Shown: one piece after another, positions 1-64,000 of the stretch | Numbering within the stretch: the stretch's first letter is position 1 | Layout: every line of letters begins with the position of its first letter | Assembly (NCBI RefSeq): GCF_005116675.2 | Contig: NZ_CP050699.1 | Location: forward strand, 124,001 to 188,000 | Direction: 5' to 3' | Origin: Desulfosediminicola ganghwensis | Lineage (GTDB): Bacteria > Desulfobacterota > Desulfobulbia > Desulfobulbales > Desulfocapsaceae | Length of the DNA: 64,000 nt | The notes under the pieces: generated by a model | What the model was told of the DNA's origin: nothing | The model's input: the letters and a program-made list of their open reading frames with translations, nothing else | The model's database searches: none | Position numbers and translations under genes: made by a program

Positions 1-339
1 CAATTTTGCAGGAACCACACACGGCCAAAAGGGGTGCCAACAGACCTTACCACAATTTTGTGACGCAGCATTTTTCACTGAAGCTCCTGCCAATATTGCA
101 TTAACAGCTCTACCCCTGCCAACCGGATTACGTGACCCTTCTCCCGACTTTACAACATTTACATTTTTGTTATTCATCGCCAGGCAAAAAAAATCATAAT
201 GCAAGACCGGAAAACAGTGATTAAAAGGACACATCCTGAACGAATGAATAATCTCCGATCCAGGAAATAAAAAAAGCCGTCCCCGGAATGGACGGCTTTT
301 ATATTTCCTGGAGAAGGCTGTGATAAACCTGAATAGCGT
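1..339. other. Intergenic stretch at window edge
   Basis: No coding region is supported here. The only clear structure is the terminator hairpin at its right end. The rest is AT-rich and short open frames lack ribosome binding sites or family resemblance. Confidence 0.6.
262..311 (-). terminator. Intrinsic terminator of the dgcN-dgcA-dat unit
   Basis: The core stem GCCGTCC/GGACGGC has the loop CCGGAAT and is flanked by A-runs on one side and T-runs on the other. The stem extends outward through CAGGAAATA/TATTTCCTG, so it could work in both directions. It lies just past the stop of the leftward aminotransferase gene. Confidence 0.85.
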
Positions 340-1185
340 TTACATTGCGTTCTTCCTGCCTTCTTCAAGGTACAGTTGTCCCAATCTTCTTGAGACCGCA
401 CCAGGTTTGCCGTCATGCAGCTTAACACCATCAATTTCCACAACCGGATAAACAAAGGCCGTGGCGGAAGTCATGAACGCCTCTTTGGCCTGTTGCGCTT
501 CCTCGATGGTAAATGGTCGCTCAACCACTTGCATATTCTGCTCTTTGGCAAGTCTCAGGACTGCAGAACGGGTGATGCCATGGAGAATCGAGTTTGAGAG
601 ATTTCTGGTAACAATGGTATCATCGGCAGTGACGATGTACACATTGTTGGAAGTACCTTCGGTGACATAACCATCCTCCACCATCCAGGCATCGTCCTTG
701 CCCTCCTTTTTCGCCAACATCTTCAGCATACATGGGGCAAGCAGTTGCACTGTTTTGATATCCCGGCGTCCCCAGCGGATATCCGGCGCGGAGATCACTT
801 TGATGCCGGCTTTTACAGAACTCACCTTCTTGGCCTGGGTGAAGAGCACCAGGGTTGGGGTAAGGTCATCAGAGTATGCAAAATCCCTGTCGGCAGCCCC
901 CCTGGTCACCTGCAGGTAGACCAACCCTTCCGCCACATCGTTTCTGCGCACCAGCTCACGATGAATTTCCAGCATCTGGTCCGGAGTGACCGGCATCTTC
1001 ATGCCGAGTTCTTTCAAAGAGCGCTGTAACCGGTTGGCATGCCCTTCATAATCGATAAGCTTTCCGTCCAGAACTGCGGTAACCTCATATACACCGTCAC
1101 CAAAAGTGAAACCACGGTCAAAAACGGAGACAGTGGCCTCCTCTTCCGGCACATAGTCGCCATTCACATATACTGTTCTGCTCAT
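340..1185 (-). CDS. dat: D-amino acid aminotransferase (class IV PLP enzyme)
   Basis: The 281-residue protein has the fold-type IV aminotransferase layout, with an N-terminal VNGDYVP/DRGFTFGDGVYE block and the motifs LQVTRGAADRDF, KTVQLLAPC (containing the likely PLP lysine) and EGTSNNVYIV. Length and motifs fit D-alanine/D-amino acid transaminases better than the longer branched-chain enzymes, although IlvE and aminodeoxychorismate lyase are relatives. An AAGG ribosome binding site lies 7 bases before the ATG. It is the third gene of a leftward unit after dgcN and dgcA and is followed by a strong terminator. The context suggests transfer of amino groups to or from D-amino acids in the cytoplasm. 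Confidence 0.8.
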   Translation of the reverse strand: MSRTVYVNGDYVPEEEATVSVFDRGFTFGDGVYEVTAVLDGKLIDYEGHANRLQRSLKELGMKMPVTPDQMLEIHRELVRRNDVAEGLVYLQVTRGAADRDFAYSDDLTPTLVLFTQAKKVSSVKAGIKVISAPDIRWGRRDIKTVQLLAPCMLKMLAKKEGKDDAWMVEDGYVTEGTSNNVYIVTADDTIVTRNLSNSILHGITRSAVLRLAKEQNMQVVERPFTIEEAQQAKEAFMTSATAFVYPVVEIDGVKLHDGKPGAVSRRLGQLYLEEGRKNAM

Positions 1186-1304
1186 CTCGTAACCTTTTCC
1201 TTGTATAAGTTCAGAAAACTCACCTTAAAACAATGTGCTGCTTCGGATAATTTCATAAGATATTATAATTACAATCGCTGTCTCCAGCTATCAGTTACTC
1301 TCTA

Positions 1305-2270
1305 TCAACCCCACAAGCTTTTCGTTGCAGGATGCACTCCTACCTGATCGTATTTCAAACCATCCGGCCGATCATGGGCCAGCAAGAGCGGGCCGTCCAG
1401 GTCTGTAACCGCACATCCCTGTGCCACCAGCACAGCAGGAGCCATGGCCAGTGAAGAACCAACCATGCAACCCACCATTATATGGTAGCCTGCCCGTTCA
1501 GCTTCTTCTTTCAGGGCCAGCGCCTCGGTAAGCCCACCGGTCTTGTCGAGCTTGATATTTATCATGTCATATTTGCCGACAAGCTTGGCTAAAGAGCTGC
1601 GATCATGGCAGGATTCATCAGCGCAGACCGGCAACACCCTTTCTATATCTGTCAGGGCCTCATCTTCACCGGCAGGCAACGGCTGTTCGACCATTTCCAC
1701 GCCCAGCCTGACCAGCACCGGCGCAAGTTCACCATAGGTCTCAATTGACCAGCCCTCATTGGCGTCGACTATAATCCTGGCCCCGGGAGCGCCGCGCCGT
1801 ACCGCCTCTATTCTTGCCACATCACCGGTGCCACCCAGCTTGGTCTTGAGTAACGGCCTGTGACTGTTTTTCCGGGCAGCGGCTTCCATATTCTCGGGAG
1901 TATCCAGAGAAAGGGTATAGGCCGTAACTTCTGAGCTAGGTTCGGAAAGCCCGGCCAATTGCCAGACCGGACGACCTTTCAGCTTGGCCTCAAGATCCCA
2001 CATGGCACAGTCCACAGCGTTCCTGGCAGCACCGGGGGCAAGCAGATCCTGCAGTTCCTGCCGGGTAAAAGATGTCGGCAAACCGGTGATTTGATCCATA
2101 ACCCCAGCCACGGTCTCGCCATAACGGGGATATGGAACGCACTCGCCCTGACCGATCACGCCGTCACTCTCGATCTCAACCCGCACCACCACCGCCTCGG
2201 TGCGGGAGCCCCTTGAGATGGTGAACGGTTGTGCAAGGGGAAAGACTTCCCGAAATACCCGTAGTATCAT
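1305..2270 (-). CDS. dgcA: Enolase-superfamily epimerase: N-acetyl-D-glutamate racemase (DgcA-like) or dipeptide epimerase
   Basis: The 321-residue protein belongs to the muconate-lactonizing/dipeptide epimerase branch of the enolase superfamily. Visible residues include the catalytic KTK, the metal ligands in VDANEGW, VEQPL and CADES, and the second-face lysine in NIKLDKTGG. Such proteins are usually annotated L-Ala-D/L-Glu epimerase. When paired with a DUF1611 protein, however, they have been described as N-acetyl-glutamate racemases (DgcA) in D-glutamate breakdown. Here the ATG overlaps the stop of the DUF1611 gene by four bases (ATGA), which indicates translational coupling and favours the DgcA role. 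The exact substrate is inferred. Confidence 0.75.
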   Translation of the reverse strand: MILRVFREVFPLAQPFTISRGSRTEAVVVRVEIESDGVIGQGECVPYPRYGETVAGVMDQITGLPTSFTRQELQDLLAPGAARNAVDCAMWDLEAKLKGRPVWQLAGLSEPSSEVTAYTLSLDTPENMEAAARKNSHRPLLKTKLGGTGDVARIEAVRRGAPGARIIVDANEGWSIETYGELAPVLVRLGVEMVEQPLPAGEDEALTDIERVLPVCADESCHDRSSLAKLVGKYDMINIKLDKTGGLTEALALKEEAERAGYHIMVGCMVGSSLAMAPAVLVAQGCAVTDLDGPLLLAHDRPDGLKYDQVGVHPATKSLWG

Positions 2271-3262
2271 AACAGCGCCTCAACCAGTCTTTGTGCCCCT
2301 TGTCGGAACGGATCCACAACCGGAAGTCCCAATTGTTCTTCCAGGCCAGAGAGATAAACCTGAGCCTGTTCCTCATCCATATGCTGGGTATTCACGGAAA
2401 CCGCAGCCACTACACATTCCGGATTCACCACCCGTGCCAGCTGCAGCGCCACATCGCGCAATTCTTCGAGCGAAGGCTGACTATAGCCCGGCAGACCACG
2501 CATATGCTCACGGGTAGGCTCATGGCAAAGTATGAGCGCATCCGGCTGGCCACCATGAACGAGAGCCATTGTAACACCTGAATAGGATGGATGAAAGAGG
2601 CTTCCCTGCCCCTCTATCAGATCCCAGTGATCCGGATCGTTATCAGGAGTCAGCCACTCGATGGCACCGGCCATAAAATCCGCCACAACCGCATCCAGCG
2701 GCACTCCGTCACCGGTGATAAGTATTCCGGTCTGCCCGGTTGCCCTGAAAGTCGATTTAACCCCACGCCTGCGCATCTCTTTATCCATCGCAAGGGCTGT
2801 GTACATCTTGCCCACAGAACAGTCCGTACCGACGGCGAGGCATCTCTTGCCGCTACGCTTTTTACCATTGGCAATCGGGTAATCTACCGTCGGTACCCGT
2901 ACATCATAAAGGCTACGACCATATTTTTCGGCCGCTGCCACCAGTTCAGGTTCATCTTTCAACAGGTTATGCAGGCCCGAGGCGATATCCATCCCCTTCT
3001 CTAGGGCTTCCAGCAACACGGATTTCCAGGAAGATGAAATCACACCGCCCCTGTTTACCACCCCTATGACCAGAGTCTTTGCTCCCGCAAGCACCGCATC
3101 GTCGATTGAGATATCCCCAATCCCAAGATCCGCCTTACAACCCTCCATACGATACTGGCCCGCTACTGCCTCCGGGCGCCAGTCATATATCCCCTGGGCA
3201 ACCTTTGCCGCCAGTCCATCAGGTGCATCTCCCAAAAACAATATATAGGGTGACTCAAACAT
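2267..3262 (-). CDS. dgcN: DUF1611/DgcN-family protein, probable D-glutamate N-acetyltransferase
   Basis: The 331-residue protein starts at the ATG of MFESPYILFLGD, which has GGAG 8 bases upstream and matches the usual N-terminus of the family. An upstream in-frame ATG at 3322 would add 20 unconserved residues. It carries a P-loop-like GTDCSVGKMYTAL segment after an N-terminal Rossmann-like part (FLGDAPDGLAAKVAQG). DgcN proteins are reported to acetylate D-glutamate, giving the substrate for DgcA, which then yields N-acetyl-L-glutamate. Gene order dgcN-dgcA-dat, with a 4-base overlap to dgcA, supports that role. No dedicated N-acetyl-L-glutamate deacetylase is present nearby. Confidence 0.75.
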   Translation of the reverse strand: MFESPYILFLGDAPDGLAAKVAQGIYDWRPEAVAGQYRMEGCKADLGIGDISIDDAVLAGAKTLVIGVVNRGGVISSSWKSVLLEALEKGMDIASGLHNLLKDEPELVAAAEKYGRSLYDVRVPTVDYPIANGKKRSGKRCLAVGTDCSVGKMYTALAMDKEMRRRGVKSTFRATGQTGILITGDGVPLDAVVADFMAGAIEWLTPDNDPDHWDLIEGQGSLFHPSYSGVTMALVHGGQPDALILCHEPTREHMRGLPGYSQPSLEELRDVALQLARVVNPECVVAAVSVNTQHMDEEQAQVYLSGLEEQLGLPVVDPFRQGAQRLVEALL

Positions 3263-3639
3263 AATATCGACTCCGTAATGTGAAATGATTTGCGCATCAA
3301 CCAGCTTTCTTTTGGTAACCATATTTCAGGCAATGCCTGGCAGTGTTCTTATCAATTCACGTGCCAGTTCAGGCCCCCTCTCATGCCAGGGAAAAGATGA
3401 TGTCCACCTCCAACCCGGAATCATTGGATTAACAAATGGTTACCAAAATCCGTCTGGGCTGAACAGTATCACACCTGCCATTTCGGCTCCAGCATTTTTG
3501 TTACATTTACGCAATATACAGGCTCGAGATTTACATTTTTGAAAACTTTGCTTGCGTATTTTTATTTTTAACGAACTTTAACCAGCGCCGCCCAGCCGTC
3601 ATCTTCCAATTTTGCAGTATCTCTGTTGCTTCGAATTTA
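3263..3639. other. Intergenic region between divergent dgcN and rsmB
   Basis: This region should contain the two divergent promoters. It is AT-rich around 3540-3580. No convincing -10/-35 pair, operator or RNA gene could be picked out by eye. Confidence 0.5.
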
Positions 3640-5139
3640 ATGATTGCAATTCACCTCTATCTCTCTACTATTACCCGAAACCCGCAGACCGTTCATAAAG
3701 TACAAAAGAGCAAGCCCGCAAAGTGGTCAACCATTTCAACGAACAGCCAAGTGACAACAAAATCCCGAGCTACAGGTAACATAGCCAAAGGCACTCCCTT
3801 CAGTAGCCGCTATGCAGCCGCCGAAACCCTCGTCCGTCTGCAGCAGAGCAAGCTGCCCCTCAAGCCACTTTTCGACTCGGTTACCCTGGAATACCAGATT
3901 ACGGGTGCTGAGAGAGGGCTGGCCATGAATCTGGTCTACGGCGTGTTACGCCGACGGGAATACCTTAATCACCTGCTCTCCCTGTTAGCCAGAAAGCCCT
4001 TCCAGCAACTCGAACCATTTATTCATGCGACCCTGCTGGTTGGTTTGTATCAGTTGTTCTGCCTCGATCGCATTCCTGAATCCGCCGCAGTCAATGAAGC
4101 GGTCAACGCTGTAAAGAAGGCCAGGCCAGGTAGCCATCTGCACGGTTTTGTAAATGGTGTGCTGCGAAGCGCAACGCGGCAAAAGGAACAGCTTCCCGGA
4201 CCGCAGGACCGTTATCCCGATAGACGGCCATTTCTCAATCACCCGGGTTGGCTCACCAAGCGCTGGATCAAACAGTATGGCCGGCAGGAGATGGAGCGAA
4301 TCTGTGCCGTCAACAGCCTTGAACCGCAGTTGGTTCTGCGGGTCAATACCGGAACGGTCTCAAAAGAGCACTACCTGAAACAACTCAATCAGCTCGGCAT
4401 CAACGCCACGAGCGGGAGCTATGCTCCGGACAGCGTGGTCCTCTGGGATTTCCAAGGTGCTGTCACTGCGCTTCCCGGTTATCAGGAGGGGTACTTCCAG
4501 GTTCAGGATGAGGCTGCTCAACTGGCGACGCTGCTGCTCGCCCCATTTAAAGAATCAGGCAGTTACCTCGACTGTTGCGCCGGACTTGGCGGCAAGACGG
4601 GACACATCTGCCAGCTAACCCAAAATACAACGGAAGTTGTGGCGGTGGAGCCTGAAAAACACCGTCAGAACCTCTTCCATGAAAATATGGTGCGGCTCTT
4701 TCCCGATAGAAACGTTGCACTGTATCCCATGCCACTTGAGCAATTCGCCCGGGATTCTGAGTCAAAGTTTTCCGGAGTGTTGATTGATGCCCCCTGTTCA
4801 GGGACCGGTGTCATCGGCAGACACCCTGATATTCGCTGGAACAGGAAAAAAAGTGATTTCAAGCGCTATCAGCAAACCCAGAGTAAACTTATTGAGTTGG
4901 CCTCACAGTTGGTGGCCGAAGATGGTATACTGGTGTATGCGACCTGCTCTCTTGAACCGGAAGAAAACCGCCAGGTAGTCGACCACTTCCTGTTGGAGCA
5001 TCCTGAATTTGTTCTTTGCGACTGCAGAGACACCTTGCCGGAACCGGCTGCAAAGTTCATAGAAGACAAATGTTTTTGCCCGCGACCTTCATCATCTATC
5101 GATGGTTTTTTCGCAGCGCGCATGCAACGCAAAAACTGA
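3640..5139 (+). CDS. rsmB: 16S rRNA (cytosine-5-)-methyltransferase, RsmB type
   Basis: An N-terminal NusB-like helical domain (from about residue 55, SSRYAAAETLVRLQQ) is followed by a NOL1/NOP2/Sun methyltransferase domain. Both catalytic cysteines are visible, in PCSGTGVIGRHPDIRW (motif IV) and ATCSLEPEEN (motif VI), together with the SAM-binding LDCCAGLGGKTGHI. It would methylate C967 of 16S rRNA in the cytoplasm. The 499 residues exceed the usual 430 or so, and the first 40-50 residues look non-conserved. The true start may be GTG 3751 or later. No good ribosome binding site marks any candidate, so the longest frame is given. Confidence 0.85.
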   Translation: MIAIHLYLSTITRNPQTVHKVQKSKPAKWSTISTNSQVTTKSRATGNIAKGTPFSSRYAAAETLVRLQQSKLPLKPLFDSVTLEYQITGAERGLAMNLVYGVLRRREYLNHLLSLLARKPFQQLEPFIHATLLVGLYQLFCLDRIPESAAVNEAVNAVKKARPGSHLHGFVNGVLRSATRQKEQLPGPQDRYPDRRPFLNHPGWLTKRWIKQYGRQEMERICAVNSLEPQLVLRVNTGTVSKEHYLKQLNQLGINATSGSYAPDSVVLWDFQGAVTALPGYQEGYFQVQDEAAQLATLLLAPFKESGSYLDCCAGLGGKTGHICQLTQNTTEVVAVEPEKHRQNLFHENMVRLFPDRNVALYPMPLEQFARDSESKFSGVLIDAPCSGTGVIGRHPDIRWNRKKSDFKRYQQTQSKLIELASQLVAEDGILVYATCSLEPEENRQVVDHFLLEHPEFVLCDCRDTLPEPAAKFIEDKCFCPRPSSSIDGFFAARMQRKN

Positions 5140-5283
5140 TACAAAAACGAAAAATCATTCACTTAACCACACGACTGAAGCGTCGATGAAGGCCCTCCTT
5201 TTTCTTTGCGCTCCATGGGTGTGTATTGTAAACTCCGTGTTTATTTTATTTTAAATTTCATTACTCAACACAACAGGTGTTTT

Positions 5284-5874
5284 ATGGCTGAGATAAAAAG
5301 TACCATGGATCTGGTTATGGAGCGTATGGCGAAAATGACCGCCAACTCCGAAACGGTAAACAATGACGAAGAATTTGAAAAAGCAGGAATGCGCCTTGCC
5401 GCAGACTTTTTAAGCGGAAAAGTCACCGATCTTGCCGGGGAATTGGCTCAACAACCGGCCGAATCTCAGAAGGCTGTCTACAAAGGCGCTGCTGATATCC
5501 TGATGCGCAACATCACCTTACCGCGCGACGAAGAAGTCAAAGATCGTGCAGAAGCCTCATTAAACGGTGTTATGGAGCTTGCCGGTGCTCTCGGTGTTTC
5601 TGCTGTATCTCAAACCTGTTCAGAGTTGCAGCAGATTCTGCAGCAGTACAATCAGCACAAGGAGCAGGTCGTGCAACAGCTTGAAGAGGCGTTGCGCGGT
5701 CAGCTTGAACAGCAGTATGCAGCCCAGGGTGTCGATCCTGGTCAGCTCAGGGCTTCCATGCACCCCAAATATGGTGAAGAGATGGGTAAGATGCAGCAGG
5801 ATCTTAATGGCCAGTATCTCCAGGCAATGGATCAGCGTAAGGAATTGATCCTCGAGCAGCTCGGCTTAGTCTAA
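5284..5874 (+). CDS. Uncharacterised helical protein between rsmB and an M24 peptidase
   Basis: The 196 residues start at ATG 5284 after an AGGTG ribosome binding site. The sequence is almost entirely predicted helix, rich in Gln and Glu, and has no cysteine-rich, membrane or signal segment. The stretch from about 110 to 150 (SELQQILQQYNQHKEQVVQQLEE...) looks like coiled coil. No named family was recognised. It sits 40 bases before the peptidase gene and is probably cotranscribed with it. Confidence 0.6.
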   Translation: MAEIKSTMDLVMERMAKMTANSETVNNDEEFEKAGMRLAADFLSGKVTDLAGELAQQPAESQKAVYKGAADILMRNITLPRDEEVKDRAEASLNGVMELAGALGVSAVSQTCSELQQILQQYNQHKEQVVQQLEEALRGQLEQQYAAQGVDPGQLRASMHPKYGEEMGKMQQDLNGQYLQAMDQRKELILEQLGLV

Positions 5875-5913
5875 CCTCAGACCATTTCAGTACAAAATCT
5901 GGAGTAGTATCCC

Positions 5914-7014
5914 ATGGACTATAGCGGTAGAGTCAAGGCACTGCAGAAAAAACTGCGCCGCAAAAAAATAGACGCGATACTGGTAAGCCAGCCCAGCAAC
6001 AGGCGTTACCTGAGCGGTTTTACCGCGTCAGATCACGACATAACAGAAAGCTCCGGTGTGCTGCTTATCCCCGCCAGAGGGAAAGGACTGTTGCTCACTG
6101 ACTTTCGCTATATGCAGCAGGCTGAGAACGACGTAGATGGCTTCAAGGTTAAAATCTACACCCGGGGGCTGCTGGCGCTCCTGAAAAAACTGCTGCCGAA
6201 GATGGAGATCCAACGTCTCGCTTTCGAGACCGACTATCTGCTGCACTCGAGCTATGTGAGTTACGGGAAAGCGTTCAAAAAAATCGGTGTCTCATTAATC
6301 CCGCTTTCTGGAGTTATCGAGAAAATACGGGAGGTCAAGGATGGCGATGAAATTGACGCCATCCGCAAGTCGGTGCGCCTGAACGAGCAGGTTTTTCAGG
6401 AGGTTTTTCCAAAAATCTCCAGCTCGATGTCTGAGATTGAGGTGGCCCTTGCCATCGAGCAGACCATGCGCAAGCTGGGAGCGGAATCGGCCAGTTTTGA
6501 TTCAATAGTCGCTTCCGGCGATAACAGCGCCCTGCCCCATGCGGTTCCTTCCCGCCAGATGGTGATGCGAGACCGGCCGTTGACGATCGACATGGGACTG
6601 GTGTTGAAGGGCTACTGCTCTGACATGACACGCACCTTTGTCCCCGGCAAGGCATCAAAGAAATACAAAAAGATCCACCGGATCGTTCGTGAAGCACAAC
6701 GTGCCGGCATCGCGGCAATACGACCGGGCATTACCGGAAAAGAAGCGGACAAGGCTGCCCGGGATGTGATCGATGATGCCGGATATGGCAAGTATTTCGG
6801 CCACAGTCTTGGCCACGGTGTCGGCCTGCAGGTACATGAGGCACCCCGGCTTTCTAAAATTGGCAACCAGAAGCTGAAACCGGGCATGATCGTCACCGCC
6901 GAACCAGGCATTTATATACCCGGTTGGGGTGGAATCCGGTTGGAGAACATGTTACTGGTTACCGATGACGGCTGCGAAGATCTTAATAGCGATGCAACGT
7001 GGCTTGATATCTGA
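5914..7014 (+). CDS. M24 metallopeptidase, Xaa-Pro aminopeptidase family
   Basis: The 366-residue protein has an N-terminal creatinase-like domain (SQPSNRRYLSGFTASDHD) and a C-terminal pita-bread catalytic domain. The five metal ligands are recognisable: Asp in IDMGLVLKGY, Asp in CSDMTRTF, His in GHSLGHGVGLQVHE, Glu in TAEPGIYI and Glu in GIRLENM. This fits PepP/PepQ-type enzymes that remove residues N-terminal to proline in cytoplasmic peptides. GGAG lies upstream of the ATG. A terminator follows immediately, closing the rightward unit. Confidence 0.88.
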   Translation: MDYSGRVKALQKKLRRKKIDAILVSQPSNRRYLSGFTASDHDITESSGVLLIPARGKGLLLTDFRYMQQAENDVDGFKVKIYTRGLLALLKKLLPKMEIQRLAFETDYLLHSSYVSYGKAFKKIGVSLIPLSGVIEKIREVKDGDEIDAIRKSVRLNEQVFQEVFPKISSSMSEIEVALAIEQTMRKLGAESASFDSIVASGDNSALPHAVPSRQMVMRDRPLTIDMGLVLKGYCSDMTRTFVPGKASKKYKKIHRIVREAQRAGIAAIRPGITGKEADKAARDVIDDAGYGKYFGHSLGHGVGLQVHEAPRLSKIGNQKLKPGMIVTAEPGIYIPGWGGIRLENMLLVTDDGCEDLNSDATWLDI

Positions 7015-7043
7015 TCTATATCTCAGATAAATATTAAACTCTC

Positions 7044-7079
7044 ATCCCCTTTTCCCTGTTGAAGGAAGAGGGGATTTTT
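7044..7079 (+). terminator. Intrinsic terminator after the M24 peptidase
   Basis: A 12-bp stem (ATCCCCTTTTCC with GGAAGAGGGGAT, one G-U wobble) is followed by five T residues about 30 bases after the stop codon. Confidence 0.85.
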
Positions 7080-7213
7080 GTATGTTGAGAATTCTTTTAG
7101 GCTTTCGCATGCCGGTGCGAGAATTTTTCCTGTACGGTCTGAACCGGCCAAAACATGAGGCAGGGAGTTAATCACCTGCCAGGGCAGACCAGACATTTAC
7201 TCAATACGATCTT

Positions 7214-7546
7214 ATGCGCCAGTTTGTTATTGATGAACTTTCCCCTATGGAGCGAGATAATATCGACTCCTACCTTAAACGAACCCTTACCGCCGGACCG
7301 ATGATCGGCCTCTACTGGATCGTTTTAACTCCCGACCTTCTCTCCGAGGCCCAGCAGGGCCACGAAGACCATGGACCATTTTACCTCGCTGTAGAGGTTG
7401 AGCAGTACCGGGTTCGCTTTGAGCTATTGGTTCGCAGCCATTCCAACCTGCATTGCAGCTGTATTGCCCATGCAACGCCCATCCAACGCCAGTTTGTACT
7501 GGATTATATTGACAGGATGGTGCAGGAGGAGATGATCAACTCGTAA
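7214..7546 (+). CDS. Small conserved-looking hypothetical protein
   Basis: The 110 residues form a soluble mixed alpha/beta sequence with an HSNLHCSCIAH segment that puts Cys and His close together. There is no signal peptide or membrane span. Codon use resembles the neighbours. No ribosome binding site is obvious before ATG 7214, and ATG 7249 is an alternative start. I do not recognise the family. It may precede the YciI-like gene in a transcript. Confidence 0.55.
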   Translation: MRQFVIDELSPMERDNIDSYLKRTLTAGPMIGLYWIVLTPDLLSEAQQGHEDHGPFYLAVEVEQYRVRFELLVRSHSNLHCSCIAHATPIQRQFVLDYIDRMVQEEMINS

Positions 7547-7580
7547 TTCTGGAGAATGCTCCTTTTATCCAGATCTTCGT

Positions 7581-7668
7581 TATCTTGAGGAAATCAATGT
7601 TCGCAGATGAGCGAACGAAGTGAGACTTCGATATTCAGTATATCGCTCCGACTGATTTCCTCAAGATA
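7581..7668. repeat. Cloverleaf-forming inverted-repeat element
   Basis: A perfect 16-bp inverted repeat (7581-7596 with 7653-7668, TATCTTGAGGAAATCA and its complement) encloses three back-to-back hairpins. These are GTTCGC/GCGAAC (7599-7616), GAAG/CTTC (7617-7629) and GATAT/ATATC (7630-7644). The arms abut without spacer, giving a four-way cloverleaf on either strand. It overlaps the 5' end of the longest YciI-like open frame. It could be a small dispersed repeat or a structured RNA. Copy number cannot be judged from one window. Confidence 0.6.
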
Positions 7669-7756
7669 CTTCGCCTTGGAACAAATCAGCTGTTCTCCAG
7701 GTACCCCGCACGTAGATTCAATCTCCAATTCTCCGACCTCTAAAACACGATCTCCC

Positions 7757-8083
7757 TTGGACAATGAATTGAAAAAATTCGTCGCAATACTATCAAGTAA
7801 AAGCAAGGACCGGTTCTCTGAGGGGTTGCTGCAGGAGCACATTGACCATCTGCAGAAACTCTATGATGAGAAGGTCCTTGAGCTATGTGGACCCTTTACC
7901 GACGATGATTCTGCGATCCAGATCATACGGGCGGCTGATTTAACTGCGGCTGAGCGGATTATTTATCAGGATCCTTTTGTCAAACACAACTATTACAGCA
8001 CGGTCCGGATCAAGGAGCTCATCGAAGCGAATCCAGCCAATAACTGGTTGGTTTCACATCCACAAACTGAACAGAAACGATAG
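7757..8083 (+). CDS. YciI-like protein
   Basis: The segment beginning ELKKFVAIL has the YciI dimeric ferredoxin-like fold pattern: HIDHLQKLYDEKVLELCGPF, then DDSAIQIIRAADLTAAERIIYQDPF. It includes the conserved His and Asp-Pro thought to form the active site. The frame stays open back to ATG 7607, but that extra N-terminus is encoded by the cloverleaf repeat and resembles nothing. In-frame TTG codons at 7757 and 7769 are the likelier starts, although neither has a good ribosome binding site. The gene may therefore be poorly expressed or have lost its own leader when the repeat arrived. The catalytic role of YciI proteins is mostly unknown. Confidence 0.6.
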   Translation: MDNELKKFVAILSSKSKDRFSEGLLQEHIDHLQKLYDEKVLELCGPFTDDDSAIQIIRAADLTAAERIIYQDPFVKHNYYSTVRIKELIEANPANNWLVSHPQTEQKR

Positions 8084-8263
8084 CCCTTCGATCCCACGAA
8101 ACTGCGCCGGCAAATCCTTTTTAACCTTCTTCCCTCAACCCGCCTGAGTATTTCGCCTGAAAAAATGAGGCTTTTACCTCTTGCATTTACCCCTCTGGAA
8201 ACGTTACACATATTTACATTGATTTAAAATTCCCAGATTCAGCCTAAATCACAGGATAATGCA

Positions 8264-9076
8264 ATGAAACGCTGGTTTATTCCGATAATTCTGTTCTTCA
8301 CCCTCACTGCTTGCGCCACCAGCCCCACCGGCCGCTCCCAGCTTATGCTGGTTTCCCCTGAACAGGCCATAAGCGCCTCCCAGGAAGCATATGTTCAGAC
8401 ATTGCAACCGCTGCAGAAAGAAGGGAAGCTTGACCCGGACCCGGCCACCACTGCCCGCGTGCGTGAAGTCACCGGCAGGGTTATCGCCCAGGCTATTCAA
8501 CTTTTTCCCGCATCACGCAACTGGGACTGGAGTGTTCGAGTGATCGATGAGCCTGAAACAGTCAACGCCTGGTGCATGGCCGGCGGCAAAATGGCCGTTT
8601 ACACTGGTTTACTCAACAAAGTCAACCCCACCGATGACGAGCTTGCCCAGGTCATGGCCCACGAGGTTTCACACGCCCTTGCCAACCATACCGCAGAGAA
8701 GATGTCCATGGCAATGGCCACCCAGATGGGACTTATGGGCGTCGCTGTTGCAACCCAGGACAGCGCCTATTCAGGGCTCGCCATGAGCGGCGGCGCCATG
8801 GCTGCTGCAATGGCCATCACTCTGCCTAATTCGCGAACTGCAGAGACCGAAGCTGACGTGATAGGCATCGAACTTGCCGCCCGGGCAGGTTACGACCCCA
8901 AAGCGGCCGTAACTCTCTGGGAGAAAATGGCCCGGGTTGGTGGCTCAAGCCAACCGGAGTTTCTCTCTACTCACCCTTCACCCGGCAACAGACAAGCCAA
9001 CCTCAGTGCGTTAGCGGACAAAATGATGCCATATTATCTGCAGCCCGGACTGAGGCCGGTCTACCAACTCAGATAA
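8264..9076 (+). CDS. M48 family zinc metalloprotease, lipoprotein
   Basis: The 270 residues begin with a lipoprotein signal peptide ending in a LTAC lipobox (Cys at about residue 18), so the protein is anchored in the inner or outer membrane facing the periplasm. HEVSHALANH is the HExxH zinc motif and ETEADVIG supplies the third ligand. A typical C-terminal STHPSPGNRQ block follows. It resembles YcaL/LoiP/BepA-type periplasmic quality-control proteases but lacks the BepA TPR domain. AGGA precedes the ATG. It stands alone between gaps. Confidence 0.88.
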   Translation: MKRWFIPIILFFTLTACATSPTGRSQLMLVSPEQAISASQEAYVQTLQPLQKEGKLDPDPATTARVREVTGRVIAQAIQLFPASRNWDWSVRVIDEPETVNAWCMAGGKMAVYTGLLNKVNPTDDELAQVMAHEVSHALANHTAEKMSMAMATQMGLMGVAVATQDSAYSGLAMSGGAMAAAMAITLPNSRTAETEADVIGIELAARAGYDPKAAVTLWEKMARVGGSSQPEFLSTHPSPGNRQANLSALADKMMPYYLQPGLRPVYQLR

Positions 9077-9436
9077 CCGGCAAGGCAGTTACACCGCTTC
9101 GACAGGAACCATTTCTCATCTGTCTGGATCGATGGAAATTACCACCAAGTGGATGCCAACCCTGTGCTGCACCACCCAAGCTTTCTACCACTTGTGCGCC
9201 CCATTGCCCCGGCACGTCTGCCTGCGTCTGCAATAACCAATAAAGGCAGGCAATTAGCTCTCAACCAGAACACCATCATTTCTTCTTCAGGCCCCAGACA
9301 ATCTTTGCGCTATTTCCAAAGTATGGTAGTGTCATTCGTAAGGTCTGGCGTACAGAACTGCACGCCAGTAACGATTGAAAAAGCCCTGCTGACAGCGATG
9401 CCAGCATAAACATATAGCACGACTTCAACTGTATTC
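9077..9436. other. Intergenic, nothing recognised
   Basis: An 86-codon open frame inside this region has no ribosome binding site and an unprotein-like composition. No hairpin, tRNA or operator stands out. The promoter of the DHH-CBS gene should lie near its right end. Confidence 0.5.
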
Positions 9437-10735
9437 ATGCAGATTATAGCCACTCACAAGCAGACCGATTTTGACGCGCTCGCGTCCATCATAGCAGCGA
9501 CACTCATCTACCCCGGCAGCGTCGGCGTTGTGCCCAAGGAGGTCAGCCGTAACGTCCGCAGATTTCTTTCGACACATAAAACCGCATTCAATCTCATCCT
9601 GCCCAAAGAGATCCAACACGACCAGGTTCAACGGCTCATAGTAGTTGATACCCCGAACTGGTCACGACTGGAGCGCATGGAAAAACTCCGGGACAGGGAT
9701 GATCTCGAAATTCACCTCTGGGACCACCATATGCACGGAGGAGACATCGAAGCGGACATGGTTTGCCAGGAGGACGTTGGTGCCACCGTCACGCTTTTTA
9801 TCCGGGAACTGAAAAAGCGCCAAATGGAGCTGAACCCGCTGATGTCCACGGTGCTGCTGCTCGGGCTCTATGAAGACACCGGTCATCTCACCTACCCTTC
9901 GACCACTCCGGAGGATGCCTATGCCGCCGGTTGGCTGCTTGAAAATGGTGCCGACCTCAACGTCGCATCATATTTTCTCAATCCCCCATACGAAGAGAAG
10001 CAAAAAGATGTTCTCTTTGAGATGATGAAGGCCACTGAAAAGCTGACCATCAACAGTTTCAAAATCGGATTCAATATCATCACCCTCGAAGATAAGGTCA
10101 CGACACTTTCCGGTATCGTCAATATGTACCGCTCCATCATCAACGTTGACGCAATCTTCGTGATTTTCGTCACCAATGGAAGGTCTACCGTGATCGGCAG
10201 AAGCGGTGTCGAGATGATCGACATTGGCTGGATAATGAGCAAACTCGGCGGTGGTGGCCATGCGGGTGCTGGCTCGGCCACCATCAAGACCAGTGAACAG
10301 AGTCCTGAGTCTGTACGTGAAAAAATAATCAGCCTTCTGGAGTCTGAGCAGAAAGAGAGTATCCGTATCGCAGACCTGATGTCCTTTCCTGTTCAATCGG
10401 TCTCACCCGACACTCCCATGCATGAGGTTCATTCACTCATGACCAACGAACATATTCGCAGTGTAATGGTGATTGAAAATGACAAATTACAAGGGATTGT
10501 GGTTCTCTGGGATTTCAAAAAACTCAAACATGAAAAACACTGGAATAAACCGGTAAAAGCGTACATGGCCAGGGACCTCACCTGCATTCCGCCCGACGCT
10601 ATCCCTTCCCAGATCGGCCGCCTGATGCTGGAAAAAAATATCGGCCACTTCCCGGTTGTCCAGGATGAGAAGGTAATTGGAGTGGTTAGCCGCACTGACA
10701 TTTTAAATTATTTCTACGACCTGCTTCCAGAGTAG
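9437..10735 (+). CDS. DHH/DHHA1 phosphoesterase with two CBS domains
   Basis: The 432-residue protein has an N-terminal DHH domain (THKQTDFDALAS, VVDTPN, WDHHMHGG, LYEDTGHLTYPST), then DHHA1 (SKLGGGGHAGAGSATI at about 270-285), then a CBS pair (about 310-430, MSFPVQSVSPDTPMHEV and MARDLTCIPPDA). In many delta-proteobacterial lineages this exact array is fused to a C-terminal tRNA nucleotidyltransferase/poly(A) polymerase domain. Here the protein stops directly after the CBS pair. It is likely a manganese-dependent phosphoesterase acting on nucleotides or short oligonucleotides and controlled by adenine nucleotides. The substrate is unknown. Confidence 0.8.
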   Translation: MQIIATHKQTDFDALASIIAATLIYPGSVGVVPKEVSRNVRRFLSTHKTAFNLILPKEIQHDQVQRLIVVDTPNWSRLERMEKLRDRDDLEIHLWDHHMHGGDIEADMVCQEDVGATVTLFIRELKKRQMELNPLMSTVLLLGLYEDTGHLTYPSTTPEDAYAAGWLLENGADLNVASYFLNPPYEEKQKDVLFEMMKATEKLTINSFKIGFNIITLEDKVTTLSGIVNMYRSIINVDAIFVIFVTNGRSTVIGRSGVEMIDIGWIMSKLGGGGHAGAGSATIKTSEQSPESVREKIISLLESEQKESIRIADLMSFPVQSVSPDTPMHEVHSLMTNEHIRSVMVIENDKLQGIVVLWDFKKLKHEKHWNKPVKAYMARDLTCIPPDAIPSQIGRLMLEKNIGHFPVVQDEKVIGVVSRTDILNYFYDLLPE

Positions 10736-10852
10736 AAAAAACCAGTCCAGGCAATGTGGCAACTGCCTCTCTGCTCTTGTAAATCTGGCTACCGGCCATA
10801 TAATTCTCTCAAGCCTAACACATATTACCGCTTGTCAAATGAGGATTATACG

Positions 10853-11374
10853 ATGCTTGAATTGAAAAAACTTGAGCGTGGAGCGATTTCCGCAGCATTG
10901 GAAAAAGCACACAAGTACCGTTTACTCAACGAACCTGAGGACGCAGAATCAATCTGCCTCGACATATTGGCCACAGAGCCGGAACATCAGGAGGCGCTTA
11001 TAACCCTGCTGCTGGCATTGACCGACAAGTTCGCTCACTCCGGACTCAATCCTTCATTTCAACAGGCCAGGGAACTACTGAGCCGGATTGAAAGCACAAC
11101 CTGCAAAGCTTACTACCTGGGCATTATCTATGAACGGAGGGCCAAATATCATCTCCGTCAGGGCGGCCCCGGTGGCGGAACTGCTGCTCACGGTTGCTTT
11201 GAACGAGCCATGCAGGCCTATGAGGAAGCCCTTACCGATTGCGACCCGAAGAATCAGGACGCGGTACTGCGCTGGAATTCCTGTGCACGTATTCTCAATT
11301 CCAACCCCGATGTTAAAGCGGATGACACTATAGGAGCAGATCTGCTGCTCGACCCGTTCGAGGTACCGCATTAA
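10853..11374 (+). CDS. TPR-like helical repeat protein
   Basis: The start at ATG 10853 is chosen because GAGG lies 8 bases upstream; the frame is open further back but without support. The 173 residues show tetratricopeptide-like helices (YRLLNEPEDAESICLDILATEPEHQEAL, then YYLGIIYERRAKYHLRQGG, and FERAMQAYEEALTDC near 120). A glycine-rich turn (GGPGGGTAAHG) breaks the middle. There is no signal or membrane segment. It is probably a cytoplasmic protein-interaction module of unknown partner. Confidence 0.65.
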   Translation: MLELKKLERGAISAALEKAHKYRLLNEPEDAESICLDILATEPEHQEALITLLLALTDKFAHSGLNPSFQQARELLSRIESTTCKAYYLGIIYERRAKYHLRQGGPGGGTAAHGCFERAMQAYEEALTDCDPKNQDAVLRWNSCARILNSNPDVKADDTIGADLLLDPFEVPH

Positions 11375-11415
11375 GCCGATCTAAGCATCAGGAGATGGCT
11401 GTGAGTGGGATAGGA

Positions 11416-11449
11416 GTATAAACAGATAAATATCGATTTATCTGTATAC
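11416..11449. terminator. Hairpin between convergent genes
   Basis: ACAGATAAAT/ATTTATCTGT with a 4-base loop, extended by GTAT/ATAC, lies between the tail-to-tail TPR-like gene and sdhB. It is AT-rich and lacks a long T-run, so termination is plausible but not certain. Confidence 0.5.
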
Positions 11450-11478
11450 GCAAGTTCATCCCCTCCCACCTTTACTTC

Positions 11479-12189
11479 TCACCCGTTATCTTTCTTGATC
11501 ATCTGCTTGGTCTGATTGATCCGCTTGGTAATCATGATAGATCGTGGACACGCCTTGGTGCATTTGAAATGGTTCTCGCATGGCCATACCCCGTTGGGAG
11601 TATCGAGTACATCAAACCGCTCCCTGGTGCCACTATCTCTTGAATCGGCCAGAAAGCGATAGGCCTGCACAATCGCCGCAGGACCGATGAACGCCGGTTC
11701 ATCATCCAATACCGGACAGGCAGAATAGCATGAGGCGCAAAGAATGCAATTGGTGGTATCATCGAATACCATACGCTCATCCTGGGATTGTACACGCTCC
11801 TTTCCCTCACTCTCTGTATCACTGATCAGAAACGGCTTCACAGCCCGGTACTTTTCAAAAAAATCGGCCTGATCAACAATCAGGTCCCTCTGGACCGGTA
11901 AGTGAGCGAGCGGCTCCACCGTCACCACCTCGCCATCTTTTCCGGCCACATCTTTCACCAGTGTTTTACAGGCCAGGCCGTCACTCCCGTTTATCCGCAT
12001 ACCGTCTGAACCGCATACCCCGTGGGCGCAGCTTTTGCGAAAGCACAGGCTGCCGTCCTGGAACTGTTTCACCTTCATCAAACCGTCAAGCAGCCGGTCA
12101 TTCGGATCAACCTCTACAGAAAATTCCTGGAAATAAGGCTCCTTATCCGCATCAGGGTTGAAGCGCTGTATTTTCAATATGATATTCAT
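11479..12189 (-). CDS. sdhB: Succinate dehydrogenase/fumarate reductase iron-sulfur subunit
   Basis: The 236 residues start at the second candidate (ATG 12189, AAAGG 8 bases upstream); a GTG at 12198 overlaps that binding site. The [2Fe-2S] cysteines are at about 49, 54, 59 and 74. The [4Fe-4S]/[3Fe-4S] cysteines are in CILCASCYSACP (148-158) and CENHFKCTKACP (204-214). It passes electrons between the flavoprotein and the membrane quinone site. It follows sdhA by 21 bases. No sdhC/D-like membrane anchor is adjacent on either side. Confidence 0.93.
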   Translation of the reverse strand: MNIILKIQRFNPDADKEPYFQEFSVEVDPNDRLLDGLMKVKQFQDGSLCFRKSCAHGVCGSDGMRINGSDGLACKTLVKDVAGKDGEVVTVEPLAHLPVQRDLIVDQADFFEKYRAVKPFLISDTESEGKERVQSQDERMVFDDTTNCILCASCYSACPVLDDEPAFIGPAAIVQAYRFLADSRDSGTRERFDVLDTPNGVWPCENHFKCTKACPRSIMITKRINQTKQMIKKDNG

Positions 12190-12210
12190 AGGCTGCACCT
12201 TTAGGGGACA

Positions 12211-13953
12211 TCAATATGTTCGTGGTTTCGGTTCCCAGATCGAAGTATCCACCTTCTTGTAGTCCATACGCACTGACTCATTTTCCAGGTAGGCCAGGGA
12301 ATGCTTCAACCAGTTTTCATCATCCCGCTCGGGGTAATCCTCCCGGCTATGGGCTCCGCGGCTCTCCTGTCTGTCCAGCGCGGCAGCCGCAGTAATGAGT
12401 GACAAATCAAGCAGGTTACCCAATTCGATCACCTCGAGCAGATCGGTGTTAAAACTCTTGCTGGAATCCTGGACCCGTACCTGTTGATAACGTTCACGTA
12501 ATTTCTGGATATCCCTCACCGCTGCCCGCATATCCTTTGCATTGCGATAAATGCCGATATGCTCCATCATGATGGTCTGCATCTGTTCCATGATATGGCC
12601 GCCATGGGGTGCGTCCTCAGCTGTCGTTTCTGTCAGGTGACCGATTATCGCCCTGGCAGTATCGGCCGCACTCCCATCCACTTCAACAGGCTCACAATCC
12701 TGGACATAATCAGCGATATGCAATCCGGCTCTGCGGCCAAACACCACAAGGTCGAGCAGGCTGTTCGTGCCAAGCCTGTTCGCCCCATGCACGGAAACAC
12801 AGGCGCATTCACCAGCTGCATAGAGTCCTTTCACCACTGTTCCTTTATTGTCACAGATCACCCTGCCATGGTCATCGGTTGGTATGCCGCCCATGGCGTA
12901 ATGGGCGGTCGGCAATACCGGGATAGGCTCATCTGCCGGGTCAATACCCAGATATGTTTTGCAGAACTCAGTTATATCCGGCAATTTCTTCATCAAGGTC
13001 TCTTTGCCCAGATGGGTTGCGTCAAGGTGTACATAGTCATCTATTTTACCGTCACCCCGAATCCCTTTACCAGCCCGCACCTCAGTGAGGATGGAACGGG
13101 CTACGATATCCCTTGGTGCCAGGTCCAGGAGGGTTGGTGAATACCGTTCCATGAACCGTTCCCCATCACAATTACGCAAGATTCCTCCCTCGCCGCGAAC
13201 AGCCTCCGAGATAAGAATACCCAGCCCTTTTATTCCCGTCGGGTGAAACTGGAAGAACTCCATATCTTCCAGCGGAATGCCTCGCCTCGCGCAGACCGCA
13301 GGCCCGTCTCCGGTATTGGCATAGGCATTGGAAGTTATCTTGAACATCCTGCCAAAGCCACCAGTCGCAAAGAGCACTGCTTTGGCGGCAAAGACATGCA
13401 GCTCGCCCGTGGCAAGTTCCACAACCACTACCCCCTGACAGTGGTCGTCTGCCAATATCAAATCAACCACCTGATATTCGTCAAAGAAGGCCACTTCATT
13501 TTTTATGCACTGCTGATAGAGGGTCTGCAAAATCATATGACCGGTCCGGTCCGCTGCGTAGCATGCCCTGCGCACCGGTCCCTGGCCAAAATTCCTGGTA
13601 TGCCCGCCGAAGCGGCGCTGGTCTATCCTGCCCTCCGGGGTTCGATTGAATGGCAGGCCACGGTTCTCAAGATCGTAGACAGCCTGCACAGCCTCTTCAG
13701 CCAGTGTCTTCGCCGCCTGCTGGTCAACAAGATAATCCCCGCCTTTCACTGTATCGAAGGCGTGCCACTCCGGTTTATCCTCCTCCACATTTCCAAGCGC
13801 CGCGCTAATACCACCCTGCGCTGCCCCGGTATGACTGCGAACCGGATAGAGTTTTGAAAGCACTGCTGTTTTTGATCTTTTGCTCGCTTCAAGAGCTCCA
13901 TACAGGCCAGCACCTCCTGAGCCAACGATAAGGGTATCGAATTGATGGATCAC
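12211..13953 (-). CDS. sdhA: Succinate dehydrogenase/fumarate reductase flavoprotein subunit
   Basis: The start is taken at GTG 13953, which has GGAGG five bases upstream; the frame extends to 14007 but that leader is not conserved. The 580 residues show the FAD-binding [16 protein letters not shown], the covalent-FAD histidine region in [11 protein letters not shown], the substrate-site FQFHPTGI and [10 protein letters not shown], and [10 protein letters not shown]. It oxidises succinate or reduces fumarate at the membrane together with SdhB. It forms a two-gene unit sdhA-sdhB without an anchor subunit. Confidence 0.93.
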
Positions 13954-14327
13954 TGGCACCTCCGGGTTCGTGGTGTTGGTTCGTTGATTTATAGATGCTA
14001 AAGGCAAGAGTCCACAAGCAGAATTAAGCTACTATTGAAAGTCAGGCATATGCCCTATATTAAATCAACTCAATAACCCATAAACAAGTTGTTTCTCAGC
14101 AGCAGCGACTGCCAGGCCTGCGATGTGACTGGTTCACGTGCAAACCTGTCTGCTTGCCATCTTGCCATGGTTATGGCTATGGCAGATGGCTAGTGCCGCA
14201 ACGCAGCATTTGCCTCCATTAACATATTGCACTATTTATTATAGAAAATTCAGACAGTTCCGTATCTACACTACTCCTGCACCTTTCTCCATACCACTAA
14301 CTTGCAGGATATCGTCAACATTATGAG
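13954..14327. other. Intergenic upstream of sdhA
   Basis: The leftward sdhAB promoter should be here, but no convincing elements were identified. No SdhC-like membrane protein is encoded. Confidence 0.5.
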
Positions 14328-14640
14328 GTGTATGATGTCCGGGTTGTTTTATTTGTGCATGTAAACGAGTGGGCTCCCTCTGCGAGCACTGACCCCATCC
14401 CGATTTCAATGGGGTAGATCCTGGCTGAACTCAAAGCCAGAGGTTTTGATGGTACAATCCTGGGTGACTACAAAGATCGCCCCCTCGACGGTTATGAATT
14501 TCGGCCCACTATTCAAAAGCTGCAGCCGGCCTGCTCGGCTTCAGCACCTACGAGGAAAATATTGACCTGGTACGATTCTGGGCCCGATTCGCCTGGTCAT
14601 TGGGACACCTCTATGTCGTTGTTTTCTTGACATTGGTGTC
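14328..14640 (+). pseudogene. Broken B12-binding (radical SAM-type) protein, N-terminal fragment
   Basis: Translation from GTG 14328 gives VYDVRVVLFVHVNEWAPS..., then an in-frame TAG at 14415-14417, then LAELKARGFDGTILGDYKDR. After a +1 frame change near 14528 it continues GLLGFSTYEENIDLVRFWAR. Together these match the N-terminal cobalamin-binding domain seen in B12-binding radical SAM proteins. The radical SAM domain (CxxxCxxC) is not found downstream. A stop, a frameshift and loss of the C-terminal part make this a pseudogene. The family assignment is from motif memory. Confidence 0.65.
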
Positions 14641-14701
14641 CATTTTATTCAACTTACCCCATACAACATTAGGTAAAAGGGCAGTCCTGTTCCGCATGGG
14701 G

Positions 14702-14929
14702 CTATCGGGAAACGAAAAATCGAAGAATCCGCTCGAGGAGGGTTGAGGGTATTTCAAATATTGCAGTCAAAGTCCCACGAGACTCGATCTTGTTTGTACT
14801 TCCAATCTTGAAGTCAGAAGCGAATTTTGTTTTGCACGATGGACATGCCATAAGCACTCCCCCTATGCGTTTAGGGAAGCGCAGCTGCTGGTCACATTTA
14901 GGGCAAGTTTTTACGATATATTCAGACAT
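14702..14929 (-). CDS. Small zinc-ribbon protein
   Basis: From ATG 14929 the 75 residues contain CPKCDQQLRFPKRIGG and ACPSCKTKF, two CxxC knuckles of a zinc ribbon, followed by a hydrophobic/basic C-terminus (LLERILRFFVSR). The same kind of ribbon opens the membrane protein at 35609-36670. The frame is open further upstream, but those residues look non-coding, and no clear ribosome binding site was found. Function unknown. Confidence 0.5.
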   Translation of the reverse strand: MSEYIVKTCPKCDQQLRFPKRIGGVLMACPSCKTKFASDFKIGSTNKIESRGTLTAIFEIPSTLLERILRFFVSR

Positions 14930-15104
14930 GAACAAAATATAACTGTTTTGTAAAAATATTGCCAATCTGAGAGACCATTGGCATCCTCCCTTCATAGAAG
15001 CGATATACTATCTGCATCCATCCTGGAATGGAGCAACTATTCGAAGTGATCTTTGTCGAAGAGCCTAACTTGTTGAGTTAGAAACTAACAGGAAGAACCT
15101 TAAC

Positions 15105-15303
15105 ATGAAAGGTATTACTGGCTGTTAAAATTGCCTATGCCGCCTTAATCATACCCCTGTTCTGTTCTATATACCTGGGCCAACTCTCTATTGCGATTGG
15201 AACGTCTCAAAATCGTCTACGGTCGCAGGGTGAAAAGGAACCTCACAAAACTGCTAGTGCAAACATAGCACATAGTGGTACAGTAACTATAGTTTTTAAC
15301 TAA
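15105..15303 (+). pseudogene. Possible frameshifted small membrane protein
   Basis: An AGGAAG site precedes ATG 15105. The ATG frame closes after seven codons, but a one-base shift opens YYWLLKIAYAALIIPLF... with a hydrophobic helix and a polar tail, ending at TAA 15303. The distance is not a multiple of three, so a frameshift would be needed. This could equally be chance. The rest of 14930-15354 holds nothing else recognisable. Confidence 0.25.
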
Positions 15304-15354
15304 TTGCTTACACGTCTAAGCATTTACTGCCATCTTATCGTACAAGGAGTCATC

Positions 15355-15627
15355 ATGTGGGGAGCTAACGCAACTGAATGGGGAAACTATTTTTGCAGTT
15401 GGGGACCATCTTGGGGCCACGGCCCATGGTTTATGGGTTGGTTATTTCCTCTCCTCTTCTGGGGCTTAATTGCCTATCTGGCAGTTAGCATTATCAGGGG
15501 TTTATTTTCCAGCACTCGTTCAAAACAAAATGATAACGCACTTGAAATTTTGAGAAATCGTTTTGCTGCTGGCGAGATAGACGAAAAGGAATATAACGCT
15601 CAAAAGGCTGTTTTGAGCAGAAGTTAA
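15355..15627 (+). CDS. SHOCT-domain membrane protein
   Basis: ATG 15355 has AAGGAG upstream and is preferred to the upstream in-frame start at 15304. The 90 residues have a tryptophan-rich N-terminus (WGNYFCSWGPSWGHGPW), one transmembrane helix (LFPLLFWGLIAYLAVSII) and a C-terminal SHOCT motif (ALEILRNRFAAGEIDEKEYNAQK). SHOCT proteins of this shape are common small membrane proteins of unknown role, sometimes near metal or redox stress genes. Confidence 0.8.
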   Translation: MWGANATEWGNYFCSWGPSWGHGPWFMGWLFPLLFWGLIAYLAVSIIRGLFSSTRSKQNDNALEILRNRFAAGEIDEKEYNAQKAVLSRS

Positions 15628-15774
15628 TTATTTTTGGCATGAACGGAGCATTTTACCCTCCTACTGTGAGGTTACAGGCCCGAGAGGTGAGTGGCAGATT
15701 AAGGCTGATCCTGTTGTTTCAGAGGGCAAGGAGGTACAATAGTATCGGCTCCCTGTGATATGCTCCTTTTGCCA

Positions 15775-16056
15775 TCAGCCGTTTTTGGCATGCAGCAGCC
15801 GTAGCAGTTCCTTTTCCAAAGACAACCACTGGGCCTCTTCTGTTATTTTCCCACTCTCGACTGCCGCCAGGCACTTGGTCAGCAGGAGTTTGATTTCTTT
15901 GAAGTAGGCCAGTTTGGCCTTGTTGATATTCATGTTGTGACAACGTTCTGCAAGGGCGGCTATCAATTCTTTCTTAGGTTCAGATATGCCTGAGCCCGTG
16001 AGTCTTGAGTTCAAGTTGTCTATTTTTTCAATGGTGTTTTCCTTAGGTTTACCCAT
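15775..16056 (-). CDS. Small hypothetical helical protein
   Basis: The 93 residues are charged and predicted mostly helical (NMNINKAKLAYFKEIKLLLTKCLAAVESG). AGGA lies 8 bases before the ATG. There are no motifs, membrane spans or signal. The gene is isolated and opposite in strand to its neighbours. The ribosome binding site and protein-like composition support it being real. Confidence 0.5.
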   Translation of the reverse strand: MGKPKENTIEKIDNLNSRLTGSGISEPKKELIAALAERCHNMNINKAKLAYFKEIKLLLTKCLAAVESGKITEEAQWLSLEKELLRLLHAKNG

Positions 16057-16621
16057 AGCTTTTTTCCTGCATCTGAATCGTCAGTTCCTTCGAAAGAAAT
16101 AAATCCGGTGGAAATTACGGCGACATAAAACCAAACTGGCCAGAGTAAAATCAAATTCAAACAACTCGATTCGCACTCCTACCCTATTTATCTCTGACCC
16201 TTATTCAGCTGTCAGACAGAATAACTGCAGCAAAGCCATTTCATGGCATGGCTTTAGCAACGACTGACATGATCAAAAACCATGGAACTTGTCAATGCGG
16301 ACTAAGGGTTATCATAGTTGGCTCTGCAGTGAAGACATATGGTTGTCATGCCTATGGCAGCATGAGGCAGGTGTTCTCAGGTAGGATTGTTGATTCTTGG
16401 ACAGTACCAAGCGCCCAAATTCACACCAATATCCACACCGAACTCATCCCCCCATTGCACAATCAAACTCAGTACCAGGTCCAACTTTACCCAATTGACA
16501 CATCATCAGTTCATCCCTAGCCTCTAACAAGAGCCAACTGCAGCCGAATATCTGCACTTACGTTTTACGCACCACTGTCGACTGCATCCTGTTTCACAAA
16601 GCCAATAAAGAGGAGGTACAT
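16057..16621. other. Intergenic upstream of the selenocysteine peroxiredoxin
   Basis: The 90-codon open frame at 16248-16520 has no ribosome binding site and an unlikely composition. No RNA gene or repeat is evident. The peroxiredoxin promoter is expected in the last 100 bases. Confidence 0.45.
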
Positions 16622-17101
16622 ATGAAAAAGCTAGCTCTTGGACTACTTGCAATTGCACTTTTTGTTGGATTTTCAACTGCTACCATCAAAGCAGCAGACA
16701 TTGGCGATACGGCTGCCGATTTTACCGCACAGTCCACCATGGGGGAGATAACCCTTTCCGGGTTTGCCGGAAAAAATGTGGTACTCGCCTTTTACTACGT
16801 AGCGTTTACCCCCGTCTGAAGCAATGAACTTCTTGCTTTCCAGCGTGATCTGGAACAATTCACCTCACTGAACAGCGTTATAGTGGGAGTCAGTCCCGAC
16901 AGCCTTGAAGATCTGGAACGTTTCAAAGATGAGAACAACATAGGTTTTGCCATGATCAGCGACCCTGACAAAACGGTTCAACGGATGTATGAATCAGGCC
17001 GCGTCACCTATGTAATCGATGCTCAAGGTATCATTCGCCATCGCCAGGAAGGAGTGCCTGACAACCAAAAAATATTGGAGGCGTTGCGATCCCTTCAATA
17101 A
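16622..17101 (+). CDS. Periplasmic selenocysteine-containing peroxiredoxin (AhpC/TSA, BCP-like)
   Basis: The frame begins after a GAGGAGG site with a signal peptide (residues 1 to about 25, ending TIKAA). It runs through DIGDTAADFTAQS to FYYVAFTPV, then TGA at 16817-16819, then SNELLAFQRDLEQF to ISDPDKTVQRMY and VTYVIDAQGII. In peroxiredoxins the motif is TPVCxNEL, so the TGA sits exactly at the peroxidatic cysteine (residue 66). Everything after it is in frame, conserved and complete (159 residues). A stem-loop just downstream fits a bacterial SECIS. The protein would reduce peroxides outside the cytoplasm. Thioredoxin reductase follows. The alternative, a nonsense mutation at precisely this codon, is much less likely. 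Confidence 0.85.
16838..16855 (+). promoter_or_regulatory. Candidate bacterial SECIS hairpin
   Basis: TTCCAG-CGTGAT-CTGGAA forms a perfect 6-bp stem with a 6-base apical loop containing G and U. The loop begins about 24 bases after the UGA, within the spacing known for bacterial SECIS elements read by SelB. An AAGCAA/TTGCTT pairing just 3' of the UGA competes with or supplements it. Confidence 0.6.
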
Positions 17102-17252
17102 TCCATAACAATTTATAGCCCATTTGATCTATACTGAAAATTAATACCGCACGTTATCGTAATCAGAACAAGATGGTGCCAACAGATGAGGTTCAGGTTA
17201 CAGACCAGACGACACCACGAACACCCCGGAGTTATCAGCACAGGAGACCGTA

Positions 17253-18194
17253 ATGGCAGAATTTATCCATAAGACCCTTATCGTGGGGTCAGGCCCCGCT
17301 GGGTACACAGCGGCCATCTACGCCTCCAGGGCAAACCTGAAACCGGTACTCTTTACCGGTCGTGAGCCGGGCGGGCAGCTGATCACCACCACCGAGGTTG
17401 AAAATTTCCCCGGTTACCCGCAGGGAACTGATGGGGCAACGATGATGGAAGATTTTCGCATGCAGGCAGAGCGTTTTGGCACCGAAGTCATCTACTCCTC
17501 CATCACCAGAGTTGATCTTGCCACCGGTCAAGGCTACCACTCAATCTGGACGGAAAGTGATGAAGAGTATCACACTCATACCGTGATCATTGCCACCGGG
17601 GCCGGGGCTAACTATCTGGGACTGGAGTCTGAACAGCGATTAATAAGCAAAGGAGTCAGTGCCTGTGCTGTATGTGACGGTTTTTTCTTCAAGAACCTGG
17701 TGGTGGGTGTGGTCGGTGGTGGAGATACTGCCTGTGAAGATGCCACCTATCTCGCTAAACTCTGCCCGACAGTGCACCTCTTTGTTCGCCGGGATGAACT
17801 GAGGGCTTCAAAAATCATGCAGCAACGGCTGTTTGCCACCGAAAACGTGCACATTCACTGGAACACGGAGGTCGAGGAAGTGCTCGGCCATAACGCCGTC
17901 ACCGGGGTACGGCTAATCAACAACAGGACCAATCATACTTCGGTGATGGAACTCGCCGGCCTGTTCGTAGCCATTGGCCACACACCAAGAACCGAGCTGT
18001 TCAAGGCATACCTGCAAACAGATGACACCGGATATATCATCACCCAGCCAGGGACATCCCGAACCGATGTGGCAGGTGTCTTTGCCTGCGGTGATGCCAT
18101 GGACAGAGTCTACCGTCAGGCGGTTACCGCCGCAGGAACCGGCTGCTGCGCCGCCCTTGATGCCGAACGCTATCTGGTAAGGAATAATCTCTGA
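17253..18194 (+). CDS. trxB: Thioredoxin-disulfide reductase
   Basis: The 313 residues carry the FAD motif GSGPAGYTAAIYASRA, the redox-active CAVC (C138/C141), the NADPH motif VVGGGDTACEDA and the terminal FAD motif GVFACGDAMD. All are standard for low-molecular-weight TrxB, which reduces thioredoxin (or a related redoxin) with NADPH in the cytoplasm. CAGGAG precedes the ATG. It lies 150 bases after the selenocysteine peroxiredoxin, on the same strand, which suggests a shared peroxide/thiol defence role. Confidence 0.93.
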   Translation: MAEFIHKTLIVGSGPAGYTAAIYASRANLKPVLFTGREPGGQLITTTEVENFPGYPQGTDGATMMEDFRMQAERFGTEVIYSSITRVDLATGQGYHSIWTESDEEYHTHTVIIATGAGANYLGLESEQRLISKGVSACAVCDGFFFKNLVVGVVGGGDTACEDATYLAKLCPTVHLFVRRDELRASKIMQQRLFATENVHIHWNTEVEEVLGHNAVTGVRLINNRTNHTSVMELAGLFVAIGHTPRTELFKAYLQTDDTGYIITQPGTSRTDVAGVFACGDAMDRVYRQAVTAAGTGCCAALDAERYLVRNNL

Positions 18195-18218
18195 AAGACA
18201 GAACGTGAGGTGAGAGGT

Positions 18219-18248
18219 GTGAGGAGCGCGTTAATCGCGACTCCTCAC
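18219..18248. terminator. Hairpin between convergent trxB and lon
   Basis: GTGAGGAG-CGCG-TTAAT-CGCG-A-CTCCTCAC is a strong 12-bp stem with a single bulge between the tail-to-tail genes. There is no U-tract on either side, so it may be a bidirectional terminator or an RNA-stabilising structure. Confidence 0.5.
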
Positions 18249-18269
18249 GCCTTGATCCTGACTGGTAGC

Positions 18270-20714
18270 TCAAGGAAAGCACACCTTCAGCACTTCATCA
18301 AAAGTCGCCACGAAATGCGGGGTAATGCCTTCCTTGATATGATCAGGAAGCAATTCAAAATCCCCCTCATTTTCCTTGGGCAGCAACACCTGTTTGACGT
18401 TGGAGCGCTTGGCTGCGATAATTTTTTCTTTTACTCCGCCAATTGGCATAACCAGACCGCTCAGGGTCAGCTCACCGGTCATTGCAGTGTCCTTTAAAAT
18501 CGGTTTGTTCACCGCCAGAGAGTAGAGCGAGCAGGCCATGGTAATACCCGCCGATGGACCATCTTTCGGAGTGGCACCCGCAGGTACGTGGAGGTGGATG
18601 AAGCTCTTTTTAAAAAACTCCGTTGCTTTTTCATCCTTTTCCAGCATTGAACGCACATAGCTGTACGCGATCTCAGATGATTCCACCATCACCTTGCCAA
18701 GCTGGCCCGTCTGCTTGAAGCCAGGATTACCGGTAGGAATCGGGATTGATTCGATGTAAAGCGTTGCACCCCCCATCGAAGTATACGCCAGGCCGCGAAT
18801 CACGCCGACCCGTGGCTTCTTGAATGCCTGGCCCTCGGTAAACATGCGCTTGCCCAGCAGATCTACCAGTTCACTTTTTTGAATTTTTACCACCTCGTCC
18901 GGATTCTTGACGATTCTGGTGACAGCCTTGCGAATAATTTTCTTGATACAATTCTCAAGACCGCGGACGCCAGCTTCCCTCGCCCAGCCGTCGGCAATAC
19001 CCGTAAGTACAGCCCGGGAAATCTTTACCTGCTTGGAGGTAATCCCATGCTGCTTGAGCTGCTTGGGCAGCAGATGCCGGGCACCGATTTCCACTTTCTC
19101 CTTCAGGATGTATCCCGGCAGCTGAATCAACTCCATACGATCGAGAAGCGGCCCGGGAATAGTCTCCAACTGATTCGCAGTACAGATAAAGAGCACTTTC
19201 GAGAGGTCAAAACGCACATCAAGATAATGATCGAGGAAATCCTTGTTCTGTTCAGGGTCGAGCACTTCAAGAAGCGCAGAAGCAGGATCGCCTCGGAAAC
19301 TTGCCCCGATTTTATCGATCTCATCGAGCATGATGAGCGGATTCGAGGTCTTGCAGGTCTTGATGGCCTGAATAAATTTACCCGGCATGGCACCTATATA
19401 GGTCCGCCTGTGGCCTTTGATCTCAGCCTCATCACGCATACCGCCTAAAGAGAAGCGATAGAACTCACGCCCCAGACTTTTAGCGATTGACTGACCGATG
19501 GAAGTTTTACCGACTCCCGGAGGGCCGGAGAGCAGAATAATCGAACCGCTGAGATCGCCTTTGACGATACCGACGTTGATCAGTTCCAGGATACGCTCCT
19601 TGACATCTTCGAGTCCGTAGTGATCCCGGTCGAGGATCTTCGCCGCCTTTATTGGGTCGTAATTATCCTCTGTGTAGACTCCCCACGGCAAAACGGTGAG
19701 CCAGTCGAGGTAGGCACGACTGACGTTGAACTCGGCGGATGAAGGGCCGAGCAACCTGAGCTTGTCGATCTCTTCCTTTATCTTGTCGAGCGCTTCCGTG
19801 CTTGGACGCAGTTTTTTCAGCCGCTGCTCATACTTCTCAATTTCAGCCTGGGTATCATCCTTGGCTATACCCAGTTCCTTTTTGATCTCCTGCAGTTGCT
19901 GTTTGAGGAAAAACTCGCGCTGCTGCTTGGAGAGTTGCTCTTCTATACGCTTGGAGATCTGCGCTTTCAGCTTGGAGATCTCCAGCTCTTTTTTCAACAG
20001 TACCAGGGAAGCTTCGATACGCTTGCGTACATCTTCAAGCTCGAGAATCTTCTGGATATCAGCACCGGAAGAAGTAGTCATGGAGGCGGAAAAGTCTGCC
20101 AATGCGCTGGGGTCGCTCAGGTTAATTCGCTCAATGAGCAACGACAAACCTTCCTTGAACAAGGGGTTGAGCGCGACCAGCTCTTTTATACAATCGATAA
20201 TAGCGACAGAGTACGCCTTCAGTTCCTCTGTGTTGTCAATCTGCTCCTCAGGGAGATAATTGACATCGGCATAAAAAACGGTTTCTTTGCGGTAGAGGTT
20301 CAGCACCTCAAAACGCTCAAGCGCCTGCGCCATCAGCGTCAGAGGCTCACCAGGCTCCCTGGGCGGGGTTGCCTGAACCACGCGCACCACCACGCCAACA
20401 TTGAAGAACTCCTCCGGATTTTCCGGGCGCCTCGGCATGGCATCTTCGGTCGGCCTGGTAAGCAGCAGACCGAGATACATCGGGGTGGACTTTTCGCCGA
20501 CATCGAGCAACGCCCGCTGGACTTTTGGATCATCGACAATAATTGGCCCCATCATCTTCGGAAACATGGGCCGATCGTGAAGGGGAATAATCAGCAGTTT
20601 TTCCGGAAGCAGATCCTTCGAGACAACGAGGGACTTGTCATTATTTTCTTCAACATTCTCTTCTTCAAGTGAATCAAATTCTTCGGGTGTTAATACAGTT
20701 GGTTTTTCAGCCAT
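18270..20714 (-). CDS. lon: ATP-dependent protease Lon
   Basis: The 814 residues have the full Lon layout: an N-terminal LAN substrate domain ([13 protein letters not shown]), a central coiled coil ([20 protein letters not shown]), an AAA+ module (Walker [10 protein letters not shown]; Walker [12 protein letters not shown]) and a C-terminal protease domain. The catalytic Ser is in [10 protein letters not shown] and the Lys in [12 protein letters not shown]. It degrades misfolded and regulatory proteins in the cytoplasm. AAAGGAG precedes the ATG. No clean sigma-32-like promoter was found by eye. Confidence 0.95.
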
Positions 20715-21029
20715 GTAGTCACTCCTTTAGAGCAAATATATCCCATCACGAAATCAAGCTTGAATACTTGATTTTATATAGGTTTTGTGCGTTCTTCAGG
20801 GCGGGACTTCTATTAAAACCTACAGGTTTGAATTGCCGAAAGTCAAGGCAATTGTCCCGCCCGTTCTTCTCGTAATCTACCTGAACTGATAATCATTATC
20901 CTTTCACAAGTGAAGTAGTTCAATATTAAATTATCTTCATTTTCCTGTTCCATTGCAAATAGTTGCGGAAAAATCGTTAAATAAAATACACCATTCTTCA
21001 ACAAGTCCCTGTCTGGCAGTAGCTTTCAG
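20715..21029. other. Intergenic upstream of lon
   Basis: AT-rich DNA between the end of the IMPase-family gene and lon. It holds the lon ribosome binding site and a Fur-box-like palindrome at 20888-20900; nothing else was recognised. Confidence 0.5.
20888..20900. promoter_or_regulatory. Fur-box-like palindrome
   Basis: GATAATCATTATC is a perfect 6-1-6 palindrome identical to two thirds of the classical Fur consensus. It lies about 175 bp upstream of the lon start. Binding by a Fur-family protein is inferred only. Confidence 0.4.
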
Positions 21030-21800
21030 TTATTCCTCAACCACCAGCTTTCGCAGCTGCTCGTGAATCAAGCCGTTTGTCGCCACCAACCCTCCCGCCG
21101 GATAATCAATTCCTCCACGATAATCCGTCAACATCCCGCCAGCTTCCTGGACCAGCAGCACTCCTGCGGCAACATCATAGATATTCAGGCATTGCTCCCA
21201 ATAGCCATCCAGCTTCCCCGCTGCTACCCAGGCCAGATCGAGGGCTGCAGAACCGTGTCTCCTGAAATCACGGACTTTTGGAATCACTCTGGAAAATGCC
21301 CCCAGATTATCAGGCTGGAACCCCTCTCTGATACAGGCAAAGCCTGATGACAATACAGAATCGATCAGCTTGGACGTGCCCGAGACGGTAATCCTATTAT
21401 TGTTCAGGCAGGCGCCTTTGCCACGCTCCGCTGAAAACATCTGGCCGAGCACGGGCGCATAGACCACTCCCGCCACAATCTCCCCCTTTCGCTGCAAGGC
21501 AATGGAGACAGTGTAACCCGGCAGTCCCTGAATATAGGAGTTCGTACCGTCGATCGGGTCAATTATCCAGCAGCTGTCACTCTGTTTATCGAGCAGCCCT
21601 TGCTCCTCCCCCAGGATTGAGTGGTTGGGAAATTTGGCAGCTATCCGTGAACGCAGGTAGGCTTCTACTTTTTTATCTACTGAGGTCACCAGATCCCTGG
21701 CGCTTTTATACTCAATCGACACTTCTTTGAAGCTGGCGGACTCCGCGACACAGATGGCCCCCGCCGCTTCGGCCAGTTCATTTAAAAACGCATGATTCAT
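21030..21800 (-). CDS. Inositol monophosphatase family protein
   Basis: The 256 residues show the metal-dependent phosphatase motifs GEEQG (Glu ligand), WIIDPIDGTNSYIQG (the DPxDGT signature) and, near the C-terminus, CLNIYDVAAG in place of the usual WDxAAG (Asp ligand kept). It resembles SuhB/IMPase and CysQ-like enzymes that act on inositol phosphates, PAP or fructose-1,6-bisphosphate; the substrate cannot be told. A GGTGA site precedes the ATG. It is divergent from acnA. Confidence 0.85.
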   Translation of the reverse strand: MNHAFLNELAEAAGAICVAESASFKEVSIEYKSARDLVTSVDKKVEAYLRSRIAAKFPNHSILGEEQGLLDKQSDSCWIIDPIDGTNSYIQGLPGYTVSIALQRKGEIVAGVVYAPVLGQMFSAERGKGACLNNNRITVSGTSKLIDSVLSSGFACIREGFQPDNLGAFSRVIPKVRDFRRHGSAALDLAWVAAGKLDGYWEQCLNIYDVAAGVLLVQEAGGMLTDYRGGIDYPAGGLVATNGLIHEQLRKLVVEE

Positions 21801-22117
21801 CTATTATTCACCATAATTAACCAACTATGATATCGTATAAAAATCAGCTCATAGCTGCTACAGCCTCCATTAGAACAGCACTAAACGATTACCATCTTTG
21901 CTGACTTCCGGAGACACGTCGTGGCCTTATATCGTGCATTGGATTTCCCAATCAGGCACGTGAATTCTTCAGGTTACGTTTGCCCCTCGCTAAATCGAAA
22001 CGTAATACGTATGATTAAATAATATACTACAAGCTGTTAGAGGATGACATGATGACCGTATGATATTGCAAACATTATTTTCTTAACTGACTGCGATCCA
22101 GCAAGACGAGGGAAACT
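21801..22117. other. Divergent promoter region of the IMPase-family gene and acnA
   Basis: Noncoding. The inverted repeat at 21974-22005 is the main visible structure. It should hold the acnA promoter. Confidence 0.5.
21974..22005. promoter_or_regulatory. Inverted repeat upstream of acnA
   Basis: TTACGTTT and its perfect complement AAACGTAA are separated by 16 bases, about 110 bp before the acnA start. The half-site spacing (24 bp centre to centre) fits a protein operator or a weak hairpin. No regulator can be named. Confidence 0.35.
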
Positions 22118-24883
22118 ATGACTGAAAACAGCAGGAGTGATTTCAGCGACTACCAGCGAACATTCAAGGCCGGCAAAAAAACATACCGCTATTTTTCCAT
22201 AAAAGAACTCGAGGCCCGGGGGCTCGCCGATATAGGCCGCCTGCCCTACTCGATCCGCATCCTGGTTGAAAACCTGTTGCGCAACTACGACGGAGCCATT
22301 GTCAGGGCAGAAGAACTTGCCGCCATAGCAAACTGGCAGACCAACTATGATGCCCCTGTCGAGATCCCCTACCATCCTGCCAGGGTGCTTATGCAGGATT
22401 TTACCGGCGTACCGGCCGTGGTGGATCTTGCTGCCATGCGTGACGCTGTTAAAGAACTTGGCGGCGATCCCGATATCGTCAACCCCACAGTTCCAGTCGA
22501 GCTGGTGGTCGACCACTCGGTACAGGTGGACTACTCCGGCACCCGTTACAGTCTGACCCAGAACGTGGAGCGGGAATACGAACGGAATAGCGAAAGATAC
22601 AAGTTACTGAAATGGGCTCAGAAAAGTTTCAGTAACTTCAAGGTAGTCCCGCCAAACTCAGGCATCTGCCACCAGGTGAACCTCGAGCATCTCGGCCAGG
22701 TTGTCATAGCCGCAGACCAGGCAGGCGACAAACAGCCCCTCGCCTATCCCGATACAGTGGTCGGGCTCGACTCACACACACCTATGATCAACGCCATAGG
22801 AGTCATGGGCTGGGGAGTTGGCGGTATCGAGGCCGAGGCGGTAATGCTTGGTCAACCTTACTACATGTCGATCCCCGAAGTTATCGGCGTGCGCCTCACA
22901 GGCTGTCTCAAGCCCGGCATCACCGCCACCGACATGGTGCTGACCATTACGGAGATGCTACGCAACTATAAAGTGGTAGAAAAGTTCGTAGAGTTTTTCG
23001 GCCCCGGTCTCAAGAACCTCTCCATCCCCGACAGGGCCACCGTTTCAAATATGACCCCTGAATATGGGGCAACCCTCGGATTTTTCCCGGTGGACGAGGC
23101 CACTCTCGACTATCTCGAGATTACCGGCAGATCCGAACAAGCTGTCAGAACCAAAGCATACGGCATCGCGAATGCACTTTTTTATGAAGAGGATGAATCC
23201 ATCGAGTACACAGCCACTCTCGAACTCGATCTCTCCAGCATCGAACCATCTCTGGCCGGCCCTGCCCGGCCCCAGGACAGGGTGCCACTTTCCGAGATGA
23301 AAGACACCTTTGGCGACATTCTGGGCTGCACCTATAACCGTGATGCATCGCTTGAGAACATCTCTACCTTTCTCGATGAATCCGGTTCCTGCACTACCAG
23401 GAAACCGGACTGTAGCGCTGTGGCAAAACGCGATATCGAAATCACCCTGCACAACATCCCTGAGAAAATCGGAGACGGTTCCGTGGTGATCGCCGCCATA
23501 ACCTCCTGCACCAACACCTCCAACCCCAATGTTCTGATTGGTGCCGGTCTCATGGCCCGCCAGGCAGTCCAGCGCGGCCTGAAAGTTCCGGCCTATGTTA
23601 AGACCTCCTTCGCTCCGGGTTCAAGGGTGGTGAGCAACTATCTTGAGACTGCCGGTCTGATGCCGTATTTCGAAGCGCTTGGGTTTCATATCACAGCCTT
23701 TGGCTGCACTACCTGTATAGGCAACAGCGGCCCCCTCAACCCGGAAGTGGAAAGCGCCATTGACGAGCATAACCTCAACGTTGCCGCCATGCTCTCCGGC
23801 AACCGAAATTTCGAGGCGCGTATCCACCAGAAGATCAAATCCAACTTTCTCGCCTCCCCGATGCTGGTTCTGGCATTCGCCCTTGCCGGACGCGTCGATA
23901 TCGATCTCACCACAGAACCGGTGAGCCTCGACCCGAATGGAGACCCGGTTTATCTCCATGAGCTCTGGCCTGACAATGAAGAGATCGAAACACTGGTCAG
24001 GGAGAACGTCACTAAAGAGAATTTTACCCACCAGTATTCAAAGATTTTCTCCGGCGACCAGTTCTGGGACAACCTCCATGTCAAGGAGTCTACGACCTAT
24101 CCCTGGGATGATACATCAACCTATATCAAGCGGCCGCCCTACTTTGACGATTTTTCAATTGAGCCCGGCATCACCCCGGATCTTGAAAATGCGCGGGTCT
24201 TTTTGCTGCTTGGCGACAGCGTCACCACCGACCATATTTCTCCGGCAGGGGCCATACCTGTTGAATATCCTGCCGGCACCTATCTCCTCCAACAGGGAGT
24301 CACACCAGAACATTTCAACTCCTACGGTTCACGACGTGGTAATCACGAGGTCATGATGCGCGGTACTTTCGGAAACATCAGGATAAAGAACCAGATGATC
24401 AAGCCCAAAGAAGGGAGTTTCACACTAAAATTTCCAGAAAAAACCGAGTTGTTCAATTATGAAGCGGCAATGCGTTACCAGAAGGAGCAGGTACCGCTGG
24501 TGGTACTGGCAGGTAAAGAGTACGGCACAGGTTCCTCAAGGGACTGGGCTGCAAAAGGCTCCAGGTTGCTTGGAGTCCGAGCTGTAATTGCAGGCAGCTA
24601 TGAGCGGATACACCGCAACAATCTGGTGGGAATGGGTGTGCTTCCCCTGATGTTTGCCGAAAATGACTCAATCGAGAGTCTCGGCTTAAAAGGTGATGAG
24701 CTCTTCTTTATTGCCGGACTCGAAGGCATGACGCCGCGTAAAGAACTGCAGGTGCGTGCCCAGTCACCTGATGGCGCTGAGACCAAATTCACTGTAACCT
24801 CCCGCCTCGATACCCTGGTCGATATCAACTATTTCGAAAACGGCGGCATCCTCCCATTTGTGTTGCGGAAGATGATGAAATAA
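22118..24883 (+). CDS. acnA: Aconitate hydratase, AcnA type
   Basis: The 921 residues have the AcnA/IRP1 organisation. The substrate loop is VDHSVQVD, the [4Fe-4S] cysteines are in SCTNTSNPNVL and FGCTTCIGNSGPL, and the C-terminal swivel domain carries GDSVTTDHISPAG, NSYGSRRGNHEVMMRG and GTGSSRDWAAKG. It interconverts citrate and isocitrate in the oxidative or reductive TCA cycle. GAGGG lies just upstream of the ATG, and a strong terminator follows the stop. It is monocistronic. Confidence 0.95.
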   Translation: MTENSRSDFSDYQRTFKAGKKTYRYFSIKELEARGLADIGRLPYSIRILVENLLRNYDGAIVRAEELAAIANWQTNYDAPVEIPYHPARVLMQDFTGVPAVVDLAAMRDAVKELGGDPDIVNPTVPVELVVDHSVQVDYSGTRYSLTQNVEREYERNSERYKLLKWAQKSFSNFKVVPPNSGICHQVNLEHLGQVVIAADQAGDKQPLAYPDTVVGLDSHTPMINAIGVMGWGVGGIEAEAVMLGQPYYMSIPEVIGVRLTGCLKPGITATDMVLTITEMLRNYKVVEKFVEFFGPGLKNLSIPDRATVSNMTPEYGATLGFFPVDEATLDYLEITGRSEQAVRTKAYGIANALFYEEDESIEYTATLELDLSSIEPSLAGPARPQDRVPLSEMKDTFGDILGCTYNRDASLENISTFLDESGSCTTRKPDCSAVAKRDIEITLHNIPEKIGDGSVVIAAITSCTNTSNPNVLIGAGLMARQAVQRGLKVPAYVKTSFAPGSRVVSNYLETAGLMPYFEALGFHITAFGCTTCIGNSGPLNPEVESAIDEHNLNVAAMLSGNRNFEARIHQKIKSNFLASPMLVLAFALAGRVDIDLTTEPVSLDPNGDPVYLHELWPDNEEIETLVRENVTKENFTHQYSKIFSGDQFWDNLHVKESTTYPWDDTSTYIKRPPYFDDFSIEPGITPDLENARVFLLLGDSVTTDHISPAGAIPVEYPAGTYLLQQGVTPEHFNSYGSRRGNHEVMMRGTFGNIRIKNQMIKPKEGSFTLKFPEKTELFNYEAAMRYQKEQVPLVVLAGKEYGTGSSRDWAAKGSRLLGVRAVIAGSYERIHRNNLVGMGVLPLMFAENDSIESLGLKGDELFFIAGLEGMTPRKELQVRAQSPDGAETKFTVTSRLDTLVDINYFENGGILPFVLRKMMK

Positions 24884-24900
24884 CATGTCATGACAACAAA

Positions 24901-24940
24901 TAAAAAATGCCCGCTCCAAAATTGGAGCGGGCATTTTTTA
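24901..24940 (+). terminator. Intrinsic terminator of acnA
   Basis: The stem ATGCCCGCTCCAA/TTGGAGCGGGCAT is flanked by an A-run and a run of six T residues, 17 bases after the acnA stop. It would also serve the leftward direction. Confidence 0.9.
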
Positions 24941-25002
24941 ATGCGTCGTACTTTCCGTTCTCTACCAGACTCTAGCAAAGAGGATGACTTCGAGATTGAA
25001 AT

Positions 25003-25884
25003 CTATTTCAGCAGTGCTGCCAGATCCGGCTTCCGATTGATGATTATCTCCTTCAGCCTTGGGGCGAGTTCATTTTCCGGGTTGTTTTTTACGAAATCAT
25101 ACGCTTTGACGTAGTTTTTCGCCACCAGGGTATCAAGCATTACACCTGCTTGCTCATGGTCGGAGGCAACTTCCAGGATAAAGATAATCGCATCCGGTGT
25201 CATCTGTGCTACCGCTTCTTCACTGATGGAGTAAATGCCTTTAAAAATCGCATCCACCTGTGGATGATCCATTACTTCATGTAGCAGCAGGGTAGCGATG
25301 TTGGCATCACTATCAAACATTTTCCGAATAACGAGAGGTACACATGGATGGTTGGGAAGACCAACAACGAACCCAAAAGCTTTGGTCAGGTTCTTATCGG
25401 CAAGGGCGGCTGCCAACTGATCTTTCAGCGGATGATCGGGGATTCGCTCCAGCATGTAGGTGATGACATCTGAGGAAAGCTCGCGAATATAATCTTCCTC
25501 AAGCTTGGTCATGCCATTGAGGATCGAGGGCACTCCAGGGTGATCCGGCAGCTGCTTCAGCACCCTCACCGCGCTGGCATAGCTCAGGCCTTTCAGGGTA
25601 TCACTATTGGTGGAATACATCTCCTGCCTGACTTTACTGACATAGTCAGAGGTCGGGTACTTCTCCATAAAGTCGAACGCCCGATCAAAATCCCAGCCGG
25701 TTATCTTCTCAGGATTCTGTTTGATGAGATTATACTCCTCGATCATCTCGAGATTATCAGAAGCATCCGCGTCAACATTCTCAGCGTCATCCTTCTGCTC
25801 CTGCTCACCATTTGCGGAAAGCTTTGATGTAAGCTTGGCAAAAAGCCCGCCACCTTTCTTCACGTCATCGTTCGTATTGGTCAT
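25003..25884 (-). CDS. Helical-repeat (alpha-solenoid) protein of unknown function
   Basis: The 293 residues have an acidic low-complexity N-terminus (DDAENVDADASDN) followed by roughly six repeats of about 35-40 residues, each with a [DN]HP or NNP turn: DHPGVPSIL, DHPLKDQL, NHPCVPLVI, DHPQVDAIF, DHEQAGVML, NNPENELAP. The pattern suggests stacked helical hairpins for protein binding. There is no signal peptide or membrane span. I do not recognise a named family. Confidence 0.65.
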   Translation of the reverse strand: MTNTNDDVKKGGGLFAKLTSKLSANGEQEQKDDAENVDADASDNLEMIEEYNLIKQNPEKITGWDFDRAFDFMEKYPTSDYVSKVRQEMYSTNSDTLKGLSYASAVRVLKQLPDHPGVPSILNGMTKLEEDYIRELSSDVITYMLERIPDHPLKDQLAAALADKNLTKAFGFVVGLPNHPCVPLVIRKMFDSDANIATLLLHEVMDHPQVDAIFKGIYSISEEAVAQMTPDAIIFILEVASDHEQAGVMLDTLVAKNYVKAYDFVKNNPENELAPRLKEIIINRKPDLAALLK

Positions 25885-26146
25885 TCGGAATCACTTTGAA
25901 CTTTCAGGTTTAGCAACATGGTCCTGACACGAGAAGGTGCCGGGAAACGCTTTTCCTGCCAGAGCATTTCACAGTTCAACAACTGCCGCCATAAAGGGAG
26001 AAAAAGTCATGCAGTACGCTGACCGATGAGCGTAAAGTGCGCATAGGCCGGTCAATTTTCTATATCAGCTGGAAAGTATAATGCGAATACAGCCGCTCCT
26101 GCAAGCCAAAAGGATAAACGAAGGGGCAATTCCTTGTGCATCGCTC

Positions 26147-27013
26147 CTATGATAAGGCGATACCACTGATATCGTCGTTCATCTTGAAGCGTGGATAGGC
26201 AAGACATCTAGGGTCATCCTGCTGGAGAGACCGAACCCGGTCGCGAACTGCTGAAAGTCCGCCTTGTTGAAAGATCGTCGCCAGAAGATCCTGATCATGA
26301 GGGAGGTTGAGATCGTAGTTAGGAAGGACAAGACCGTCCGTGTAGAGAATGATCGCGGCTACACCGTCTAAAGTTTCTGAACCGCTTGAGACAAAATGTA
26401 AGGCATCGTTTTCACCGTTGAGTACACCATAATCGACATTCATCCTACGTCGAACGTGCAGTATCTGCTCTGCCAGCGCCACGCCAATAGGTTCACTGCT
26501 TGCCGGGCCGATTTTCTGCCACAAGGAGAGTGTCTCAGCATCATGGTCTTCCGGCTCGACGAGTTGACGGCTGGTACCGTCATGGCCAATAAGCTGGATT
26601 CGGCAGTCTCCGGTCTGGCACCAGTGAAACTGGTCACCATCCATTTCGATCACAGCAAGACTGGTGGTCCAATGTTCTTCCTTTCTGGTAAGGTCAACGC
26701 CTGAGGATAGCATTTTGCTGTGTATGGCTTCATTAGCCGCCACCATACGCTCAGTCAGGGAAAGGTTGCGGTCTGCAAATACATCCGCAGCAATATTGGA
26801 AGCGAGAAAGCCACCGGTCACACCATCGTAGAGGGTGCCGCTCAAACTGGTTGCCCCGTCAAACACACCATAGAGCCCATCGGTAATCAGTTGTGCATCC
26901 TCATTAAAGTTACCGCTCCCCTGTTCAAATACAGCCTCAACCTGAGAAAGTTCGGCAGATGGAACAGGGATTACTCGCTTATCGGCACTGTTTTCTGAAT
27001 ATGGGCAAAGCAT
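26147..27013 (-). CDS. PP2C-like serine/threonine phosphatase
   Basis: The 288 residues include the PPM metal-binding signatures NEDAQL, GLYGVFDGATS, WCQTGDCRIQL and ILYTDGLVLP, with the aspartates placed as in PP2C phosphatases. It is a cytoplasmic, Mn/Mg-dependent protein phosphatase; no kinase partner is adjacent. A GGAG is present upstream but spaced rather far (12 bases), so a slightly different start is possible. Confidence 0.8.
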   Translation of the reverse strand: MLCPYSENSADKRVIPVPSAELSQVEAVFEQGSGNFNEDAQLITDGLYGVFDGATSLSGTLYDGVTGGFLASNIAADVFADRNLSLTERMVAANEAIHSKMLSSGVDLTRKEEHWTTSLAVIEMDGDQFHWCQTGDCRIQLIGHDGTSRQLVEPEDHDAETLSLWQKIGPASSEPIGVALAEQILHVRRRMNVDYGVLNGENDALHFVSSGSETLDGVAAIILYTDGLVLPNYDLNLPHDQDLLATIFQQGGLSAVRDRVRSLQQDDPRCLAYPRFKMNDDISGIALS

Positions 27014-27462
27014 CAGGGCAATAATCTCCAGGTACGTTTTATACGGTTATGAAAACGTACTATAGAACACTGGGCTGACACATCAAATCGTTAGTTCCGA
27101 TAGCAGGATTACCACTCATGCCAATTGATTATATCAATTCATCAACAGACCGAAGTTCTATTCAATTCCCTGTGGGTTATGATGATTTCATGCCTCTTCC
27201 GACAGCTCTGTTCATTCTGGAATCTGCTATTTCGCGGGACTTTTCGTTTACACTCGCTATAATCCCGATAGAATTGCAGTGACTCGACTCCTCATCTTAC
27301 GGCAGTAACAATAGCTGGCCCCTCCCCTCTTTGCGCTACCTCTATTGAGACGTCTGAACCTGAAACACATCCGCACCGCTGCAATCATCTGCGGCAACAT
27401 CCAAAAGACAATCTATAGAATTTCATGAAATATCATTTCATTAACATAACATCCTGTAAAAT
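27014..27462. other. Intergenic, nothing recognised
   Basis: This lies between the divergent phosphatase and GltD-like genes. It is AT-rich near 27400-27460. No open frame, hairpin or operator of note. Confidence 0.5.
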
Positions 27463-28695
27463 ATGAAAACCAACATCATCAAAGAAGCCCATCGCTGTCT
27501 GCAATGTAAAAAGCCCCTGTGCAGGAAAGGCTGCCCTAACGGAACCAGAATTAACGAAATGATCTCCCTTTTTCTTAAAGGAGATCTCGAAAAGGCCGGC
27601 AGGATGCTTTTTGAAAACAATCCGCTGTCGGTTGTCTGCTCAAAAATTTGCCCCCATGAAAATTTCTGCGAGGGGCACTGCATACTTGGCAAAAAATCGA
27701 CCCCTATCAACATCAGCGGCATTGAACACTTCATCTCTACCTACTATCTCGATCATCTCGAAGCGGAGAGCTGTAATGTGCTCACCAAAGAAAAAGTCGC
27801 TATCATCGGCTCTGGTCCTGCCGGCATAACCGTCGCCTTCATCCTGGCGACAAACTGCTACGATGTAACGATTTTTGAGTCTGAAGACAAAATCGGCGGC
27901 ATTCTCCAGCATGGCATACCTGAATTCCGTCTTTCCAGGGATCTGCTGGCAAAATTAAAAGATGCCCTGATCAAGATGGGAGTCAAGATTCGCCCCAACA
28001 CTCTTATCGGACCGGTTATCACCATCGACGATCTCCTCCGGGACGCCTACAGTGCCGTCTTCATAGGCACCGGAGTCTGGAACCCGAGGCCACTCAGGAT
28101 AGCTGGTGAAACCCTGGGGCATGTTCATTATGGAATCAACTATCTGAAAAACCCCGAAGCATATTCACTTGGCCGAAAACTGGCCATCATTGGCGCAGGT
28201 AATGTGGCCATGGACGTGGCGCGAACCGCACTTCGCAACGGGGTGGACGAAGTTGTGGTGCTCTATCGTAAAGGTGAAAACAACATTTCCGCCACCCGCC
28301 ATGAATATGAAAGTGCAGTAGAAGATGGGGTAAAATTCGCCTTCTTTCATTCACCGAATAAAATAACTGACGCCGGTGTTCTCTGCACCCTGACCAGCGC
28401 AGAAGGCAATACAGAGGGACAGGAAGTACTGGTAGAGGCAGATGCTGTTGCTATCGCCATCAGCCAGGACCCGAGAAGTAACCTCTCCGGCATCGGTAAA
28501 GAAAAGAATGGACTGGTTATAACAGATGGGGATGGTCGCACTACCCGCGAAGGGGTCTTTGCCTCAGGCGATGTGGTCACAGGAGCCAAAACAGTGGCAG
28601 AAGCTGTGAGTTGCTCAAAGAGAAGTGCGGCAGCTATTATGGAGTTTGTTGAATCAAAGCGCACCACTCTGAAAACAGTTGTTTCCAAACAATAA
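27463..28695 (+). CDS. GltD/NfnB-type FAD- and NAD(P)-binding iron-sulfur oxidoreductase
   Basis: The 410 residues begin with an iron-sulfur domain (C12, C15, C20 and C24 in CLQCKKPLCRKGC, then VVCSKICPHENFCEGHC). FAD-binding IIGSGPAGITVAF and NAD(P)-binding IIGAGNVAMDVAR follow, with a terminal GVFASGDVV motif. This is the small-subunit glutamate synthase/PreT/NfnB fold. No glutamate synthase large subunit, NfnA or dihydropyrimidine dehydrogenase gene is adjacent, so the physiological partner is unknown. It may pair with a distant subunit or act alone in electron transfer between NAD(P)H and ferredoxin-like carriers. Confidence 0.8.
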   Translation: MKTNIIKEAHRCLQCKKPLCRKGCPNGTRINEMISLFLKGDLEKAGRMLFENNPLSVVCSKICPHENFCEGHCILGKKSTPINISGIEHFISTYYLDHLEAESCNVLTKEKVAIIGSGPAGITVAFILATNCYDVTIFESEDKIGGILQHGIPEFRLSRDLLAKLKDALIKMGVKIRPNTLIGPVITIDDLLRDAYSAVFIGTGVWNPRPLRIAGETLGHVHYGINYLKNPEAYSLGRKLAIIGAGNVAMDVARTALRNGVDEVVVLYRKGENNISATRHEYESAVEDGVKFAFFHSPNKITDAGVLCTLTSAEGNTEGQEVLVEADAVAIAISQDPRSNLSGIGKEKNGLVITDGDGRTTREGVFASGDVVTGAKTVAEAVSCSKRSAAAIMEFVESKRTTLKTVVSKQ

Positions 28696-28734
28696 ACTCC
28701 AGTACCCATGAACCCGGAAGCATTATCCAGAGCA

Positions 28735-28773
28735 AAAAAAAAACCGGTGAGATTTTCATCTCACCGGTTTTTA
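28735..28773 (+). terminator. Intrinsic terminator of the GltD-like gene
   Basis: AAACCGGTGAGA/TCTCACCGGTTT with a short loop, a preceding A-run and a following T-run lies 45 bases after the stop. Symmetry lets it also end leftward transcripts. Confidence 0.9.
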
Positions 28774-28816
28774 CTCTTGGCAGAAGTATGAATTTTTCAG
28801 CAATTCACAAGCGAAC

Positions 28817-29044
28817 TTAACCGTTCAGGGCATTACGGCCATCATCGGTGATGGAATATTTGCAACGAACCGGACTTTCAACCAGTCCCTTCTTTTTTAA
28901 AGCCGTAATACGACAGCTGATAGCCTTACTCTCAAGACCGGTTGCCGCGGCTATATCTTTGGAGCCACACGGCTCTGCACTGTTGGCCATTGCCTCGAGA
29001 ATCTGTTTTTGCTCATCGGTAAGTGGTTTGCATCCGCAACTCAT
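28817..29044 (-). CDS. Small winged-helix regulator cotranscribed with a Fur-family gene
   Basis: The 75 residues are almost only a winged helix-turn-helix: LTDEQKQILEAMANS, then SKDIAAATGLESKAISCRITALKKKGLVES and YSITDDGRNAL. CGC near the N-terminus and later cysteines (C26, C44, C60) could bind metal or sense redox state. Its ATG overlaps the stop of the upstream Fur-family gene by four bases, so translation is coupled. It probably acts in the same iron/peroxide circuit; this is inference. Confidence 0.7.
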   Translation of the reverse strand: MSCGCKPLTDEQKQILEAMANSAEPCGSKDIAAATGLESKAISCRITALKKKGLVESPVRCKYSITDDGRNALNG

Positions 29045-29448
29045 TGGACTTTCTCCTTAAATTTTAGTTCTTTCTGACACTTCGGGCAAATCCCTGCAAC
29101 TTCAAGGCGATAGCCTTTTACGGAGTATCCATCCGTGTTTTCCCAGTCTATCGATCCCAGTTTGTCCCTGTCCAGCTCCAGGTTATCAACCCGGTGGCAT
29201 TTAACACAACAGATGTGATCGTGTTCGCTTACATCATAATCAAATCGTTTTTGCCTACCACTGATCTCCAGCTTGGCAATGATGCCAGCACCTGATAACA
29301 CCTCTAGATTTCGGTAAACAGTTGCAAGGCTTATGCGAGGCATGACCTTTTTCACCCTCTCGTACAGCTCATCCGCCGTGAGATGCTGTTTGCTCTCCCG
29401 CAGTTCGCGAAGGATGATCTCCCTCTGGTTGGTCATTCGTAGCTGCAT
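29041..29448 (-). CDS. Fur-family regulator (Fur/PerR type)
   Basis: The 135 residues have the Fur N-terminal winged helix (QREIILRELRESKQHLTADELYERV, ISLATVYRNLEVLSGAGII), the regulatory HDHICCVKCHR and the structural-zinc CPKCQ near the C-terminus. Whether it senses iron (Fur) or peroxide (PerR) cannot be decided from sequence alone. GAGGGG precedes the ATG. A 19-bp perfect palindrome lies 12 bp upstream, implying autoregulation. Confidence 0.88.
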   Translation of the reverse strand: MQLRMTNQREIILRELRESKQHLTADELYERVKKVMPRISLATVYRNLEVLSGAGIIAKLEISGRQKRFDYDVSEHDHICCVKCHRVDNLELDRDKLGSIDWENTDGYSVKGYRLEVAGICPKCQKELKFKEKVQ

Positions 29449-29459
29449 AATCCCCTCTT

Positions 29460-29478
29460 AATGATAATTAATATCATT
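29460..29478. promoter_or_regulatory. Fur/PerR operator-like palindrome
   Basis: AATGATA-ATTAA-TATCATT is a perfect palindrome resembling PerR and Fur boxes, immediately before the ribosome binding site of the Fur-family gene. It probably allows self-repression. Confidence 0.7.
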
Positions 29479-29483
29479 TGTAA

Positions 29484-29532
29484 ACGATAACTGTTCTCCG
29501 GTCAATATTTTTTTTCACCAAACTGTTATCGT
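29484..29532. promoter_or_regulatory. Second inverted repeat upstream of the Fur-family gene
   Basis: ACGATAAC and its perfect complement GTTATCGT are 33 bases apart, with a T-run between them. This may be a second looped operator or part of the promoter. The function is inferred. Confidence 0.35.
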
Positions 29533-29685
29533 CTGGCCAAAGCTCGAACCAGGACATATATTCCTGTGTGGTGTAGTGTTCTGTTAATCTTGAATATTTT
29601 TTATCGGCACATTTGATCTTTCGCCAAGAATGCTGATATCATTATACATAAACCTCCATCCAGACTCAAAACCCGTCTATTGGCC

Positions 29686-30567
29686 ATGACAACTCTGCTT
29701 CACGTTCGTAATCTGAGAAAAGTGTTCAAAGAAACTGTCGCGGTAAAAGATGTCTCTTTTACTGTCAGCCAGGGAAGGTGCTTTGGCCTCCTTGGGCCAA
29801 ATGGTGCTGGAAAAACTACTTCCATAGAAATAATTGAGGATATAATCCCACCAACATCAGGTGAAATTCTCTACAGAGGTTCTCCGCGCACAGCTTCGTT
29901 CCGTGAAGAGATAGGCATTCAGTTTCAACACACCTCCCTTCTCAACTTTCTCTCTGTCAAAGAGACACTACGCACTTTTCAAAAACTTTTTGCTCAACCG
30001 GAAGATCTCGATACGCTCATCAGGCTTTGCGAACTCAAACCGATAATCAACCGTGCCAACAACAAACTCTCAGGTGGCCAGCAACAACGCCTGATGCTGG
30101 CACTGGCATTAATCAACAAACCAAACCTGATCTTTCTCGACGAGCCGTCAACCGGCCTTGACCCGCAATCAAGACGAAACCTCTGGGCAATCGTGGAGAA
30201 GATTAAAGCAGAAGGCAAAACTGTGATCATGACCACCCACTCCATGGAAGAAGCCCAGTATCTCTGCGATGATATCGCTATCATGGATCAGGGTGTGATT
30301 ATTGCCCGGGGCACTCCGAGAGAGTTGATCAATACCCACTGCAGGACAACAACTCTTTCTCTGCCTACTGAAAATCTGAGTGGCCTTGAATCGCCCGACC
30401 TGAGCTGGCACGAACGAAACAACCGGGCAGTTATCCATACCGATAATATTGACTCGCTACTGCAGAAACTGAACACGAATGCCGTCAGCTTGAATGGTAT
30501 GAACATCCACACCCCAACCCTGGAGGATGTCTTTCTCCATCTCACCGGCAGAACCTTAAGGGACTGA
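29686..30567 (+). CDS. ABC transporter ATP-binding protein (ABC-2 exporter)
   Basis: ATG 29686 is chosen over a TTG six bases earlier; neither has a good ribosome binding site. The 293 residues include Walker A GPNGAGKTTS, signature LSGGQQQRL, Walker B LIFLDEPSTGLD and the H-loop TTHSMEE. The C-terminal part fits the DrrA/CcmA-type drug or polysaccharide exporter subfamily. It pairs with the permease 25 bases downstream. Confidence 0.9.
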   Translation: MTTLLHVRNLRKVFKETVAVKDVSFTVSQGRCFGLLGPNGAGKTTSIEIIEDIIPPTSGEILYRGSPRTASFREEIGIQFQHTSLLNFLSVKETLRTFQKLFAQPEDLDTLIRLCELKPIINRANNKLSGGQQQRLMLALALINKPNLIFLDEPSTGLDPQSRRNLWAIVEKIKAEGKTVIMTTHSMEEAQYLCDDIAIMDQGVIIARGTPRELINTHCRTTTLSLPTENLSGLESPDLSWHERNNRAVIHTDNIDSLLQKLNTNAVSLNGMNIHTPTLEDVFLHLTGRTLRD

Positions 30568-30592
30568 AACACGAGATACGGGAAAAATTGCC

Positions 30593-31645
30593 ATGCACCT
30601 ACCCAGCTTTCAGCGCATATGGGCCTTGTTCGTTGCCCGCAATCATGAATTTTTCAGGGACAAAGCCGCCTTCGGCTGGAACTTCGCTTTCCCGTTCCTG
30701 CTCATAGTTGGCATCGGCCTGGTCTTCAACCACAAAGATTTGCAACACTTCAAAGTTGGGGTCTTCCCGGTCAGTTCGGACGCTGTTGAATTAGCTGAAA
30801 CCACAATCCCCAAACCCTTTTATGAGAGTGAACACCTCACCTTCATTCCCATGGCCAGTTATAAAGAGGGAGAGCGTAAGCTAAGCCACCACAAGATTGA
30901 CCTGCTGCTTGATGCAACCTCACGCAACCACACCTACTGGATAAACGACTCATCCCCCAGTGGTGCCCTTGCCGAAAAGATCTTCATCGCCTCATTCCTT
31001 GCAGCTGACGAGGTGGCTGATAAACAGTTGATCGAGGGAGAACAGATACGATATATTGACTGGCTCTTCCCGGGGATTCTGGCCATGAACATGATGTTTT
31101 CCGCGCTTTGGGGGGTCGGCTATGTGGTCGTCCGGTATCGTAAAAACGGTACCTTAAAACGACTCAAGGCCACTCCTCTCACCGCCTTTGAATATCTCAC
31201 GGCGCAGATGCTCTCCCGAATTTTCCTGCTGATGTTCACCCTGCTGATCGTCTGGCTCGGGGCTGACCTGATCTTTAACTTTCAGGTGCAGGGTTCCTAT
31301 CTGCTGTTGGCATTCATCTTTTTACTTGGAGGTCTGAATCTCTCTTCTATCGGCTTGATTCTGGCCGCGCGTGGAACCAGCGAGGAATTCACCAGTGGCG
31401 TGCTCAACTTTATTTCCCTGCCAATGATGTTTCTCTCTGAAGTGTGGTTCTCCCTTGAGGGTTCACCACGCTGGGTACTGATGCTCTCTGACCTCTTCCC
31501 TCTCACCCACCTGCTGAGGGCAGCGAGAATGGTGATGAGTGAAGCTGCAACATTGAGACAGGTACAATGGGAATGTGCGATTTTACTTTTTTCTACACTG
31601 ATCTTCCTGTCTATTGCTGCCAAAATTTTTTCATGGAATGAATAG
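30593..31645 (+). CDS. ABC-2 type transporter permease
   Basis: The 350 residues begin with a short cytoplasmic segment and a first membrane helix (WNFAFPFLLIVGIGLVF). A large external loop (about 45-170) and five further hydrophobic helices from about residue 160 onward follow, typical of ABC-2 permeases such as YhfI/DrrB-like proteins. The permease and ATPase form one exporter whose substrate is unknown. Its last codons overlap the upstream reach of the next open frame but not that gene's likely start. Confidence 0.85.
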   Translation: MHLPSFQRIWALFVARNHEFFRDKAAFGWNFAFPFLLIVGIGLVFNHKDLQHFKVGVFPVSSDAVELAETTIPKPFYESEHLTFIPMASYKEGERKLSHHKIDLLLDATSRNHTYWINDSSPSGALAEKIFIASFLAADEVADKQLIEGEQIRYIDWLFPGILAMNMMFSALWGVGYVVVRYRKNGTLKRLKATPLTAFEYLTAQMLSRIFLLMFTLLIVWLGADLIFNFQVQGSYLLLAFIFLLGGLNLSSIGLILAARGTSEEFTSGVLNFISLPMMFLSEVWFSLEGSPRWVLMLSDLFPLTHLLRAARMVMSEAATLRQVQWECAILLFSTLIFLSIAAKIFSWNE

Positions 31646-31709
31646 ATGCAGCAATTCGTCAGCAGCCAATTCTCAACGACAACAATTCACCTGGAACAGA
31701 TATAGATAT

Positions 31710-32483
31710 ATGGAACGATTTTCAAGAACTCAGCGCTTATTGGGCAATGACAGTTTTGGTCGCCTGCAAAACAGGAGCGTGACCGTGGTCGGCCTCGGGG
31801 CCGTCGGAGGTTATGTGGTGGAAGGGTTGGCCCGCGCCGGCGTCAGCAATCTCAGAATTGTCGACTTCGACACCATCCAGCCCACCAATATCAACAGGCA
31901 GATCCTGGCCCTGGAAACCACGCTTGGCCGCCCTAAAGCAGAAGCCGCCCTGGAACGGATAAAGGCGATCAATCCTTCCTGCAACGTTGAAAGCCTGCAG
32001 ATGTTTACCGCCGAAGAGACTCTGGAGGCAATTCTCTCCCCCCGGCCGGATCTGCTGATCGACGCCATAGACTCACTCAACCCCAAAGTCCAACTGCTCG
32101 TCGGGGCCTACCAGCGTGCCATTCCCACCCTCTCTTCCATGGGTGCGGCGTTACGGACAGATACCACTAAAATACGTATCGGTGATATATTCGAGACCAC
32201 TGTCTGCCCCCTTGCCAAACATGTACGCAAACGCCTCCGCCGCCGTGGAGTAGGTAAAGGAATACGCTGTATCTATTCGAACCAGAAGGTTGATTTCGAT
32301 TATACTCAGGAAAATGAGGAATCCAGGGTTGGCGAAACACCGCATTCAGATCGGGGGCGGGAGCGCAATGTGCTGGGCAGCCTGCCTACTATTACCGGTA
32401 TTTTCGGATTGACCATCGCCAATGAGGCAATCACCATACTCGCCTCCGAAGAAGGCCCCTATTTTACTGGAGATCGCTTATGA
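31710..32483 (+). CDS. tcdA: tRNA threonylcarbamoyladenosine dehydratase (TcdA/ThiF-like)
   Basis: ATG 31710 begins MERFSRTQRLLGNDSF, the usual N-terminus; the upstream 32 codons are not conserved. The 257 residues contain the E1-like ATP-binding GLGAVGGYVVEGLARAG, the VDFDTIQPTNINRQ block, DAIDSLNPKVQL and a late LGSLPTITGIFG. The family cyclises t6A37 in tRNA to ct6A. It overlaps thpR by four bases (ATGA), so both RNA-related genes are translated together. Confidence 0.85.
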   Translation: MERFSRTQRLLGNDSFGRLQNRSVTVVGLGAVGGYVVEGLARAGVSNLRIVDFDTIQPTNINRQILALETTLGRPKAEAALERIKAINPSCNVESLQMFTAEETLEAILSPRPDLLIDAIDSLNPKVQLLVGAYQRAIPTLSSMGAALRTDTTKIRIGDIFETTVCPLAKHVRKRLRRRGVGKGIRCIYSNQKVDFDYTQENEESRVGETPHSDRGRERNVLGSLPTITGIFGLTIANEAITILASEEGPYFTGDRL

Positions 32484-33037
32484 TACGACTTTTCGTCGCC
32501 TACGATATGCCTGACGATGTCCGTATGCTGATATGCGGCATGGGAGCGACTATTCCCGGTGCCAGGGCGGTGCCCGCTGAGCAGCTGCACCTCACCTTGA
32601 AATTCATCGGTGATGTGGAAGGGAGCATGCTGGCCGACATTCGTCGGGCACTCGCACAAATTTCCACACCACCGCTGATTATCAGTCTGCGGGGTGTAGG
32701 CCATTTCCCTCCCCGGGGCAATCCCAGGGTTCTGTGGTGCGGTATCTCTCCCGAGATGGAGACCATTCAGCTCCGCAACTCCATCGAGAAGTCACTGGCC
32801 GACATCGGCATACCCCGGGAGCGACGAAAATTCTCCCCCCATGTAACCCTAGCCCGCTTGAGAAACAGCCCGCTGAAACGGGTAACGCAGTTCCTGGCAG
32901 GTAACAGCATGTTCGAAACCCCGTCTTTTCGTGTCGATACCTTCCGCCTCTACTCAAGCTCCCTCTCACATGGAGGGGCCGTTCACACAGTGCAGGCAGA
33001 ATTCCCCATGACAACCGCCCACCCAGACGAACTGTAG
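32480..33037 (+). CDS. thpR: RNA 2',3'-cyclic phosphodiesterase (ThpR/LigT)
   Basis: The 185 residues show the two HxTx motifs of the 2H phosphoesterase family (QLHLTLKFIG and PHVTLARL) with the usual spacing. These enzymes open 2',3'-cyclic phosphates on RNA ends or join tRNA halves in vitro. It is translationally coupled to tcdA. No terminator is obvious; the next gene is convergent. Confidence 0.9.
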   Translation: MIRLFVAYDMPDDVRMLICGMGATIPGARAVPAEQLHLTLKFIGDVEGSMLADIRRALAQISTPPLIISLRGVGHFPPRGNPRVLWCGISPEMETIQLRNSIEKSLADIGIPRERRKFSPHVTLARLRNSPLKRVTQFLAGNSMFETPSFRVDTFRLYSSSLSHGGAVHTVQAEFPMTTAHPDEL

Positions 33038-33112
33038 CAACTTCACCAAGCCGGGAATCGGAGCAGAGATACGCTTTTTCTATTTCGACAAAATGGCCCC
33101 GAACGATACTGG

Positions 33113-34024
33113 CTAGCGACGTTCCCGCCGCAAGGAAGAGTATTGCAACACCACCATCGCCAACAGTACCATGCCGACTCCAGGCAAAGTACCCACTGGT
33201 GGTAAACCCTTGCCCAGAAAAAGATCGATCAGCAGCACCAGCCCCGGATAGAGATAGGAATAGGCCATTGCCCGGGTCGCGCCGATATGGGGCGTACAGT
33301 ATTGAGTGAGAAAGAACGTGATGATCGTGGTAAACACTGCCAGATAGAGAAGAGCCCACCAGACCATTGACCGGACTGATCCCAAATCAACAGCCAGCAA
33401 CTTGTTTGCACCGAAAATCAACAGCCAGACAGTCCCGGTGACCAATACCCAGAAGGTCATCAGCAGCATTGACTCGCCACGATACAGAAATTTGACCAGG
33501 GGGGTGTAGAGAGCCATGGAAAAACAACCGAGCAAAAATATCACGTCACCCTTATTCCAGGCCATAGCAAAAAGCAGCTGGAGATCGCCTCTGAAGATTA
33601 CCCACAAAGCCCCGGCAAGCCCCAGTACCAGTGCAATACGTTGAGGCCGCCCCAGCCGCTCCCGCACCAGGAGTATGGCAAAAACTCCAGAAATAGCTGG
33701 TACCAGGGTGAAGATAACGCTGGTGTTCAGGGCGCTGGTATATCTCAGCGCGAGAAACATGCACCAGAAGAACAGCACCAGACAGCTGCTGATAATTGCC
33801 GAGCGACCGATGAGCGACCAGTTTGGCCGCAAGCTATGTCGCAGGTAAATGACAGGGGTCAGCAGGATGGAAGCAATGAGGAAGCGCAGCAGGGTCAACA
33901 CCACAGGGTCAAGATCACCCGCGATAGCCTCCCCCACTGTAAATGATGTGGAAACAAGCGTAGCGCTGATCACCATCAGCAGATGGAGAACCGGCCCGGG
34001 AGGTGCAGTATCAGACACAATCAA
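33113..34024 (-). CDS. EamA-family (DMT) transporter
   Basis: The 303 residues form about ten hydrophobic helices in two EamA repeats (FTVGEAIAGDLDPVVLTLLRF early; YLYPGLVLLIDLFLGKGLPP late). Such inner-membrane proteins usually export amino acids or metabolites; the substrate is unknown. It is convergent with thpR. Two more EamA proteins occur in the window (47293 and 58924) but are not near copies. Confidence 0.85.
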   Translation of the reverse strand: MIVSDTAPPGPVLHLLMVISATLVSTSFTVGEAIAGDLDPVVLTLLRFLIASILLTPVIYLRHSLRPNWSLIGRSAIISSCLVLFFWCMFLALRYTSALNTSVIFTLVPAISGVFAILLVRERLGRPQRIALVLGLAGALWVIFRGDLQLLFAMAWNKGDVIFLLGCFSMALYTPLVKFLYRGESMLLMTFWVLVTGTVWLLIFGANKLLAVDLGSVRSMVWWALLYLAVFTTIITFFLTQYCTPHIGATRAMAYSYLYPGLVLLIDLFLGKGLPPVGTLPGVGMVLLAMVVLQYSSLRRERR

Positions 34025-34075
34025 CTACCTGGAGTACACTTCGCTCGTTTCACTATCTTGATAATACGCGTTCAA

Positions 34076-35023
34076 TCAGGATTGCGGAGGGGTAAATTTT
34101 ACATCCTGGCCCTTGGTATGCTCCAAGGTCTTCATGGCTGTAGCCACCATTCCTGAAACGTCTGTAAGGTTACCCGGAATGATCATGGTGTTATTCTCTT
34201 TGGCAAGTTTACCGAATTCATCGATATACTTTTTGGCTACTTCCAGATTTGCCGCCTCGGTTCCGCCCGGACAGTTGAGAGACTCAGCGACCCTGCGGAT
34301 ACCCTCTGCGGTTGCCTCGGCCACTCGCAGGATTTCCTGGGCACGGCCTTCAGCCTCATTAATCCGTTTCATCTTCTCACCTTCTGAGAGAGAAATAGCC
34401 TCGGCCTTATCACCTTCCGCCTGATTGATAGTGGCCTGTTTCTCACCTTCGGATCTGGCAATTTCAGCACGTTTTTCACGCTCGGCTTTCATCTGCTTTT
34501 CCATGGCTTCAAGCACGGTGCGCGGCGGCTGGATATCCTTGATTTCGTACCGCAGTACCTTGACACCCCAGTTTGATGCCGCCTCATCCAGTGCATCCAC
34601 AACCTGGGCGTTCAGGGCTTCACGCGCCTCGAAAGTCGAATCGAGAGTGATCTTACCAATTGCGGAGCGCAGGCTTGTCTGGGCCAGCTGGGATGCGGCA
34701 AAGTGGTAATCTTCGATTCCATAGGCTGACATCTGAGCATTAACCACCTGCAGATAGAGGATACCATCCACCTCCAGGGTCACGTTGTCTGCGGTGATAC
34801 AGGTCTGCGCCGCAATATCAATCGGCTCTTCTTTCAGGTTTCTCCTATAGGCAACCTTATCCAGAAAAGGGATAAGGATATGGAAGCCGGCTCCGAGGGT
34901 GGCCCGGTACTTACCAAGACGCTCAATCACGAATTCCGAACGCTGGGGAACAACCACCGCGGTCTTCACCAGTATAACCACAACCACTGCCAGTAAAGCG
35001 ACTAAGAAGACAAGATTTTCCAT
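34076..35023 (-). CDS. SPFH/stomatin-like membrane protein (QmcA family)
   Basis: The 315 residues begin with one membrane helix (NLVFLVALLAVVVVILV) followed by the SPFH/band-7 domain (VVVPQRSEFVIERLGKYRATL). A long Glu/Ala-rich coiled coil follows (AEREKRAEIARSEGEKQATI). It likely forms inner-membrane oligomers or lipid microdomains and modulates proteolysis. It follows an NfeD-like gene, the classical stomatin-NfeD pairing. Confidence 0.9.
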   Translation of the reverse strand: MENLVFLVALLAVVVVILVKTAVVVPQRSEFVIERLGKYRATLGAGFHILIPFLDKVAYRRNLKEEPIDIAAQTCITADNVTLEVDGILYLQVVNAQMSAYGIEDYHFAASQLAQTSLRSAIGKITLDSTFEAREALNAQVVDALDEAASNWGVKVLRYEIKDIQPPRTVLEAMEKQMKAEREKRAEIARSEGEKQATINQAEGDKAEAISLSEGEKMKRINEAEGRAQEILRVAEATAEGIRRVAESLNCPGGTEAANLEVAKKYIDEFGKLAKENNTMIIPGNLTDVSGMVATAMKTLEHTKGQDVKFTPPQS

Positions 35024-35053
35024 TATATCGTTTCCTTGCTGACACCTTACGGA

Positions 35054-35530
35054 TCAGCCATTAGTTTTTTCAGTTTGTTCTTTATTTTCAACAACGGGTT
35101 TGACAACCATCACCAAACCATCCTGTTCAACAATTTCCACGATCCTTCCGGCCTCGATCGGTTCATGTGCCCGGGCTCGCCAGGTTGTACCGGAATATCT
35201 GATCTTCCCCTCAGCGGGCGGCACTATCCCGGTTTCTACCGTCACCAGCTCTCCCTTTGCCGCATGGGGCTCATCGACGAAAGAGTTTTCACTGTCACCG
35301 GTAAAGGCTCGTTTGACAAAACGCCTCAACAGCACCAGTGAGAGCAGAGAAAAAATTATAAAAATGAGCAATTGCCCATTCAGGCTCACCTCAAAAACCA
35401 GGCAGGCCAAGCCAGTGGCGAGGGCCCCGAGGCCAAAAAAGAAGATAACAAAACCGGGGACAGCCAATTCAAAAAGCAACAGGCCGAGACCAACCAGGCA
35501 CCAGACCAACCACGGAGAAAGAACCTGCAT
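35054..35530 (-). CDS. NfeD-family membrane protein
   Basis: The start at ATG 35530 has GAGGA 9 bases upstream; upstream in-frame starts are less well placed. The 158 residues have a short hydrophobic N-terminus with three or four helices (LVWCLVGLGLLLFELAVPGF, FGLGALATGLACLVF) and a C-terminal OB-fold (GELVTVETGIVPPAEGKIRYSGTTWRA). This is the short NfeD form without the ClpP-like protease domain. It forms a two-gene unit with the SPFH protein downstream. Confidence 0.88.
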   Translation of the reverse strand: MQVLSPWLVWCLVGLGLLLFELAVPGFVIFFFGLGALATGLACLVFEVSLNGQLLIFIIFSLLSLVLLRRFVKRAFTGDSENSFVDEPHAAKGELVTVETGIVPPAEGKIRYSGTTWRARAHEPIEAGRIVEIVEQDGLVMVVKPVVENKEQTEKTNG

Positions 35531-35608
35531 GTTCAACATTCCTCTAAAGCGAGCCGCCGATTCCGGCGGCATCTATGAACTTTCTTGTATTATGCACCTA
35601 TTCAGCGG

Positions 35609-36670
35609 TTAGTCAGCAATTATCTCTTTGGGGATAATCGTTTGATAGACCACACCGAAAAGCACCACACTCATCGGAGCCACCCAGATCAGGCCAATGC
35701 CAAGAGGAATAGCTGCAAGAAAAGAGATCAGGCCAAGCAGCAACATCAGCGCGAAAAACTTCCACCAGACTTTATGGATTGCCTTGCGCGAAGTTTCAAG
35801 AGCCTGCCAGGGAGACAGCTTCTTATCCACGACCAGGGGCAAGGCCAGAGCATATCCCACGGTAAGGTAAATGCCTGGCAAAACCAGCAGCAGATAACCA
35901 ATAAACAGCAAAATCAGTGACAGCAGCCAGGTAACAATAACTTTACCAGCCACCTCAAATCCACTGAACAGATCCTGCCAGCGGATATCGCCTTCTTTCA
36001 AGCGCTTAACGCCCATATATATGAGTCCGGCGGTAAGGATGGTTGAGACAACACCTGAGCCCAATTGGCCAATCACGGTAACGGCGATGTTGACATTACC
36101 CTCGGGAATCAGCCAGGCAAGACCGGTAACCATACCATCTATAGCTGCAAGCACCAGAATATTAATGAGAATCGCCAGCCAGATCTGACCTTTCACTCCG
36201 TTGGTCTGCTCCCAGGCCTCTTTGAGGCTACCGAGGATGGGAAGCTCTACTTTTCCCTGATCCCCGGCAGAAGTTGCGGAAACTCCTCTGGTCGCCTGCG
36301 CTACATCCTCAATCGGCTCATCAAGGTCGTTCTTTGCGGCGGCCCCTTGATGAATTACAGCAGGTGACGGCATGATTTCGTCCTGCCCGGGCTCTTCCAG
36401 GACTTCGGGGCCGGCCTCCAATAGTATATCGCCAGCCTCACCGGTTTGTTCCAAGGCCTCGTCTGCTGCCATTTCAGATGCTGCTTCCGCGGCGATATCG
36501 TTCTGCCCGCCGCCCACCTCCGCTTCCTTTGCAGGGGCAACAGGCTGATCGGACACCATTTCAGGGACAGCCTCGAACTTCGATTTACATTTAGGGCATG
36601 ATAATGTCCTACCCATATATGCATCATCAACAGAACCGCTTACCCCGCAGTGGGGACATCGCATCTTCAT
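35609..36670 (-). CDS. Zinc-ribbon membrane protein
   Basis: ATG 36670 (MKMRCPHC) has GGGAG 8 bases upstream and is preferred. The 353 residues are a zinc ribbon (CPHC...CPKC, residues 4-30), an acidic Ala/Glu-rich linker (about 35-150) and a C-terminal block of five or six membrane helices (about 170-350). The membrane part contains GIYLTVGYALALPLVVDKKL and SPWQALETSRKAIHKVWWK, as in DUF975-like proteins. It resembles regulated membrane proteins of unknown role. It lies upstream of the NfeD/SPFH pair on the same strand. Confidence 0.7.
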   Translation of the reverse strand: MKMRCPHCGVSGSVDDAYMGRTLSCPKCKSKFEAVPEMVSDQPVAPAKEAEVGGGQNDIAAEAASEMAADEALEQTGEAGDILLEAGPEVLEEPGQDEIMPSPAVIHQGAAAKNDLDEPIEDVAQATRGVSATSAGDQGKVELPILGSLKEAWEQTNGVKGQIWLAILINILVLAAIDGMVTGLAWLIPEGNVNIAVTVIGQLGSGVVSTILTAGLIYMGVKRLKEGDIRWQDLFSGFEVAGKVIVTWLLSLILLFIGYLLLVLPGIYLTVGYALALPLVVDKKLSPWQALETSRKAIHKVWWKFFALMLLLGLISFLAAIPLGIGLIWVAPMSVVLFGVVYQTIIPKEIIAD

Positions 36671-36893
36671 TTGTTGCACTCCCAAAGTATTGCCAGATAA
36701 TTTTGACAATTCCTGCCGTTACGACTTCATCACCAGGCTCAGCACCTTTGACTGCAAGGCTTGAAACCCATTTCTATCTAAGATGGCCGCACATTGACAA
36801 ACGAACCGTGAACCATGTATAGTTTTGGTTAGAGACTACAAAAATATTCTGTAATTACAAGATATTTCAGAAGAGCGACTGAATTGCATCACC

Positions 36894-37382
36894 ATGAAAA
36901 TTATACTGATCGCCGTCATGGCAACCAACAGGGTTATCGGCAGAGACAACAAGCTTCCCTGGCATATCCCGGAAGAGCTGCACTTCTTTAAGAAAACCAC
37001 CATGGGACACCCGGTGGTCATGGGACGGCTTACCTATGAATCCATTGGTGCCCCACTGCCCGGCAGACAGAATATCATCGTCAGCAGTAACCCTGATTAT
37101 ACCATTGAGGGAGCCGATACCGCCACCTCACTTGATAAGGCGATAACGTTGGCGGATAATAGTGAGAAGCTTTTTATTCTTGGGGGATACAGAGTTTTTA
37201 AAGATTCACTCAAGTTTGCAGACAACATTATCCTTTCGATACTCGACCGCGAAGTTGAGGGAGATATCTACTTTCCTGATTTTTCAGACGACGAGTGGCA
37301 GGAGATCGCCCAGGAACGACATGATGCCGGGAAAGAGCCCTTCACGGTTCACTATTACCAGAGGATTCCACCTGCCGCCTGA
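36894..37382 (+). CDS. folA: Dihydrofolate reductase
   Basis: The 162 residues match type I DHFR: IAVMATNRVIGRDNKLPWHIPEEL, VVMGRLTYESIGAPLPGRQNIIVSS and FILGGYRVFKDSL. The acidic active-site residue is a Glu in PEEL where E. coli has Asp27. It reduces dihydrofolate with NADPH. No thyA lies nearby. The ribosome binding site is weak. Confidence 0.93.
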   Translation: MKIILIAVMATNRVIGRDNKLPWHIPEELHFFKKTTMGHPVVMGRLTYESIGAPLPGRQNIIVSSNPDYTIEGADTATSLDKAITLADNSEKLFILGGYRVFKDSLKFADNIILSILDREVEGDIYFPDFSDDEWQEIAQERHDAGKEPFTVHYYQRIPPAA

Positions 37383-37796
37383 GCAACCGGGAGCGAATCT
37401 TTTACGCGTCAGAATTCGCCTTTTCCCCAACAACCAATAGCCTCCATATCTCTATTGGCCGCTCGCTTTTGCTGCTCCCGACCCGCTAGAATGCCCCAGC
37501 TGCCACGCATCCTCCTGATAGTGTCTCCTTCACTGCTGGCCGCCCCTCACCCAGCTGTTGTTTTTCTCGACATATTTCAACTAATTTCCTCCACCTGCCG
37601 TCCGACATCATAATCCTCTCAGCTTAGTCGACTTGTTATACCGAGCTCACCAATCTAGTACTTTTTTTACCCTTTTGGATAATTGTTTCTGAATGTGGCA
37701 TTGCTACAATTAGTTCTATAGGCGGGATATTCTCTACATTCCAATTCACCCATATCCACCCGGAAATTTTTAAATAAATCTCTCAAAAGGTGTATC
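37383..37796. other. Intergenic upstream of the curli locus
   Basis: Noncoding. A short CCAATAG/CTATTGG inverted repeat near 37434-37458 follows folA and could be a weak terminator. The promoter of the curlin genes should lie in the AT-rich stretch around 37670-37790. Confidence 0.5.
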
Positions 37797-38363
37797 ATGG
37801 AAAATTCTTCCCATCAGGCTGGTTCACGAAAACTCTTCATCTCTCTTACCGCCCTGTTCATTCTCACGGTGCCCATTGCCTCCCCGGCATCCGACAACTC
37901 GGTCACTACATATGTGGTTGGTGGCTCCAACTCTTTCGACCTGGCCCAGACAGGTGATCTCAACCAGGCCTCCTCCTGGCAAATCGGATTTGGTCAGGAT
38001 ATCAACATCAACCAGCTTGGCCGCGACAATACAGTCGGCTCCCAAGCTGCTCCGGTCGTGCAACTAGGCTTTGATAACAGCCTAGACATCGCCCAATACG
38101 GATTCAACAACTCGGTCAATGGCTCCCAGGTTGGTTACAGCAATACGGCGATCTTCGTCCAATACGGACTGGCCAACAGTCTCGACTTCTCTCAGCACGG
38201 TGTCGGCAACTACATGGATGCCACGACCCACGGTTACGGTATCAATCTGGATCTCAGCCAGGCCGGAAACGGCAATACCCTGAATGTACATTTAGGCGGC
38301 AGCAATATAGAACTGGGAATTTCCCAGCAAGGAGGAGCGACGGCCACGGTAACCGGCAACTGA
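37797..38363 (+). CDS. Curlin-repeat protein (CsgB/CsgA-like)
   Basis: The 188 residues start after AAAAGGTG with a Sec signal peptide (cleavage near PASPASDN). Roughly 20-25-residue curlin repeats follow, with Gln, Gly and Asn at regular places: NSFDLAQTGDLNQ, ININQLGRDN, NSLDIAQYGFNN, TAIFVQYGLANS, NLDLSQAGNGN. Being shorter and first in order, it may be the CsgB-type nucleator, but this is a guess. It is secreted through CsgG and forms amyloid on the cell surface. Confidence 0.85.
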   Translation: MENSSHQAGSRKLFISLTALFILTVPIASPASDNSVTTYVVGGSNSFDLAQTGDLNQASSWQIGFGQDININQLGRDNTVGSQAAPVVQLGFDNSLDIAQYGFNNSVNGSQVGYSNTAIFVQYGLANSLDFSQHGVGNYMDATTHGYGINLDLSQAGNGNTLNVHLGGSNIELGISQQGGATATVTGN

Positions 38364-38433
38364 GGTAGCATCGGGGGCTATTGCAAGGCTCGTAATGAGC
38401 AATTTATCTACATCAACAAGGGGGATTAATTCC

Positions 38434-39411
38434 ATGATGAAAAGAAAAATATTTGCGACTGCGGCAGCACTCGCCTTAAGCACAGCGGGGTTTGTCGCAG
38501 CATCAGACAACAACACAGCTGATGTCTACAGTGAAGGTGGGTATAACACGGCAACCGTCAACCAGGTTGAGTACAGCTATAATAACTCTGCCACGATCGA
38601 CCAGCTGGGTTTTTTAAATAACGCTCAGATAGATCAGGAGTACACCTATAGCGCCACTGCTGAAATTTCGCAGGAAGGAGTCGGCAACCTCGCAACAATC
38701 GGCCAGTACGGTGCAAGTCTTAGCGATGCATCAATTGGTCAGCTGGGAATATTCAACCAGGCTGAGATACTTCAGCAGGCTGCCTTCGACTCCAGCGCCT
38801 CCATCGAGCAAGCGGGCCTTGGCAACACCGCATTCATCCTGCAGACCTTCTCGCTGTTTGATGAGGCCGAAATATCCCAGGCTGGTGTTGCCAATGATGC
38901 GACTGTGGTGCAATACGGCTCGTACACCTCAAGCGGGGCAATTGACCAGGCTGGCAACTTCAACGTTGCCAACATCTATCAGCTCGCCTCTGCTGGTTCC
39001 ATGGCCGAAGTCGTCCAGATGGGGAATGGCAACCAGGGCAATATCGTCCAGTTTGCCTCCCTAAATGATGAGGCAAGAATTCTCCAGTCTGGTGACTTCA
39101 ACTACGCGGCCATTGCCCAGGCATTTTCCTACGACAATGAGGCGCTGATCGAGCAGTACGGTACCATGGATGTCTCGACCATAAACCAGTCTGGCGCCAA
39201 TAACAGCTACGCCTATATCTACAATGACAGCACATCATTCGAGAACCGGGTAGAAATCACTCAGCAGGGCGACTCACACTATGCCACCGCCTCTACCTAC
39301 TTTGGTCCGGGCAGCACCATCACCATCAACCAGTACGATTCCGGCAATACCGCCACCGCCACCTCGGTAGGCGCGTACAACACCATCACCATCAACCAGG
39401 GCTCGCCATAA
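38434..39411 (+). CDS. Curlin-repeat major fibre protein (CsgA-like)
   Basis: ATG 38434 follows an AGGGGG site. The 325 residues have a signal peptide (AALALSTAGFVAASD) and then more than ten curlin-type repeats with the pattern Q-x-G-x2-N-x-A-x-I-x-Q (SATIDQLGFLNNAQIDQ, AEISQEGVGNLATIGQ, STINQSGANNSY). It is twice the length of E. coli CsgA. It is probably the major subunit of an extracellular amyloid. It lies 70 bases after the other curlin gene, and a hairpin follows. Confidence 0.88.
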   Translation: MMKRKIFATAAALALSTAGFVAASDNNTADVYSEGGYNTATVNQVEYSYNNSATIDQLGFLNNAQIDQEYTYSATAEISQEGVGNLATIGQYGASLSDASIGQLGIFNQAEILQQAAFDSSASIEQAGLGNTAFILQTFSLFDEAEISQAGVANDATVVQYGSYTSSGAIDQAGNFNVANIYQLASAGSMAEVVQMGNGNQGNIVQFASLNDEARILQSGDFNYAAIAQAFSYDNEALIEQYGTMDVSTINQSGANNSYAYIYNDSTSFENRVEITQQGDSHYATASTYFGPGSTITINQYDSGNTATATSVGAYNTITINQGSP

Positions 39412-40468
39412 CAGCCTGATATACCGCCCCCCTCCTACCGCTTGTCTTCCAGCAGCATCGGGAGGGGGGACTTTGCGTAACGATCACACCTTCACAGCAA
39501 TCACTTGCCTTCTGCCCCCCCCCAATCTCATCGCGGCATAACGTTTGCTTCTCGATGAGCAGTATTCTCCATTCAAAAACTGATATGCGGGGAAATGGTT
39601 TTCCCCAACAGAATTCTGCAGATACTGCTTGTCCTGGTTCACCGAGGCAAACAACGCGATCGTCACAGTCGATTGAAATATCATCATTTTTCAAGAATGC
39701 TATCACGATTAGAGAACATCTTGGACAATACAGCCACGGGCAGCCATTACCACGACTACAGCTCATCTCAATTCCTGGTTCCGAGATACTTTTGTGAACT
39801 GAAGAAAAATCTGGGCTAGCAGCTACTACTGGCTACTACCAGGCCACCTTCCAACTGCGGGCGGCAAGAGAGAGTTCGACCACTTCAAACCGCCTCATCG
39901 AAAAATAACAGTTCAGGATCAAGTTGCAGCGTAGTGCACAGCTGAACGCATGTATCAGATGATTACTCTAATTCATTTGATTAGGACCTACAGTCGAGGC
40001 AACGTCATGTCGGCTCCTCAAGTGCCAGCCGATGGACTTAATACTCGACAACATTTTATATTCCACCTAGTTGTCAACTCCATCTAGCGCCGACCCACCA
40101 GGATAGGCTGTAGGCACTAATAATATTGACAGTACCTTTTGCCTAACATAAACTAATACTACCTTTTGAGACGATATCACGCGCCGCTCAAACTGCGTGG
40201 GATACATTGTTGTAGTTGATGAAAAATACGTGCGATTGAAAATCATCCGAATTCATTACTTAACTTTTTGCTGAGCAATGTCCGGATTGAGGGGAGAGGG
40301 GCTAAATGGTGCAGGAGGAGCAGGGGACCCGTTAATAGTGAGCGAGAGTTGACAGCTATTTTCAGCACGACTCGGCCAGGAACTCGTCTTACGCGGGATA
40401 TAACCTTATCAGTGACAGGCTATAGGACAAGACACCAATCGTTCTAACACCATATTCGACCATGAGAT
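39412..40468. other. Long intergenic region before the csgD-like gene
   Basis: More than 1 kb has no supported gene; open frames on both strands are short and lack ribosome binding sites. It contains a GC-rich hairpin at its left end and otherwise AT-rich DNA. By analogy with enterobacterial curli loci it may be an extended regulatory region for the CsgD-like regulator. Confidence 0.5.
39427..39469 (+). terminator. GC-rich hairpin after the curlin genes
   Basis: CCCCCCTCC pairs perfectly with GGAGGGGGG across a 25-base loop. The T-run after it is short (CTTTG), so it may be a weak terminator or a 3' stabilising structure. Confidence 0.55.
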
Positions 40469-41113
40469 ATGCCACAACAAGCCATCATATACTTTCCGCT
40501 CCCTTCTAACCTGATGGACGATCTGTTGAAATTCTATCTTAAGGATCATTTCAACGAGCAGTGTACCGTTACAGACAGTTTCGACACCGACTCACCCAAG
40601 GTGCACACATATTTAATGTACGACTTCTTGGAAATTCACCGGAACCCAAATGACAGCAGTACCAGTTTGCACGAATACCCATACCATGCTGAACCTCGGG
40701 TTCATTACATTGTCGTCAACATGCAACCCGGCACTGAAGACAGCCTCTCCCGCTTTCTGCACCTCAACAAAGTAAGGGGAATCTTTTATAAAAATGATCC
40801 GTTGGATGTCCTCCACAAAGGGTTGCATACCATTTTGCAAGGTGAGGTATGGGTCCCCAGGAAGGTCCTGTTGCAATGGATGAATTCGTCCGAAAAGATA
40901 TCTCCGGCCAGCCAGCCCCAACAGGTTCTCAGCTCACGGGAAATGGTTGTGCTGAAACTTCTGGCAGCCGGTAAGTCGAACCAGGACATTTCTGAAGAAC
41001 TGTGCATCAGTACCAATACGGTAAAAGTACATCTCTACAATATGTATAAAAAGCTCAAGGTCTCTAATCGTATCCAGGCAGTTCGGTGGTTTTCTGATTA
41101 TTCCGGAGGGTAA
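40469..41113 (+). CDS. csgD: LuxR-type regulator, CsgD-like
   Basis: The 214 residues match the CsgD length. An N-terminal receiver-like region of unclear sequence precedes a LuxR/FixJ helix-turn-helix at about 150-205 (SSREMVVLKLLAAGKSNQDISEELCISTNTVKVHLYN, read in two helices). Position directly before csgE, three bases apart, supports its being the local curli activator. No ribosome binding site is clear before the ATG. Confidence 0.8.
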   Translation: MPQQAIIYFPLPSNLMDDLLKFYLKDHFNEQCTVTDSFDTDSPKVHTYLMYDFLEIHRNPNDSSTSLHEYPYHAEPRVHYIVVNMQPGTEDSLSRFLHLNKVRGIFYKNDPLDVLHKGLHTILQGEVWVPRKVLLQWMNSSEKISPASQPQQVLSSREMVVLKLLAAGKSNQDISEELCISTNTVKVHLYNMYKKLKVSNRIQAVRWFSDYSGG

Positions 41114-41116
41114 CTT

Positions 41117-41608
41117 GTGGGAAATTACTGCACACGCGATCGGGCTTTGCGGATTTGGTCTTTCCACAAAAGAAAACAGTGCTTACGGCCAGAAAGACGG
41201 GCAGGACCGATGATGGTCGTATTCTTGTTTATCGCATTGTCTCTTCTTGTTCGGCCGCCCTGCACTGTAGCTCAAGATGTCGAAATCGGTGCACTGGTGA
41301 TCAACAAAACCATCACCCGCCTTGGCGATGATTTTTATGATGAATTTACTAATAGATGGGATCCTCCGAAACAACTCGGGCCAATGCATATTTCTATTCA
41401 GGAGGCACCAAGCGCTCGCTGGGGGACCATCATAGCTGTTTTCGTAGGAAGTGAACGGTATTTCGTCACCAGGGTTTCCTCACGCCAGGTGGATATCGAG
41501 GAAATTGCGGAGGCTGCAGTAAAGCAGGTCACCATCACCCTCATCAGGCAGCATCTGCTCAGGATACAAAACGGAGAAAATGGCGACCTGGTGGGAGATG
41601 GCCTGTAA
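41117..41608 (+). CDS. csgE: Curli assembly protein CsgE
   Basis: VIGALVI-type sequence after the signal region (EIGALVINKTITRLGDDFYDEF) and WGTIIAVFVGSERYFVTRVSSRQ match CsgE, the periplasmic adaptor that caps CsgG and delivers subunits. GTG 41117 has an excellent GGAGGG site six bases upstream but gives a long charged leader before the hydrophobic helix. ATG 41210 (MMVVFLFIALSLL) would give a standard signal peptide and 132 residues, close to E. coli CsgE, but has a weaker site. The start is undecided between them. Confidence 0.82.
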   Translation: MGNYCTRDRALRIWSFHKRKQCLRPERRAGPMMVVFLFIALSLLVRPPCTVAQDVEIGALVINKTITRLGDDFYDEFTNRWDPPKQLGPMHISIQEAPSARWGTIIAVFVGSERYFVTRVSSRQVDIEEIAEAAVKQVTITLIRQHLLRIQNGENGDLVGDGL

Positions 41609-41646
41609 CCACTTTACAATCAACAAATAACCAATAGGGGAGTATT

Positions 41647-42045
41647 ATGAAGAAGACACGAATGGCAGGTATTCTGATCGGTATCTTCCTGGGGTTCAGC
41701 TGTGCGGTGGTGCAGGCTGAGCAACTGAATTTTCGGTTTATTAACCCAAGATTCGGTGGGAGCCCGCTCAACTACGCCTGGCTCCTTGAGTCAGCCTCTA
41801 TTCAAAACGATAATGAAGTTGATCTGCTTGATGAATTTGAAGATAACCTGAACAGATCTATTCTCAACACCCTCGCCAGCCAGATCGTCCGCTCCGCCTT
41901 TGGCGACTTTGGTGATGAGCTACAGCCCGGCAATTATTCGATCGGCAAGTACAACATTAACGTCTCTACTGGAAGCAACATTCAAGTGGACATTGTCGAC
42001 CAGACGAACGGATCATCTACCTCCGTGAGTGTTCCATACTATTAA
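41647..42045 (+). CDS. csgF: Curli assembly protein CsgF
   Basis: The 132 residues have a signal peptide (ending VVQAEQ) and then LNFRFINPRFGGSPLNYAWLL, the diagnostic CsgF N-terminus that inserts into the CsgG pore. GGGGAG lies before the ATG. CsgF sits at the cell surface and links the pore to the nucleator. It is in operon with csgE (38 bases) and csgG (27 bases). Confidence 0.9.
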   Translation: MKKTRMAGILIGIFLGFSCAVVQAEQLNFRFINPRFGGSPLNYAWLLESASIQNDNEVDLLDEFEDNLNRSILNTLASQIVRSAFGDFGDELQPGNYSIGKYNINVSTGSNIQVDIVDQTNGSSTSVSVPYY

Positions 42046-42072
42046 AAGGAGAATCATTAAAAGGAGAGAGCC

Positions 42073-42942
42073 GTGAAAAAGATACTGACAACTGTAACCT
42101 TCCTTGCCTTGACAGCACTTCTGTCATCCTGTGCCGGGCCGATGACTGAAACCATGACCCCAGCTCAGCTGGGTTTCAAGACCCGTGCCAGTGAGGACCT
42201 GCTCAATCTCCCCAAGCCGAAGGGTAAGGTTATCATTGCCGTATACAAATTCAGCGATCAGACCGGACAATACAAGCCTCATCCAACCAGTACATCTTTC
42301 AGCACCTCGGTCACCCAGGGAGCCACTTCCATGCTGCTTGAAGCACTCAAAAAGAGTGATTGGTTCATACCTGTTGAGCGCGAAGGCCTGAACAACCTCC
42401 TAACAGAAAGAAAGATCATCATGGCCAAGCTCAAAGCTGAAGGCATGGAAAACGCCTTACCGAAATTGCTTCATGCTCCTGTGCTGCTGGAGGGTGGCAT
42501 CATCTCTTATGAACACAATGTCTCCACAGGAGGCTTAGGCGCAGCCCATCTCGGAATTAGTGGATCGACCCAATACCAGAAAGACCAGGTGGGGATTTAC
42601 CTGCGGGCTGTCGATGTGCAACGGGGCGATGTACTGCTGGCCGTGTCAACCACCAAATCGATACTGAGCTTTGAGGTGAGGTTTGGCTATTTCAAGTTCA
42701 TAGAAATTGATGAAATCGCCGAAGGGGAAGCGGGCTACACCAGAAATGAACCACCTCAGCTCTGTGTATTAGAGGCAATGGAGAAAGCGGTGATGAGCAT
42801 GATCATCGAGGGCATTCTGGAGCGTAAGTGGGAACTGGAAAATCCGGAGGACATCAGGCACCCGGTCATCCAAAAGTACCTGGAAGAAAAAGGCATTGAA
42901 GCACCCGAGACAATTTACAACCAATACCTGGCAGGTGCTTGA
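42073..42942 (+). CDS. csgG: Curli secretion channel CsgG
   Basis: The 289 residues have a lipobox (ALLSSCAG, Cys at about 20) and strong CsgG blocks: GKVIIAVYKFSDQTGQYKPHP, MLLEALKKSDWFIPVEREGL, LLTERKIIMAK, LEGGIISYEHNVSTGGLGA and EGEAGYTRNEPPQLC. It forms the nonameric outer-membrane pore for curlin subunits. Translation starts at GTG after AAGGAG. The ribosome binding site region contains a 12-base direct repeat (ATTAAAAGGAGA) at the csgF-csgG junction. Confidence 0.93.
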   Translation: MKKILTTVTFLALTALLSSCAGPMTETMTPAQLGFKTRASEDLLNLPKPKGKVIIAVYKFSDQTGQYKPHPTSTSFSTSVTQGATSMLLEALKKSDWFIPVEREGLNNLLTERKIIMAKLKAEGMENALPKLLHAPVLLEGGIISYEHNVSTGGLGAAHLGISGSTQYQKDQVGIYLRAVDVQRGDVLLAVSTTKSILSFEVRFGYFKFIEIDEIAEGEAGYTRNEPPQLCVLEAMEKAVMSMIIEGILERKWELENPEDIRHPVIQKYLEEKGIEAPETIYNQYLAGA

Positions 42943-43020
42943 GTTAGCCAGGGCCCAGAGGGGAAAGGGAGTAGTTATAACTCTTTTTCCTCGGGACCAG
43001 CCTTCTCTCTCGGTAAAAAC

Positions 43021-43048
43021 CCTCCACCACTCTCGAGTGGTGAGGAGG
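43021..43048 (+). other. Hairpin between csgG and csgH
   Basis: CTCCACCACTC-TC-GAGTGGTGAGGAG forms a long stem with one bulged A. A weaker purine/pyrimidine stem (near 42957-42993) lies just before it. It may attenuate transcription into csgH or protect csgG mRNA. Confidence 0.45.
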
Positions 43049-43145
43049 TTGAACCAAACTATGCCGGCTACAAATCTCGCACAGTCAATGGCTGGCCCCC
43101 CACAACACAGAACCTTAACTATCCGGCCCACCACAGCCAGCTACC

Positions 43146-43523
43146 ATGAGCCACCTCATCGCCATACTTCTCGTAGCAGCGCAACTCAGTTTCGCAGCAA
43201 CAGCGACCTGCGGGGACACTCCCCACCGGGGCAGCCTGAAAATAGAATTAGTTGACAACAATATCCTGCTGGTGCGGGGAGTTTGTCTTTCCACCCTTGC
43301 CGGACAACAGCTGCAATACAGTTTCACGGCCAAAAAGTCCGGTTCAGCCGGCACCGCCACCAGCAGCCAGAGCGGATACTTCATATCACGGCAGGGTGAA
43401 GCGCTTGAGCTCTGCAAAACCCGGCTGAACAGCCAACAGGGAGACCTCTTCCGATTTTCCCTGAAAATCTATGATCAGAACGGGGAAATATTCGTCGTTG
43501 AGGAAAAGTTTGAGGTTCTCTGA
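43146..43523 (+). CDS. csgH: CsgH-like curli chaperone
   Basis: The 125 residues have a signal peptide (AAQLSFAATA) followed by a beta-sandwich pattern. It includes GTATSSQSGYF, typical of CsgH, the functional analogue of E. coli CsgC that stops curlin from polymerising in the periplasm. Position after csgG on the same strand supports this. A hairpin separates it from csgG, so expression may be lower or separate. The ribosome binding site is unclear. Confidence 0.78.
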   Translation: MSHLIAILLVAAQLSFAATATCGDTPHRGSLKIELVDNNILLVRGVCLSTLAGQQLQYSFTAKKSGSAGTATSSQSGYFISRQGEALELCKTRLNSQQGDLFRFSLKIYDQNGEIFVVEEKFEVL

Positions 43524-43763
43524 GCACGACTGTCACCTGGCTGCTGTCTTTATGCCGGCTCATGAAGCCTCGACTCGGCTTTCAGCTGACGTTGCAACTG
43601 TCCTGGCCGTCGATTCGCCTTGCTCAGGTAGGTGTCCTGTAGCTGGCCGTCTCTTCTGGCTAACCGCCAGCCCGGATATGTCACCAGCCCAGCAAGCCCT
43701 TGTAGCTGCAAGGTGCCCCAGCCAACCGCTGGCCGGGGAAAAGCGGTTTTCTTGCGCGGGTGC

Positions 43764-44363
43764 TTAGATGGTGGGGAATGTTTCCTTATGTGGTGCAATA
43801 GCCGCGCCAAGCCACTGAATTGTCTCTCCAAGATTTTTCATATTAGTCAGTCCTTCCGCATCGTCACGAACTTCTCCTTTGTCACGGCCAATTCCCAGGT
43901 TCCAATAGGTAGAACCTGGAATAATCATCTGATTCATCAGGAACATATGATTAATGGTGTCGTATACGTGGGTCGCTCCGGCCCTACGCACAGCAACCAC
44001 AGCAGCACCGATTTTGCTTCTGAAAATCCTGCCGTTGGCCAGGGCAACATAGCCGGAACGGTCAAGTAGAGCCTTCATCTCGGCACTTACATCTGTAAAG
44101 TAGGTGGGAGAACCCAGAATAAGCGCATCCGCCCTTACCATCTTCTCCATAATCTCGTTAAAAATGTCCTTGCTCTGGATACATTGCATATTCTGCGTCT
44201 CATGACACTTGCCACAGGCAAGACAACCGCGTATTGCCTTACCGCCCACCTGAACCAATTCTGTTTCCCAGCCAGCTTCCTGGAGCGGCTCAAGTGCTGT
44301 ACTCAAAAGAATCTCGGTGTTACCGCCCTTTCTTGGACTTCCGTTAACAGCTAATGCATACAT
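43764..44363 (-). CDS. Iron-sulfur flavoprotein / NADPH-dependent FMN reductase family
   Basis: Starting at MYALAVNGSPRKGGNT (ATG 44363, GGAAA upstream; ATG 44375 also possible), the 199 residues have the flavodoxin-like FMN-binding GSPRKGGNTE and GSPTYFTDVSAEMK. A compact CLACGKCHETQNMQC lies between them. The C-x2-C-x2-C-x7-C spacing is the Isf-type [4Fe-4S] motif. It probably moves electrons between ferredoxin and oxidants or quinones. It is divergent from an HxlR regulator. Confidence 0.8.
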   Translation of the reverse strand: MYALAVNGSPRKGGNTEILLSTALEPLQEAGWETELVQVGGKAIRGCLACGKCHETQNMQCIQSKDIFNEIMEKMVRADALILGSPTYFTDVSAEMKALLDRSGYVALANGRIFRSKIGAAVVAVRRAGATHVYDTINHMFLMNQMIIPGSTYWNLGIGRDKGEVRDDAEGLTNMKNLGETIQWLGAAIAPHKETFPTI

Positions 44364-44460
44364 AATATTTTCCATAGGTTGTGTGTTATTACCGTTGATA
44401 AGCGTCGACATAGTTGAACTTCTGCACTGGTCGACTATAGTTCACGCCCACACCACAAAC

Positions 44461-44487
44461 AAGTACTGTCTTTTTGCGCCGGTACTT
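44461..44487. promoter_or_regulatory. Probable HxlR operator between divergent genes
   Basis: AAGTAC and GTACTT are inverted around a 15-base spacer between the flavoprotein and hxlR-type genes. HxlR family sites often have this GTACTT/AAGTAC form. Confidence 0.55.
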
Positions 44488-44514
44488 ACACCATGTATAG
44501 TGCAGAGAAAACAA

Positions 44515-44955
44515 ATGACCGAATCAACGTGCAAAATCAAGCAGTTAGGGGACAAGACATATAGATGTTATTTTGAACTCACCCTGCAGGTGATTGGTGG
44601 CAAGTGGAAACCGATCATCCTCTACCAACTGGCAATACATGGTGTTTTACGTTTTGGGGAGTTACGCAGAGCGATCCCCGACATTACCGAACGAATGTTA
44701 ACCAGGCAGCTGCGAGAGTTGGAAAAGGATGGCGTCATTCACCGAGAGGTATACAAGCAGATACCCCCCAAGGTTGAGTATTCATTACTTTTTGCAGGCG
44801 TTCAGCTTATCCCCGTTCTACTCAGCCTCCGCAAGTGGGGTGCGGACTACGAACACCATCATCCCGAAGCCCCAACCCTGCCAATATCAGCAGAGCATGA
44901 ACCGGTATCTCCACCCCGGATAGCACTCATGTATCAGGATCAATTGAATAACTGA
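44515..44955 (+). CDS. HxlR-family redox-type regulator
   Basis: ATG 44515 gives MTESTCKIKQLGD, with a single N-terminal Cys6 placed as in the thiol-sensing regulators YodB/CatR. The 146 residues have the HxlR winged helix (VIGGKWKPIILYQL, FGELRRAIPDITERMLTRQLRELEKDGVIHRE). The longest frame starts at 44317 but overlaps the divergent gene. It likely represses the adjacent flavoprotein and responds to quinones or electrophiles. Confidence 0.85.
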   Translation: MTESTCKIKQLGDKTYRCYFELTLQVIGGKWKPIILYQLAIHGVLRFGELRRAIPDITERMLTRQLRELEKDGVIHREVYKQIPPKVEYSLLFAGVQLIPVLLSLRKWGADYEHHHPEAPTLPISAEHEPVSPPRIALMYQDQLNN

Positions 44956-45508
44956 GTTCACTTTTTGGCAGATGCCGGCATTGAAGTTCACCCCAGCCAT
45001 GCCGGCATCTATCAGTTACAACAGTAATCCGTACTGATTTGCTGCTGATTTTCACCATCGCTGCGCCAGGCCTGTCCGAATATAGTGGCAGCCTCGTCCT
45101 TCGTCCCTTCAACACATCGATATATCGTCCTTCCTGCCACAATCTATTTGATCTTCATTGAGTTCGCATTTCATCATTCCCTTAATTAATACAGATACCT
45201 AACACATATACCTATAGATATCACCCTGTAGTATACCACTCTGTATCACATATTATTACGATATTTCAATTATTTACACAGCGTAGGACTTCTCTATTTT
45301 AGACTTGCATTTACTCCTATAGCGTGGTATCTCGGAATTGTGCATAAGAAAAGAACAGGCCATATACAGTTTTTTATCTTGTGCAATTTGAGCCAGGTTG
45401 CACCCTTCTCGGCACAAGCAGGTGCAAGGGGTGAACCAATTAGTATCAGTGGTGTTTTTCTGAAAGTAGTTATGCTACAAGGAGTATCCAGTGAACGAGG
45501 AGGCCTCA
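44956..45508. other. Intergenic upstream of the DsrC/TusE-like gene
   Basis: Over 500 bases without a supported gene. The strongly AT-rich part at 45180-45290 probably holds promoter elements for the downstream gene. Nothing else was recognised. Confidence 0.5.
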
Positions 45509-45853
45509 ATGAAAGATCTGATGTACAATGTGGAAGTAAATGGCAAGCAATACACTCTTACGGGTGAAGGTCAGCTGACAGACATGAACAGCTGGGACAA
45601 TGACATCCTTAAGTGGCTCGCTGACAAAGCTGACATAGAGCTGAAAGAGGAGCATCGCGCCGCACTCCTCTATATACGCGATAACTATATGTCACGCGAG
45701 AGGTATCCTGTCGTTCGGCTTGTGGCTGACCACCTCGGACAGAAATATGGGGCAGATCAGGGGACGCCTAAATTCTTTTACGATCTCTTTCCCAAAGGCG
45801 TTGGCCAGGCAAGCACCCTCGCAGGCATTCCTGTGAAAGAACTCTGTTTCTGA
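45509..45853 (+). CDS. DsrC/TusE-family sulfur relay protein
   Basis: ATG 45509 has GAGGAGG upstream. The 114 residues fit the DsrC fold: GQLTDMNSWDNDILKWLADK, YIRDNYMSRERYPVVRLV, and the C-terminal arm FPKGVGQASTLAGIPVKELCF. DsrC proper has two cysteines (KGACKxAGLPKPTGCV). Here the first is Ser (GQAS) and only the penultimate Cys remains, the TusE-like state. It probably carries persulfide sulfur, but it is not the canonical DsrC that forms the trisulfide with DsrAB. Monocistronic with its own terminator. Confidence 0.82.
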   Translation: MKDLMYNVEVNGKQYTLTGEGQLTDMNSWDNDILKWLADKADIELKEEHRAALLYIRDNYMSRERYPVVRLVADHLGQKYGADQGTPKFFYDLFPKGVGQASTLAGIPVKELCF

Positions 45854-46296
45854 TTTTTGCCAGGCATAGATCGGCACCAGAACCGATACATTAAGCAATC
45901 GGAAGCCGGTCCATCAGCCGTATCTCCTCCTAAGTTTCCCCGCGCCTGATTTTCACTGGGGAAACTTTTTTCGTTTATCCATCCTGATTTCAGTTAAATA
46001 CCTTCCGACACCCTGCCTCACCACTGAAATATCAACGACCCGGCTTCTCTTTTTTCTCCTCAGGCGCTAAAATTGTTTTGGGTGTTGCATTAATCACTTT
46101 TTATGCTCACTTACAACCTGTGCGCTCCCTCACCTGTTTGCAAATGACGTTTCTGCCAATGACTGTATCGAGGGTCGCCCGGACCGTTGAGGCATGCTGT
46201 CAGAGTCGATTGTGACCCAGTCGTCGCCGGCTGCACAGTTCGCCCAAGAAAATGCATTGTTTCAGCTTGTCTAACCTTCACCAACAAGGAGACGTG
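45854..46296. other. Intergenic between the DsrC-like gene and dodecin
   Basis: Contains the terminator of the DsrC/TusE-like gene at its left part. The remaining 320 bases show no gene, and the dodecin promoter is expected near the end. Confidence 0.5.
45932..45971 (+). terminator. Intrinsic terminator of the DsrC/TusE-like gene
   Basis: AAGTTTCCCC/GGGGAAACTT with a 16-base loop and a run of six T residues, about 80 bases after the stop. Confidence 0.85.
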
Positions 46297-46509
46297 ATGC
46301 CAGAAAGCGTATACAAAATTATAGAATTGGTTGGCTCCAGTCCTTCCTCATGGGAAAAAGCCGCAGAAAATGCAGTAGAATCTGCCGGACTCAGTATTCG
46401 TGACCTGCGTATCGCAGAAGTAACCAAGCTAGACATGAAACTTGATGAAAACGATGGCCTCTGCTACAGGGCCCGTCTCAAGCTTTCATTTAAAATCCTG
46501 TCGGAATAG
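46297..46509 (+). CDS. Dodecin
   Basis: The start at ATG 46297 follows AAGGAG. The 70 residues match the dodecin family (VYKIIELVGSSPSSWEKAAENAVESA, VTKLDMKLDENDG, YRARLKLSFKI), small dodecameric proteins that store or buffer FMN/FAD. Flavin storage fits the flavoprotein-rich surroundings. It stands alone, with a long hairpin downstream. Confidence 0.92.
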   Translation: MPESVYKIIELVGSSPSSWEKAAENAVESAGLSIRDLRIAEVTKLDMKLDENDGLCYRARLKLSFKILSE

Positions 46510-46680
46510 TCCGGGCTTAGCGACCAGACTACGTTCAAGCCAAGGGCCGGCCATCAGCTGTAAGTGAACAATCTTCCATGTACGCACTCCACTTTGCGTC
46601 GATAGAAAGTTACGCCTCCTTCACCCCATTCTTCCCACATCTAATTTCCCTGGTATAATTGAGATGATAGCTCCAAAGCA

Positions 46681-46728
46681 CCATGAGGCAGCCAGGATTT
46701 CTGCAGCGAAATCCTGGCTGCCTCATGG
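46681..46728. terminator. Perfect 20-bp hairpin
   Basis: CCATGAGGCAGCCAGGATTT (46681-46700) pairs perfectly with 46709-46728 around the loop CTGCAGCG. It is 170 bp after dodecin and 30 bp before the cupin gene. There is no T-run, so it may be a dispersed palindromic repeat rather than a true terminator. Confidence 0.5.
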
Positions 46729-46758
46729 GTCGATACTCAATTACACCCTTCTCAGAAA

Positions 46759-47142
46759 ATGCACCCAATGAATCCAGACATACGCCATACAAAACCGGAC
46801 CAGGAGTTTTATACCAGTGAACGATGTCACATAATTGAAATATCAAACTGCAGCAACGATAACGAAGCGTCTATAGCCAGGGCACGCGTAGAGCCGGGGA
46901 TAACGACTGAGTGGCACCAACTTACAGATATTACAGAAAGATATCTTATCATATCAGGTACAGGCATGGTTGAAATCAAGGGGTTGAAACCCACCCAGGT
47001 TACTGTGGGAGATGTTGTCGTCATACCTGCCTCCACGCCTCAGCGCATAACCAATACCGGTGATGACGAACTTCTTTTTTATGCGATCTGCACGCCCAGA
47101 TTCATCCCGGATGCATACATCAGTCTTGACGGAAAACAGTGA
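46759..47142 (+). CDS. Cupin-domain protein
   Basis: The 127 residues have the cupin barrel motifs: GITTEWHQLTDITERYLIISG (metal-binding first motif, with some ligands unusual), GDVVVIPASTPQRITNTG and LLFYAICTP. It is a small cytoplasmic metal-binding protein, enzyme or sugar/auxiliary binder of unknown substrate. The ribosome binding site is poor; the start may lie a few codons inside at ATG 46768. Confidence 0.8.
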   Translation: MHPMNPDIRHTKPDQEFYTSERCHIIEISNCSNDNEASIARARVEPGITTEWHQLTDITERYLIISGTGMVEIKGLKPTQVTVGDVVVIPASTPQRITNTGDDELLFYAICTPRFIPDAYISLDGKQ

Positions 47143-47292
47143 ATTCTCAGCATCGATCACTGGCAACAACCAGCCAAAAGTGGTAAAGCGAGTCTCGCGA
47201 CTGCATCCTTACCACGATCTATCTAATTACCCGCCTTGTACTCCACGGGCAATTACGCTTTGAAATCAATAGTTTTATCTTGGAGATATCGT

Positions 47293-48162
47293 TTGAAACT
47301 TTCTCAACAGGCTCAAGGTCTGCTCATCACCACCGCCGGCGTTCTGGCAATTTCCCCGGATACCCTCCTGGTGCGACTTCTTGAGCTCGAAAAGTGGTCT
47401 CTGCTCTTTTACCGGGGAATTATCATTGCTACCTGCCTGACCCTGTTCACTGTCTGTGTTCACCGCCGAAAAGCTGTTCAGCAATTTCGCAGCATTGGCA
47501 TACCCGGACTCTTCGTCGCCCTGCTCTTTACCGGCAGCACAACCTGCTTCGTTATCTCTCTCTATTACACCAGTGTCGCAAACACCCTTATCATTGTAAG
47601 TGCTTCCTCGATGTTTGCAGCGCTCTACAGCAGGGTATTCATGAAAGAAACCGTCGCCCTGCGTACCATAATCACCATGCTGGTCGTGATAGGGGCAATT
47701 GGTTATATAGTCCAGGATGGTATCGGCAGCGGCTCTCTGCATGGCGATCTGCTCGCTACCTGCAGTTCCATGTTCATGGCTGGCGCATTTACGCTTACCA
47801 GGGTCTCCCGGTCCCGCAACATGATCCCGGCATCTGCTCTTTCGGGGCTGATCACCGCAACCATCGCGTTCTTTCCGGCAACATTTGTTCTGCTCGACTT
47901 ACAGACATGTGTTTTACTTGTTACCCTCGGCATCTGCCTTGCCACCGCCTTTGGCCTGTTAACCGTTGGACCTCGCTATATCTCTGCCCCGGAGGTCAGC
48001 CTCCTGATGCCACTTGAGACAGTGCTGGGACCATTGCTTATCTGGTGGGTTATCGGAGAACAGCCTGGGAATACAGCCATTACAGGTGGCATTGTGGTGG
48101 TTGGCGCGCTGACCATCCATTCCCTGCTCAGCCTTAAACGCACGGCGCGACCAATCCATTAA
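47293..48162 (+). CDS. EamA-family (DMT) transporter
   Basis: TTG 47293 preceded by GGAG is favoured over the frame start at 47236. About 289 residues form ten hydrophobic helices in two EamA repeats (FYRGIIIATCLTLFTVC, ISAPEVSLLMPLETVLGPLLIWW). The two-repeat pattern with LxPLExxxGP in the second repeat is typical of metabolite exporters. Substrate unknown. Confidence 0.82.
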   Translation: MKLSQQAQGLLITTAGVLAISPDTLLVRLLELEKWSLLFYRGIIIATCLTLFTVCVHRRKAVQQFRSIGIPGLFVALLFTGSTTCFVISLYYTSVANTLIIVSASSMFAALYSRVFMKETVALRTIITMLVVIGAIGYIVQDGIGSGSLHGDLLATCSSMFMAGAFTLTRVSRSRNMIPASALSGLITATIAFFPATFVLLDLQTCVLLVTLGICLATAFGLLTVGPRYISAPEVSLLMPLETVLGPLLIWWVIGEQPGNTAITGGIVVVGALTIHSLLSLKRTARPIH

Positions 48163-48223
48163 AGCGCAGAGAGCAACTCACTCAATCTGCCATAACCGTA
48201 AGAGTCATGGCAGTTTGAGAGAT

Positions 48224-49105
48224 TCAGATTTTAAATGAGGAAGGCATTTCCGGCATAGCACCTTTCTGGGAACAGACCCATGCCGCCACTCGGTTGGCCT
48301 TTTCGTTGATGTCATCCAGAGAGTAATTATTCAACAGACTGATAACTGTTGCTGCGGTAAAAGCATCACCTGCACCGATGGTATCACCTATATTTTCCGT
48401 TCTGATTCCAGGGTGATCCGACACTTCCCCCCGACGTACCAGCAAACTGCCGCGATCTCCACGGGTCAATACTGCCAGGGTGAGGTCATGTTTTGCAACC
48501 AGCTGGTCGAGAATCTCTTGTTCACTGCCGGAGATTGCAGCCATCTCTGCCAGGATCTGCAACTCGTCATCATTGAGTTTAATAATATCAGCTAACGCAA
48601 TCGACCCCAACACCACTTCAGCTGAATAGAAATTCTGCCGCAGGTTGATATCAAAAATCTTCAGCGCCTTTTCCGGCAACATCGACAGGTAATCAGTAAG
48701 CACCCGTCGCGAATGCTCCCCACGCTGCACAAGGCTGCCAAAACACACACCATCCAGCCGCGAGGCCAGTTCGGCAGCCGCGTCATTGATTGCCAGATGA
48801 TCCCAGGCAATATCGTCCGGGAATTCATAACTGGCAACACCGGCCCCATCAACCCGGGCAAGCACATACCCCGTGGCATACCCCTTTATTGTGGTGATAC
48901 AGGAGGTTGGCACCTTCCGTCGACTCAACTCAGCAAGGGCCCTGCGGCCTCGCGTATCATCACCAATTGTCGATACTGCGTACCCCTCCGCTCCCAGCAT
49001 GCTCGCATGGTAGGCAAAGTTAATTGGCGCTCCTCCCAATTCTTCACTATCTCCTACAATATCAAATAGAATTTCGCCTACTCCTGCAATAACCGGTCGC
49101 TCCAT
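48224..49105 (-). CDS. PfkB-family sugar kinase, fructokinase-like
   Basis: From ATG 49105 (MERPVIAGVGEILFD) the 293 residues have the PfkB signature blocks ELGGAPINFAYHASMLGA (sugar binding), IFDINLRQNFY and DTIGAGDAFTAA with the catalytic Asp. A GTG six bases upstream has better-spaced GGGAG and could be the real start. The longest frame (to 49249) is not supported. It phosphorylates a sugar, likely fructose; no sugar transporter is adjacent. Confidence 0.85.
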   Translation of the reverse strand: MERPVIAGVGEILFDIVGDSEELGGAPINFAYHASMLGAEGYAVSTIGDDTRGRRALAELSRRKVPTSCITTIKGYATGYVLARVDGAGVASYEFPDDIAWDHLAINDAAAELASRLDGVCFGSLVQRGEHSRRVLTDYLSMLPEKALKIFDINLRQNFYSAEVVLGSIALADIIKLNDDELQILAEMAAISGSEQEILDQLVAKHDLTLAVLTRGDRGSLLVRRGEVSDHPGIRTENIGDTIGAGDAFTAATVISLLNNYSLDDINEKANRVAAWVCSQKGAMPEMPSSFKI

Positions 49106-49245
49106 GATCACTGACTCTCCCAATTGCTTGTGCCATGTCGGGTTACCTTTTAATCTTCTCTGGCAACAGACATTTTTCAAATCGTTTTTTAGCCTTATAT
49201 CCGCCTGTTTCAGTTGTACCTGGCAACAATCACCAAGACAAGTTC

Positions 49246-49572
49246 TCAAGTAAGAAAATAACGGCCAAGGGCAACCAACACCATTCCTACAGCGACGGTA
49301 CCAAAAAAAGATTTGAACTTCCAGGCCACCAGGAATGTGGGCAAGGCCACCAGTAAAAAGAGATTCTCATCTGATATATTCAGCGTGCCCTCCGGGCAGA
49401 GCAAGCCCGGAGCCAACAGCGCAGCCAGCACCGTTGCCGGCACAAAACTCAGCCACCTGCCGATCCAGGGAGCAAGGTTTCTTCCTGAAAGGAGCAACAT
49501 CGGCAACACCCTGGGCAGGTACGTTACCAATCCCATACCGACAATTGTCATGAAGATGATCGACTGGTCCAT
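49246..49572 (-). CDS. azlD: AzlD-family branched-chain amino acid exporter subunit
   Basis: The 108 residues have three to four hydrophobic helices (FMTIVGMGLVTYLPRVLPMLLL, FVPATVLAALLAPGLL) of the AzlD type. The gene overlaps the 3' end of azlC by 25 bases. Together they form the small-plus-large subunit exporter known for branched-chain amino acids or azaleucine. The start is inferred from the overlap. Confidence 0.88.
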   Translation of the reverse strand: MDQSIIFMTIVGMGLVTYLPRVLPMLLLSGRNLAPWIGRWLSFVPATVLAALLAPGLLCPEGTLNISDENLFLLVALPTFLVAWKFKSFFGTVAVGMVLVALGRYFLT

Positions 49573-50237
49573 TGCTCCACCCCTAGGCCGACGGTCGAGG
49601 CAATGACCGTTGCGGCAATAACATGAAATTGTTCAAAACCAAGCAGAAACAGAGATACCGACAGTAGCGCCGCGAGGGCTGCCATCATCAGGTAAACCGG
49701 CTTCACCAACTGTGGCACCAGCAGCGCGATAAACATCGCGGGCAAAGCGTAATCAAGCCCTATTGGTCTGACGTCCGCTATCTGGCCACCGGCAAAATAC
49801 CCAAGCACCGAGCCGATTACCCACGATGACTGGGCGGTGATATTCACCGCAAAGGTCTCGGTCAACCGCGGCATCTCCCCCTTCATACGCATGGTGTGCA
49901 AGGCAAAGGTTTCGTCAGTCAGCTCATAGCCGAAAAAAGCGATCTGTCTCTTTTTCCACCCTTTCAGTTTGGGGGCCAAAGCCGCTGACATCAAAAGATG
50001 GCGCAGGTTAACCACAAAGGTGGTCATAATAATCGCCAAAGGAGCCACTCCCGCGCCGAACAGGCCTGCTCCGATCAACTGAGCACTGCCTGCAAAGACG
50101 ATTAATGACATCCCCACGGCATTCACTACGCCAAGGCCGCTCTTCTGTGCCAGAACACCATATGCAAAACCGACCGGTATATAACCAAGCACTATGGGTA
50201 ACGCCTGGCGGAATCCACTTAACAACGCTGACTTCAC
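49548..50237 (-). CDS. azlC: AzlC-family branched-chain amino acid exporter subunit
   Basis: The 229 residues begin at GTG 50237 after GGAGGAG and contain the AzlC blocks LPIVLGYIPVGFAYGVLAQKSG and FVVNLRHLLMSAALAPKL. Six or more membrane helices are present. It pairs with AzlD downstream. No Lrp-type regulator is adjacent. Confidence 0.9.
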   Translation of the reverse strand: MKSALLSGFRQALPIVLGYIPVGFAYGVLAQKSGLGVVNAVGMSLIVFAGSAQLIGAGLFGAGVAPLAIIMTTFVVNLRHLLMSAALAPKLKGWKKRQIAFFGYELTDETFALHTMRMKGEMPRLTETFAVNITAQSSWVIGSVLGYFAGGQIADVRPIGLDYALPAMFIALLVPQLVKPVYLMMAALAALLSVSLFLLGFEQFHVIAATVIASTVGLGVEQWTSRSSS

Positions 50238-50460
50238 AACTCCTCCACCTGTTATTTATTGTTAACGACACACTTCTTTTCCTTATTAAAACAGCTCAGT
50301 CTCAAAGGAACAGATACAGCTTTCCTGAAAATTAGCCAGTACAGTCGTTTGCAGGCAAGCGAAACATCAAGAGTAAAAGCTCAAGTTGTGGTATGTTTGC
50401 CACCGATTTAACCGGAATTTGCAATGAACCTGCCCCGTATTGTGCTTTTAGCTGAGGACA

Positions 50461-50937
50461 ATGCTTAACTATCTTTTTTCCATACATACCGCTATGAGAG
50501 CCCTCTCTTCACGACATACTTTTTCCTATAAATACGTATACTTGTCTCTTTGGATGTGCGGGTTTGCGCTGGGTGCCAAAGACGTTCTGCTAACCGGCTC
50601 ATCCGACCCAAGGTTCATGCAATACATTGTTATCTGGGCACTATTTTCCATTTTTATCTATTTCTGTACCGGTTCAATCAAGAAAGTCATTATCAAAGAT
50701 CAAACACTCCTGGTTTCCAACTACATTACCGACAGGCAGATACCATTGGCCGATATCCAGTCCATAGGCGGATCATCGTTTATGAGTCCTAAGCAGGTGT
50801 GGTTCACCCTCAAAGGTTCAGGCACGTCCAGTGTGAAAATCAGCTTTATTCCGGTGGGAAAACGAGTGCGCGGACCAGGGAAACATCCCATGGTCAAAGA
50901 GTTGGCTGAAGAATTGAATATTGAAGTAGCAGGTTGA
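50461..50937 (+). CDS. Small membrane protein with PH-like C-terminal part
   Basis: The 158 residues contain two hydrophobic helices (VYLSLWMCGFALGAKDVLL, YIVIWALFSIFIYFCTGSI) and a C-terminal beta-rich segment (KVIIKDQTLLVSNYITDRQIPLADIQSIGG), as in bacterial PH-domain membrane proteins. The start could be ATG 50494. Function unknown. Confidence 0.6.
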   Translation: MLNYLFSIHTAMRALSSRHTFSYKYVYLSLWMCGFALGAKDVLLTGSSDPRFMQYIVIWALFSIFIYFCTGSIKKVIIKDQTLLVSNYITDRQIPLADIQSIGGSSFMSPKQVWFTLKGSGTSSVKISFIPVGKRVRGPGKHPMVKELAEELNIEVAG

Positions 50938-51082
50938 GTTTCAGGAACTACCGGCGGGGGGGGAGAGAAAAGCCTGAACCTGAATTTTTCATGAGGGGCT
51001 CCACGTACCTATTCGCCCTTCCGGGCAGGGGAAGCAGTGCGCATTATCTGTCACGCTGAGTTTTTTTTACAGCAATCCTTTT

Positions 51083-51118
51083 GATAAGGGCACACCCGCT
51101 GTGGAATGCGCCCTTATC
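51083..51118. terminator. Hairpin after the FadR-type gene
   Basis: GATAAGGGC/GCCCTTATC, 9 bp, just past the stop of the leftward regulator. Without a T-run in that direction, termination is uncertain. Confidence 0.45.
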
Positions 51119-51119
51119 A

Positions 51120-51851
51120 CTAGTCTTGCTTCTTTGACAATCCATTAAAAAACTGCAACAGCCGCTGATTGGTACCAAAAAGGTGATCCCGCATAAAAAG
51201 CCGTGCTTTTTCAGGATCTTGATCTTTTATCGCCTGATAGATCCCCTCGTGTTGCTCCCATACTGTTACAATACGCTCTTCACTGGAGATAAAGCCATTC
51301 AGTACCGGCTCAAGGAATTCACGGGCAAAATCAAAAATGGCTTTGAGGGCATGCGCGCGCAAAAAGTTATGAGAAGCTCTGGCAATGGCTAAATGAAAAG
51401 CGATTTCATTTTCCCAGGTAAAGGATTTGCCTGAGGTCTCCTTAAAAGCCTTCAAGGCGAGGTGGATCTCCTCTAGGTCCTCTTCCGTACGTTTTTCCGC
51501 TGCCTCCCTGGCCGACGACTGCTCAATACTGCGGCGAACCTCATACAAATCGACAATACGCTTCTGGTCCACCTCCATGATTTTTTTAAGAGGACTAAGG
51601 GGAACCGCTGCGTCCATGTTCTTTACATAATTTCCCTTACGCTTTTTAATCTCTATAAAACCGAGCGTTTCCAAGGTGTTCAATGCTTCGCGCAGTGAAG
51701 ACCGGCCTACTCCGAACAACTCGGTAAGTCTTCTTTCACTTGGTAGCTTTTCCCCCGGAAGCAACCTGCCTTCAGTTATCAAATCAATCAACTGAGAAAC
51801 AATCTTATCTGAAACTTTTTCGACCTTTACTTCCCTAAACACATCGTCCAT
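51120..51851 (-). CDS. FadR/GntR-family regulator with FCD domain
   Basis: The 243 residues have a GntR winged helix (KIVSQLIDLITEGRLLPGEKLPSERRLTELFGVGRSSLREAL) and a C-terminal FCD domain with the metal-binding helices (ENEIAFHLAIARASHN, EHEGIYQAIKDQD). Relatives control lactate, glycolate, pyruvate or sugar-acid use. It is preceded by the palindrome TGGTCTGACCA, almost certainly its own operator. No metabolic target gene is adjacent. Confidence 0.88.
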   Translation of the reverse strand: MDDVFREVKVEKVSDKIVSQLIDLITEGRLLPGEKLPSERRLTELFGVGRSSLREALNTLETLGFIEIKKRKGNYVKNMDAAVPLSPLKKIMEVDQKRIVDLYEVRRSIEQSSAREAAEKRTEEDLEEIHLALKAFKETSGKSFTWENEIAFHLAIARASHNFLRAHALKAIFDFAREFLEPVLNGFISSEERIVTVWEQHEGIYQAIKDQDPEKARLFMRDHLFGTNQRLLQFFNGLSKKQD

Positions 51852-51874
51852 GCATATTCCAATATTTTGAACTT

Positions 51875-51885
51875 TGGTCTGACCA
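51875..51885. promoter_or_regulatory. FadR/GntR operator, autoregulatory
   Basis: TGGTCTGACCA is a perfect palindrome of the TGGTnnnACCA type used by FCD-GntR regulators, 24 bp upstream of the regulator start. Confidence 0.75.
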
Positions 51886-52014
51886 GAAACCTGGTTTTAT
51901 TCCTCCAATGCAAGATAAACTAATCATGTTCAAGTTACCAACAAAAATAGCAGACATACCGCAACTGCGAAATGTAAAATAAACTTGACAACAGGCCCAT
52001 AGTAAAATAAGTTG

Positions 52015-52025
52015 TGGTCAGACCA
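52015..52025. promoter_or_regulatory. Second FadR/GntR operator
   Basis: TGGTCAGACCA, the same palindrome with the central base swapped, lies 165 bp upstream of the regulator. A partial repeat GTGACCACAAG follows at 52034, making a wider inverted repeat. Its presence implies a rightward promoter once controlled here. Confidence 0.7.
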
Positions 52026-52234
52026 GCCAACAATGTGACCACAAGCTTTCAATTAAAACAACAAATTGCTTGGGCCAGACGCTGGACATTACTTCATTCT
52101 GGCTTCCGTTCCGGAACCTCCCGTCATGGAGGAGAGTCTGCCCTCCCCCCATGACACCCCAATTCGCAGCAAGAGGTGTCTGAATGTTGATGACCGCGAC
52201 ATTTCAGACGTACAAGCCTCTGCTCCTGTTCCTT

Positions 52235-52284
52235 GGTCAAAGCAGCGTTTTAAAGCCTGAACTCCTCCTTAGACTGCTTTGACC
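52235..52284. other. 11-bp inverted repeat
   Basis: GGTCAAAGCAG and its perfect complement CTGCTTTGACC, 28 bases apart, in the empty region. It could be a terminator left from lost genes or an operator. Confidence 0.35.
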
Positions 52285-52544
52285 TTGGAACAGTCTTCTT
52301 ATTCTATCCGCCTCAACCTGAATTGCGGCCCAGTTTTCCAGCCTTTCCGCTATCGTGAACCTGCCCTTATATTTCTAAAAATTTGAGGATATGCATACAT
52401 CAGCGGCAGGCTCTCCCTGAAATATCAGAAGAGCCTTCAAAGGTGAACGTGTAACGGGTTACATCTCAACCAATAACTGGTAGATCACTAAAAAGCTGGC
52501 AACGCCGAACCTGAGTAGTGCCAGATGTTAAATTATCAGTCACT

Positions 52545-53135
52545 TCACAATTGGAACCTCTCCCTGAAAATTTTCTTTTCGAGAAACCCCAGGGCCCTGC
52601 AATCTTCAGAAGCCCTCTGCATCATCGGCATCGGCCCACAGATATAAACCGCTGCTGAGCTGCGCACATTTTCAAGCCCGGTGATGCTCCCTGTTCTGCG
52701 GATTGACCATAACCTTGCCAGTTTCCTTGAGCCCACCATTGCAAGAACACAGCCTGCGATCACATAGACCGTCAAGCGCGGCAACCCATCGAGATAGGAT
52801 TCAGAGACATTGAGAAGGTGGACGATAATTCCCGTGAAAGCCAAGTAGCCGAGTGGCTTATGGAACCTGAGCCAGAGCTTATCGCGAATGTCGTATCTTT
52901 GCCTGAATATTGAGGTGCCAACAAGAACGAGAAGTACAATCAGCATTATGCCCCCAACAAGTGCAGGCCAATGTTGCCACCTGAACGGCAGATTTCCCCA
53001 GCCGGTTGAGAAGATAATCAATGCGGCATGAGTCAGCCCGAAATTCAGGATCAGCATGCCATTCAACCGGTGCAATATCAAAAGATTCTGCAACCCAAAA
53101 ACCCGATCAAGGCTAGATATTCTCGCCACCAGCAC
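52545..53135 (-). pseudogene. Internally deleted ferric reductase-like / NADPH oxidase-type protein
   Basis: The translated frame begins in the middle of the membrane domain (ISSLDRVFGLQNLLILHRLNGM, then several helices with the histidines HRLNG, THAAL, FHKPLGY and VHLLN that bind haem). It then jumps from RRTGSITGLENVRSS straight to VYICGPMPMMQRASEDCRALG, the NAD-binding tail. The FAD-binding and most of the NAD-binding domain are missing, as is the first membrane helix. Full-length relatives are over twice as long. It has a GTG start at best. I call it decayed, although a truncated haem protein cannot be excluded. Confidence 0.65.
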
Positions 53136-53159
53136 ATCCAGCAGTCTCCTGAAAAGAGT

Positions 53160-53208
53160 AAGGCCCCGGAAATCAACTCATGGTGAATTGTTTAATTTCC
53201 AGGGCCTT
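53160..53208 (-). terminator. Terminator of the M20 peptidase gene
   Basis: AAGGCCCTGGAAAT and ATTTCCGGGGCCTT (minus strand) form a 14-bp stem with one G-U pair, 40 bases after the leftward stop, followed by ACTCTTTTC. Confidence 0.8.
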
Positions 53209-53248
53209 TAGTCTAAGGTTGAACAGTTTTTTTTGCGCTGAGAGCGGA

Positions 53249-54619
53249 TTATCGTCTGATTCTCTGAAGATAATCGGCAACCGTCAGCATACCTAGCCGG
53301 AGCTGGGTCAGGCTGAATTTTTCATTGGCCGCATGGGCACCGTCATCAGGCAAACCAAACCCCATCAGAATGATAGGTGCCTGCAACACAGAATCAAATA
53401 GAGCGGCAATTGGGATTGAGCCACCTTCACGCATCAGTACCGGCCTGTTCTGGTAGGTTTCTGCCAGGGAATCGGTGGCAGCCTTAAAAAATGGATTTTC
53501 CGCTTTTACAGAAACACCTCTGCCAGAATGCATGTTGACCGCAGTCGCCTCATGACCTGCCGGCAGATTTTTCTGCACAGCTTTTTCGAACCAGCCGAAA
53601 ACTTCATAGGGATCAAGTTCTGCCGGCAGACGCATGCTCACCTTTGCCAAAGCCCGCGCCGGTATCACCGTTTTAGCTCCTTCGCCGGTAAAGCCGCCGC
53701 GAATACCATGCACCTCAAGAGTCGGCCGTACCCCAAGACGCTCCAGCGGTGGATAATCCTCTTCACCGACCAGTGCATCAACTCCCATCTCATCTTTGAG
53801 GGACTCTGCAATGTTTAAAGGATCAGCATCCCAAAAGGCTTTCTCCTCCGCTGCCGGTCGGCCCAGGGCCTCATGCAGTTCCGGGATATTGATCACACCA
53901 TCCTCACCTTTCAACCTGCTTATCAGCACACAGAGTGCATGAATCGGGTTTGGCGCCACGCCGCCGTAACTGCCCGAGTGCAGATCAGTTCTGGCGCCTG
54001 ACACCGCAATCTCGGTATAGAGGATACCACGCAACCCCTGAACGAGAGACGGCTGGGTCTCACTCACCATATGCGTATCGCAGATAAGTACTGCGTCCGC
54101 TTTTAACAGTTCCGGGTTTCTTTCGACAAAACGTTCAATTCCGGCACCACCAGACTCCTCCTCCCCTTCCAGCAGGATTTTAACATTGACGGGCAACTTT
54201 CCCTCTGTTTTCAACCAGGCCTCCAGGGCACCGATCACCACCATGATCTGCCCTTTATCATCGCTCGTCCCCCTGCCGTAAATATTACCGTCACGCACCT
54301 GGGGTTCGAAGGGAGGTGTGTCCCAATCCGAGACCGGGTCCACCGGCTGGACATCGTAGTGACCATAGATCAGTACGGTCGGTTGCTGCTCGTCCACCAT
54401 CCATTCGGTATAAATCAAGGGATGACCGTTGGTGGGAATAGTCCGCACTTCGGAAAAACCCAAAAATACAAGTTTATTGCGTACCCATTCAGACGCTGCG
54501 TACACATCTTCGTCATGTTCACCCAGAGCGCTGATACTCGGAATAGCAAGCCATTCACTCAACTCCCTGATAAATTTTTCCTGATTCTTCTCAATATATG
54601 CAACTCTGGTTTCAGCCAT
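53249..54619 (-). CDS. M20-family dipeptidase
   Basis: The 456 residues have the zinc-ligand motifs of the M20 dipeptidase (CNDP/PepV-like) group: IYGHYDVQPVDP (His, Asp), GRGTSDDKGQ, LEGEEESGG (catalytic and ligand Glu), CDTHMVS and, near the end, GLPDDGAHAANEKFS. A lid domain sits at about 190-340. It cleaves dipeptides in the cytoplasm. AAGGAG is upstream of the ATG and a terminator follows; it is monocistronic. Confidence 0.9.
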   Translation of the reverse strand: MAETRVAYIEKNQEKFIRELSEWLAIPSISALGEHDEDVYAASEWVRNKLVFLGFSEVRTIPTNGHPLIYTEWMVDEQQPTVLIYGHYDVQPVDPVSDWDTPPFEPQVRDGNIYGRGTSDDKGQIMVVIGALEAWLKTEGKLPVNVKILLEGEEESGGAGIERFVERNPELLKADAVLICDTHMVSETQPSLVQGLRGILYTEIAVSGARTDLHSGSYGGVAPNPIHALCVLISRLKGEDGVINIPELHEALGRPAAEEKAFWDADPLNIAESLKDEMGVDALVGEEDYPPLERLGVRPTLEVHGIRGGFTGEGAKTVIPARALAKVSMRLPAELDPYEVFGWFEKAVQKNLPAGHEATAVNMHSGRGVSVKAENPFFKAATDSLAETYQNRPVLMREGGSIPIAALFDSVLQAPIILMGFGLPDDGAHAANEKFSLTQLRLGMLTVADYLQRIRR

Positions 54620-55107
54620 GATTCATAGCTCCTTTCCTGAGAACGTGGATTAAAATGTTTGCTGTATGCCCAACATACCAGCACCTGTCCCCCAATAATA
54701 TATGAGGTTTTTAGCAGCAGCAATATTTATCGGCCAAGCCGGATTCCCCCTCGAGCCAAAACCCACACCATGCCGAGCCGTGGGATGCATAACACGTATC
54801 TTTTTTGGGCCACTTCAATATAATTCGAGCAACTTTATAACTTTTGTGTAAAATTATTTATTGATCACCAGTGCACTACGCTCTGCTGTAGCCTTTCGCA
54901 TGTGCCGCCCCTGGCACATCACCAATACCCTTCCCGGTACCTGCCCTCATGGCGAGCCACCCTATCGGTGCAGCTTTCAGGTACAACGTGATCGTGCATC
55001 ACTATTTTCCCCCTTATTATACCCAGGCAACGAGCAGACCAGGCAACCGGTAATCATTTCAAACTAATACTTTCTTTTCAAAAGAGAATTCAACAACGGA
55101 GTCGAAG
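54620..55107. other. Intergenic between divergent M20 peptidase and asd
   Basis: This holds two divergent promoters, not resolved by eye. No gene, hairpin or repeat is evident. Confidence 0.5.
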
Positions 55108-56229
55108 ATGCTCAAGGTAGGTTTTATTGGATGGCGCGGAATGGTTGGATCCGTTCTTATGGATCGGATGCGTGCAGAGAACGATTTTCAGGGATATGAG
55201 CCGGTATTTTTTACCACCTCACAAGCCGGTCAAGCTGGTCCTGATGTCGGTTTTGGCGCAAAACCCCTCGAAGATGCCATGAATATTGACCGCCTGGCGG
55301 AAATGGACATCATCCTTTCCTGCCAGGGTGGTGGCTACACGACGGCTGTTTACGAAAAACTGCGCCAGCAATGGGATGGGTACTGGATCGATGCCGCCTC
55401 CACCCTGCGTATGGCTGATGATGCAATCATCGTGCTGGATCCGGTCAACCGTTCGGTTATTGACCAGGGGCTGAAGAGCGGTGTTAAAAATTATATTGGC
55501 GGTAACTGCACCGTATCCTTAATGATGATGGCTCTCGGAGGACTCTTTGAAGAAGATCTGGTGGAATGGATTTCTTCCATGACCTACCAGGCCGCAAGCG
55601 GTGCCGGGGCCAAGAACATGCGGGAGCTTATCACCCAGATGGGTCAGCTGGAAGACGAGGTTAGCGACCTGCTCGCCGACCCGGCTTCCGCCATTCTCGA
55701 TATCGATTCAAAGCTTACCGCCAAACTGAACGACCCGAGCCTTTCCACTGACAACTGGGGTGTTCCCCTGGCGGCCAGCCTCATTCCCTGGATCGACAGA
55801 GCAATGGAAAACGGTCAAACCCGTGAAGAGTGGAAAGGTATTGCCGAGACTAACAAGATTCTCGGGTATACCGGTGATTCCGTAATTCCCGTTGACGGTC
55901 AGTGCGTACGTATCGGCGCCATGCGTTGTCACTCCCAGGCGTTCACCATTAAGCTCAGGAAAAACCTGCCCATTGAAGAGATTGAGAAAATCATCGGCAA
56001 CCATAATGAATGGGTCAAGGTGATTCCGAACGAGCGTGAGATCACAACTCAGGAGCTGACTCCGCAAAAAACCTCCGGCACCCTGACAGTGCCTGTGGGC
56101 CGTATCCGCAAGATGAACCTCGGTGAAGAGTACCTTACCGCCTTCTCCGTGGGCGATCAGTTGCTCTGGGGAGCAGCGGAACCGCTCAGACGAGTGCTGA
56201 ACATCATTCTGCCGAGTCTCACGAAATAG
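55108..56229 (+). CDS. asd: Aspartate-semialdehyde dehydrogenase
   Basis: The 373 residues match the Gram-negative type (E. coli length): [18 protein letters not shown], the catalytic Cys134 in [24 protein letters not shown], and the substrate-binding [16 protein letters not shown]. It makes L-aspartate semialdehyde for lysine/diaminopimelate, threonine and methionine. GGAG lies before the ATG. It stands alone. Confidence 0.95.
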
Positions 56230-56344
56230 ACATCTCTCAGACAGGCGTTGCATCGGTTTGGCAGCTATGGCCTTTCACCGTTGCAACGCCTCATTCAGCA
56301 CTGCTTACTCTGCACATCCGTGAACTATTGGTTACACTAGACAC

Positions 56345-56764
56345 ATGACAGAAACAATTGAACAACCCTCAGGGGATATGCTGCTCAGGACACTCGCCAT
56401 GCCTGCCGATACCAACCCCAGCGGAGATATCTTCGGCGGCTGGATCATGTCGCAGATGGATATGGCTGGAGGAATCCTTGCCAAACAGGTGGCCCAGGGA
56501 AGAGTGGTAACCGTGGCCGTGGAGTCTATCCATTTCATCAAGCCGGTTTACGTTGGTGATGTGGTCTGCTGCTACGGCAAGATCATCCAGGTCGGCAACA
56601 CCTCTATCACCATTGACCTGGAAGTATGGGTTCGCAGGGTTTCCGGGGCTGAAGGCGGCAGAGATAACCACTACAAGGTGACCAGGGCAGCCTTTACGTA
56701 TGTGTCTGTCGACGAAAAAGGCAACAAACGGCCGATCAAGGATTCAATATGCCCCATCTCCTGA
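56345..56764 (+). CDS. yciA: Acyl-CoA thioesterase, YciA type
   Basis: The 139 residues have the hotdog thioesterase blocks LAMPADTNPSGDIFGGWIMSQMDMAGG and VESIHFIKPVYVGDVVCCYG. They lack a membrane or signal part. It hydrolyses short- and medium-chain acyl-CoA in the cytoplasm. The ribosome binding site is weak. It is downstream of asd, but the 115-bp gap suggests a separate transcript. Confidence 0.88.
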   Translation: MTETIEQPSGDMLLRTLAMPADTNPSGDIFGGWIMSQMDMAGGILAKQVAQGRVVTVAVESIHFIKPVYVGDVVCCYGKIIQVGNTSITIDLEVWVRRVSGAEGGRDNHYKVTRAAFTYVSVDEKGNKRPIKDSICPIS

Positions 56765-57187
56765 GTTAACTCCTGAGACCGGCGCTCGCTCTTCAGCAAC
56801 AGATCTTTCTGCCGACTCTCATTGCTGTTTTCCCATAAATTGGTCTGGCCTTTAGTTTTCAGTCGCAAGCAGTCGTGATTGGTACGGATGCTCTTTTCAG
56901 GCAGTACGGCATTTTGCAAAAATGCTCCATTGTACCGCCTTTGCCGGGACAGCCCGGATCATACCGATGAGCCACACCGATTACATTGTGCGCAGGATTA
57001 CCCACCGGCATTTCAACTGATTCATTTCCCATGATTTCTATTGAACAGATGTGGTATCATGGGCCTCTAACGTGTACGGCAGTGGAATATCAGGCGCGGG
57101 ACAATACGTCTCATACCGTGTACCCAGCATTTTCCTGCCCCAACTTTCTCCCCTTCCCTACAGCTTTTTACTCACATTTACAACCCA
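56765..57187. other. Intergenic, nothing recognised
   Basis: Noncoding between yciA and the two-domain ATPase gene. Short open frames on either strand lack support. Confidence 0.5.
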
Positions 57188-58576
57188 ATGCGAATTTCAC
57201 AACTTCACCACCCGCGACTAAAGGTAGAAAACTTCACCACCTCCCCCGGTGAGATCTGGTGCGGCTACGGCACCGGACGCTCAGGCATCAACGAATTTCT
57301 CGCACTTTTAGAAGGAGAACTCGTTGGAGATTTTTCTGACTCTATTACGTTTGACCAACCACCAGCCATCATCTCATTCGGTATCCAACAGGAGATTTTC
57401 GAAGAAGAGATACGAAATGATAACAGTGATTTCATGGACAAGCCCGATATCGGCACTCCGGCCAGCGACTTTCTGCCTGAAGATTCACTGTCCGACCCAC
57501 TGATTGACCTTTTCGATCTTCGAGCATCACTTGCCAAGGGCTATCGCCAGCTCAGTTCCGGCCAAAGTAGAAAACTGCTTATCCTGCAGGCAATTCTGGA
57601 GGGTGCACAAAATATCATCCTCGACTCTCCCTATGACGGTCTTGATCCTGTCGCCTGTGAAGATCTTGATCGTGTCTTCAGGGAATTACCGAAAGAGCAA
57701 CTGAGGCTACTGGTGCTGGTTCGAAATTTTGAAGACATTCCAGACTGGTGTGACCACCTTGCCCTCTTCGCCGACAGCATGCTGGTACGTCAGGGCAGTC
57801 GAGACTCGCTCCTTGGCGAAGCCCAAACCCTGCACAGCCAAAGCAAGGCTCTCTTTGAGAATGTCTTTTACAATGGTGCCGAAAGTACCGAACAGGGCCT
57901 GGATCTGGAACAACACCAACTGGTTACGCTCAAAGATGGTTTTGCCAAGTATGGCGACTACCCTGTCTTCTCCAGCCTCCAGCTGACTATCAACAGGGGA
58001 GACCACACCCTGATCACCGGGCCAAACGGCTGCGGCAAGTCCACACTTTTGCAGATCATCACCGGTGATAATTCCAAGTGCTATGCCAATGAACTGTATA
58101 TGTTCGGCAAAAGAAGAGGTCGTGGTGAATCAATCTGGGAAGTAAAAAAGCACATGGGCATCGTCTCCCCAGATATCCACCGCAATTACCGGGTACCCGG
58201 CAGCGCTCTCCACGTTGTGCTTTCCGGTCTCTTTGACTCCATCGGCCTCTACTCCAAGGTAAGCGCGGCACAGGAAAAAGAGGCGCTATCATGGCTGGCC
58301 GCCATCAACATGGCCGACGAGGCCAATAGACCATTCCGCAAACTCTCCTATGGGGAACAGCGACTGGTGCTCATAGCCCGTGGGCTGATAAAACGACCGC
58401 CCCTGTTGATCCTCGATGAGCCGACCCAGGGACTGGACAGCCCTTCACGCAGGTCGTTACTCGATTTTCTCGAATCAATCAGTTCGGGTAAACTGACTAC
58501 CATTCTCTATGTCAGCCATCGACAGGACGAGTACCGGGGATTCTTCAAACACCACCTGCGGCTTGGTTCATCGTGA
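57188..58576 (+). CDS. Two-domain ABC ATPase resembling ModF/PhrA
   Basis: The 462 residues contain two ABC nucleotide-binding domains and no membrane part. The first has a degraded Walker A (CGYGTGRSGINEFL; no GKS/T) but retains LSSGQSRKLL and the Walker B-like NIILDSPYDGLD. The second is intact (GPNGCGKSTLLQI, LSYGEQRLVLIARGL, LLILDEPTQGLD, H-loop SHRQDE). Size and layout fit ModF, whose function is not settled. No molybdate genes are adjacent. The start is uncertain for lack of a ribosome binding site. Confidence 0.8.
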   Translation: MRISQLHHPRLKVENFTTSPGEIWCGYGTGRSGINEFLALLEGELVGDFSDSITFDQPPAIISFGIQQEIFEEEIRNDNSDFMDKPDIGTPASDFLPEDSLSDPLIDLFDLRASLAKGYRQLSSGQSRKLLILQAILEGAQNIILDSPYDGLDPVACEDLDRVFRELPKEQLRLLVLVRNFEDIPDWCDHLALFADSMLVRQGSRDSLLGEAQTLHSQSKALFENVFYNGAESTEQGLDLEQHQLVTLKDGFAKYGDYPVFSSLQLTINRGDHTLITGPNGCGKSTLLQIITGDNSKCYANELYMFGKRRGRGESIWEVKKHMGIVSPDIHRNYRVPGSALHVVLSGLFDSIGLYSKVSAAQEKEALSWLAAINMADEANRPFRKLSYGEQRLVLIARGLIKRPPLLILDEPTQGLDSPSRRSLLDFLESISSGKLTTILYVSHRQDEYRGFFKHHLRLGSS

Positions 58577-58923
58577 TTCATCCCCGCAGCAGCTCTGCCG
58601 GCCCGGCACCTCGTCAACCAGTGACGTACCTTGTCGGGCCATATTCCCGGCCACATTATTGCCTCACACTTTCAAAAAGTTATCTTACAAACGCTATAAT
58701 AGCCACCGGTCATCAGGAATCTGGCAAACACTTCCCTTTCAGCACCACAGCCATCTGTACCGGTTGAAATTCATTGTGGCTGCATCTGTTACTTTCCCTC
58801 GCTGCCGGATATAGTTTTCGCATCATTTGGACTGATTCAACTGTTTCCAACTTTCTACACGACATGTACCATTCCCATGTCGTGCGTTATATATTTTCAC
58901 GCTGTTCATTTTAGAGGAAGCCT
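58577..58923. other. Intergenic, nothing recognised
   Basis: Noncoding; it includes the GAGGAA ribosome binding site of the next gene and presumably its promoter. Confidence 0.5.
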
Positions 58924-59898
58924 ATGAAGAATTTTTTGTTTTACACCGCGACGGTTCTTATCTGGGGCTCAACCTGGATCGGCATAAAGTTTCAGCTCGG
59001 TGTTGTTGAGCCGATGGTCTCAGTTGGCTACCGTTTTGCCCTGGCAGCGCTGCTGCTCATGCTCTGGTGCCACTTCAGGAGACTGCCCATGCGTTTCACG
59101 TCAACCCAGCATCTCTTTATCGCCATGCAGGGGACCTTCCTTTTCGCAGTGAACTACCTGCTGTTTTATATTGCTGAGCTCTACGTTGCCAGCGGCCTGG
59201 CGGCTGTCATTTTTTCCACCATTCTCTTAATGAACATGGTGAACGGAGCCATCTTCCTCCGCTCGCCCATAGACATGAAGGTTGTTTGCGGCGGTATTCT
59301 CGGCCTGGCCGGCATCGTTTTGGTATTCCGCCCTGAAATCGCTACATTCACTATAGACAATCACGGATTGCGGGGAGTCCTCTTTTGTATCGCAGCCACC
59401 TATCTCGCCTCTCTCGGCAATATTCTCTCTGCCCGCAACCAGAAGAACGCCTTACCCGTTGTCCAGACCAATGCTTACGGTATGGGATATGGCGCATTGC
59501 TCATGCTCGGATTTGCACTTATTGCAGGTAAAAATATGCAAATCGACACCAGTTTTGCTTATTTGGGATCACTTGCCTATCTTGCTGTATTCGGCTCAAT
59601 CATTGCTTTTGGTTGTTATCTCACGTTAATTGGTAATATTGGTGCCGACCGGGCCGCCTATTCCACTCTGCTCTTCCCGATCGTGGCACTGGTAATCTCG
59701 ACCATCTGGGAAAATTATCAGTGGAGCTCTTCCTCCATCTGTGGAGTAACCCTCATTCTCTCGGGAAACCTGTTGATGCTCCAACGTAAAAAAATGGCTA
59801 AAACGACTGATACCACGAACCTTACAACCAGAAATGAAACGGTTCACAAAGAGGGCATCAGCTGCAAAAGAGAGCCATTACGCAATCCTGCAAAATAA
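58924..59898 (+). CDS. EamA-family (DMT) transporter
   Basis: The 324 residues have ten hydrophobic helices (FLFYTATVLIWGSTWIGIKF at the N-terminus, GSLAYLAVFGSIIAFGCYL later) and a charged cytoplasmic C-terminus. GAGGAA precedes the ATG. The racemase gene follows nine bases after, so the two are cotranscribed. An amino acid or related compound is a plausible exported substrate. Confidence 0.88.
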   Translation: MKNFLFYTATVLIWGSTWIGIKFQLGVVEPMVSVGYRFALAALLLMLWCHFRRLPMRFTSTQHLFIAMQGTFLFAVNYLLFYIAELYVASGLAAVIFSTILLMNMVNGAIFLRSPIDMKVVCGGILGLAGIVLVFRPEIATFTIDNHGLRGVLFCIAATYLASLGNILSARNQKNALPVVQTNAYGMGYGALLMLGFALIAGKNMQIDTSFAYLGSLAYLAVFGSIIAFGCYLTLIGNIGADRAAYSTLLFPIVALVISTIWENYQWSSSSICGVTLILSGNLLMLQRKKMAKTTDTTNLTTRNETVHKEGISCKREPLRNPAK

Positions 59899-59907
59899 AA
59901 CAATATC

Positions 59908-60606
59908 GTGAGTACCATGAAAACTGTTGGCTTACTGGGTGGCATGAGTTGGCAATCGACCTCTCTGTACTATAAGATGATCAATGAATTGGTACGCAAC
60001 CAACTTGGCGGGCTGCATTCTGCCAAAATCTGTATGGTCAGCGTTGATTTCCATGAGATAGAACAGCTCCAGTTCGCTGGAGAATGGCAAAAAGCAGGTG
60101 AGTTGCTTGCCGAACAGGCCAGGAAGGTTGAATCAGGTGGAGCGGATTTCCTGCTGCTCTGCACCAACACCATGCACAAGGTTGCCGGTGCAATTGAAGG
60201 GGCTATAACCATCCCCATGCTGCACCTTGCAGACGCCACCGCTTCAGCAATCAAACAAGATGGTAAAAGAAAAGTCGGCCTGCTCGGTACCCGATTCACC
60301 ATGGAACAGGAATTTTACAAAGGTCGGCTCAAGCAACAGGGACTCGAAGTCATTATCCCTGATGACCGGGGGATGCAGCGTGTCCATGACATCATATTTG
60401 ATGAGCTGTGCAAAGGGGTGGTGCGCAACAGTTCGCGCCAGAGCTATCTGGAGATTATGGATTCAATGATTAAGCAGGGGGCCGAGGGTATTATTCTTGG
60501 TTGTACTGAAATCTGCATGCTCGTGAACCAGACGCATGCCCAGGTGCCACTGTTCAATACTACGGAAATTCATGCAGCCGAAGCCGTGAAACTTGCCTTG
60601 ACGTAA
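59908..60606 (+). CDS. Aspartate/glutamate racemase family protein
   Basis: The 232 residues (GTG 59908; ATG 59917 is an alternative) have the paired catalytic cysteines in LLCTNTMHKV and LGCTEICMLV. Rossmann-like VGLLGGMSWQST and VGLLGTRFTM are also present. It resembles YgeA-type broad amino acid racemases rather than peptidoglycan MurI. It is coupled to an EamA exporter, which suggests production and export of D-amino acids; this is inference. Confidence 0.88.
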   Translation: MSTMKTVGLLGGMSWQSTSLYYKMINELVRNQLGGLHSAKICMVSVDFHEIEQLQFAGEWQKAGELLAEQARKVESGGADFLLLCTNTMHKVAGAIEGAITIPMLHLADATASAIKQDGKRKVGLLGTRFTMEQEFYKGRLKQQGLEVIIPDDRGMQRVHDIIFDELCKGVVRNSSRQSYLEIMDSMIKQGAEGIILGCTEICMLVNQTHAQVPLFNTTEIHAAEAVKLALT

Positions 60607-60750
60607 TCCCGGTCAGCCACAAACCAAACATGACTGAATATATTCATATATTACAAGATATTATGCTGACACTCCCCGTGTGACGATTTATTGTCTCTCA
60701 TCTATGTTTGTGCTCCATGCACTGACAAACTCATCATAAGGAGAACGACG

Positions 60751-61704
60751 ATGCATACTTTTCGTTTCAGAAATAACGACACCATCCCGGCTCTTGGCCT
60801 GGGAACCTGGAAATCAGCTACCGGAAAAGTATACGAGGCGGTTAAAACAGCTCTTGATATTGGCTACAAACATATTGATTGTGCGCCAATTTATGGCAAT
60901 GAAACAGAAATAGGCCAAGCCTTCGGTGAGAGTTTTTCTTCTGGGATTCTCAAACGAGAGGAAATATTTATAACCTCAAAACTCTGGTGCAATGCCCATG
61001 CGCCGGAGATGGTGCAACCTGCCCTTGAAAAAACCCTCGCCGATCTCCAACTTGAATATCTTGACCTTTTCCTAATCCACTGGCCGGTACATTTTGTGCC
61101 GGAAGTTGTTTTCCCAAGCTCAACCGACCAGTTTATCCCCTATAAGGAATTACCTATCGCTCAGACCTGGGAGGCAATGGAGGATCTTGTCGCCCAGGGG
61201 CTGGTTCGCCATATCGGGGTGAGTAATTTCAGCATCAAAAAGCTCCAGGAACTTAGTGAAAATTCACAAATAGCTCCTGAAATGAATCAAATTGAGATGC
61301 ACCCGTATTTACAGCAACCGAAGATGATCGAGTTCTGTAACACAAACGATATCCTGCTCACCGCCTACTCTCCCCTCGGGTCTCCCGATCGACCTGCCGA
61401 CTTAAAAGCTGCCGATGAACCGCTGTTGCTTGAAGAGCCGGTTGTCCAAAAGATTGCTGAAGCTCATAATGTGAGCACTGCACAAGTACTGATCAACTGG
61501 GCCGTCAATCGCGGTACTGTGGTGATCCCCAAATCTGTGACACCCTCCCGTATCCAGCAGAATCTCGAAGCTGCAGATCTGAATCTGAGCGAAGAGGAGT
61601 ACAGGGAAATCGACACAATCGATCGCCACCGACGCTATGTGACTGGAGAATTCTGGGCACCGGAAGGAAGCCCCTATACCATTGCCAATATCTGGGATGA
61701 GTAA
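60751..61704 (+). CDS. Aldo-keto reductase
   Basis: ATG 60751 has AAGGAG upstream. The 317 residues show the AKR tetrad: Asp in HIDCAPIYGNE with its Tyr, Lys in FITSKLW and His in FLIHWPVH. IPKSVTPSRIQQNLEA marks the NADPH phosphate-binding region. It reduces aldehydes or ketones in the cytoplasm; the substrate is unknown. An unusual 7-bp tandem repeat begins four bases after the stop. Confidence 0.92.
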   Translation: MHTFRFRNNDTIPALGLGTWKSATGKVYEAVKTALDIGYKHIDCAPIYGNETEIGQAFGESFSSGILKREEIFITSKLWCNAHAPEMVQPALEKTLADLQLEYLDLFLIHWPVHFVPEVVFPSSTDQFIPYKELPIAQTWEAMEDLVAQGLVRHIGVSNFSIKKLQELSENSQIAPEMNQIEMHPYLQQPKMIEFCNTNDILLTAYSPLGSPDRPADLKAADEPLLLEEPVVQKIAEAHNVSTAQVLINWAVNRGTVVIPKSVTPSRIQQNLEAADLNLSEEEYREIDTIDRHRRYVTGEFWAPEGSPYTIANIWDE

Positions 61705-61708
61705 CTGC

Positions 61709-61764
61709 ACGTGGGACGTGGGACGTGGGACGTGGGACGTGGGACGTGGGACGTGGGACGTGGG
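61709..61764. repeat. 7-bp tandem repeat, eight copies
   Basis: ACGTGGG is repeated eight times without interruption (56 bp) directly after the aldo-keto reductase stop. The unit length is not a multiple of three and it lies outside the coding region, so copy number can vary freely. Confidence 0.95.
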
Positions 61765-61794
61765 AAAGCGTAACCTTCCCGGAACTCAAAGCAA

Positions 61795-61832
61795 TAAAAA
61801 AATCCCGATACCATTCCGGTACCGGGATTTTT
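61795..61832 (+). terminator. Intrinsic terminator after the aldo-keto reductase
   Basis: AATCCCGATACC/GGTACCGGGATT with one mismatch, an A-run before and a T-run after. It lies after the tandem repeat and would also act on leftward transcripts from apbE. Confidence 0.85.
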
Positions 61833-61999
61833 CCATATCATTTCTTCAGCCCTTAGTCCCTCCGCCTACCTCAGTCAATTCAGGTGGCGTCAGGTTCGAA
61901 GTTTTCATCAATACGCTATAGTTGTTCTATGCGTATTGATGAAACACTGAAGAAGATAGCGTCAGATGGATTGACACCACCCTCGAAGATCCACAATAC

Positions 62000-63058
62000 T
62001 TACACCTGCCAACCAGCGGAGTGCGTGGCCTTCCCACTTCTGTCGATCACAAAGCACTCGGTATCAGGCTGTGAGTTGATGAACTTCACGCCATCCACCG
62101 GCTCCATAACAAAGACAGAGGTACTGAGGGCATCGGCGTCCATAACGGTGGAAGCCATTACGGTAACGCTAGTGGACAATTGTGGCGAATGGCCGGTCTT
62201 GGAATCGACGATGTGGTGGAAAACCTTCTCCCTGTCGTAGAACACCTCATAATTACCGGAAGTGGCAATGGCTCCGTCTTTCATGGTGATTACATCAGGA
62301 TATTGCTTCGACTTTTTCGGGTCCTGAATTGCCACAGTCCAGGCCCGGCCCTTGGCAGCAGTACCGCTGGTGCGGATATCACCACCTGCATTGATCAGGT
62401 GATTGGTGATGCCATGCTTGGCGAGAACCTCTGAAGCCCGGTCAACAATGAATCCTTTGGCAATACCATCGAGGGTAATACCCATATCGCTGTGGGAAAA
62501 GAGGATATCGCCGCCCTGTACCTTGATCTTGTCGGTACCTATGGTCGCCAGCAGCTCATTCACCTCACGCTCTACCGGCTCCTTGCCGGCAGCGAACGAC
62601 TCGTTATACAGGTCGATCAGCGGCTTGACGGTGATATCAAAAGCACCGGCAGTCTCACGGTTGTAATACATTGAGCGCGCCACCAGTTCCTGCATCTCTT
62701 TCGGTGGAGCAACGATTCTGCCAACCCCGTTCAGTTCGCTGACCGGGGAGCTGGACTCGAAACGGGTCAGCATGGAGTTGAGACGGTCTATCTCTTCAAA
62801 AGCACGACCGATTGCATTCTCCGCCTCATCGCGGGATGGGTGGATGGCAGTCATTGCCACATAGGTCCCCATGGACAACCTGGTAGCGGTTACCTTGTAC
62901 TCTTTTTTGTTGAAAAGAAATGCCTCAGCCTTTTCCGCCGGCAACAAGGCCACAGAGGCCGCGCCAAGCCCAAGCAAACCGGACAGCTTCAAGAACGATC
63001 TTCTCTTCTGATCAACAACATTTTCGGCAGTTTTCATATCAGTATCCAATCCTTTCAT
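62000..63058 (-). CDS. apbE: FAD:protein FMN transferase ApbE
   Basis: The 352 residues have a twin-arginine signal (RRSFLKLSGLLGLGAA) and so act outside the cytoplasm. ApbE motifs follow: RLSMGTYVAMTAI, DITVKPLIDLYN, LDGIAKGFIVDRAS, INAGGDIRTSG. The family attaches FMN to Thr in RnfG/RnfD or NqrB/C. It begins one base after rnfB ends, so it is coupled to the rnf operon and likely matures that complex. An ATG 21 bases inside is an alternative start. Confidence 0.92.
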   Translation of the reverse strand: MKGLDTDMKTAENVVDQKRRSFLKLSGLLGLGAASVALLPAEKAEAFLFNKKEYKVTATRLSMGTYVAMTAIHPSRDEAENAIGRAFEEIDRLNSMLTRFESSSPVSELNGVGRIVAPPKEMQELVARSMYYNRETAGAFDITVKPLIDLYNESFAAGKEPVEREVNELLATIGTDKIKVQGGDILFSHSDMGITLDGIAKGFIVDRASEVLAKHGITNHLINAGGDIRTSGTAAKGRAWTVAIQDPKKSKQYPDVITMKDGAIATSGNYEVFYDREKVFHHIVDSKTGHSPQLSTSVTVMASTVMDADALSTSVFVMEPVDGVKFINSQPDTECFVIDRSGKATHSAGWQV

Positions 63059-63059
63059 A

Positions 63060-63935
63060 TTATCCGGCCATTTTCAGGCCATCTGCGACGTCTCTGGTTA
63101 TAACCTGACGACCGTCATACATTCTGAAAATATCACGAGGGCACTTGGCAACACAAGCCTCTTCACAACTGGGCCCATAGTCGATACATGCTTTATGGTC
63201 GATCTTGATCTTATTGTCTTCATAGCTGACGGCATCCGCCGGGCACGCTTTGACACAGAGCTTACACCCGATGCAGCCCACTTCGCAAACGGATTTTACC
63301 AATTTGCCAAGATCTTTGGTTGAACAAGGTACCCAGACACGGGCCTTCAGGGTTTGCAGCTCGATGATACTTTTCGGGCATATCTTGACGCAAGCCCCAC
63401 AGCTTACGCACTTATCCGGGTTGATAACCGGAAAGTTCTCTACCATTTCAATGGCATCGAACGGGCAAACCGCTTTGCACTCACCAAGACCGATACAGGC
63501 ATACTGGCACTTGGAAGGCCCGCCGAAGCCGAGGTTGGCAGCCGTGCAGGAGGCAAAGCCGATATACTCATGTTTGTGGCTGACGCGACCTTCGACGCGG
63601 GAGCAACGCACCACCGCCATCTGGTCTTCCACGGCAGCCATTTTTTTACCGGTGAGTTCGGCAACCCTGTTGGCAACAGCCTCTTTACCAGGGAAACAAA
63701 GATTGGGAGGTACGTCGGGGTCGTTAACCACTGCGATGGCATATCCCTCGCAACCCGGATAACCGCAACCACCGCATTGAGCCATGGGCAGGGACTCCGT
63801 CACCTCTTCGATGAGCGGGTTGACCTCAACCGCAAATTTATGGGCCGCAATGGCCAGGCCTATCCCGAAAAACAGACCGATACAGCCAAGCAGAACCACT
63901 CCACCTAACGCTATTTTTATTAATGCCGGATCCAT
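63060..63935 (-). CDS. rnfB: Electron transport complex subunit RnfB
   Basis: The 291 residues have one N-terminal membrane helix (GGVVLLGCIGLFFGIGLAIA), the AQCGGCGYPGC...LCFPG [4Fe-4S] motif near 52-80, and several ferredoxin-type CxxCxxCxxxCP sets in the C-terminal half. This is the long RnfB form with extra clusters found in anaerobes. Rnf moves electrons from reduced ferredoxin to NAD+ while pumping ions. It is followed by apbE; the rest of the operon should lie beyond the window edge. Confidence 0.95.
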   Translation of the reverse strand: MDPALIKIALGGVVLLGCIGLFFGIGLAIAAHKFAVEVNPLIEEVTESLPMAQCGGCGYPGCEGYAIAVVNDPDVPPNLCFPGKEAVANRVAELTGKKMAAVEDQMAVVRCSRVEGRVSHKHEYIGFASCTAANLGFGGPSKCQYACIGLGECKAVCPFDAIEMVENFPVINPDKCVSCGACVKICPKSIIELQTLKARVWVPCSTKDLGKLVKSVCEVGCIGCKLCVKACPADAVSYEDNKIKIDHKACIDYGPSCEEACVAKCPRDIFRMYDGRQVITRDVADGLKMAG

Positions 63936-64000
63936 ATCACTACTCTCATATTCATCCGTTAATAGTTAACATCCTCTGTCCTAGAACAGCTGCAGACCTG

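Follow-up and report, generated by a model that had tools for sequence, protein, structure and literature searches.

A peroxiredoxin gene with an in-frame UGA in Desulfosediminicola ganghwensis: a probable exported selenoprotein whose mature form lacks cysteine and the usual active-site proline

The frame at positions 16622-17101 of the window (the whole 64,000-nucleotide stretch of Desulfosediminicola ganghwensis DNA analyzed here) probably encodes an exported peroxiredoxin selenoprotein, a reading to which we assign a probability of about 0.85. According to this reading, SelB would decode UGA66 with the guidance of a hairpin, and Sec66 would act as a peroxidase that is resolved by an outside thiol. 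The selenocysteine is most likely the sole reactive residue of an exported peroxide-destroying enzyme. Support comes from comparison, namely from the conserved UGA, the selenocysteine machinery apart from selA, the peroxiredoxin fold, the active-site Thr and Arg, and the absence of Cys. The features in the window are as follows:

16611-16616, + strand: Shine-Dalgarno-like AGGAGG preceding the ATG at 16622 (from the sequence)
16622-17101, + strand, TAA included: predicted gene of an exported peroxiredoxin selenoprotein (frame, domain match, relatives)
16622-16693, + strand: predicted signal peptide, residues 1-24 (hydropathy; low pLDDT at residues 1-20; cleavage by eye)
16817-16819, + strand: UGA codon 66 at the peroxidatic position, probably read as selenocysteine (UGA in 28/28 family members)
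16838-16855, + strand: SECIS-like hairpin with a 6-bp stem and the 6-base loop CGUGAU (sequence; stem codon uniformity; folding)
17253-18194, + strand: thioredoxin reductase gene (TIGR01292 above cut-off; 151 bases downstream)

The peroxiredoxin frame ends in a TAA stop and contains a single in-frame TGA, codon 66 in the context AFTPV-U-SNELLAFQRDLE; read through, it yields a product of 159 residues with U66. The earlier note had reported an in-frame UGA at the peroxidatic position and an intact, conserved half behind it, and we can confirm both. The frame is otherwise clean, and the read-through protein matches the AhpC-TSA domain (PF00578) across residues 27-140 (E=2.9e-29) as well as the Redoxin domain (PF08534, 9e-16). 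In a sequence search, the nearest sequences with a solved structure were Bcp-type peroxiredoxins; residue 66 stands opposite Cys in two of the three alignments listed and opposite Ser in the third (3drn). Scans for promoters and terminators found no more than in shuffled sequence, and Rfam at gathering scores gave no match in the window.

The UGA is kept throughout a family of relatives, which come from several groups of bacteria living in sediments. A search of 97 genomes (its own and those of relatives) returned the gene itself and five homologues with 45-49% identity, each with one TGA, after which identity falls to 42% and less. A class-level profile built from these six sequences found 11 among 257 genomes at 175 bits or more, 11/11 with one TGA, and a next match at 84 bits. 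A phylum-level profile built from 19 sequences found nine among 395 genomes at 186 bits or more, again with one TGA each (9/9); the next match, at 107 bits, belonged to a group in which UGA and Cys peroxiredoxins are mixed. Both profiles had C at the peroxidatic position and so put Cys forms at no disadvantage. When contigs of GTDB r220 were scanned, 21 loci emerged. Eighteen of them (L074-L091) are close relatives, all 18 with UGA at the site and with record titles that include Desulfofustis, Desulfobulbaceae, Desulfobacula, Desulfuromonas, Geobacteraceae and Nitrospirota, while the remaining three (L092-L094; two with Cys, one with UGA) are more distant and were placed outside the family at 36-39% identity.

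Duplicate entries for a locus or sequence (L024, L074, L101, L102, L103, L136, L095-L099 and other copies) were left out before counting, and no alignment was obtained for L039. This left 28 distinct family members with UGA at the site in 28/28. All 19 members in alignment A3 match the PF00578 AhpC-TSA/Redoxin domain. In a tree of 75 rows, the 28 members group together with weak support (81/84); the 47 outside rows are loci gathered along the way in the searches, not every match. The presence of UGA at codon 66 is far beyond chance, because the same residue is encoded by UGA in 27 further distinct relatives.

These counts bear on whether a Cys peroxiredoxin is decaying here and the TGA stems from a nonsense mutation or from a sequencing error. 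The distribution is patchy, since the class-level profile search had no hit at E<=1e-20 in any of the three further genomes of the genus, and this, like the selA gene that was not found (see below), would suit such decay. However, UGA occupies the same codon in independent assemblies of 28/28 distinct members, the downstream half is conserved, and a search for other stops or frameshifts at the site, which the earlier note had taken as the sign of decay, found none among the 28 members read. Decay or error is thus very improbable. The earlier note had set decay against an alternation of Cys and Sec; within the family there is no such alternation, as no Cys form was found among the 28 members.

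UGA peroxiredoxins of the phylum also occur outside the family (L144, L145, L149, L150, L152, L154-L156, L158, L160, L161), and all of these except L149 keep the active-site Pro. In another subfamily, an Acidobacteria locus (L093) has UGA at the residue aligned to U66 and its sister row (L094) has Cys, which points to a recent Cys/Sec switch there. Among 72,556 plasmid records, 318 match the protein, all below 60% identity; the best of the matches listed is a Bcp at 37%.

We searched the genome (5.65 Mb, one contig) for the selenocysteine decoding machinery. The earlier note had made its case contingent on selA, selB, selC and selD; selB (384.7 bits), tRNA-Sec (75.4 bits, UCA anticodon) and two selD genes are present, whereas searches with two models failed to find selA. 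Each of the two selD genes (L017 and L018, outside the window) contains a single in-frame TGA of its own, which makes SelD probably a selenoprotein as well, in both copies. As for selA, 51 of the 58 genomes searched have a match, 49 of them above the cut-off, and the gene adjoins an rRNA operon in 4/4 relatives examined (L063, L064, L065, L066). Its conserved neighbour is found in the genome, and the stretch from this neighbour to a 5S rRNA, the expected syntenic place, is partly N in the sequence searched. Because that place reads N, the missing selA is evidence neither for nor against selenocysteine; we set it aside as a refutation and infer that selA is present at the masked place beside the rRNA operon. 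Such a location may also be the reason why contigs break and sequence is masked at selA. SepSecS, a substitute for selA, has no match in the genome; across the 58 genomes, it gave partial matches in three, two of them above the cut-off.

The earlier note had also described a 6-bp stem with a 6-base loop about 24 bases after the UGA. Its stem pairs exactly, with TTCCAG (16838-16843) and CTGGAA (16850-16855) on either side of the loop CGTGAT (16844-16849). The 24 bases refer to the start of the loop, and the stem begins 18 bases from the UGA. Taken alone, the hairpin is not remarkable, with z values of -1.42 and -0.68 against dinucleotide shuffles and -0.80 against synonymous recodings. Codon usage in the stem is more telling. 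In the members with FQRDLE at this place, the codons of the stem residues Phe73, Gln74, Leu77 and Glu78 are each identical in 13 of 14, while those of the loop residues Arg75 and Asp76 vary. Equal uniformity is found at only one of 27 other invariant residues, Val65, directly before the UGA (4/4 versus 1/27; Fisher p ~2e-4, calculated by hand and ignoring the kinship of the members). In addition, the 51 bases after the UGA fold better than synonymous recodings across the 28 members (mean z -1.23; -0.54 to 0.21 for six other stretches of the gene).

Members that lack FQRDLE require different hairpins. For two drawn structures, the number of paired cells in the 28 rows was as high in 43 and 11 of 500 shuffles, counts that are not independent because the members are related. 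Two-sided changes at paired positions are no more frequent than in shuffles, and RNAalifold predicted no pairs and no consensus structure for the 28 rows. The hairpin as a putative SECIS element is supported by codon uniformity and folding energy. A guanosine in a small apical loop is a feature of bacterial SECIS elements, as stated in the available part of PMC1088965, and the loop CGUGAU shares it.

The UGA-keeping relatives, the presence of selB, tRNA-Sec and selD, and the codon constraint on the hairpin together support the reading as selenocysteine proposed earlier. That UGA is read as some other amino acid, or that readthrough is incidental and a short N-terminal piece is the product, is highly improbable. 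Apart from the selA gene not found at its partly masked place, nothing positive favours this, and the selenocysteine machinery, the synonymous constraint on the hairpin and the conservation of the entire C-terminal half all argue against it.

We next turn to the protein with U66 as selenocysteine. Its AlphaFold2 model has a mean pLDDT of 88.5, lowest (54) at residues 1-20, and aligns with structures of Bcp, AhpE and PrxQ (Z 21 to 24, 1.1 to 1.9 A; structure comparison, including Foldseek). No Cys follows residue 24 in any of the 28 members. The mature protein would be a 1-Sec enzyme, because it lacks Cys. Thr or Ser at position -3 and the active-site Arg are kept in 28/28 members. The Pro at -7 of the peroxiredoxin motif PxxxTxxC/U is replaced in all 28, by Phe (15), Tyr (12) or Ile (1), while the outside rows have Pro in 46 of 47 and Ala in one. 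The GTDB r220 scan is biased at this position because one of its two patterns required Phe or Tyr; the class- and phylum-level profile searches had no filter at -7, though the profiles favour Phe/Tyr there. Bcp/PrxQ and AhpE peroxiredoxins as a rule have the active-site Pro. It is a residue of the motif, not of the fold, and we count its loss as a variant feature.

The absence of this near-universal Pro makes peroxidase activity less certain. Together with the missing resolving Cys, it would fit a selenocysteine thiol oxidoreductase or redox sensor instead of a peroxidase, but the retained Thr or Ser at -3 and Arg, and the lack of any UxxC or CxxU motif, make this unlikely. The family also offers a natural test of the role of the active-site Pro, whose loss coincides with the fixation of Sec.

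Regarding export, the N-terminus carries two Lys and a hydrophobic stretch (mean hydropathy 2.96), followed by what appears by eye to be a cleavage site between IKA and AD. A crude hydropathy rule calls a signal peptide in 25 of 28 members and misses L084, L089 and L143; for L084, the script placed the start too far downstream. Thus the signal peptide asserted in the earlier note is plausible, and export is a prediction made from the sequence alone. A true selenoprotein could also be cytoplasmic or simply anchored to the membrane and served by the adjacent thioredoxin reductase, the gene of which begins 151 bases downstream. The use of a hydropathy rule and of the eye in calling the signal peptide leaves some room for this. 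However, Lys or Arg precedes the hydrophobic N-terminus in 25/28 members, and the reductase does not accompany the gene elsewhere: inspection by eye of the ORFs listed around the gene at 18 other loci showed none, and the reductase orthologues in two other genomes (G015, G002) have no copy of the gene within 1.5 kb on either side. A non-exported product is accordingly unlikely. We rejected the thioredoxin reductase as a conserved partner on the same grounds; it is a possible but unproven partner in this genome.

Other neighbours differ between loci. The gene lies downstream of cydAB in L081, L083 and L090, and upstream of a SOUL heme-protein gene in L078, L080, L084 and L085. Genes of amine-oxidase-type FAD proteins are near it in L076, L087 and L091, DUF1295 and DUF2177 in L076 (with look-alikes by eye in L087), a lipocalin in L082 and a photolyase-related protein in L080. 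Such neighbours may hint at stress caused by oxygen or light at the membrane.

For the exported peroxidase that we favour, the following mechanism can be proposed. Judging by sequence comparison, SelB and Sec-tRNA-Sec would decode UGA66, guided by the hairpin whose stem starts 18 bases downstream, and a Sec-type signal peptide would direct the product to export. Sec66, helped by Thr63 and Arg127, would then attack H2O2 or organic hydroperoxides and form a selenenic acid. Because the mature protein has no Cys, a thiol or redoxin from outside would have to resolve it. Should the protein be exported, one would have to ask which reductant serves a selenenic acid outside an anaerobe's cytoplasm. 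Taking the family as a whole, we can tentatively picture a peroxiredoxin branch with fixed Sec, exported, free of Cys and without the active-site Pro. It might form a line of periplasmic Sec peroxidases across Desulfobacterota and Nitrospirota that needs a reductant in the periplasm and shields the membranes of anaerobes exposed to oxygen or light, which we consider possible but somewhat doubtful.

Gene callers end a frame at UGA, and selenoproteins therefore easily escape annotation. With UGA throughout the subfamily and no Cys form found, annotations probably show its proteins in pieces or cut short. A case of this kind is described in the available part of PMC5109826, where the annotation of Desulfococcus multivorans splits a Sec peroxiredoxin into two genes. 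In NCBIfam, the window protein stays below the cut-off of every model, with 47.3 bits against a cut-off of 270 for the PrxU model NF040737; for the other 18 members, matching families were recorded without regard to cut-offs. Our literature search, which covered titles and abstracts and few subscription journals, found no exported, Cys-free Sec peroxiredoxin, and the main text of PMC8318568, as far as it was available, does not mention peroxiredoxins.

Sec peroxiredoxins as such are known. The excerpted text of PMC13188914 lists one (Prx, PF00578, TxxU) as experimentally verified, after Sohling et al. 2001, in Eubacterium acidaminophilum. The protein described here agrees with it in the Prx domain, in Sec at the peroxidatic position and in the TxxU motif; it differs in its signal peptide, in having no Cys after residue 24 and in the replaced Pro at -7, a separation made by description and not by sequence. 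Excerpts of PMC1794560, PMC5109826 and PMC1914089 report Sec peroxiredoxins in sulfate and metal reducers. These are likewise UGA peroxiredoxins from the same broad bacterial group and, known from their descriptions, may belong to the branch; the same may be true of some of the Prx, 12 in number, counted among bacterial selenoproteins in the available part of PMC1794560. Bcp/PrxQ and AhpE 1-Cys peroxiredoxins (5enu, 3drn, 1xvw) share the fold and the active-site Thr and Arg, but they are Cys enzymes with about 30% identity to our protein. The kind of protein is therefore already known, and what appears to be new, with published Sec peroxiredoxins compared by description only, is the predicted export signal, the absence of Cys and the loss of the Pro.
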